Source: Litorivicinus sp. (GTDB taxonomy: Bacteria > Pseudomonadota > Gammaproteobacteria > Pseudomonadales > Litorivicinaceae). From it: a stretch of 38,847 bases of DNA. This document shows, piece by piece, positions 1 to 38,847 of this stretch. Position numbers and translations under genes: made by a program. Location of the stretch: positions 1 through 38,847 of the forward strand of contig QXYM01000090.1 in assembly GCA_009886945.1 (NCBI GenBank), read 5' to 3'. The notes under the pieces are model-generated. The model did no database searches, was not told where the DNA came from, and worked only from the letters and a program-made list of their open reading frames with translations. Position 1 is the stretch's first letter. Each line of letters opens with the position of its first letter.

Positions 1-1345
1 AATCTGATTTAGAGATCTGCTTCGGGGGAATCCGCGCAATATTCGCAACAACTGTTTCGATCTCAGGCACTCCGATGACTTTTTTCCGTCGTGACGGTGG
101 CATCAAACGCTGCATTGCACCTGCTTCATCAATGATATCGATCGCTTTATCCGGTAGATGGCGGTCACTCATATATTTTGCGGATAATTCAACCGCAGAG
201 GTCAAGGCAGCCTTCGTGTATCGCAGTTCATGATGTTCTTCAAACCGTGACTTCAGCCCATTTAAAATCTTGATCGTGTCTTCGATCGACGGCTCAAGCA
301 CATCGACTTTTTGGAAGCGACGTGCCAACGCCCGATCTTTTTCAAAAATTCCCCTGAATTCCTGGAAGGTGGTCGAACCAATGCACTTCAACTGCCCAGA
401 GGACAGCAGAGGTTTCAAGAGATTCGATGCATCCATGACACCGCCGGATGCGGCTCCAGCGCCGATGATGGTATGAATCTCGTCGATAAACAGAATCGAA
501 TGCTTCTCTTTCTCGAGCTCGCCAAGCAACGCCTTCAAGCGTTTTTCAAAATCACCCCGATACTTGGTTCCAGCCAGTAATGAACCCAAATCCAATGAAT
601 AGACCACAGCATCCGCGATCACATCCGGTACTTGACCTTCCTCAATCCGGTAGGCAAGTCCTTCGGCAATCGCAGTCTTACCGACACCGGCTTCACCGAC
701 GAGCAAGGGATTGTTCTTCCGTCGACGGGACAAGGTCTGAATCACACGGGACAGCTCCTCATCACGACCAATCAATGGATCGATACGACCTTTCTTCACT
801 TCTTTATTCAAGTTAGTGCAATACCCATCCAAGTTGGACGTCCGCTCTTCACTCGAGGCATTTTGATTGGATTGGGCATCCGTCTCAGATTCTCCATCAG
901 CGCCTGTGTCTTCTGACTTGGCAATCCCATGGCTGATATAGTTGACCACATCAATCCGAGCGATTTCCTGTTGTTTTAAGAAATACACAGCCTGCGACTC
1001 TTGCTCTGAGAAAATCGCAACCAGCACGTTGGCGCCGGTGACTTCTTGTTTGCCAGAAGACTGTACATGGAAGACCGCACGCTGTAAGACCCGCTGGAAT
1101 CCCAGCGTCGGTTGCGTATCACGCTCTGACTCTTCTGGCAGCGCCGGAGTGGTTTGCGTGACAAACTGCTCAAGCTCTTCCCGCAGTTTGGATAGATCAG
1201 ATCCACAGGCATTGAGAACCTGCACAGCTGAGGCATTGTCCAATAGACCCAGCAACAGATGCTCGACTGTCATGTACTCATGACGGAGCTCTCTGGCGCG
1301 TTTAAAAGCACTATTGAGGGTGACTTCAAGATCGCGACTCAACAT
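1..1345 (-). CDS. clpA: ATP-dependent Clp protease ATPase subunit ClpA (partial, 3' end outside window)
   Basis: ClpA is the hexameric AAA+ unfoldase that feeds substrates, including those delivered by ClpS, into the ClpP peptidase in the cytoplasm. My own minus-strand translation stays open from an ATG at 1345 to the left edge, giving 448 of an expected ~750 residues. The N-domain (~1-145) starts MLSRDLEVTLNSAFKRAR. An acidic linker follows, then the D1 AAA+ module with Walker A GEAGVGKT at ~217-224 and Walker B ILFIDEIHT at ~284. The D1 C-terminal part ends in VANIARIPPKQISKSD, which matches the ClpA D1-D2 junction. D2 and the ClpP-binding loop lie outside the window. A strong AAGGAG lies just upstream (minus, 1350-1357). 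clpS is 13 nt upstream on the same strand, so the two are probably co-transcribed. The linker has an unusually acidic, Ser/Asn-rich stretch, which is a variable region in this family. Confidence 0.97.
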   Translation of the reverse strand, partial: MLSRDLEVTLNSAFKRARELRHEYMTVEHLLLGLLDNASAVQVLNACGSDLSKLREELEQFVTQTTPALPEESERDTQPTLGFQRVLQRAVFHVQSSGKQEVTGANVLVAIFSEQESQAVYFLKQQEIARIDVVNYISHGIAKSEDTGADGESETDAQSNQNASSEERTSNLDGYCTNLNKEVKKGRIDPLIGRDEELSRVIQTLSRRRKNNPLLVGEAGVGKTAIAEGLAYRIEEGQVPDVIADAVVYSLDLGSLLAGTKYRGDFEKRLKALLGELEKEKHSILFIDEIHTIIGAGAASGGVMDASNLLKPLLSSGQLKCIGSTTFQEFRGIFEKDRALARRFQKVDVLEPSIEDTIKILNGLKSRFEEHHELRYTKAALTSAVELSAKYMSDRHLPDKAIDIIDEAGAMQRLMPPSRRKKVIGVPEIETVVANIARIPPKQISKSD

Positions 1346-1358
1346 ACAGTTCTCCTTA

Positions 1359-1691
1359 TCAATCCTCGGCGATGTCGACTTGACACATGAGAGGATGCTG
1401 ATTTTCTTTCGCATACTCGACAACATGCTCCGCTTTGGTTTCTGCGATGTCTTTCGGGTACACCCCACACACAGCAGCCCCCTTGGTATGCACAGTCAGC
1501 ATGATTTGCGTCGCCTGCTCCTGATCCATATTAAAGAATAACTCCAAAACATGAATCACGAATTCCATTGGCGTAAAATCGTCATTGAGCATAATGACTT
1601 TATACATCGGCGGCTTTTTCAGCTCAGGCTTCGCAACGGCGACGCCATAATCCTCGTCTGGATCAAAGCCTGGGATGTCAGGTTCACTCAT
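1359..1691 (-). CDS. clpS: ATP-dependent Clp protease adaptor ClpS
   Basis: This 110-residue adaptor binds N-degron substrates and the ClpA N-domain, directing ClpAP to proteins with destabilising N-termini. The core is the typical [20 protein letters not shown] segment (~30-49), which carries the residues that form the N-end residue pocket, followed by the [19 protein letters not shown] segment. The N-terminal ~25 residues are the usual flexible acidic extension. The gene is directly upstream of clpA, the standard arrangement. It diverges from the DUF3291 gene. In Pseudomonas-like genomes a cspD-type gene is commonly found on this side, but none is seen here. Confidence 0.97.
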
Positions 1692-1810
1692 TGAATCGAA
1701 ACGTCCTTTGTTACACAGTGACTTTATGGGGACAAAATGGTCCGAGTAAAGAGAAACTCATCGGAAATTTTAATGCCAATCCTCTTCACACGAATAAGGT
1801 CATGCGATCG

Positions 1811-2263
1811 ATGATTTATCAATGCAATGTCGCGCAAATGAAATACGACAGACACGCGCCCGAGATGCACTCGTTTTTTCAAGCAGTCCCGCATATCCAG
1901 CAGCTCGCTGAAGCATCTCCAGGGTTTATCTGGCGGGAAACCGACGAAGACGATCCGACGATTGCCCATCGTCTGGGCGGCGATTTCATCGTCAATTTAT
2001 CCGCCTGGCAGAGTCTTGATGCGTTGTATGGCTTTGTTTTCAGCCAATCCCATCGCGCCATCATGGTGGCGCGCGATCATTGGTTTACACATGTTGGAAA
2101 ACCACTGTCGGTCGTTTGGTTGGCCAACAACGCTCCCTATCCAACCTGGGATGAAGCGATTGACCGGCTGCACATGCTCTGGGAATACGGACCCACATCA
2201 GAAGCCTTTGATTACAGTTGGGCACGACGAGAAGGGTTAGTGACCGAAACTTTCCCGGTTTAG
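1811..2263 (+). CDS. DUF3291 domain protein
   Basis: About 150 residues. The pattern matches the DUF3291 family, a dimeric ferredoxin-like alpha/beta barrel fold sometimes linked to haem-degrading or monooxygenase-type proteins; its function is not established. Visible family features are IYQCNVAQM at the start, SPGFIWRETDEDDPT in the middle, FIVNLSAWQSLDALYGFVF, and the motif region HRAIMVARDHWF. The frame stays open upstream to 1691, but family length and the AAGG at 1796-1799 favour the ATG at 1811; the ATG at 1802 is the alternative. It diverges from clpS and ends before a bidirectional terminator shared with icd. The name is more secure than any role. Confidence 0.8.
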   Translation: MIYQCNVAQMKYDRHAPEMHSFFQAVPHIQQLAEASPGFIWRETDEDDPTIAHRLGGDFIVNLSAWQSLDALYGFVFSQSHRAIMVARDHWFTHVGKPLSVVWLANNAPYPTWDEAIDRLHMLWEYGPTSEAFDYSWARREGLVTETFPV

Positions 2264-2275
2264 CATCGGCCAGAG

Positions 2276-2315
2276 ACAAAAAAACCCCGGAAGCTTTTGC
2301 TGCCGGGGTCTTTTT
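2276..2315. terminator. Bidirectional rho-independent terminator between the DUF3291 gene and icd
   Basis: An A-tract is followed by CCCCGG (2285-2290), an inner AGC-TTTT-GCT hairpin, CCGGGG (2303-2308) and a T-tract to 2315. The A run on the left and T run on the right allow it to end transcription from both converging genes. It is the only convincing terminator at any of the six convergent gene junctions in the window. Confidence 0.88.
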
Positions 2316-2329
2316 CAGGCTGATCCTGA

Positions 2330-3586
2330 TTACATGTTTTTGATCATTTCCTGACCAAATTCAGAACAGGAGACCAGCGTCGCGTCGCCCATCAGGCGTT
2401 CAAAGTCATAAGTGACTTTCTTCGACTGAATCGCACCTTCCATGCCTTCAATGATCAGATCGGCTGCCTCGAACCACCCCAAATGACGCAGCATCATCTC
2501 TGCCGACAGAATCAATGAACCTGGGTTCACTTTGTCCTGACCAGCATACTTTGGCGCCGTGCCGTGAGTTGCTTCAAAGATGGCGACTTCAGCACCGATG
2601 TTTGCGCCGGGAGCAATCCCGATACCACCCACCTGAGCAGCCAGAGCGTCTGATAGGTAATCACCGTTTAAGTTCAGGGTCGCAATCGCACTATATTCTG
2701 CAGGACGTAGCAGAATCTGTTGCAACATGGCATCAGCGATCACATCTTTGACCACAATGTCATTGCCTGTTTTGGGGTTCTTGATCACACACCAAGGACC
2801 ACCATCCAATAGCGTGGCACCGAACTCTTCCCGAGCCAGTTCATAACCCCAGTCCTTAAAGGCACCTTCAGTGAACTTCATGATGTTCCCTTTGTGGACT
2901 AAGGTCACACTCGGTAAATCATTATCAATCGCATACTGGAAGGTCTTACGAACCAAGCGCTTGGTCCCTTCTTCAGACACCGGCTTGATACCAATTCCAC
3001 AGTTCTCTGGGAAACGAATCTTGGTGACGCCAAACTCGTTCCGCAGGATATCGATCAGCTTATCTGCTTCCGGTGTTCCGGCTTGATACTCGACGCCGGC
3101 ATAGATGTCTTCCGAGTTCTCACGGAAAATCACCATATTCGTCTTTTCAGGTTCTTTGACTGGACTTGGTACGCCGGTGAAATAACGCACTGGACGCAAA
3201 CAGAGGTACAAATCCAACTGCTGACGAAGAGCAACGTTCAACGAACGAATACCACCACCCACGGGCGTCGTCAGAGGGCCTTTGATCCCCACTTTATATT
3301 CTTTAAATGCATCGAGTGTTTCCTCAGGAAGCCACTCATCGGCACCATAGGTGGCGACAGATTTTTCACCACAAAACACTTCCATCCATGAAATTGACTT
3401 GGCACCGCCGTAGGCCTTCTCAACCGCAGCGTTGACAACATCAATCATTGGCGGAGTGATATCGACTCCGATACCATCGCCTTCAATGAAGGGAATGATT
3501 GGGTTATTGGGGACGTTGAGCGATCCATCCTGGTTCACAGTGATTTTTTCGCCTGACGTCGGCACTTGGATGTGTTGGTAGCCCAT
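2330..3586 (-). CDS. icd: NADP-dependent isocitrate dehydrogenase
   Basis: This enzyme catalyses oxidative decarboxylation of isocitrate to 2-oxoglutarate with NADP+ in the TCA cycle. The 418-residue protein matches the E. coli-type homodimeric enzyme in length (416). Visible features are [13 protein letters not shown] near the N-terminus, the substrate and phosphorylation loop [19 protein letters not shown] with Ser115 equivalent to E. coli Ser113, the [14 protein letters not shown] segment, and the metal/NADP-binding C-terminal half with [12 protein letters not shown] strong AGGAGAAAAGG precedes the ATG. Since aceK lies in the same window (9792-11528), Ser115 is very likely its phosphorylation target, controlling flux between the TCA cycle and the glyoxylate bypass. 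It diverges from rluE, as in E. coli and relatives. Confidence 0.98.
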
Positions 3587-3689
3587 CCTTTTCTCCTGTT
3601 GTGCTGTATCACGTTTGTATTGCGGGTGCGGATATTACCACTGTTTTGGTCCGACCACTTCAGGAATTGTCTTGTTCTTTGGGATAGGT

Positions 3690-4283
3690 ATGCTCGTTCT
3701 TTTTAACAAACCCTACGGAGTCCTCTGTCAATTCACAGGCGGTGAAGTGACGCTCAAAGACTACCTCGATATTCCCAATATCTATGCCGCAGGACGTCTC
3801 GATAAAGACTCAGAAGGACTGTTGATCCTGACTGACGATGGGCGCCTGCAAGATCACATCGCCAACCCCAAACATGGAAAACAGAAAACCTACTGGGTGC
3901 AAGTCGATGGTGCAATCACCGAAGAGGCTTGCCGGAGGCTCACCGACGGTGTTCTCTTAAAGGACGGTCCAGCGCGAGCCATTCATTGTCAAATCATCAA
4001 TCCCCCCGACGTCCCGCCGCGCGACCCACCGGTCCGTTTTCGTCAACACATTCCAACCAGTTGGATTGAAATCACGCTCGATGAAGGCCGTAATCGGCAA
4101 GTACGTCGCATGACCGCCGAGACCGGATTTCCCACTCTGCGTTTGGTGAGAAGCGCCGTCGGTGAATACTCCTTGGGTGATTTATCCCCAGGCGAGTATC
4201 GAGTGATGGATACAACTCGGGTAGAATCCGCCCATGCAAAACAAAGACACTCAAGTCATCGTCGGCATGTCAGGCGGCGTTGA
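3690..4283 (+). CDS. rluE: 23S rRNA pseudouridine synthase RluE
   Basis: A pseudouridine synthase of the RsuA/RluB/RluE family; RluE modifies U2457 of 23S rRNA. The start at 3690 (preceded by GGGATAGG) gives 197 residues beginning [15 protein letters not shown]. The catalytic motif [11 protein letters not shown] is at ~36-46 with Asp38 as nucleophile, and the C-terminal GRNRQVRRM motif is typical of the family. No S4 domain precedes the catalytic domain, as expected for RluE rather than RluB. Its position between icd and mnmA matches the gammaproteobacterial order. The reading frame runs ~50 nt into mnmA, ending in an Arg/His-rich tail, so the extreme C-terminus is probably dispensable. Confidence 0.93.
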
Positions 4284-5312
4284 TTCCTCAGTGACCGCCT
4301 ATCTCCTTAAAGAACAGGGCTATGCCGTCAGCGGCATGTTCATGAAAAACTGGGATGAAGACGATGGCACGGAATACTGCACCGCCATTGCAGATCTCAA
4401 AGATGCTGAACAAGTCGCCAATACCTTGGAAATCCCCCTTCATCGGGTCAATTTTGCCGCGGAATATTGGGATGATGTGTTCGAAAATTTTCTCTCCGAA
4501 GTCAAGGCAGGAAGAACCCCAAACCCGGACATCCTCTGTAACCGAGAAATCAAGTTTCGCGCGTTTCTTGATTATGCCCGAGAGCTCGGTGCAGATCTCA
4601 TCGCCACCGGGCACTACGTCCGTCGTGTCGACAGCGAAAACCCACTGCACCGAGGTCTCGATCGAAATAAAGATCAAAGCTATTTTCTCTGGGCCCTCAC
4701 CGAAGAGCAGGTCAAATCCTCGCTGTTCCCGGTCGGTGATTTGCTCAAACCGAAAGTGCGCGATATTGCCGAAGCTCAGGGGTTTATCACCGCTCGTAAA
4801 AAAGATTCCACCGGAATCTGCTTTATTGGTGAGCGTCGCTTCAGCGACTTTCTCAAAACCTACGTCAAGCCCGCTCCTGGGCCCATCATCACGGATGACG
4901 GCGAGGTCATTGGAGAACATCAAGGACTGATGTTTTACACCTTAGGGCAACGTCAGGGTCTTGGCATCGGTGGGCTCAAACACCATTCCGACGCGCCTTG
5001 GTTTGTTGCTGACAAACAGCTCGAGACCAATGCGCTTGTCGTGGTTCAAGGCACTGATCACCCCAAACTCTTCGCCAAAGGACTGTTAGCCCGCCAAATC
5101 AACTGGATTGGCAAGCCACCGAGTCTTCCTGGACGCTACACAGCAAAAGTCCGTTACAGGGCGCCGGATGCGCCTTGTGCAATTGAAATGCGTGGCGACG
5201 ATCTTCACATAACATTTGACCAACCCGAACGAGCCATCACGCCCGGCCAATCGGTCGTGATTTACGACGGTGAAGCTTGTCTCGGCGGCGCCGTGATTGA
5301 GGAAGCCCTTGC

Positions 5313-5316
<4 letters not shown>
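4234..5316 (+). CDS. mnmA: tRNA-specific 2-thiouridylase MnmA
   Basis: MnmA thiolates position 2 of the wobble uridine (U34) in tRNA-Lys, tRNA-Glu and tRNA-Gln, using ATP and sulfur relayed by the Tus proteins. The 360-residue protein has the PP-loop GMSGGVDSS at 11-19 for ATP, the catalytic Cys102 in [12 protein letters not shown], and the second active-site Cys196 in [12 protein letters not shown]. The C-terminal beta-barrel domain includes [13 protein letters not shown] and the expected [11 protein letters not shown]-like region. The start ATG lies inside the end of rluE, and the ORF ends in a 4-nt overlap (ATGA) with hflD, so both junctions suggest translational coupling. Confidence 0.98.
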
Positions 5317-8435
<3,119 letters not shown>

Positions 8436-8436
8436 A

Positions 8437-9084
8437 GTGAGCTGGGCTCAAGCCCAGGATGCGCTGCAATCAATCCGCACCCAAGTCTTTATCGAAGAAC
8501 AAGGCATTGATCCTGCCGACGAGTGGGACCCTGCCGATCGCGATGCGATCCACCTTCTCGCAGAGCGCGACGGCACCGCGGTCGGTTGCGCACGCATACT
8601 GGATCGGCAAAAAATTGGACGAATGGCCGTACTACCCAGCGTTCGACACAAGAATATCGGCAGTAAGTTGTTACGTGCAGCCATCCAAATCATTCAGGAT
8701 GCCGGACAGACACCAACGCTCGGTGCGCAGATCACGGCCATGGGGTTTTATGCCAACCACGGGTTTTTACCGGAAGGGCCTGTCTTTGACGACGCAGGGA
8801 TTCCCCATCGCACCATGACACTGACGGGCGATACCAGTAAAACACTCATGCCGTTAGATGCAGAATCACTCCGGTTCGATACGCCAACACTGTTGGTTGC
8901 GATTGAACCTCATCGCAACGAGGGAGACATGCGCATCAATCTCCTGAGGTTGTCTGATGACGAAGCCAGTTGGCTGACTCCTCGACTGTGTTGCTATGCC
9001 GCGACACACGGTGCGGATACATTGATACTCGAAATCCCTGAGGGTGAAGTCCGTTTTCCCCTAGAACCGCCAGAGCAGATGTAA
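8437..9084 (+). CDS. GNAT-family N-acetyltransferase with C-terminal extension
   Basis: The N-terminal ~125 residues are a GNAT acetyltransferase: IRTQVFIEEQGIDPADEWDP (substrate loop), AVGCARIL (beta4), and the acetyl-CoA loop region RMAVLPSVRHKNIGSKLLRA with the KNIGSKLL pyrophosphate-binding turn. MGFYANHGFLPEG is the usual end of the fold. The remaining ~85 residues form an additional domain I cannot assign; it may be a small C-terminal domain found on some proteobacterial GNATs. There is no ATG in frame near the expected N-terminus. The best start is the GTG at 8437, immediately after the roxA stop, implying reinitiation by ribosomes that finish roxA. The substrate is unknown. Confidence 0.8.
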   Translation: MSWAQAQDALQSIRTQVFIEEQGIDPADEWDPADRDAIHLLAERDGTAVGCARILDRQKIGRMAVLPSVRHKNIGSKLLRAAIQIIQDAGQTPTLGAQITAMGFYANHGFLPEGPVFDDAGIPHRTMTLTGDTSKTLMPLDAESLRFDTPTLLVAIEPHRNEGDMRINLLRLSDDEASWLTPRLCCYAATHGADTLILEIPEGEVRFPLEPPEQM

Positions 9085-9803
9085 TGCTGCTCCAAGGCCT
9101 GACCCAAAGCTGGCCAATGCCGTTTTGGATACTGATTCAGATCCTCTTTTGGACGCTTCTGGTCCGCTCGATCTTTCTTCTGGATGTGAATCGATTACGC
9201 AGTTTCAGTGACGTCAGCGCCTGGGCCTCGAGCCTGATTTTTTTCGCCTTATTATGGCGGTTAAACGCCGGCATTGAGCCTGGACTCTCCTTCCATATTT
9301 TTGGCTCAGCACTCATGACATTGCTGTTTGGATTTCCTTACATGCTCATCGGCGGGGTCTTGGGAATGATTGCTAACGCCCTCTCCGGTGTCGGCCAGAT
9401 CGTCGACATTCCTGCGTCTGCAATCGCGGTTCTCATCATTCCAGGCGGAACAACCTATCTCATCTGGAAACTCTCATTACGGTTGTTACCGCCAAACTTT
9501 TTCGTCTATGTGTGGGGATGTGGATTCTTTGGTGCGACAATTGGCATCATGGTCACAGCAACAGTGGTGACCACCTTGCTGTGGCTCTCAGACCTCTACT
9601 CGCTTGACTATCTGTTGGACTTCTACTTCCCTTATGCACTGATGCAAACCTTCCCTGAAGGGTTTATCACAGGCACCGTCTTATCCTTGTTGGTGATTTA
9701 TCAACCGGAGTGGGTCGCCACCTTCAGGGACGAGTTTTACCTCCATCACAAGCAACCAGGTGATGCGCATCATCGGCCAAAAAAAGAAACCTCAGACGAG
9801 TGA
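9084..9803 (+). CDS. Integral membrane protein, CbiM-like (energy-coupling-factor permease family)
   Basis: A 239-residue hydrophobic protein with about six membrane segments. The segment GLSFHIFGSALMTLLFG followed by Gly-rich helices, and the C-terminal ALMQTFPEGFITGTVLSLLV, resemble the CbiM/ECF permease family, whose members serve cobalt, nickel or vitamin transporters. It lacks the N-terminal Met-His metal site of true CbiM/NikM (it starts MLLQGL), and no CbiN, CbiQ or CbiO partner is nearby, so the cargo is unknown. The C-terminus is His-rich (EFYLHHKQPGDAHHR), which could bind metal. It overlaps the GNAT stop (TAATG) and ends 12 nt inside the 3' end of aceK on the other strand. Confidence 0.7.
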   Translation: MLLQGLTQSWPMPFWILIQILFWTLLVRSIFLLDVNRLRSFSDVSAWASSLIFFALLWRLNAGIEPGLSFHIFGSALMTLLFGFPYMLIGGVLGMIANALSGVGQIVDIPASAIAVLIIPGGTTYLIWKLSLRLLPPNFFVYVWGCGFFGATIGIMVTATVVTTLLWLSDLYSLDYLLDFYFPYALMQTFPEGFITGTVLSLLVIYQPEWVATFRDEFYLHHKQPGDAHHRPKKETSDE

Positions 9804-11528
9804 CCAGCCCGGTGCATGGGTTCCGGTTTTATAAGGGAAAAACTCCATCATCTGACCCTCTTCAATCCGTTGCTGCAACCCCTTCCAGTAGTCGGCTTCA
9901 AACAGATCCCCGTGCAACTTCGCAAACTCTTTTCGAATCTGTACCGACGGGAACAGGAACGTCGCAAACTCTTCCGGAAATACATCTTCGGCGGCGATGG
10001 TGTACCAGGGTTCAGAGGCCATTTCCTGTTCATAGGTCTGAGGCTCTGGAATCTTTCTGAAATTCACTTCAGTCAAATAAGAGATTTCATCATAGTCATA
10101 AAACACCACACGACCATGACGAGTGACCCCGAAATTCTTCAGTAGCATGTCACCTGGGAAAATATTGGCGGCAGCCAGTTGCTTAATCGCCTGACCATAT
10201 TCATCGAGAGCCGCCAACCGTTCTTCATCTGTACAGGCTTCGAGGTAAATGTTCAGGGGCGTCATTCGGCGTTCGGTATACAAATGCTTGATCACCACTT
10301 GATCCCCTTCAACCGAGACCGAATTCCCACAGAGCTCCAGTAACTCTTTCAAACACGCTGAATGAAACCGTTCCAGTGGGAGTGAGAGATTGGAGAATTC
10401 CTGAGTGTCCGCCATTCGACCCACCCGATCATGCACTTTCACCAAATGATATTTATCAAGGACAGTTTGCCGCGTGACATTCTTACTCGGTCCAAATTTG
10501 TCTTTAATGAGCTTAAACACAATCTCAAACGAGGGCAGCGTAAACACCGACATCACCAACCCTTTGATTCCAGGAGCGATCATGAACTCGTCGTTCGATT
10601 CCACCAAATGCCGGTTAAATAACCGCACAAACTCCGTCTTTCCGTGTTTATAAAAGCCAATGGCCGAATACAATTCATGCTTCTGCTTCACAGGCATTAA
10701 CGTCTGTAAAAACCGCACAAAATCACTGGGGATCGGTACATCCACCATGAAATAACTGCGTGTGAAGCTGAAGACAACACTGACGTCTTCAGGCTCAGAA
10801 ATCACAGCATCCAACTCCACACCCGTGTCTTTTCGGTGCATCAGTGCAAACACAATGGGATACAACCCCTGATCCGACACTAACCGCCCGACCAAATAAG
10901 CGCCTTTGTTGCGATAAAACACGGGCTTTAACAACTCAAGCCGTGACGATTCGTCGGTGAAGAATTCCCCCGGCACCGCCTCATCAATCCCCGCCATCAT
11001 TTGTTGCTTGGCAGCCGCCTGATCCGCCCAGCCGACTTTAAAGGCATAATCGATCAATAAACGGTCGCACACCTCAGATAAGGTGTCGGCAAAGGTGTAT
11101 TGCATAAAAATATCGACCTGACCGGTCGCGTTGACACCCTGATCACCGAACCAAGAATTTAAGAACGCGGTGTCATCGTTGATGTTCTGATGCTTGAAGA
11201 TGTCGCAATAAATGGAATTGAAAAAGGTCTCGCAGAGTTCAGGGTCCGTGCGTTCTTGAATCAATACCACATAATTTCGACGTGTTTCTGCCCAAATCTC
11301 GTGGGTCAGATTTTCATATCCGACGCGTTCAGATAACGTCCGATGCACAGCCTGAACCGCATCCTCATAGAGATCGATCCGTTCCTGGGCTGCTTTTTGC
11401 ACGTCCCGCCAAGCCTGTTCTTCAAACCGACTCCTGGCACCCAAGGTGATATTGATGAACTGGTGACGGTACGCGGCAAATCCATCCAGGATCGTTTGCG
11501 CCACCTGTCTCGGTGAATAAATCTTCAC
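9792..11528 (-). CDS. aceK: Isocitrate dehydrogenase kinase/phosphatase
   Basis: AceK is the bifunctional enzyme that phosphorylates Icd to inactivate it during growth on acetate or fatty acids and dephosphorylates it when TCA flux is needed. The 578 residues match the family length. The regulatory N-terminal half is followed by the kinase-like half: the ATP-loop region VFTLPSFEIVFKLIKDKFGP, the KYHLVKVHDRVGRMADTQEF segment, GDMLLKNFGVTRHGRVVFYD with YDEISY (catalytic and metal-binding Asp), and the C-terminal HGDLFEADYWKGLQ. Its target Icd is encoded at 2330-3586. It is not next to aceA/aceB here, unlike in enterics. The DUF924 gene upstream overlaps it by 4 nt. The 3' end overlaps the CbiM-like gene by 12 nt in convergent orientation. 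Confidence 0.97.
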   Translation of the reverse strand: MKIYSPRQVAQTILDGFAAYRHQFINITLGARSRFEEQAWRDVQKAAQERIDLYEDAVQAVHRTLSERVGYENLTHEIWAETRRNYVVLIQERTDPELCETFFNSIYCDIFKHQNINDDTAFLNSWFGDQGVNATGQVDIFMQYTFADTLSEVCDRLLIDYAFKVGWADQAAAKQQMMAGIDEAVPGEFFTDESSRLELLKPVFYRNKGAYLVGRLVSDQGLYPIVFALMHRKDTGVELDAVISEPEDVSVVFSFTRSYFMVDVPIPSDFVRFLQTLMPVKQKHELYSAIGFYKHGKTEFVRLFNRHLVESNDEFMIAPGIKGLVMSVFTLPSFEIVFKLIKDKFGPSKNVTRQTVLDKYHLVKVHDRVGRMADTQEFSNLSLPLERFHSACLKELLELCGNSVSVEGDQVVIKHLYTERRMTPLNIYLEACTDEERLAALDEYGQAIKQLAAANIFPGDMLLKNFGVTRHGRVVFYDYDEISYLTEVNFRKIPEPQTYEQEMASEPWYTIAAEDVFPEEFATFLFPSVQIRKEFAKLHGDLFEADYWKGLQQRIEEGQMMEFFPYKTGTHAPGWSLV

Positions 11529-12172
11529 AGTGCGGTCTGGCTTTGTCCGTAAGTTTTGGCGTGCGCTAAAAACCGTCGCTCATTTTCAGTCGAAACCCGA
11601 GATAGCACCTGGTTACGGTGCGGGAACCGGCCAAAACGCTCAACGATGGCTTTATGCTCACACGCATAATCGACAAATGACTGAAATCTGGGCTTGTCTT
11701 CGATCGATGCAAGCTCGAATAAACGCGTCATTCCCTGCACACACAATGCCTGATCAGACAATAATTCACTATGCTCCAAAGGCATCAAAGCAAACACTTG
11801 CTGAATCAAGGGGAGTTCTTCGAAAATCCCAGACACTTGTCCGCGCCTGGCCAATTTGACCGCACGCGAATCGCCAGCGAAGGCGCGCGCGGTTCCTCGG
11901 AAGAGATTGCGAGTAAATTGGTCCAACAGAATAATCAGAGCTAACCGGCTCTCAGGCTCGCTTTCCCAATCCTTGAAACCACCCGCCAACGCCAGTTCCA
12001 CGCGATGTCCAAACCGTTGGCCAATCTCTTTGTCAACCTCAACACCACCCATAAACCAGCGCTTGTCTTGCTTCTTGGCAAGATCACCAGCGGCATATTC
12101 GGTAAACCAGTAATCGAGGACCTGACGAGCAACCTGGCTCGATATCACATCATCCATGTGTTCAATTGTCAT
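11525..12172 (-). CDS. DUF924 family protein
   Basis: A 215-residue protein of the DUF924 family, a TPR-like all-helical fold. The family pattern is clear: VLDYWFTEY and KRWFMGG near the N-terminus, LALIILLDQFTRNLFRGTARAFAGD at ~75-100, and LMPLEHSELLSDQ further on, followed by the C-terminal RFGRFPHRNQVLSR. The biochemical role of the family is not established. Its 4-nt overlap with aceK indicates co-translation. The ATG at 12172 lacks a strong ribosome binding site, and the in-frame ATG at 12157 (MDDVISSQ) is an alternative. Confidence 0.88.
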   Translation of the reverse strand: MTIEHMDDVISSQVARQVLDYWFTEYAAGDLAKKQDKRWFMGGVEVDKEIGQRFGHRVELALAGGFKDWESEPESRLALIILLDQFTRNLFRGTARAFAGDSRAVKLARRGQVSGIFEELPLIQQVFALMPLEHSELLSDQALCVQGMTRLFELASIEDKPRFQSFVDYACEHKAIVERFGRFPHRNQVLSRVSTENERRFLAHAKTYGQSQTAL

Positions 12173-12225
12173 AACCAGAGTCTATCCGCGAAGTCTTCTG
12201 CAATGCTAGTCGCAAACGCAGCAAC

Positions 12226-13104
12226 CTACCGAAATTTCACAATCTCCACACGGTCGGGTGAGAGACCACCAGGTGCAACCAAGGGACCCAACCCTTGCGC
12301 ATGGTCAATCCTCAGTCCAGCCTCTTCGAGGAGCGACTGAACATGCACTGCGCGAGCATTGGATTCAGTGATGGCATCAGTCAGGGTTCCTCCTGGGGTG
12401 ACCGGTCGGTAGGCGACAATAGCCAATTCAGAGGCATCCAAGGACTGCATGCGAACTGCGATCTCGCGAAGTACATCGCGACTCTCGGGACTCACTCGAT
12501 TACCGGCAAATTCCACGGGCAGAATCATCCGACCGTCCGTCAACAACTCCTGCGCACCGGCGAACTGAGACTGATCGATGTCCGGTTCAACCAGTCGAAT
12601 ATGCACGTATTGGCGACGGTTGCCACGCTCGATCCCATAAGCGGATAAGTAACGAGGAACCTCGCCTTTCAGTTTCACTACAAAATACACCTGTGTGCCA
12701 TTGGGACCATAGAGTTCACGCACTTGAAACAGCGTATTGGCCCACAATCCGCTGATACCACAGCCTCTGCTTTCACACGAAAATAAAATCTCAGCACCCT
12801 GCTCGGTCATCTTGCTTTTTAACGTCGCCATGAAGGGTTCGTACTCTTCGCGAGCGCCGAGCTCGTAGGTGATATCCACCACATGCCCTTCGATATCCAG
12901 CTCTTTATCGATCACCAACCGATTATTCACTCGCTCGACCCGCTCCAGGGGCAGCCGAATTGCCGACTGCACTCCTTCTCGGTACCGCACAATCTCCGAG
13001 CCGAGTGGTCTTTCGACTTCGGGCAGATCCGATGACCCTGGAATATCGGCTGCCCAAGACAGCTGCGAAAGCATCATCGAACCAAACAAAACCCAACTCT
13101 TCAT
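12226..13104 (-). CDS. Secreted DUF4892 protein with OmpA-like C-terminal region
   Basis: A 292-residue exported protein. The start at 13104 gives a signal peptide (MKSWVLFGSMMLSQLSWA) with a likely cleavage after SWA. The central part (~30-190) resembles the DUF4892 family, with two cysteines in FSCESRGCGISG that could form a disulfide, and the WANTLFQVRELYGPNGTQVY segment. The C-terminal ~100 residues look like a degenerate OmpA/MotB peptidoglycan-associating fold: ILPVEFAGNRVSPESRDVL, then SNARAVHVQSLLEEAG and SPDRVEIVKFR. The role is unknown; periplasmic or outer-membrane association is inferred. The frame is open upstream, but that part overlaps the hydrolase gene and lacks signal-peptide character. 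Confidence 0.75.
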   Translation of the reverse strand: MKSWVLFGSMMLSQLSWAADIPGSSDLPEVERPLGSEIVRYREGVQSAIRLPLERVERVNNRLVIDKELDIEGHVVDITYELGAREEYEPFMATLKSKMTEQGAEILFSCESRGCGISGLWANTLFQVRELYGPNGTQVYFVVKLKGEVPRYLSAYGIERGNRRQYVHIRLVEPDIDQSQFAGAQELLTDGRMILPVEFAGNRVSPESRDVLREIAVRMQSLDASELAIVAYRPVTPGGTLTDAITESNARAVHVQSLLEEAGLRIDHAQGLGPLVAPGGLSPDRVEIVKFR

Positions 13105-13106
13105 TG

Positions 13107-13949
13107 CTACGAAAGCCTCTCTAGTAACCAGTTTGCGATCGCCTCTTCGGCGCCTTCTAAGTGGAGATGGTGACCACCGGGAAAAGTTTCCACCCTTATG
13201 TCCCGACAAAGTGAAATTCGTTCGGGTAAAAACAGTGGCTGTTGAAAAAAGCCCACATCACCCAAGACCAGGGAAATCGGCATTTCCAAGCGTTGAATAA
13301 ACACTTGGATTTGATTCTCATCCAAGCGAAATAATGGAGGCAATGTCAAAAATTGATCCGCAGACCAGGTCCAACCACCCTCGCTTCTCACCAAACCCCG
13401 GCGGACAATGGGCTCTGCTGCCTCTCGAGTCAAAGGCACCACGCCACCTCGAACCCGCGCTTCGATCGCTTGATCAATGGTTTCGTACACGGGCTTCGAT
13501 CGATCGCCGATCCGTTTCAATCGATCAGTCGCCTGTCTCAGCAAATCCGGCGCCTCGCCGTCGGGGTAGGTCCAGGGACCCAAGCCCTCGAGTAACCAGA
13601 GTGCGTCAATGCGATCGGGATAAGCACTCGCCACCAAGGTTGCGACTGCAGCACCCATGGAGTGTCCAAGAATCGTTGCACGCTCCCACCCGAGGGCATC
13701 CAACATCGCAATCACATCAGGCACACCATCCCAAATGTGATAAGGCCGACCGAAATGATCGGTCAATCCATGGCCCCGTTGATCGATCGCGACCACACGG
13801 CAGCCGCTCAATTTGGGTGCCAATCGTTCGAAGGACGCGGCGTTATCGAGCCATCCATGCAGGGCAAGCACCGGAACTCCATCGACAGGACCGAAGCAAA
13901 GCCCGTGAACCGTCAGCCCAGGAAGATCAAACCGAATCGATTCTGACAT
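13107..13949 (-). CDS. Alpha/beta hydrolase
   Basis: A 280-residue alpha/beta-hydrolase fold protein. It has the oxyanion region LALHGWLDNAASFERLAPKL, the IDQRGHGLTD turn, the nucleophile elbow GHSMG with Ser97, and the C-terminal catalytic histidine in FPGGHHLHLE. Overall it resembles the serine-hydrolase-like (SERHL-type) group of esterases and haloalkane-dehalogenase-like proteins. The substrate cannot be read from the sequence. It is a single cytoplasmic domain with no signal peptide. It is tightly packed: its start abuts the sixA stop, and DUF4892 begins 2 nt after its end. Confidence 0.88.
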   Translation of the reverse strand: MSESIRFDLPGLTVHGLCFGPVDGVPVLALHGWLDNAASFERLAPKLSGCRVVAIDQRGHGLTDHFGRPYHIWDGVPDVIAMLDALGWERATILGHSMGAAVATLVASAYPDRIDALWLLEGLGPWTYPDGEAPDLLRQATDRLKRIGDRSKPVYETIDQAIEARVRGGVVPLTREAAEPIVRRGLVRSEGGWTWSADQFLTLPPLFRLDENQIQVFIQRLEMPISLVLGDVGFFQQPLFLPERISLCRDIRVETFPGGHHLHLEGAEEAIANWLLERLS

Positions 13950-14416
13950 CAGGGCTGATAAGCCCCCACTAAGGTTGCTGCACCTGGCAAAAATGCAGAG
14001 AGCTTGAGGAGGTAAGCAGTTGCAGGCACCGCACGCGGCTGTACATCGACCTGTGCTTGCCCTTCGGTCAGATACCCGACGATCTCAGTTAAAATGGGTT
14101 GATGAAACACAAATAAACTCCCATCAGAGGCATGCGATTCAATCACTGCCATCGCGTCTGGCCAATCATCTTCAGGCGTGATTCCGTCAATGATCTCTGG
14201 TTCCAGATCAGACCCCAGTGACTGAAGCACCAGCGCAGCTGTTTGTTGCGCCCGAATACGCGTTGAGCAAAACACCGACGTCGGGATCCATCCCCCATTT
14301 TTTAATTGAGTCCCGGTGCGACTTGCTTCGCTTTTGCCCTTCGGCGTGAGTTCACGATCGCCGTCGTTGACGGCAAATGGAACCGCTTCACCATGCCGCA
14401 TTAATATGATGTTCAT
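13949..14416 (-). CDS. sixA: Phosphohistidine phosphatase SixA
   Basis: SixA is a small histidine-phosphatase-superfamily enzyme that in E. coli dephosphorylates the phosphotransfer domain of ArcB or the nitrogen PTS protein NPr. The ATG at 14416, placed after a strong AAAGGAGG, gives 155 residues. The signature MRHGEA carries the nucleophilic His8; [15 protein letters not shown] and FVFHQPIL supply the other active-site Arg and His residues. SixA proteins lack the long insertions of phosphoglycerate mutases, as here. It heads the minus-strand run sixA-hydrolase-DUF4892-DUF924-aceK. Confidence 0.9.
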
Positions 14417-14443
14417 TGAGCCTCCTTTGAGGTCTGATAGTAT
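14416..14443 (+). promoter_or_regulatory. Possible sigma70 promoter of xthA
   Basis: TTGAGC (14416-14421) and TAGTAT (14438-14443) are spaced 16 nt apart, four of six consensus bases each. Transcription would start near 14450 and give a ~22-nt leader. The -35 overlaps the sixA start codon. Confidence 0.3.
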
Positions 14444-14471
14444 GCGGCCAAACCCAGACAGAAAAGACCCT

Positions 14472-15284
14472 ATGAAAATCGTTTCTTTCAATATCAATGG
14501 AATTCGTGCACGAATCCATCAACTCGAAGCCCTCAAACAACACTTAAATCCCGATGTCATCGGACTTCAGGAAGTCAAAGTGGCCGATGAGCAATTTCCT
14601 TATGATGACCTTGAATTCTTGAACTATCGATTTGATACGCACGGACAAAAAGGTCACTACGGAGTTGCCTTGGCTTCAAAACCCGAACCACTGAGGGTCG
14701 TTCGCGGCTATGCCACTGATGCTGAAGATGCGCAGCGCCGGATGATTCGCGGAGTCTACACCTTGGGAGACGGCACGGAAATCACGGTCTTTAATGGGTA
14801 CTTTCCGCAAGGGGAATCCCGAGACCACCCGATTAAGTTTCCTGCCAAAGAAGCCTTCTACCGCGATTTGCTCACGACGCTTGAAACCGAATACACACCC
14901 TCAGATCAGATTGTGATCATGGGTGATTTCAATATCGCCCCCGTTGATCACGACATCGGCATCACCGATGACGCCAAAAAGCGCTGGCTGAGGACTGGCA
15001 AAACCTCGTTCTTGCCCGAGGAGCGCGCATGGTTTGAACGGCTGATTCAATGGGGTCTTGTTGACAGTTGGCGTTCGGTCCACCCAGAGGTCTCTGATCG
15101 CTATAGCTGGTTTGACTATCGATCACGTGGTTTTGAAGATGACCCGAAACGCGGCCTTCGAATTGATCACATTCTGGTCTCCAAACCACTGATGGAACGG
15201 ATGACCGACTGTGGTATTGACTACACGTTGCGAGCAATGGACAAGCCATCCGATCACTGCCCGGTGTGGATCACTCTTGAGTAA
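14472..15284 (+). CDS. xthA: Exodeoxyribonuclease III
   Basis: XthA is the Mg2+-dependent AP endonuclease, 3'-5' exonuclease and 3'-phosphatase of base excision repair. The 270-residue product starts [21 protein letters not shown]. Metal-binding and catalytic residues are visible in LQEVKV (Glu), [13 protein letters not shown] (Asp and Asn), LRIDHILVS (Asp) and the C-terminal SDHCPVW (His). Length matches E. coli (268). The frame is open upstream, but those residues overlap sixA and have no family match. It diverges from sixA with only 55 nt between start codons and converges on the Dabb gene with a 6-nt gap. Confidence 0.97.
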
Positions 15285-15290
15285 GACGCC

Positions 15291-15608
15291 TCAAGGGCGG
15301 GTGTCGGCTACCAATCGGAGTTCACGATTCGGTCGCACCCGCTCGATGGATTCTTGATACAACGGATGGGCTTTGAATTGCAACAGCGCATCGTCTGAGC
15401 CAAATTCCGCATACACCACCACATCGACTTCATTGGAGAGTTGGTCTAACTTATCGTTTAACCGCACCTCAACAAGGTCTGCGTGAGGAATATCTTCTAA
15501 AATTTTCAATCCTTCATACACCACATCCAGCTGTCCCGGATGCGCAGAAAAGAAGACAAAATGCCGAATCACAAACGTTAACGCCTTGAACTGTTCTACG
15601 AAAGTCAT
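15291..15608 (-). CDS. Dabb-domain (stress-responsive alpha/beta barrel) protein
   Basis: A 105-residue protein with the Dabb pattern: VIRHFVFFSA strand, a GLKILEDIPHADLVEVRL middle, then DVVVYAEFGSDDALLQFKAHPLYQE and the C-terminal strand. Such proteins form ferredoxin-like dimeric barrels; most are of unknown function, and a few act as cyclases. The start at ATG 15608 is preferred; a TTG at 15617 would add three residues but would put the start inside the palindrome at 15610-15628. It diverges from the carboxylase operon and could share a control region with it. Confidence 0.82.
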   Translation of the reverse strand: MTFVEQFKALTFVIRHFVFFSAHPGQLDVVYEGLKILEDIPHADLVEVRLNDKLDQLSNEVDVVVYAEFGSDDALLQFKAHPLYQESIERVRPNRELRLVADTRP

Positions 15609-15609
15609 T

Positions 15610-15628
15610 TTGCACAACTTGTGTGCAA
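15610..15628. promoter_or_regulatory. Palindrome, candidate operator upstream of the acyl-CoA carboxylase operon
   Basis: TTGCACA (15610-15616), a 5-nt spacer ACTTG, and TGTGCAA (15622-15628) form a perfect 7+7 bp inverted repeat. It lies between the divergent Dabb and carboxyltransferase genes, where a transcription factor controlling either could bind. No hairpin-terminator features (T-tract) accompany it. The binding protein is unknown. Confidence 0.45.
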
Positions 15629-15686
15629 TGCATCATGATAGCCGATTGACCGAATCCGCGTACAGAAAGATAAGGACTGAACACCC

Positions 15687-17354
15687 ATGGTTGGATTAGC
15701 CAAAAGCGCCCATCTCACCAATCCTTTCCACGCACCCGAGGAAAAGCGATTTGAGATCCCTGGTGAAATTGCCCGCAAACCGGGCATTTATGAAGACGCA
15801 CTGAAAGCCGGCTGGGAACTCCAGCAACGCCCTCAAGGTGCTCCTGTTGCTGCGATCGAACGTCAGCACCAAAAAAATCGAATGACCGTGTGGGAACGGA
15901 TTCGATTATTGGTGGATGAAGAACCCACCATCCTCTTTCAAAACTGGGGACCAAACCTCGATGGTGCCAGCCTCGTCACCGCACTGGCGAAAGTCGGAGG
16001 CCGGGACGTTGCCATCTATGGACACGATTTTACCGTTCGTGCGGGATCGATGGATGCAACCAACGGCTCAAAACTCGCACAGCTCTTTGCGACCGCCGGA
16101 AAGCTTGGTATCCCAGTTGTTGGGTTTAATGACTCAGCGGGCGCTTATGTCCCAGCTGGGGTTGGGGGACTCGACGGCTATGCCGAGGCCTTCCGGGCTC
16201 TCCGTGAGATTTCAGGTCGTGTTCCATCGATCATGTGCATGTTTGGATTCAACGCCGGCGGAGGCTCATATCTACCGCGCCAAGGATCCTTTGTCATCCA
16301 ACCCAATGACACCTTCTTTGGGTTGACAGGCCCGTCCGTCATCAAAAGTGTGCTCGGCGAAGATGTGACACCCGACGAACTGGGAGGCCCTCGTGTGCAC
16401 AGCCAGACTGGCGTCACCGACTTCGTGGTCGATGATGAGGTTCAAGCGATCCGCAAAGTCCGTCGACTGTTGCGCTTTCTGCCATCAAACAATGAAACAA
16501 TGGCCCCGTTCCAACCAACATCGGACCCAATTTCACGAAAAACCTGGGATGCCGATATTCTCTTGAAACGCGCGTTCAATTCGCCAAGCGGTTTTAATAC
16601 TCCGCTGGATGTCACCATCATGATTCAACAAATTTGCGACCATGGGGATTTTTACGAGTTCCAGCCAAATCGGGCTCGGAATACGATCTGCGCCTTTGGA
16701 CGCATTGCAGGTCACGTGATCGGCTTCTGTGCAAACAATTCCGCAGTCGCCTCAGGGCAAATTGATATCGATGCAGCGCTCAAAAACGCCCGGTTCATCC
16801 GATTCTGTAATCTCTACAACATTCCCATGTTATTTATGGAAGACACCACCGGTTTCTTGCCGGGCCGCGATCAAGAAAGTCGAGGCATTGTTCAGGCCGG
16901 TCGTGCCATGCTCGATGCTATCATCGATCTTCGCGTTCCACGTTTTCTGTTAATTATCCGAAATGCCTTTGGTGGCGCCTATGCCGCATTCAACAACTAC
17001 AAACTCGGCGCCGATATGGTCTTCGCACTACCCACCACTCGCTTGGCAGTCATGGGTCCTGCGGGTAAAGAATTTGTCTATAAAGATGAACTCAAGGCGT
17101 TACGCCTCGAAGCGAAAACCCGCGCAGCCAAGGGTGATGCGGAAGCAACACAGTGGCTCAAAGAACAGGAAATGCTCTTGGGCCAGCGCTATGAAGCTGA
17201 GCTGATGAACCCGAAAGAGGCGCTCTCTTTAGGTTCGATCAGCCAAATCGTGATGCCTCAGGATTTACGACACACTCTCGGTGACAATTTCATCCGTTAC
17301 ATCAAGGCCTACCAGCCGAAACCGATGACCGCGATCCAGAGGGAGTTTCACTAA
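15687..17354 (+). CDS. Acyl-CoA (probably propionyl-CoA) carboxylase, carboxyltransferase subunit
   Basis: A 555-residue biotin-dependent carboxyltransferase transferring CO2 from carboxybiotin to an acyl-CoA. It has the two crotonase-like halves: [20 protein letters not shown] (~150-170, first oxyanion region), and [21 protein letters not shown] with [19 protein letters not shown] in the second half. The stretch [14 protein letters not shown] replaces the AVMGPEGAV-type loop common in propionyl-CoA carboxylase beta chains. Context (mutase, MeaB, epimerase) makes propionyl-CoA the likely substrate. An AAGGA at 15672-15676 precedes the ATG. The stop overlaps the biotin carboxylase start (TAATG). 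Slightly longer than typical PccB (510-540). Acetyl-CoA or another acyl-CoA cannot be excluded. Confidence 0.88.
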
Positions 17355-20131
17355 TGAGCCACGATTATATTCACCAAAACCGTCGCTTATCCCAGTCGAA
17401 CGCGTCCTGGATTCAGCAATTTGCTTGCGAAGACATTGACTGTTTAATCATTTGCCGGGGACCCATCCGCAAAGAGGTCATGGATGTCTTCACCGAGATG
17501 GGCGCCAAATACAGCATTCTGTTGTCAGAAAAAGATTCCATTATTTATCAAAATGCGCTGGCTCCAGAATTACGGTTGATCTCGGATCCGACCCGCATCC
17601 ATCGAGTACCGGATTATACCGGTGCCAGCAAAGAGGAGCGCGATCAACGGATCCAACAAATCATCCAAATCGCAAAAGACAACGGTCATAATTCGATCTT
17701 TGCAGGCTACGGCTTCATGGCTGAAGACGAGAGTCTGGTGCGTGCCATCGAGGAATCAGGATTAACTTTTATTGGTCCTTGCTCACGCACCGTTCGCCAG
17801 GCCGGACTGAAAGACGAAGCCAAACGCACGGCGCTTGCCGCTGATGTTTCAGTAGTCCCTGGTGTTGACGACCTCACAGTCCGAACGCTACTCGCCAAAG
17901 CCAGTCGTGAGGGTGGCCTTGATGTCATCGCGAAAGCTCACCAACTGCAGATTCCTGACGGCGCCTCGGATGCTGATCAAGCCGAAGCCCTTTTGGCAGC
18001 CAGTTATCAGGCGCTCGTTGATGTCATCAGCATCGACGAGATCGCCGCACAAGCCGAGATTGAAGTTGCCAAATTGTTTGATCAACAACCGAATAATCGG
18101 ATTCGCTTGAAAGCAATTGGTGGCGGTGGCGGTAAAGGTCAACGCATCCTGGTGGCGCCAAAGGACTACCCTGGCGACCATCATACGCAGGTCAAAGACG
18201 CAGCATCCAAAGTGCCTGCGCTCCTGCGTGAAGTGTTAAATGAGGTCAAAGCCACCGGTCGTGGCGATAACAAGAACGTGTTGATCGAGCTGAATATCGA
18301 AACCACGCGTCACCAAGAAATCCAGGTCATCGGTAATGGCGAGTGGTGCCTCACGCTCGGTGGACGCGACTGCTCGCTGCAGATGCATGAACAGAAACTG
18401 TTGGAAGTCTCAACCACAGTGGAGAGCTTGCAACGTGCGATCGATGCTTCGGATCAACATCCGGCGCAACAAGAAGCCTTGGCAATGGATCTCGCCATCC
18501 TCGAGCGGATGGAAGACGAAGCCACACGCTTCGGCTCGGCGGTCGGATTGGATTCGGTATCGACCTTCGAATGTATCGTCGATGCCGACCAACACTTTTT
18601 CATGGAGATGAATACCCGCATCCAGGTTGAACACCGCGTCAGCGAACTCTGCTACGGCTTACGGTTTGAAAATCCCAATGATCCGTCTGAAGCCTTCGTC
18701 GTCAACTCATTGGTTGAAGCCATGGCCATTATCGCCTGGCACAAACACAAGCTTCCAAAACCCACTCGCGTCCCACGCGTCACTGCCTCGGTTGAGGCGC
18801 GACTGAACGCAACGAACGCAGGACTGGCACCGCATGCAGGCGGCGTCATTGAGCACTGGTCTTCACCAATTGCCGGTGAGATTCGTGATGACCAAGGGAT
18901 CTGTGTCAAAAATCCAGATACCGGCGCCTTCATGAAATACACCCTCGCAGGTGCTTACGACTCCAATGTCGCCTTGCTGTTAACCGTTGGTGATGATCGA
19001 GTGGTCAGTTATGAGCGGATGGCTGAAGTACTGCGCAGAATGACAATTGACGGTCAGGATGTGCAAACCAATCTCGAATTTCACTACGGACTGGTCCACT
19101 GGTTCTTGGCCAAGAATCCCTATGCCAAATCAACCACAGCCTTTATCCAGCCGTACCTGACTTTGACCGGATTACTCTTTGAACAGGCACAAAAAATCGA
19201 TTTACATGCTGGCTTCCAGTACCTCGCAGATCGATCCGGTGCTCCTGAGATCTTTGCGAGAAAGCAAACGCTCATCACCCGCCCCTTAACCTGCTTAATG
19301 ACCAATCCTCACCGATTGATTGGATGGATTTCAAAGGTCCGGTCCGATTGGACGGTCAACGCAGGTCAATTCAACTGGCAATCAAATCCATTCCACGTGT
19401 TAGCTGAGCTGTATCACTACCTCAATATGGACTTTGTTGAGGGGGCTCCCGCGCTTGAAGTGATCTGGGATCATGATCAAACCATTCTCGAGCAAGGATT
19501 GAGTTTCTATCAGGATCTCGACAACAAACTTGGTCCGAACGATTGGAATCAATGGCAACAGATCTTAAACCAGACATCCCCACCCGACGGGATTGATCCA
19601 AGTCTCTGGGCGGACATTCAAGCCGCTCATCAAGGCTTCCAGGCAGGACTTGAGCTTTTAGCAGTGGTTGCTCAATCAGCGCTCGCAGTGGGCTTTGATG
19701 AGCTCACCGTTGAAGCCGATCTCACGGTCGTCATCCCTGAGCGGTTGAAGGATCCAGAACTGACCGAACACGCACGCAAAATCCTCGTACCGCCACCAGT
19801 GGCCTCCGCCAACGAGATCGTTGCGATGTCAGGTGGGATGTTCTACGCCCAAGAAACACCGGGCGCGCCACACTTCTTACAAGTCGGAAGCCACTTTGAG
19901 GTCGGCGATCCTCTCTACATTATCGAGGTCATGAAGATGTTCAATAAAGTGTATGCTGAATTTTCTGGGACCGTGACTGAAGCGCTGATCGAACAAAGTG
20001 ATGGAGTCATCGTGAAAAAAGGTCAGCCTTTATACCGCATCGAGCCTGATGAAGTGGCCGAAGAGATTGACGAAGACATGGTTGCCCAAGCCCGTCTTTC
20101 GTATACCGTCGAACAACTCAGTACGTTGTGA
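17354..20131 (+). CDS. Unusual 925-residue biotin carboxylase / biotin carrier subunit of the acyl-CoA carboxylase
   Basis: This subunit carboxylates its own biotin with ATP and bicarbonate and hands it to the adjacent carboxyltransferase. The BC N-domain begins at ~28 ([12 protein letters not shown]) and contains [20 protein letters not shown]. The ATP-grasp Gly loop [10 protein letters not shown] is at 253-262, about 65 residues later than expected after allowing for the N-terminal extension, so a helical insertion sits at ~195-250. [19 protein letters not shown] and [10 protein letters not shown] (418-427) keep catalytic and metal residues. A long middle region (~560-830) precedes the BCCP domain with the biotinylation site EVMKM, Lys861. 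A ~60-residue C-terminal part ends in an acidic tail. Typical PccA is ~670 residues. Propionyl-CoA specificity is inferred from neighbours. Confidence 0.87.
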
Positions 20132-20138
20132 GGACCGC

Positions 20139-22274
20139 ATGACAGACAAAAAGCAATGGGAAGCGTTGGTTGCCAAAGAATCCAAAGGACTGTCACCGGA
20201 TGAGATGACTTGGTTCACACCCGAAGGGATTGGACTGAAAATCCTCTACACCGAAGAGGACGTTCAGCATCTGGATCAACGGAACAGTCTCCCTGGAATG
20301 GCACCTTTCATGCGCGGCCCCAAAGCGACCATGTACGCTGGTCGCCCTTGGACCATCCGTCAATATGCCGGATTCTCCACCGCTGAAGAATCCAACGCGT
20401 TTTATCGCAAAGCCCTAGCAGCTGGTGGCCAGGGCGTTTCTGTTGCCTTTGATTTGGCCACCCATCGCGGTTATGACTCCGATCATCCTCGTGTCTCAGG
20501 TGATGTCGGAAAGGCCGGTGTGGCGATCGATTCAGTGGAAGATATGAAGATCTTGTTTGATGGTATCCCGCTTGACCAGGTCTCGGTCTCCATGACCATG
20601 AACGGTGCAGTCCTACCAGTCCTTGCAGGTTATATTGTCGCTGCCGAGGAACAAGGAGTCAGCCAAGATCAACTCTCAGGAACGATCCAGAACGACATCC
20701 TGAAAGAATTTATGGTCCGTAACACCTATATTTATCCACCCGAACCCTCGATGCGGATCATCGGTGACATCATCGGCTACTGTTCTGAACATATGCCGAA
20801 ATTCAACACCATTTCCATCTCTGGCTACCATATTCAGGAAGCCGGAGCCGATGCAGCCCTCGAACTGGCCTATACGCTCGCTGACGGCAAAGAATACATT
20901 CGGACGGCTTTAGCGGCTGGACTCGATATCGACCAGTTTGCTCCACGTTTGTCCTTTTTCTTCGGCATTGGAATGAACTTCTACATGGAAATCGCGAAGC
21001 TCCGAGCGGCGCGACTCTTGTGGAACGAGATCGTCAATGAATTCAATCCAACATCAGAACGATCAACCGTCTTGCGAACCCATTGTCAAACCTCGGGCTG
21101 GTCATTGACCGAACAAGATCCATACAACAACGTCGTTCGCACGACCATCGAGGCAATGGCTGCTGTGTTTGGCGGCACTCAATCCTTGCACACCAACTCC
21201 TTTGATGAGGCGATTGCCTTGCCGACTGAGTTCAGTGCCCGTATCGCGCGGAATACCCAGTTGATTCTGCAAGAAGAAACAGGCATCCGCCAGGTGGTCG
21301 ATCCTTGGGGTGGTTCTTACCTGATGGAGTCGCTGACCCATGAATTGGCAGAGCGCGCCCGTGAGTTGATCGCTGAAGTTGAAAAAGAAGGCGGCATGGC
21401 AAAGGCGATTGAGGCCGGCCTACCTAAGCTCCGTATCGAGGAATCAGCCACCAACAAACAAGCGCGAATTGACCGCGGTGAAGATGTCATCGTTGGCGTC
21501 AACAAATACACACTACCAGAAGGATCTGAAGAGGACATCGACGTTCTCTCCATCGACAATGAAAAAGTTCGCGACGCACAGATTGAGCGCTTACAGCGCA
21601 TCAAGGGAACACGTGATCAAGCGCGCGCTGATGCCTGCCTGAAGGCCATTACTGATTGTGCCACTGGAGGTTCTGGCAACCTTCTCGGCTTAGCTGTCGA
21701 AGCCACACGTGCGCGGTGTACAGTTGGTGAAATCTCTGATGCAATGGAGATTGTCTTTCAACGATTCCAAGCAACTCATCGGAGTGTCTCAGGCGTGTAT
21801 GGTAGCCATTTTAAGGATGATGCAGATTGGCAGGCGCTCACCACGCGAATTGCTGAGTTCGAGTCCAATCAAGGACGCCGGCCACGGATTTTAGTGGCCA
21901 AAATGGGGCAAGATGGTCACGACCGTGGCGCGAAAGTCGTCGCCACTGCCTTTGCAGACTTGGGATTTGATGTCGATTTAAGCCCCATGTTTTCCACACC
22001 CGAAGAAGTCGCGCGTCAAGCCATCGAGAATGATGTTCATGCCATCGGTGTCAGCTCGCTGGCAGCTGGTCACCTGACACTGATTCCAGAGCTCAAAGCA
22101 GCGCTCGCCAAAGAAGGTGCTGATGATATTGTCGTCTTCGCCGGCGGCGTCATTCCAAGAAAGGATTATCAAGCGCTCTATGAGCAAGGTGTTGCCGCGA
22201 TTTTTGGTCCCGGAACCAAGATCCCAGCCTGTGCTAAATCGGTTCTCGATGCCATTGAGAACACCAGTGCCTGA
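20139..22274 (+). CDS. Methylmalonyl-CoA mutase (adenosylcobalamin-dependent)
   Basis: A 711-residue single-chain mutase interconverting (R)-methylmalonyl-CoA and succinyl-CoA by a radical mechanism. The TIM-barrel domain holds [37 protein letters not shown] (substrate-binding) and [14 protein letters not shown]. The C-terminal B12-binding domain has DGHDRG at 592-597, where His594 is the lower axial cobalt ligand, then [12 protein letters not shown] and GGVIPRKDY. Length and domain order match the catalytic alpha chain, homologous to E. coli ScpA and human MUT, and no small beta subunit is present. It is preceded by GAGGACC 6 nt after the biotin carboxylase stop and overlaps meaB at its end. 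It requires B12, whose synthesis genes are not in the window. Confidence 0.97.
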
Positions 22275-23238
22275 GATCGACTTTCAAGCACTCCGCAATG
22301 GCCAGCGCCGCGCGCTGGCCAAAGCCATTACGCTGATCGAGTCCAGCCACCCATCACACCGCAAACAGGCTGCTGCGCTTCTTGAGCGCTGCCTTCCACA
22401 CAGTGGACAGAGTCTCAGAATTGGCATTTCAGGGGTCCCTGGCGTGGGCAAATCAACCTTTATTGAAGCCTTTGGGCTGTTTCTAATTGGTCTTGGAAAG
22501 CGCGTTGGTGTTCTCGCTGTCGACCCCTCGTCACCCTTGCATGGTGGTTCAATCTTAGGTGACAAAACACGCATGGAACGGCTCTCACGCGAGGATCATG
22601 CGTTTATTCGACCGTCTCCGGCTGGCCGCTCGCTCGGTGGTGTCGCCAACCGAACGCGAGAAGCCATTTTAGTCGCTGAATCTGCAGGGTTCGATGTCAT
22701 CCTGGTGGAAACCGTGGGTGTTGGACAAAGCGAATACGAAGTCCACTCAATGACCGATCTTTTTTTAGTACTGATGCAACCCGGTGCCGGTGATGAGCTG
22801 CAGGGGATCAAAAAAGGAATTTTGGAGTTGGCCGATTTGATTGTTGTCAATAAAGCCGACGGGGACGCCGAACGACTCGCCAGTCAATCAGTCGTGCATT
22901 ACAAAAACGCCATGGGCTTTCTGAATCATCAGGGCTTTTGGACACCCGAGGTGCTCTCGGTCAGTTCAATCGAACCGCGAGGCATCGATACCCTCTGGGA
23001 ACGAATGGTCGCCTACTGTGAGGCTGGATCCGAAGCCATTCCTGCTCGCCGAGCCGCACAGGCCAGTCAATGGTTCGAACGATTGTTAAATGACGGCGTC
23101 ACCGAACTTCTGAAGGCTAACGCTACTTGGGCTGACCTTTATCAGGCGCAAAAACAACGGGTTGCAAACGGTGACATCGCGCCACCTCAGGCCGCACTGG
23201 CCTGCATTGAACCTCTGGAAAACGCGCTCAAGTCTTAA
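22249..23238 (+). CDS. meaB: MeaB-family GTPase chaperone of methylmalonyl-CoA mutase
   Basis: MeaB/ArgK is a SIMIBI-class G protein that protects the mutase from inactivation and gates cofactor loading. The 329 residues from the ATG at 22249 contain Walker [10 protein letters not shown] at ~62-70, [21 protein letters not shown] (switch I-like), [15 protein letters not shown] (Walker B and switch region) and the NKADGD guanine-specificity motif. The start lies inside the mutase gene; a GTG at 22267 is an alternative, 6 residues shorter. Overlap of 26 nt with the mutase gene suggests balanced synthesis. The 3' end overlaps the opposing CBS gene by 4 nt. Confidence 0.95.
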
Positions 23239-23657
23239 TGGGCCGGTTCGTCTTCCGGAATCTCATAAGCGCGAACCGCACGCAAGAGGTCCGTCCGTGA
23301 GATCTGTCCCACCAAACGATTCTCCTGATCAACGACCGGCAAACGACGACGACCGGAGGACACCATTTGATTTGCCGCCTCCACAATACTGGTCCCGAGC
23401 CGAATGGTATCCACTTGAGACGTCATGACATCGCCGACGATGCCCCCAACGTCGCCTTGATAGGTCCCGACCAAAATGGCTTTAAGACAGTCGTGCTCTG
23501 ACACCATCCCAATCAAATGGCCGGATTGATCCACTACAGGGGTCCCAGAAATCCCACGACGCAATAAGAGATCCACCAGCGCGAGCAGATCCATATCTCG
23601 AGTCGCCGTTGCTAAATTTTTGGTCATGAAATCATCAATTAAAATTGACCGAAACAT
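23235..23657 (-). CDS. CBS-domain-pair protein
   Basis: A 140-residue stand-alone protein with two tandem CBS motifs. The first is at ~10-65 (VDLLLRRGISGTPVVDQSGHLIGMVSEHD), the second at ~75-130 (DVMTSQVDTIRLGTS, RRRLPVVDQENRLVGQISRTDLLR). Such Bateman modules sense adenine nucleotides or SAM and regulate partner proteins. A GGAGG lies upstream of its ATG. It is inserted antisense between meaB and the epimerase gene, which makes an energy-sensing link to the methylmalonyl pathway conceivable but unproven. Confidence 0.88.
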   Translation of the reverse strand: MFRSILIDDFMTKNLATATRDMDLLALVDLLLRRGISGTPVVDQSGHLIGMVSEHDCLKAILVGTYQGDVGGIVGDVMTSQVDTIRLGTSIVEAANQMVSSGRRRLPVVDQENRLVGQISRTDLLRAVRAYEIPEDEPAH

Positions 23658-23723
23658 CTAAGCCTCCGTTTTTCTTATATGCTTACCGGAAGAATACGCT
23701 CACACCACAGGAGAACAATAGGG

Positions 23724-24131
23724 ATGTTGCATAAAATCGATCATGTCGGAATTGCTGTCACTGACATCGAGGCAGCCATTAAAACCTATGAAGGCCTTGG
23801 TTTTACCCTCAAAGGCCGCGATCGCGTGGATTCCCAAAAGGTTGAAACTGCCTTTTTCCAAATCGGAGAATCTTGTATCGAATTGATTGCAGCCACCGAA
23901 GCCGATAGCCCCATTGCGAAGTTTATCGAGAAGAACGCAGGCAAAGGTGGTCTGCAACAGCTTGCGATTACAGTCACTGATATTGAAGCCGAACTCCAAC
24001 GACTCAAACACGAAGGCTACACGCTAATCAATGAATCACCCGTCCCTGGGGCACATGGAACTAAGGTCGCCTTTGTTCACCCCAAAGACACTGAAGGCGT
24101 CTTGCTCGAGCTTTGCGAACATCCAAAGTGA
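23724..24131 (+). CDS. mce: Methylmalonyl-CoA epimerase
   Basis: This 135-residue vicinal-oxygen-chelate enzyme interconverts (S)- and (R)-methylmalonyl-CoA, bridging propionyl-CoA carboxylase and the mutase. The start at 23724 follows AGGAG (spacing ~10). Metal ligands of the family are recognisable: His7 in KIDHVGIAV, Gln in LQQLAITVTD, His in FVHPKDTEGVLLELCEH and the Glu in LLELCEH. Two beta-alpha-beta-beta-beta modules are visible. The frame is open upstream but the family begins at MLHKIDHVGIAV. It is separated from meaB by the antisense CBS gene, so it has its own promoter somewhere in 23658-23723. Confidence 0.94.
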   Translation: MLHKIDHVGIAVTDIEAAIKTYEGLGFTLKGRDRVDSQKVETAFFQIGESCIELIAATEADSPIAKFIEKNAGKGGLQQLAITVTDIEAELQRLKHEGYTLINESPVPGAHGTKVAFVHPKDTEGVLLELCEHPK

Positions 24132-24139
24132 GTGGATTG

Positions 24140-24868
24140 ATGAAGCTCCGCTCGATTCGGCGATATCCCATCAAAGGACTTGCTGGCGAGTCACTGACCG
24201 AAACACCAATCATGCCAGGGCAGACCATCGCCGGTGACCGCCAATACGCGTTGCAGTACCGCGATCGGATGCCGCCATCGGCAAGCGGATGGCGTCCGAA
24301 AAAATATTTCCTTCAATCGGTGCATACCAATCTCTGTTCAGACATCCAGATTCAATGGGAAGACGACACCATCCATTTGCGTCACCACGATCAAACCCTG
24401 TGTCTCTCGCGAGATCCGATTGATCAAGAGACACTCACCGGCTGGATGACCATGCTTGATCCATCCCTAGGTGAATTCACCCTTGAAAGACTCGATAGTG
24501 GCTTCACCGACGAACCTGAGCCCTATGTCTCTTTAATCAACCAAGCAACTGTCACTGCGATCGCAACCGCGACTGCAACCACGGATCATCCAGAGCGTTA
24601 TCGCGGTAATGTCTTGATCGATGGACTCCCTGCATTTGAAGAACTCAACTGGATTGGTCAAACCATCGCCATTGGTACCGCAGAGTTTGAAGTGATTGAG
24701 CCAATCGTGCGCTGTCGCGCGACTGAATGCGACTGGAACGGCACTCGTACGCCTGACTTTTTAAGTCGGCTGGATCAGCACCTTCAGACCGATATCTGCG
24801 GATTGTTCTTAAGATCGATAAACCAGGGATCGATTGCGGTGAATGACCCACTCCAGTTGATCACTTAA
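24140..24868 (+). CDS. MOSC domain protein (YcbX-like, without ferredoxin domain)
   Basis: A 242-residue protein with an N-terminal MOSC beta-barrel (LRSIRRYPIKGLAGESLT, ~3-20) and a C-terminal MOSC domain (ERYRGNVLIDGLPAFEELNW, then IVRCRATECDWNGTRTPDF). The Cys in RCRATECDWNG is the usual sulfur-carrier/molybdopterin cysteine. MOSC proteins handle sulfur on molybdenum cofactors or reduce N-hydroxylated compounds. E. coli YcbX (369 residues) carries an additional 2Fe-2S domain, which is missing here. The gene starts 8 nt after mce and overlaps the opposing TetR gene by 4 nt. Function is family-based. Confidence 0.85.
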   Translation: MKLRSIRRYPIKGLAGESLTETPIMPGQTIAGDRQYALQYRDRMPPSASGWRPKKYFLQSVHTNLCSDIQIQWEDDTIHLRHHDQTLCLSRDPIDQETLTGWMTMLDPSLGEFTLERLDSGFTDEPEPYVSLINQATVTAIATATATTDHPERYRGNVLIDGLPAFEELNWIGQTIAIGTAEFEVIEPIVRCRATECDWNGTRTPDFLSRLDQHLQTDICGLFLRSINQGSIAVNDPLQLIT

Positions 24869-25503
24869 AGATAGGTCAGGCGCTCATTGGTTGGCGGTTG
24901 TTTGGACTGCGCCAATAATACAGGCACGATCCGCGTGACAGACTCCACCCACTCGTCTTCATCAAAGTGCTCCGATCTTAAGGGTGACTCCATTTCAACC
25001 AACGCGCCCTGAACGACCGAATTGAGCCATAAAGCCCGCTCCATGGGCTTACCGCGGGTGCTGGATGATCCAGATAACACTTGAGCGAGGCGCTTGCGCA
25101 TTTGAAGCTGGACTTCCTGCATTCTCACGACGGCAGTCTGGTCCTCAGCTAAGGTTTTCAGTAACTCGTGCATTAAAAGCGATCGTTTGGTGGCATATAG
25201 CTGGGCCTCGATCCAGTCAGTCAAAGCGCGCGCAGGGTCACTGGATCGGCTTAATAACTCGACCAACATCGCAAAATACCGCTCAACAATCGCAATCAAC
25301 AGGTCACGCTTGCTATCAAAGTGCTTATAGATCGTGCCTTTTCCGATACCAGTGCGTGCGGCAATCGTATCAACCGACACCTGGCGGACCCCTTTTTCCG
25401 CCATCAGACTTTCGCAAACGGATAAAATATCTTGCTCACGACGAATGAACGCCTGTTGTTTTCGTTTTTCACGTTCCATGCGAACGGCTTCAGACAGACT
25501 CAC
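24865..25503 (-). CDS. TetR-family transcriptional regulator
   Basis: A 212-residue one-component repressor. The N-terminal DNA-binding helices are at ~25-65: the IAARTGIGKGTIYKHFDSKRDLL stretch is the classic TetR helix-turn-helix. The C-terminal ligand domain (~75-200) is helical and unassigned. The GTG start at 25503 overlaps the tatD stop (GTGA), so it is co-translated with tatD; the ATG at 25479 (MEREKRKQQ) is an alternative. It sits at the 3' end of the holB-tatD run, convergent with MOSC. Targets are unknown. It is the only transcriptional regulator in the window, so the palindromes at 15610-15628 and 30816-30851 are possible but untested sites. Confidence 0.88.
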   Translation of the reverse strand: MSLSEAVRMEREKRKQQAFIRREQDILSVCESLMAEKGVRQVSVDTIAARTGIGKGTIYKHFDSKRDLLIAIVERYFAMLVELLSRSSDPARALTDWIEAQLYATKRSLLMHELLKTLAEDQTAVVRMQEVQLQMRKRLAQVLSGSSSTRGKPMERALWLNSVVQGALVEMESPLRSEHFDEDEWVESVTRIVPVLLAQSKQPPTNERLTYL

Positions 25504-26273
25504 GACTGAGCAGCTCGGAACAATCGGTAAAAATTTTCGGTCGTCTGTTCAGCAATGGCCTCAGGGGTTGTGCCTCGAAGTGTCGCAACCGCCTCAGCCA
25601 CATGGCTGACGAACGCCGGTTCGTTGGTTTTCCCCCGATACGGTACCGGCGCAAGCCAAGGGGCATCGGTCTCAATCAATAATCGATCAGCCGGGATTTT
25701 TTGGCAGACCTCATGCACATTGGTTGCTTTTGGAAAGCTCACGATGCCAGACATGGAGATGTAGTAACCCAGATCAATCGCGCGTTCAGCCATCTCCCAA
25801 GATTCTGTAAAACAGTGTAAGACGCCGGCTACTTCGGTCGAACCGTGTGCTTTGATCAAATCGATCGTCTCGTCGCGTGCATCGCGAGTATGAACAACAA
25901 TGGGAAGATCAGCCCGCTTCCCTGCTTCTAAATGCGCGATAAAGCTTTCTCGCTGCACATCCGTGACCGGATCGTGATAACCATCAAGACCTGTTTCTCC
26001 CAGAGCAATCACAGAGTCCGCCTGCGCAAGTTCGAGCAACGTCTCCACAGTCACGCCCGGTTCCTCATGCGCGTGACAAGGATGAATGCCGACAGTCGCC
26101 CACACAGGATCGTAGGCTTTGGCGAGACGTCTCGGCGCATCATTGGCAAGCGTGATCGAAATACACAGCATCCGATCGACACCATGATGGTGGGCTAAAT
26201 CAAGAACGGACTGAATCCCGCCTTCGCGCTGAGAGACGTCAATACAGTCGAGATGACAATGTGAATCGATCAT
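25500..26273 (-). CDS. tatD: TatD-family metal-dependent DNase
   Basis: A 257-residue TIM-barrel metal hydrolase of the TatD/YcfH group. The start at 26273 is set by a strong GGAGGAAATTC and by the family beginning MIDSHCHLD, whose His-x-His metal ligands are visible. GETGLDGYHD carries the bridging Glu/Asp, and PWLAPVPYRGKTNEPAFV is the conserved C-terminal part. Members have 3'-5' deoxyribonuclease activity in DNA repair. The position downstream of holB matches YcfH in E. coli. The start lies 35 nt inside the preceding pilZ-like gene. Confidence 0.94.
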   Translation of the reverse strand: MIDSHCHLDCIDVSQREGGIQSVLDLAHHHGVDRMLCISITLANDAPRRLAKAYDPVWATVGIHPCHAHEEPGVTVETLLELAQADSVIALGETGLDGYHDPVTDVQRESFIAHLEAGKRADLPIVVHTRDARDETIDLIKAHGSTEVAGVLHCFTESWEMAERAIDLGYYISMSGIVSFPKATNVHEVCQKIPADRLLIETDAPWLAPVPYRGKTNEPAFVSHVAEAVATLRGTTPEAIAEQTTENFYRLFRAAQS

Positions 26274-26613
26274 GAATTTCCTCCGGCGGGCATTGTAACA
26301 GCGATGTGCCAGCAATTTGAGGATTGCGCTCACAGTGGTGTCTGATCTGGGCAAAGAACTCGGAATGATCCAACACCAACGAAGCACCAATTCCAGGGAC
26401 AAAAGGCTCGATCACGCCAGCAGGCGCGATGAAGAAAATCCGTACCTGCGTTTGAATCAAAGACACGCCATCCACTCGAATCCATAAGGGATGAACACCA
26501 CCGATGATCGATGCATCAAATCGACCCGGAATAAACAGTGCAGGTCGCAATCCAAAGCCAAGCACGTGTCTGGCAAGATCTTCAGCAGAAGGAATACATA
26601 ACAAAAGTTCCAT
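26239..26613 (-). CDS. PilZ-like protein between holB and tatD
   Basis: A 124-residue protein at the position where many gammaproteobacteria carry pilZ. Its middle, LRPALFIPGRFDASIIGGVHP, IRIFFIAPAGVIEPFVPGIG and SLVLDHSEFF, has the spacing of a PilZ beta-barrel (LFIP, then a V/I-aromatic strand, then GIG). The usual c-di-GMP-binding RxxxR and DxSxxG motifs are not evident, which agrees with the non-binding PilZ of Pseudomonas. Type IV pilus involvement is inferred from synteny only. The sequence is quite divergent, so another unassigned small protein remains possible. Confidence 0.55.
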   Translation of the reverse strand: MELLLCIPSAEDLARHVLGFGLRPALFIPGRFDASIIGGVHPLWIRVDGVSLIQTQVRIFFIAPAGVIEPFVPGIGASLVLDHSEFFAQIRHHCERNPQIAGTSLLQCPPEEIHDRFTLSSRLY

Positions 26614-26646
26614 GCCGACAGCTTAGCCGACTGATCATGAAAGAAT

Positions 26647-29205
<2,559 letters not shown>

Positions 29206-29206
<1 letters not shown>

Positions 29207-30444
29207 TACACCCGCTTAAAGATCAAGGTTCCGTTCGTGCCGCCAAAGCCAAAGCTGTTGGATAGCGCCACATCGATCGTCGCTTCACGCGCAGTATTTG
29301 GCACATAATCCAATCGACACCCTTCATCGACCTCATTGAGATTAATGGTTGGAGGCAATACTTGATCTCGAATGGCGAGCACGCTGAAACACGCCTCAAG
29401 CGCTCCGGCTGCACCCAGTGCATGGCCGGTCATGGACTTGGTGGAACTCACAGCCACTTTGGCTGCATGCGCACCCATCAAGGTTTCAACCGCCTGAGAC
29501 TCAGCAACATCACCCAACGGTGTTGAGGTACCATGCGCATTGACATAGTTGACCTGGTCCGCCGCAAGCCCTGCATCTTTCAAGGCATTGACCATCGCGG
29601 CACGGGCACCGCGTCCGTCTTCAGCCGGAGCCGTCATGTGATGCGCATCGTCACTCATACCAAACCCAACAAGTTCAGCAAGAATGTTGGCACCACGGGC
29701 TTTTGCAGACTCGTAGTCCTCAAGCACCATGGTCGCAGCACCATCGGCTAAAACGAAGCCGTCTCTGTCTTTATCCCAAGGACGACTGGCCGCCTGCGGA
29801 TCATCATTGCGAGTCGATAGCGCGCGTGCAGCGGAAAACCCAGCAATTCCCAAGGGGGTTGATGCCTTCTCAGCACCACCGGCGATGACAATGTCAGCAT
29901 CGCCATAGGCAATCATCCGCGCACCAAATCCGATGCAGTGAGTGGACGTGGTACAGGCAGTCGTGATCGCAATGTTAGGCCCTTGGAAGCCATACTTAAT
30001 GGCTAGGTTACCTGCGATCATATTGATGATCGAGCCGGGAACAAAAAATGGCGATACCTTCCGTGGACCGCGTTCGTTTAACAGCAGCGTGGTGTTCTCA
30101 ATGAGTGTTAACCCACCAATCCCTGAGCCGATTGAAACACCCACGCGCGTCGGATCAAAGGTTGAGTCCATTAAGCCTGATTGCTCAACAGCCTGAATCG
30201 CGCTAACCATTCCGTATTGAATAAACGGATCCATCTTGCGCGCGTCTTTAACAGACATGTAGGTTTCTAAATCAAATTCAGGAACCAACCCTGCAAATTT
30301 GGTCGGATACTCCGAGGTGTCGAATTCAGTAATCGCAGAAATCCCACTCTGCCCACTTAGAATCGCCTTCCATGACTCTTCGACGGTGACGCCACACGGA
30401 CTCAACATTCCTAAGCCTGTGACCACAACACGACGCTTTGACAT
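29206..30444 (-). CDS. fabF: 3-oxoacyl-ACP synthase II
   Basis: FabF condenses malonyl-ACP with an acyl-ACP, elongating it in fatty-acid synthesis. The 412 residues show the condensing-enzyme triad: Cys164 in [13 protein letters not shown], the His in [11 protein letters not shown], and the His in [18 protein letters not shown]. The [16 protein letters not shown]-terminus is diagnostic. The ATG is preceded by GAGAGAG. The gene follows acpP, with a terminator-like hairpin in the gap (30469-30495) that could adjust expression. Confidence 0.97.
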
Positions 30445-30468
30445 AGTTTCTCTCTCAATGCTCGACGC

Positions 30469-30495
30469 AAAAAAGCCGCGCAGAACGCGGCTTTT
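30469..30495 (-). terminator. Attenuator-like hairpin between acpP and fabF
   Basis: On the minus strand, AAAAGCCGCG, loop TTCTG and CGCGGCTTTT form a 10-bp stem followed by a run of T residues. It is placed 31 nt after the acpP stop and 25 nt before the fabF ATG, so it can stop most transcripts after acpP and let a fraction continue. ACP is needed in great excess over FabF. Confidence 0.82.
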
Positions 30496-30525
30496 CGCTA
30501 GTTATACGTCGATGACAAATCCTGA

Positions 30526-30759
30526 TTAAAGATTTGCTTCGATGTATGCAATTGCTTGCTGAACTGTGGTGATCTTTTCAGCTTCTTCATCAGGAATTTC
30601 GGTTTCGAATTCCTCTTCCAAAGCCATCACCAATTCAACTGTGTCCAGTGAATCAGCACCCAGGTCATTAACAAACGAAGATTCGGTGGTGACTTCTTCT
30701 TCCTTGACGCCAAGTTGTTCACAAACAATTTTCTTGACGCGTTCTTCGATATTACTCAT
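30526..30759 (-). CDS. acpP: Acyl carrier protein
   Basis: The 77-residue, highly acidic four-helix carrier of growing acyl chains. [18 protein letters not shown] holds the 4'-phosphopantetheine attachment site Ser37. TAGGAG lies ~9 nt before the ATG. It is separated from fabG by 94 nt that contain a plausible own promoter and a long inverted repeat, and from fabF by an attenuator hairpin; both fit independent high-level expression. Confidence 0.98.
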
Positions 30760-30808
30760 CGTTCAGAATACTCCTAATGATGTTGCTGCCACTGTACGAC
30801 GTGGCGTC

Positions 30809-30851
30809 ATTATTACTGATGTTCGAAATATTACAAGCACCAGAACATCAG
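30809..30851 (-). promoter_or_regulatory. Putative acpP promoter overlapped by a 9+9 bp inverted repeat
   Basis: On the minus strand TTGTAA (30836-30831), a 16-nt spacer and AATAAT (30814-30809) form a sigma70-like promoter, giving a start ~43 nt upstream of the acpP ATG. A perfect inverted repeat, CTGATGTTC (30816-30824) with GAACATCAG (30843-30851) and an 18-nt gap, has one arm in the spacer and one upstream of the -35, as expected for a repressor or activator site. Confidence 0.5.
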
Positions 30852-30853
30852 AC

Positions 30854-31576
30854 TTAGGCCATATACATGCCGCCGTTGACGTGTAACGTAGTGCCGGTGA
30901 CGTAACTTGCCTCTTCACTAGCGAGGAAAGCGACGGTTCCAGCAACCTCTTCTGCTGAACCTAAACGGCCCAGCGGAACCTGTGACAAGAGTGCTTCTTT
31001 CTGAGCTTCAGGAAGCACATGTGTCATATCTGTTTCAATGAAACCGGGAGCGACAGCGTTGACTGTAATCGCCCGACTTCCAAATTCTCGTGCCATCGCA
31101 CGCGTCATCCCTTCAAGGCCTGCTTTGGCGGCCGCGTAATTGACTTGGCCTGCGTTACCCATCGAGCCAACCACGGAACTAATATTGATGATCCGTCCGG
31201 TACGCGCTTTTGTCATCGGCTTAATGAAGGCCGAGACGACAGTGAAGATCGAGGTCAAATTCGTGTCAATGACGGATTGCCAATCCTCCGGCTTCATCCG
31301 CAACATCAGCGTATCTTTCGTGATCCCTGCGTTATTCACTAAGACCAATGGACTTTGATCCGACTCAGCCAATGATTTCGCCAAATCGCTCACCATCGCC
31401 GGGTCTGTCACATTCAACACCCGACCTTCGCCAGCGGATCCCAAACGCTCTGAAATCGCCTGAGCTCCTGCCTCAGAAGTGGCGGTCCCAATCACGTAAA
31501 ACCCTTGTTTGACCAGACGTTCTGAAATGGCCTGGCCAATTCCACGGCTCGCGCCTGTGACTAATGCAACCGTCAT
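30854..31576 (-). CDS. fabG: 3-oxoacyl-ACP reductase
   Basis: FabG is the NADPH-dependent short-chain dehydrogenase of fatty-acid elongation. The 240 residues contain the cofactor motif TGASRGIG (7-14), NNAGITKD, the catalytic Ser-Tyr-Lys triad in NISSVVGSMGNAGQVNYAAAKAG, and GFIETDMT. It overlaps fabD by 4 nt (ATGA). The expected NADPH-specificity region is intact. Confidence 0.97.
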   Translation of the reverse strand: MTVALVTGASRGIGQAISERLVKQGFYVIGTATSEAGAQAISERLGSAGEGRVLNVTDPAMVSDLAKSLAESDQSPLVLVNNAGITKDTLMLRMKPEDWQSVIDTNLTSIFTVVSAFIKPMTKARTGRIINISSVVGSMGNAGQVNYAAAKAGLEGMTRAMAREFGSRAITVNAVAPGFIETDMTHVLPEAQKEALLSQVPLGRLGSAEEVAGTVAFLASEEASYVTGTTLHVNGGMYMA

Positions 31577-32514
31577 CCGTTGATTTCCTGTAAAGCTTGA
31601 CTAAAGAGCTCATGTTTTCCTAACGGAAAGTGTTGAGCATCTGTCTGAATCCGTTTCGCGAGTCCACACAAGACAGCACCTGGACCAAATTCAGCAGCAA
31701 CCTGCACTCCCAACTCCGTGAATCCGCGGACTGTTTGCGTCCATCGAACCGGTGAGAATGTTTGTGCAATCAACTGCTCGCGGATCACTTGAACATCGGT
31801 CTCTGGTGCGATGCTGACATTCTGAATCACTGGGATTGAGGGCGCTTGCACAGCAATCGCATTCAGTTCCTCTTGCAAACGTTCAGCGGCTGGTTTCATC
31901 AACGCACAATGGAACGGAGCACTGACGGGAAGTGGCAACGCACGCTTGGCACCCGCCTCTTTTAATCGGGGAAGCGACGCGTCGATTGCCTCTGCATGAC
32001 CTGCGATCACTAACTGCCCCGGGGCATTGTAGTTCACCGCTTCAATCACGAGTCCGGTTTCTGATGCAACTTCGGCACACACGGATTCAATGGTCGCATC
32101 ATCCAAGCCGATGACCGCCGCCATCGCACCAACGCCTTTAGGAACCGCCTCCTGCATGAATTGACCACGAGAGCGAACCAACCGCACCGCATCGGCCAAT
32201 GGCAAACTGCCGGCCGCCGTTAACGCGGTGTATTCGCCCAAGCTATGCCCAGCCATAAAAGAAGCACTCGCACCGCCTGCCGCCGTCCAGGCACGATACA
32301 AGGCAACTCCAGCTGTGAGCAGGAGCGGTTGGGTGATTTCAGTCAGAGACAATTGCTCGGCCGGACCGTCCTGGCATAACGTCCAGAGATCGTAACCTAG
32401 TGCATCAGAAGCTTCAGTGAAGGTCGCTTGAATTTCCGGACAGCTGTCTTCGAAGTCGGCCAACATGCCGACTGTCTGAGACCCCTGCCCGGGAAACAGG
32501 GCTGCAAAAGCCAT
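31573..32514 (-). CDS. fabD: Malonyl-CoA:ACP transacylase
   Basis: FabD loads malonyl units from CoA onto ACP. The 313 residues show the N-terminal FPGQGSQTVGML, the nucleophile elbow AGHSLGEYTAL with Ser91, the Arg/His-containing SRGQFMQEAVPKG, and the catalytic His in VSAPFHCALMKPA. The ATG sits only 3 nt after the rpmF stop, so fabD depends on the yceD-rpmF transcript. The usual plsX and fabH genes between rpmF and fabD are missing. Confidence 0.97.
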   Translation of the reverse strand: MAFAALFPGQGSQTVGMLADFEDSCPEIQATFTEASDALGYDLWTLCQDGPAEQLSLTEITQPLLLTAGVALYRAWTAAGGASASFMAGHSLGEYTALTAAGSLPLADAVRLVRSRGQFMQEAVPKGVGAMAAVIGLDDATIESVCAEVASETGLVIEAVNYNAPGQLVIAGHAEAIDASLPRLKEAGAKRALPLPVSAPFHCALMKPAAERLQEELNAIAVQAPSIPVIQNVSIAPETDVQVIREQLIAQTFSPVRWTQTVRGFTELGVQVAAEFGPGAVLCGLAKRIQTDAQHFPLGKHELFSQALQEING

Positions 32515-32517
32515 CGA

Positions 32518-32718
32518 CTATTCGTCGTCTTCTGCAACTTCTTCTTGACGTGGCGTCACCACTTGACGGCCACGATAAAACCCATCAGGGCTGATGTGGT
32601 GACGACGATGAACTTCGCCAGTCATCGCGTCAGTTGTCAGGGTCGGACCCGACAGTGCGTCGTGCGCACGACGCATACCGCGTCGTGAACGTGATTTTTT
32701 GTTCTGTTGAACGGCCAT
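32518..32718 (-). CDS. rpmF: 50S ribosomal protein L32
   Basis: A 66-residue basic protein beginning [22 protein letters not shown], the L32 hallmark. No zinc-binding cysteines are present, as in the C-minus form of L32. The acidic C-terminal tail ([10 protein letters not shown]) is longer than usual. AAGGGAGA precedes the ATG, and the gene is 12 nt after yceD. Confidence 0.97.
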
Positions 32719-32730
32719 GATGATCTCCCT

Positions 32731-33243
32731 TCAGGATCCCTGTTCATTCTTTAACGAAGCGAGCACCGCAAACGGGCTCTCTTTTTCCGAAACATCGCCG
32801 GGTTCCGGATCCGGTATCCATCCGCTGTCACACGAATCATGCATCGGCATGATCGGCAACAACAAAACTAATTCATCTTCAATCGCCTGTCTCAAAAGGA
32901 GCTGCCCTTCTTCGATCAGGATCGGATCGAGCTGCTTATCGAGGCTTTGCATTTCTGTTTCCGAAAAAACAAGCCCCCAGCGAACTGAACCCTCAAGCGT
33001 CATCGTGACCGGCTGCAGACATCGTTGGCAAGTCATGCGCGCCTCACATTGAAGCTCCCCAGACACCACCCTTGGTCCAAAAGGATCCCTGGATCCGCGA
33101 ACCTTAGCCCTTCCGCCGGGCAATAAGGTCGCCATCTCTGAGAACCTCTTGTAATGTTGAGGCTCGAGAGGACCAGATATCTCCTCCTTCGCATCGATGA
33201 AGCGATTCGCGTTCAGGTGCTCAGGTAGGGTGTCTGAAAACAT
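32731..33243 (-). CDS. yceD: YceD (DUF177) large-ribosomal-RNA accumulation protein
   Basis: The 170-residue protein fits the YceD/DUF177 family, required for normal 23S rRNA accumulation. MTCQRCLQPVTMTLEGSVRW carries the characteristic Cys pair, and DELVLLLPIMPMHDSC is the conserved C-terminal part. It begins MFSDTLPEHLNANRF, as in Pseudomonas-type members. There is no ribosome binding site; instead a near-consensus promoter ends 9 nt before the ATG, so it may be translated from an almost leaderless mRNA. It heads the yceD-rpmF-fab run. Confidence 0.93.
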   Translation of the reverse strand: MFSDTLPEHLNANRFIDAKEEISGPLEPQHYKRFSEMATLLPGGRAKVRGSRDPFGPRVVSGELQCEARMTCQRCLQPVTMTLEGSVRWGLVFSETEMQSLDKQLDPILIEEGQLLLRQAIEDELVLLLPIMPMHDSCDSGWIPDPEPGDVSEKESPFAVLASLKNEQGS

Positions 33244-33252
33244 AGGCGGGGG

Positions 33253-33281
33253 ATTTTAGTGATGCATCGACCTGCTGTCAA
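33253..33281 (-). promoter_or_regulatory. Near-consensus sigma70 promoter of yceD-rpmF, predicted (near-)leaderless
   Basis: On the minus strand TTGACA (33281-33276), 17-nt spacer, and TAAAAT (33258-33253) match consensus in 11 of 12 bases. Only nine bases, CCCCCGCCT, separate the -10 from the yceD ATG. Transcription would therefore start at 33247 (G) or at the A of the ATG itself. The GC-rich discriminator is a hallmark of promoters repressed by ppGpp/DksA. Confidence 0.78.
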
Positions 33282-33305
33282 AGACTAAAGCGCTGAAATA
33301 CAACG

Positions 33306-33884
33306 ATGAATCAACAACTAATCTTAGCCAGTGAAAGCTCATACAAGAAAAACATCTTCAAAAGACTCAAGCTTCCGTTTCTCGCTCATGCACCCTCTGT
33401 CGATGAAACACCCACTCAATCAGAGTCAGCACGGGCACTCACGATCCGTCTAGCTGGCGCCAAAGCCCAAACAATCTCTACGCTCCATCCAACCGCTTGC
33501 GTGATCAGCACTGACCAATCAGCCGATTGCGCCGGTGAAATTCTCGGGAAACCGCAGAGCAAAGATCGCGCAGTCGACATGCTGCATCGGCTATCCGGGA
33601 AAGAGGTTTCTTTTTTTACAACTGTCGGCTTTTGCGCACCCAATACGCCCCTACGTCTGCACACCGAAGAAGTCGTTGTTTCGGTTCGGAAGCTCAGTCA
33701 CGCCGAAATTGTGCGCTACGTCGACGCTGATGAACCGCTCGATTGTGCCGGCGGTTTCAAAGTCGAGTGTCTTGGAATCAGTCTGTTTCGTTCGGTGAAA
33801 AGTGAAGACCCCACGGCACTCGAGGGCCTTCCGCTGATCCAGCTCTGTCAGTGGCTCAGAGACCAGGGATTCAGTATTCCCTGA
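33306..33884 (+). CDS. Maf-family nucleotide pyrophosphatase (YceF type)
   Basis: A 192-residue Maf-like nucleotide pyrophosphatase; the YceF subgroup hydrolyses m7GTP. ASESSYKKNIFKRLKLPF is the N-terminal substrate-binding loop (Lys replaces one Arg of the usual SxxRR), ISTDQ carries the catalytic Asp, and LGKPQSKDRAVDMLHRLSGKE the second motif. ECLGISLFRSVKSEDPTALEGLPL is the C-terminal signature. The gene diverges from yceD, as in E. coli. Its end overlaps the opposing sppA 3' end by 37 nt. Confidence 0.92.
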   Translation: MNQQLILASESSYKKNIFKRLKLPFLAHAPSVDETPTQSESARALTIRLAGAKAQTISTLHPTACVISTDQSADCAGEILGKPQSKDRAVDMLHRLSGKEVSFFTTVGFCAPNTPLRLHTEEVVVSVRKLSHAEIVRYVDADEPLDCAGGFKVECLGISLFRSVKSEDPTALEGLPLIQLCQWLRDQGFSIP

Positions 33885-34861
33885 CGACCAAGCCATGTCA
33901 GCGCCGTCCCGACACCGAATCCAAATTCACGGCTGAATTGATTCAGCAGCGGCTCATCTTGCGTGTAATAGATCCGCTCCTCTGCGCCAATCCATTCACG
34001 TGCGACTTCCAGCGGCCCTGCTAATGAGTCCACTAAACCAAGAACCAAGGCTTGCTCACCACTCCAGACACGACCGTCAAAGACATCCTCGTCACCCGGT
34101 GTTAATCGCTCGCCACGCCCCTCGCGAACCCGAGCAATAAATTGCTGATGCGTGGCATCGAGAAGGCCTTGTAAATGCTGAGTGTCTTCCAACGATTCTG
34201 GTAGAAATGGATCGAGCATGGCTTTATTTTCACCAGCCGTAATGACCCGGCGGTCCACACCGAGCTTCTCCAACAGCCCGCTAAATCCAAATCCAGAAGA
34301 CACCACGCCAATCGATCCCACGATCGATGCGGGAGCCGCATGAATGGTATCGGCGGCAGCGGCAATGTAATAGGCGCCACTGGCTCCGATATCACCAATG
34401 ACCGCATGCACGGGCTTACCGGGATACTGTGCCTTTAAATCCAAAATCGCTCGGTACACATACTCGGACTGCACAGGACTTCCGCCAGGAGAATTGATCT
34501 CAAGCATCACACCCTTAGACCCCGGAGCCTCAAATGCTGCGGTTAAGTTTTGCTGAATATCAAACGCGTTCGCGAGCTCACTCGGCGCGATGACGCCATC
34601 GATCGGAACGACCGCAGTGTGCGACCCTGACCGCATTCCATCCACTGGCAAATTGGCTTGATTGATCAAAAACAGGCTTAAACCGATGATGTAGCCAAAG
34701 GTGATGGTTTTGAAAAAAATCCCCCAGCGTCGAGCACGGCGCTGCTCGATCGTCGATTGCGCCAGCGTCTTCTCAAGAACCGACCATAATCGATCAGTCT
34801 CCTCGCGTTTCTGAGGATCCTGCATCGGGTTATCGCCCTCTGTCCGAGGAATGTCAGCCAT
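33848..34861 (-). CDS. sppA: Signal peptide peptidase SppA (36 kDa type, S49 family)
   Basis: A 337-residue membrane-anchored serine protease that degrades cleaved signal peptides. A cytoplasmic Arg-rich N-terminus precedes one transmembrane helix (~48-67). The S49 domain follows with LEINSPGGSPVQSE, the nucleophile Ser161 in GDIGASGAYYIAAAAD, the general base Lys213 in TAGENKAMLDPF, and the YTQDEPLL C-terminal part. It has a single S49 domain, so it is the short form. It is 13 nt downstream of rluC. The 3' overlap with maf is convergent. Confidence 0.93.
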   Translation of the reverse strand: MADIPRTEGDNPMQDPQKREETDRLWSVLEKTLAQSTIEQRRARRWGIFFKTITFGYIIGLSLFLINQANLPVDGMRSGSHTAVVPIDGVIAPSELANAFDIQQNLTAAFEAPGSKGVMLEINSPGGSPVQSEYVYRAILDLKAQYPGKPVHAVIGDIGASGAYYIAAAADTIHAAPASIVGSIGVVSSGFGFSGLLEKLGVDRRVITAGENKAMLDPFLPESLEDTQHLQGLLDATHQQFIARVREGRGERLTPGDEDVFDGRVWSGEQALVLGLVDSLAGPLEVAREWIGAEERIYYTQDEPLLNQFSREFGFGVGTALTWLGRQGILNPWSLSH

Positions 34862-34874
34862 TCAAAACCTCTCT

Positions 34875-35822
34875 TTAATAAATGTCCGGATCGCAGCCGG
34901 CGTCGACTAAAAAACGATGCATTGGATTCGGAATCGGCGCAACAACTGTCACTTGGTGGCCAGTTGCAGCTTGAAATCCAATCGACCGACTATGCAAACA
35001 CAATCCGTTAATGCCACGCTGACGCCACTGATCTCGACTGTCATCGTGCTGATATTTCGTGTCACCTAATACTGCATGCTTGTAGTAGGAGGCGTGCACC
35101 CGGATCTGATGGGTTCGCCCGGTCACAGGTTCCGCCTCGACCAGAGTACACCCATCCAGCGCTTCCAGTGGCCGAATCCTGGTATGTGAGGGTTTGCCTC
35201 GCTCGGTCACTTGGACGATTCGCTCTCCACCACGCTCAAACTTCTCAAGCGGCGCCTCAACATCCACTAAATATTGTGGCCACTTTCCAGCAACTAAAGC
35301 CAGGTAACGTTTTTGCAACCCTTTATCCTGATCCCGTAGCTGTTGGTGCAATCGCCTGAGCGCTGACGGCCGACGAGCGACAAGTAAGCAGCCACTGGTT
35401 TCTCGATCGAGTCGGTGAACTAACTCTAAAAATTTTTCATTCGGTCGAGCCAGACGCAATTGTTCAATTAAACCGGTCGACAATCCGGATCCACCATGTA
35501 CCGCCAATCCTGAGGGCTTGTTCAAGACCAGCACATCTTCATCTTCATACAACAATGCATCGGATAATTTCATTTGAATGCCGCGGTGTGCGATCGCTTC
35601 TTTCGTGGGAGCCAGATCAACCGGAGGAATCCGAACAATATCGCCAGCAGATACCCGCGAATCGGGCTTGCAACGACCTTTATTAATGCGTACTTCACCG
35701 GTCCGAATCATTTTATAGATGCGACCTTTCGGAAGACCCTTCAGCTGATTTGATAAAAAATTATCCAGCCGTTGACCTTCTTTTGACTCATCCACAGTCA
35801 CCCATTGGACTTTCTTTTCCAC
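34875..35822 (-). CDS. rluC: 23S rRNA pseudouridine synthase RluC
   Basis: RluC modifies U955, U2504 and U2580 of 23S rRNA. The 315-residue protein has an N-terminal S4 RNA-binding domain (~16-70, EGQRLDNFLSNQLKGLPKGR), then the RluA-family catalytic domain with LVHRLDRETSGCLL, where Asp139 is the nucleophile, and the C-terminal RTHQIRVHASY. The GTG start at 35822 is supported by GGAGAAAGTGA with good spacing. It diverges from rne, a typical gammaproteobacterial arrangement. Confidence 0.93.
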   Translation of the reverse strand: MEKKVQWVTVDESKEGQRLDNFLSNQLKGLPKGRIYKMIRTGEVRINKGRCKPDSRVSAGDIVRIPPVDLAPTKEAIAHRGIQMKLSDALLYEDEDVLVLNKPSGLAVHGGSGLSTGLIEQLRLARPNEKFLELVHRLDRETSGCLLVARRPSALRRLHQQLRDQDKGLQKRYLALVAGKWPQYLVDVEAPLEKFERGGERIVQVTERGKPSHTRIRPLEALDGCTLVEAEPVTGRTHQIRVHASYYKHAVLGDTKYQHDDSRDQWRQRGINGLCLHSRSIGFQAATGHQVTVVAPIPNPMHRFLVDAGCDPDIY

Positions 35823-35841
35823 TCACTTTCTCCATGATGCA

Positions 35842-35870
35842 TTGCCGCAAGCGACATGCGCTGTTATGCT
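35842..35870 (+). promoter_or_regulatory. Candidate sigma70 promoter of rne
   Basis: TTGCCG (35842-35847), 17-nt spacer, TATGCT (35865-35870) match 4 of 6 bases each. Transcription would start near 35877, giving a ~280-nt leader before the rne ATG. This is similar in length to the long E. coli rne leader. Confidence 0.5.
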
Positions 35871-35876
35871 CCAGAC

Positions 35877-36158
35877 TGCTTTGGGTTGAGTCAAGACTCC
35901 CTAAGGCCGAATGAGACCTCCGGGAGTTCCGGAGATGAAATAATCCCGCCCGATCTTGGCGGGCCAGCAAAGCTGGGACAAACACATATCAATGTGTCGG
36001 CAGAAAAGTCTGCAGTAACAAAGAAATTCCGGGCTCCCGGTTTACCGGTCGAGCCCCCTACAATGTGTCTTGTCGCTCAACCGATTAATGGTTGAGCCTT
36101 GGTTAGTATAGCTAGCCCTCTGAGATCGTGGCGATCAAACCATTAAGGTTGCCACTAC
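35877..36158 (+). promoter_or_regulatory. Highly structured 5' leader of rne (autoregulatory-type element)
   Basis: This is the only stretch over 300 nt (35823-36158) without an obvious gene. It contains a chain of hairpins: CTCCGG/CCGGAG (35918-35934), CCCGCC/GGCGGG (35945-35963), CCAGC/GCTGG (35964-35976), ACACAT/ATGTGT (35982-35997), GCAGA/TCTGC (36000-36013), GGGCTC..GAGCCC enclosing CCGG/CCGG (36031-36056), GCTCAACC/GGTTGAGC (36075-36097), GGTTAG/CTAGCC (36101-36117) and GATCG/CGATC (36124-36136). AAGG at 36145-36148 serves the rne ATG. The E. coli rne leader is similarly long and folded and is cleaved by RNase E to control its own level; the same role is inferred here. Confidence 0.75.
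35911..35943 (+). CDS. Possible 10-codon leader peptide upstream of rne
   Basis: ATG to TAA encodes MRPPGVPEMK. A CTAAGGCC lies just upstream (AAGG at 35903-35906). The peptide contains Pro-Pro-Gly, a sequence known to stall ribosomes without EF-P. The first hairpin of the rne leader (35918-35934) lies wholly inside it, so translation would open that hairpin. Existence is hypothetical. Confidence 0.22.
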   Translation: MRPPGVPEMK

Positions 36159-38847
36159 ATGAAGCGTATATTAATTAATGCCCTGCAGGCGGAAGAAATC
36201 CGTGTTGCCATGGTCGACGGTCAAAAACTCTACGACCTCGACATCGAATCCTCAGACCGAGAACAGAAAAAAGGCAATATCTATCGTGCGAAAATTTCGC
36301 GGATTGAGCCTAGTCTTGAAGCTGCCTTCATCGATTTCGGAAGCGAGCGTCACGGCTTTCTTCCGCTGAAAGAAATCTCACCTGAATATTTCTACAACAC
36401 CCCAGCCGAAGGCGAACGCGCGAAAATCGAGAAGGTGTTGAAAGAAGGTCAGGAACTGATCATTCAGGTCGAGAAAGAAGAGCGAGGCACCAAAGGCGCC
36501 GCTCTCACCACCTATATTTCTTTAGCTGGCCGTTATTTGGTTTTGATGCCTAATAACCCAGATGCCGGTGGAATCTCTCGCCGTATTGAAGGTGAGGATC
36601 GCGCCGAACTCCGCGACAAGCTCGCCAATCTGACGATGACTCAAGGTGCGGGCGTGATCATTCGCACAGCCGGTGTTGGTCGAACCGTCGAAGAACTCCA
36701 GTGGGACCTCGATTACTTAGACACCGCTTGGCAAGCCATTCGCAAAGCAGCACTATCCGGTGTCGCTCCATTTTTGATCTATCAAGAATCCAACGTCATC
36801 GTCCGTGCGATTCGTGACCATCTGCGTCAAGACATCGGTGAAGTCCTGGTCGACAGCGAAGAAGTGTTCGACAAAGTGAAAGATCTGATTCAGCAGGTGA
36901 TGCCGTCCTTTGGTAACAAAGTCAAACTCTACCAAGACGAAACACCGATGTTTAATCGCTTCCAAATTGAAGGTCAGATCGAGTCTGCATTCCAGCGCGA
37001 AGTTCGCCTCCCATCGGGTGGCGCAATTGTGATTGACCCAACCGAAGCATTGGTATCGATCGACATCAACTCGGCCCGAGCAACCAAGGGTGGTGATATT
37101 GAAGAAACCGCCTTGCACACCAACCTAGAAGCGGCCGACGAGATTGCTCGCCAGTTGCGGTTACGCGATATGGGTGGCCTTGTTGTGATCGATTTCATTG
37201 ATATGTCAGCCAACAAAAACCAGAAAGCGGTTGAGAATCGGCTGAAGGATGCCTTAAAACCTGATCGTGCTCGTGTTCAAATCGGCCGAATCTCGCGATT
37301 TGGTCTGTTGGAAATGAGTCGTCAACGATTGCGTCCATCGCTCGGTGAGACTAGCGGTGTGGTTTGCCCACGTTGTCATGGCCAGGGCAGCATTCGTGAT
37401 GTGCAATCACTGGCGTTACAGATTCTTCGTTTACTTGAAGATGAAGCCGTCAAAGAAAGGACCGGTGAAGTCCGTGTTCAAGTCCCCGTTCCAGTTGGAA
37501 CGTTTTTGCTGAATGAAAAACGCCAGCAGCTTGAATCGATCCAGCGACGCCATAAGGTGCGAGTGCTGGTCATCCCGAATCCGAACATGGAAACGCCAAA
37601 TTACGATCTGCAACGCTTACGTGACGATGACCCACAAGTGGCTAGCCTTGAGCTGTCGATCGATATTCAAACAGCCACACCAGATCCAGAGCCGGAGCTG
37701 GTCCGTGCACGTCAAGCTGAAGTCCGTGAAAAAGCTTTGGTCACTGATATCAAGCCAAAAACACCGGCTCCAGAAAGCGCGCCTGAGCCAACACCAGTCG
37801 AGGCGAAAACAGACGACAGCATTGGTCGGAAGAAGCGCCCTGAAAGTGCACGTCGCAGACAACCAAAGCCCGAATCAAAATCGCTGGTCAACCGCGTTCT
37901 CGGGTTTTTATTTGGTGAACCCGAAGCACCGGCATCGTCCTCTCGCCAGGAGACAAACAATCGCCGTCGTCCTCAGAAGAAAGCAGAGAGAAATGATCGC
38001 AAAGAGCGGCCAGAGAGTGATCCAACTCAACGGCCAGAAACCAACCGTGGACCACAACAACAGGAAACAGAACGTTCAGCTGATGGATCCCAAGGCGGTC
38101 GCCGTCGTCGCAGACGCCGTAACAAAAATCGATCCGAAACACCGGAATCAGTTGAAACAACAACGCCAACAACGGTAACAACACCAGAAGTGTCACCGGA
38201 ACGTGAGGCTGAACTCAAGGCACACGAAGAAAATTTAAGTCCGCGTCCAAAGCGTGCACAGCGCAAGCAGCGTGGTGAAGAGGCGATTGCAAGCCAAGAA
38301 GCCAAGCTTGAGAACCATGCGACCACCTCTGGTGAAACCACCATCGATGACGCACCAGTCCTTAACGAAGGAATGATTGCTGATGCTGATAAGCCGAAAC
38401 GGGCACGTCGAGGTCGTCGTGGATCACGCAAAACCAATGAAACGGTAGGAGCGATTGACGCACCAACATCGACTGAAGTGACGCCGGAGGTGACTCCTGA
38501 GCCAACAAGCGATCCGACTCCGGAATCAACGCCTGAACCTGTTGTCGCCGCACCTGTTGCAGAGTCCCCCAGTGAGACAGCGAGCGATGAGCAACCGAAA
38601 CCGGCACGTCGCGGCCGCGGTCGTCCCCGCAAAGCCGATACTACCGTTGAGGCGCCTGTCACAGAGAGCGATGTCGCCGCAGAAACAGCATCCTCAGAAA
38701 CAAAAGAAGTTGCCGCAGATACAGCGTCTGACGATTCTGATGCACCGAAAAAACCGGCGCGTCGAGGACGCAAGCCGAAAGCGAAAGCAGAGCCTGAAAG
38801 TTCCGTGAGCGAGCCAGTCGCAAAACCGGCCACTGAAGTGCCGCCCG
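36159..38847 (+). CDS. rne: Ribonuclease E (partial, 3' end outside window)
   Basis: RNase E is the essential endoribonuclease and degradosome scaffold. 896 codons are seen from the ATG at 36159, with no stop before the right edge. The catalytic half has the S1 domain (~36-120, [23 protein letters not shown]), the DNase I-like domain with [14 protein letters not shown] (catalytic Asp) and VVIDFIDM (second Asp), and the zinc-link CPRCHGQG. The C-terminal half is disordered: Arg-rich [14 protein letters not shown] and then three repeats, [14 protein letters not shown] (~745), [12 protein letters not shown] (~814) and [10 protein letters not shown] (~865), separated by Pro/Thr/Glu-rich spacers. 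Length and Arg-rich tail favour RNase E over RNase G. It is divergent from rluC. Confidence 0.97.

Follow-up and report, generated by a model that had tools for sequence, protein, structure and literature searches.

A long biotin carboxylase with a predicted helical domain at the BT position in a putative propionyl-CoA carboxylase operon of Litorivicinus

The locus analysed here raises the question whether propionyl-CoA in Litorivicinus sp. is carboxylated by an ordinary PccA/PccB pair or by an enzyme of a different build. The window, i.e., the whole stretch of 38,847 nucleotides that was analysed (contig QXYM01000090.1), carries a gene for a protein with biotin carboxylase (BC) and biotin carrier domains behind a carboxyltransferase (CT) gene, and a preliminary description had proposed that the two may represent a separate carboxylase architecture in place of PccA/PccB. 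We consider it likely that the two form a biotin-dependent propionyl-CoA carboxylase of two subunits; the protein would be its alpha subunit, with a helical domain in the place of the BT domain.

The reading frame has the extent and the 925 codons claimed for it (Table 1). Its start overlaps the CT stop by one base (TAATG) and the ATG of the mutase gene lies 7 bases past its own stop. In the great majority of relatives the frame runs through from start to stop, so a chance ORF is not at issue; a few copies from draft genomes are split or contain stops (e.g., G538, G699 and G658). None of the 16 NCBIfam models that match the protein reaches its cut-off; for the AccC model TIGR00514 the value is 154.9 bits (cut-off 626.5), so the score of an AccC is not attained.

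Table 1. Positions of the carboxylase genes, their features and the neighbouring genes in the window.
Feature	Position	Strand	Basis
Carboxyltransferase (beta) subunit, PccB-type, 555 aa	15687..17354	+	Pfam Carboxyl_trans, 4.9e-106
CT N-terminal arm with NPF motif, ~residues 11-36, putative docking element	15717..15794	+	NPF count
CT Ala433, at the alignment position of the acyl-pocket Asp in PccB (S. coelicolor PccB D422)	16983..16985	+	Alignment
Alpha subunit (BC + helical middle domain + biotin carrier, 925 aa)	17354..20131	+	ORF, Pfam, model
Helical insertion in BC ahead of the glycine loop, residues 172-247	17867..18094	+	Alignment, model
Glycine loop GGGGGKG, residues 256-262	18119..18139	+	Translation, alignment
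All-helical middle domain at the BT position, residues 586-814	19109..19795	+	AF2 model
Biotin carrier domain, ~822-898 (biotin Lys861 at 19934-19936)	19817..20047	+	Pfam Biotin_lipoyl
Methylmalonyl-CoA mutase, start inferred	20139..22274	+	NF006944, 1264.5 bits (cut-off 876)
MeaB, mutase-associated GTPase, start inferred	22249..23238	+	NF006958, 425.7 bits (cut-off 329)
Methylmalonyl-CoA epimerase	23679..24131	+	TIGR03081, 143.3 bits (cut-off 114.95)

The N-terminal part of the protein is a divergent BC. Biotin_carb_N, CPSase_L_D2 and Biotin_carb_C all match at the Pfam cut-offs, the last one barely (32.4 vs 32.4 bits), and the predicted fold superimposes on E. coli BC (2j9g_B) with Z 39.0 over 433 residues (rmsd 2.5). 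Identity to the 14 reference BCs is only 27-32%. Judged from the alignment, the residues for ATP, bicarbonate and biotin are kept: K153, K253, H320, K348, E406, E418, N420, R422, Q424, E426 and R483 are invariant in 40/40 aligned relatives. MHEQK, which had been counted among the kept catalytic motifs, does not belong there. The changed loop of the family reads QMHEQK, and where the host AccC and seven other reference BCs carry R-R followed by H or N, the family has M344-H345 (M in 39/40, H in 40/40) and E346 (40/40); AccC L118, one further reference, has R-Y-H at this position. The family motif CRGPIRKE likewise deviates from the ANRGEIA-R type of the reference BCs.

The glycine loop lies at G256-G262 as described, but the shift of about 65 residues given for it has to be corrected to 94 in comparison with AccC numbering (162-168). 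Most of this offset is the sum of the main insertion, 25 extra residues at the N-terminus and a shorter insertion of 12 residues (81-92). For the main insertion the helical nature was borne out, with four helices in the model (174-186, 189-195, 206-219 and 227-244), whereas its placement as a block at 195-250 was not: it extends over residues 172-247 and accounts for two runs of added sequence (31 and 23 residues) in the alignment. It was found in 40/40 aligned relatives with a mean pairwise identity of 44.5%, has no Pfam or NCBIfam domain and probably serves structure or assembly. Smaller BC insertions of 17, 20, 15 and 9 residues are located at 288-304, 352-371, 437-451 and 517-525.

At the other end of the chain, the biotin carrier agrees with the preliminary description. 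Biotin_lipoyl matches at 835-896 (E 3.8e-10) and contains Lys861 in EVMKM, which has the carrier signature (A/V)MKM and is invariant in 40/40 aligned relatives. The C-terminal tail (residues 899-925) is acidic, with 8 D/E vs 1 K/R.

Between BC and carrier the expected middle region is present and measures 238 residues (583 to 820). AF2 modelled residues 586-814 with high confidence (pLDDT 92.2, pTM 0.88) as a helical domain with one hairpin, unlike the beta-barrel BT of PccA. PF18140, the PccA BT family, is not matched by the 925-residue protein, while the reference PccA L103 matches it at 4.8e-27. Pfam gave no match for 586-814 in the window member and NCBIfam no assignment of its own; nine Pfam families that hit the domain in aligned members (each 1-2/40, E 0.017 or worse) were judged to be chance. 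A profile search for solved relatives returned just 1vjx (E 0.8), Foldseek against the PDB gave 0/92 matches at E<=0.001 (best 0.96), and the best Z with VIA-align was 3.1 among 490 chains. The predicted domain is thus without a recognised fold within the searched structure library, which is no proof of a new fold. For the extra length of the protein, neither a Pfam domain nor a solved fold was found that accounts for 586-814 or 172-247.

In the genomes of the window's order the middle domain was present in 71/194, at 73 places, 70 of them within long BCs or fragments thereof and two (G538) right behind one in a comparison by eye; the remaining place is a 28-residue stretch in G398 (C180). In the relative G386 the operon is the same but only a remnant of the domain is left, so not every member requires it. 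In the known plan of propionyl-, methylcrotonyl- and geranyl-CoA carboxylases, as given in the part of PMC4673880 considered, the BT domain is a helix wrapped by a beta-barrel and ties BC to CT; the helical domain most likely has this tying role here.

The CT partner is of PccB type. In the CT tree, which carries a long-branch warning, the family CT groups with PccB/AccB apart from MccB (support 100/99), and its identity is 34-38% to PccB references and 25-26% to MccB. The AVMG loop, previously called altered, turned out to be nearly ordinary (AVMGPAG(K/V)E vs AVMGPEGA or AVMGARGA). By the alignment, the more telling change is Ala433: alanine occupies this position in 98/98 family CT rows, which count the window twice (itself and L081) and include near copies out of the same genomes, and PccB L103 has Asp there. 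The N-terminal NPF motif occurs in 71/72 family CTs with a judgeable arm (of the 98 rows) and is missing from the outlier CTs G386, G399 and G440.

The genomic context points to propionyl-CoA. CT lies directly upstream of the long BC in all 88 judged loci (12/12, 63/63 and 13/13 over three sets; 92 loci in total, 4 not judgeable, L081 and L085-L096 left out). A mutase follows within 6 kb downstream in 10/10 loci close to the window, in 43/54 of the second set and in 0/3 of the third, and where present it is mostly accompanied by MeaB and epimerase-like genes. Among the 11/54 and 3/3 loci without it, L055 has the mutase upstream instead, and in L014 and L035, the two that were examined, a thioesterase follows. 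L070 is a Desulfuromonadales record, and in its class a mutase-type gene was detected downstream in 3/3 wide stretches (TIGR00641 over cut-off), with an epimerase in the single wide stretch checked for one. Such a mutase-type gene was also seen in 6/12 short stretches, of which two belong to genomes that gave wide ones; the automatic ORF choice fell on wrong-strand frames in places (L124, L014). The mutase genes of this class encode the catalytic part alone, therefore their substrate is less sure.

Long-BC homologues were detected in 103/293 sampled genomes of the window's order and in 132/146 of the class of L070, and in even draws in 2/369 genomes of the window's class and 1/299 of its phylum, the window itself counted in both. 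PF18140 was found in 11/293 order genomes (10 over cut-off), of which one (G551) has a long BC too, and over cut-off in 0/146 genomes of the class of L070, vs 132/146 for the long BC. Canonical PccA thus rarely co-occurs with the long BC and the distribution is near-exclusive. The host genome (96.8% complete) contains this CT and the AccA and AccD types but no other acyl-CoA CT, and a search with the 925-residue protein returned only AccC/AccB besides itself. In addition, one MmgE/PrpD protein is present, so the host may also have a methylcitrate route.

Taken as sequence evidence, the best reading is that a divergent, structurally distinct propionyl-CoA carboxylase replaces PccA/PccB in the host. 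The BC domain would carboxylate biotin on Lys861 with ATP and bicarbonate, and the methylmalonyl-CoA produced could become succinyl-CoA through the epimerase and mutase encoded nearby; the helical domain of ~230 residues would tie BC to CT, perhaps together with the NPF arm of the CT.

How far this enzyme stands apart from PccA is the main point of debate. It is doubtful, but conceivable, that the protein is a fast-evolving descendant of ordinary PccA with a rebuilt or replaced BT and no lineage of its own. In the best BC tree the family is a weakly supported neighbour of PccA (56/66) on a very long branch, the CT groups with PccB/AccB, and the operon is of the type seen in L103 and L120. However, branches of 1.32 and 2.04 changes per site join the family to all 14 reference BCs (100/100), PCC_BT is not matched and the modelled middle domain is helical and no barrel. 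An origin inside ordinary PccA, its length explained by known domains, had been named as the case against a separate architecture; no such domain was found, and the tree placement leaves its other half standing. Support for the architecture proposed at the outset comes from the gene neighbourhood, the domains of the protein and a distribution that is nearly exclusive of canonical PccA. We lean towards a propionyl-CoA carboxylase class that is structurally separate. In it, a helical domain whose fold is so far unseen, perhaps paired with the NPF arm, would replace the BT barrel and give a different holoenzyme.

A broad or different specificity, with acetyl-, butyryl- or longer acyl-CoA as substrates and propionyl-CoA merely one of them, is unlikely in view of the mutase, MeaB and epimerase-like genes at most loci and the mutase-type genes in the class of L070, although Ala433 speaks for it: in the part of PMC7835884 considered, propionyl-specific enzymes have Asp in the acyl pocket and its exchange to Ile made a PCC promiscuous. 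The loci without a nearby mutase, with the thioesterase in L035 and L014, point the same way. It is highly improbable that the BC is non-catalytic, be it degenerate or regulatory; the altered QMHEQK and CRGPIRKE motifs would fit this, but the eleven catalytic positions and the biotin site are invariant, the protein is present in 132/146 genomes sampled from the class of L070, and it is the sole acyl-CoA carboxylase found in the host besides ACC.

The enzyme for propionate processing seems to contain a strongly altered part in the marine Litorivicinus, in many relatives and in most of the genomes sampled from a distant bacterial class, that of L070. If true, there would be an additional and widespread holoenzyme type in which another domain does the tying, and it would explain how propionyl-CoA could be carboxylated in numerous Gammaproteobacteria and bacteria of the Desulfuromonadales type that lack PccA. 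It would also correct pathway calls that rest on PccA models, as the protein falls under all NCBIfam cut-offs.

Among known systems, the part of Lombard and Moreira 2011 (PMC3199775) considered reports no PCC in Gamma- and Deltaproteobacteria and XCC, a label under which various acyl-CoA carboxylases are lumped, in both; XCC resembles the family in functional class, and the long BC form is undescribed in that part. Among the open-access titles and abstract openings listed, none describes it either, and PMC10100682 does not mention propionyl, methylmalonyl or propionate. For Geobacter bemidjiensis a different enzyme for propionyl-CoA is predicted in the part of PMC2996986 considered, namely a transcarboxylase that has a subunit of the 12S type. 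The PYC_OADA / HMGL-like CT of pyruvate carboxylase is missing from the 925-residue chain at E<=1 (L100 as positive control). AccC of the E. coli type shares the BC fold (Z 39) and the ATP/biotin residues, but is a single-domain subunit of ~450 residues, whereas the family BC has ~590 residues plus two more domains; AccC R16 and R19 correspond to E41 and D44. MccA/GccA also combine BC, linking domain and carrier on a single chain, but here the CT is not MccB-type, BC identity is 30-32% and no BT barrel was modelled. With PccA/PccB (L103, L120) the family shares BC and carrier on one chain, a separate PccB-type CT and an operon with methylmalonyl-CoA mutase; it differs from them by a BC of only 31% identity with insertions, the helical middle domain without a PCC_BT match, and a CT of 34-38% identity that has Ala instead of the pocket Asp.

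The gene of the alpha subunit shares one base of its start with the stop of the 555-codon carboxyltransferase (CT) gene (TAATG), and a methylmalonyl-CoA mutase gene starts 7 bases past its own stop. MeaB and then methylmalonyl-CoA epimerase are encoded downstream of the mutase, and all three pass the NCBI cut-offs. The alpha subunit itself stays below those of NCBIfam, the best model scoring 186 bits where 965 are required, and the AccC model 155 bits where 626.5 are required.

Features of the window protein, its surroundings and selected related loci
Feature	Sequence	Position	Strand	Remark
Alpha subunit (biotin carboxylase, middle domain, biotin carrier)	window	17354-20131	+	open frame, 925 codons
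Biotin_carb_N	window protein	residues 31-145		Pfam
CPSase_L_D2	window protein	residues 286-436		Pfam
Biotin_carb_C	window protein	residues 481-582		Pfam
Biotin_lipoyl	window protein	residues 835-896		Pfam
CT end, QREFH	window	17337-17351		
CBS-domain protein	window	23235-23657	-	flanked by MeaB and epimerase in loci of the window's lineage
YiiD-type thioesterase	L014	10871-11341		after CT-BC; TIGR02447 above cut-off
YiiD-type thioesterase	L035	10847-11335		after CT-BC; TIGR02447 above cut-off
LdhH-like iron-sulfur protein and PuuR-like regulator	L122 (genome G733)	3087-5150		both under NCBI's cut-offs; directly 5' of CT-BC-mutase-epimerase
Compact BC, 740 residues	L130 (genome G386)	5930-8152		middle domain reduced to a remnant
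905-aa fusion of a MeaB GTPase with GGDEF and EAL domains	L130	1547-4264		beside the carboxylase operon

The preliminary description had proposed a separate carboxylase architecture in place of PccA/PccB. With the corrections given below this observation holds, and the proposal is supported by sequence, predicted structure and genomics, from which the window protein is also predicted to work like a propionyl-CoA carboxylase. A tree of the biotin carboxylase (BC) domains was calculated from 15 members of the family and 14 references (AccC, PccA, MccA/GccA, PC, urea carboxylase and a fused acyl-CoA carboxylase), using only columns occupied in 60% or more of the rows, by which columns of the family alone were dropped. 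The suggested phylogeny set the family apart as one side of a branch with a support of 100/100, connected to the references by 1.32+2.04 changes per site. In the best tree it adjoins PccA at a weak 56/66; given this poorly supported placement and a linking domain predicted to differ from the PccA-type BT domain, we do not class the window protein as PccA. Its BC shares 27-32% identity with the 14 references, while the reference PccA (L103) is 41-71% identical to the remaining 13. The window CT is 34-38% identical to PccB, and in the CT tree, which carries a long-branch warning, the family CTs cluster with PccB/AccB, apart from MccB.

Genomic context was examined in 92 loci (L001-L080 and L104-L115). 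The CT lies immediately upstream of the long BC in 88/88 judgeable loci, and a mutase follows within 6 kb in all ten loci of the window's lineage, in 43/54 of a second set (including L057, a record titled Verrucomicrobiaceae) and in 0/3 of L070, L076 and L079. In the class of the Desulfuromonadales record L070, longer stretches from three genomes all carry a mutase-type gene downstream, consisting of the catalytic domain alone; in L123 it is about 4 kb away with other genes between, and an epimerase was found in L122, the one stretch checked for it. L055 has its mutase upstream and none downstream. In the two loci with a thioesterase no mutase was found downstream, and their carboxylases may use another substrate.

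The host genome (96.8% complete, 144 contigs) encodes no acyl-CoA CT besides that of the window, AccA and AccD types aside, and a search with the window protein matched only AccC/AccB besides itself. It encodes one MmgE/PrpD protein, so a second propionate route may exist. The OM252 clade, including LSUCC0096 (L002), is described in PMC8269220 as biotin auxotrophs with a BioY transporter; in contrast to this auxotrophy, the long-BC carboxylase (L002; L005 from HIMB30) and ACC both require biotin.

One genome of each of 84,980 species was scanned. 517 stretches matched, 500 of them encoding some relative at E<=1e-3, a threshold that lets ordinary BCs through; among the best 80 the lowest identity is 55%. 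Long BCs occur in 103/293 genomes of the window's order (E<=1e-60; 43-96% identical to the window protein, itself left out) and in 132/146 of the class of L070 (E<=1e-40). Even draws, the window counted, gave only 2/369 genomes for the class and 1/299 for the phylum. PF18140, the BT domain of PccA, was found in 11 genomes of apparently the same 293 (10 above cut-off). Nine of the 11 belong to family f220, which contributes none of the 103 long-BC genomes, and only G551 has both, its PF18140 match being partial within a 271-codon frame. In the class of L070, 0/146 genomes have PF18140 above cut-off, with one weak match under it. None of 1166 matching plasmid records spans 80% of the window protein.

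The position of the PccB pocket Asp is Ala in 98/98 family CT rows. According to PMC7835884, this Asp is conserved in carboxylases able to use propionyl-CoA and D422I renders the S. coelicolor PCC promiscuous; the substrate range of the family may therefore be broader than propionyl-CoA. All 98 rows end in QREF plus one residue (H 93, F 4, Y 1), and an NPF motif is present in 71/72 CTs with a judgeable N-terminal arm (NPL in L076). The compact BC of the outlier G386 is paired with a 519-aa CT without the NPF arm, and both still adjoin mutase and MeaB. In G399 the middle domain has diverged and the CT is without NPF. We hypothesize from one clear case that the arm and the middle domain go together; G440, with a CT without NPF and a still recognisable middle domain, counts against a strict tie.

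The AlphaFold model of the window protein, built from 40 rows, has a mean pLDDT of 86.4 and a pTM of 0.86. Its BC part matches solved BCs with Z 36.9-39.0 among the 50 matches listed (2j9g_B: 433 residues aligned, rmsd 2.5). The host's own AccC, which aligns gap-free to an E. coli chain, served as the reference for insertions, counted as runs of four or more residues. The N-terminus is 25 residues longer, and the insertions after it measure 12, 54 (in two runs, 31 and 23), 17, 20, 15 and 9 residues. The reported helical insertion of about 65 residues is real and present in 40/40 rows, but it spans residues 172-247, adds 54 residues and is accompanied by several smaller ones. In the model it forms four helices immediately before the strand running into the glycine loop, and it shows the lowest conservation within the BC domain (mean identity 44.5%; flanks 75.4% and 69.9%). 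Catalytic residues had been described as kept. This applies in all 40 rows to the counterparts of what we take to be the E. coli catalytic and substrate residues (K116, K159, H209, K238, E276, E288, N290, R292, Q294, E296 and R338), but AccC R234-R235-H236 is M-H-E in the window protein. In addition E12 is P, R16 is E and R19 is D; R16 and R19 presumably belong to the AccC dimer interface, and an R16E mutant is named in the title of a PDB entry among the structure matches.

Whether known domains explain the length was checked: no Pfam domain was found at residues 582-835. Residues 586-814, modelled separately (pLDDT 92.2, pTM 0.88), form eleven helices and one two-stranded hairpin. For this middle domain, Pfam gave nothing at E<=1 in the window member, and over 40 members each matched family occurs in at most 2. 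Its profile gave no significant match to PDB sequences, and its model none at E<=0.001 in Foldseek and a highest Z of 3.1 over 490 chains aligned with VIA-align. The reference PccA, in contrast, matches PF18140 at E 4.8e-27. At the corresponding position GCC, MCC and PCC carry, as described in PMC4673880, a BT domain with a helix inside an eight-stranded beta-barrel (seven strands in one MCC), whereas the linking domain of the window protein is predicted to be helical with one hairpin; as far as the predicted model can tell, it therefore differs in kind from BT.
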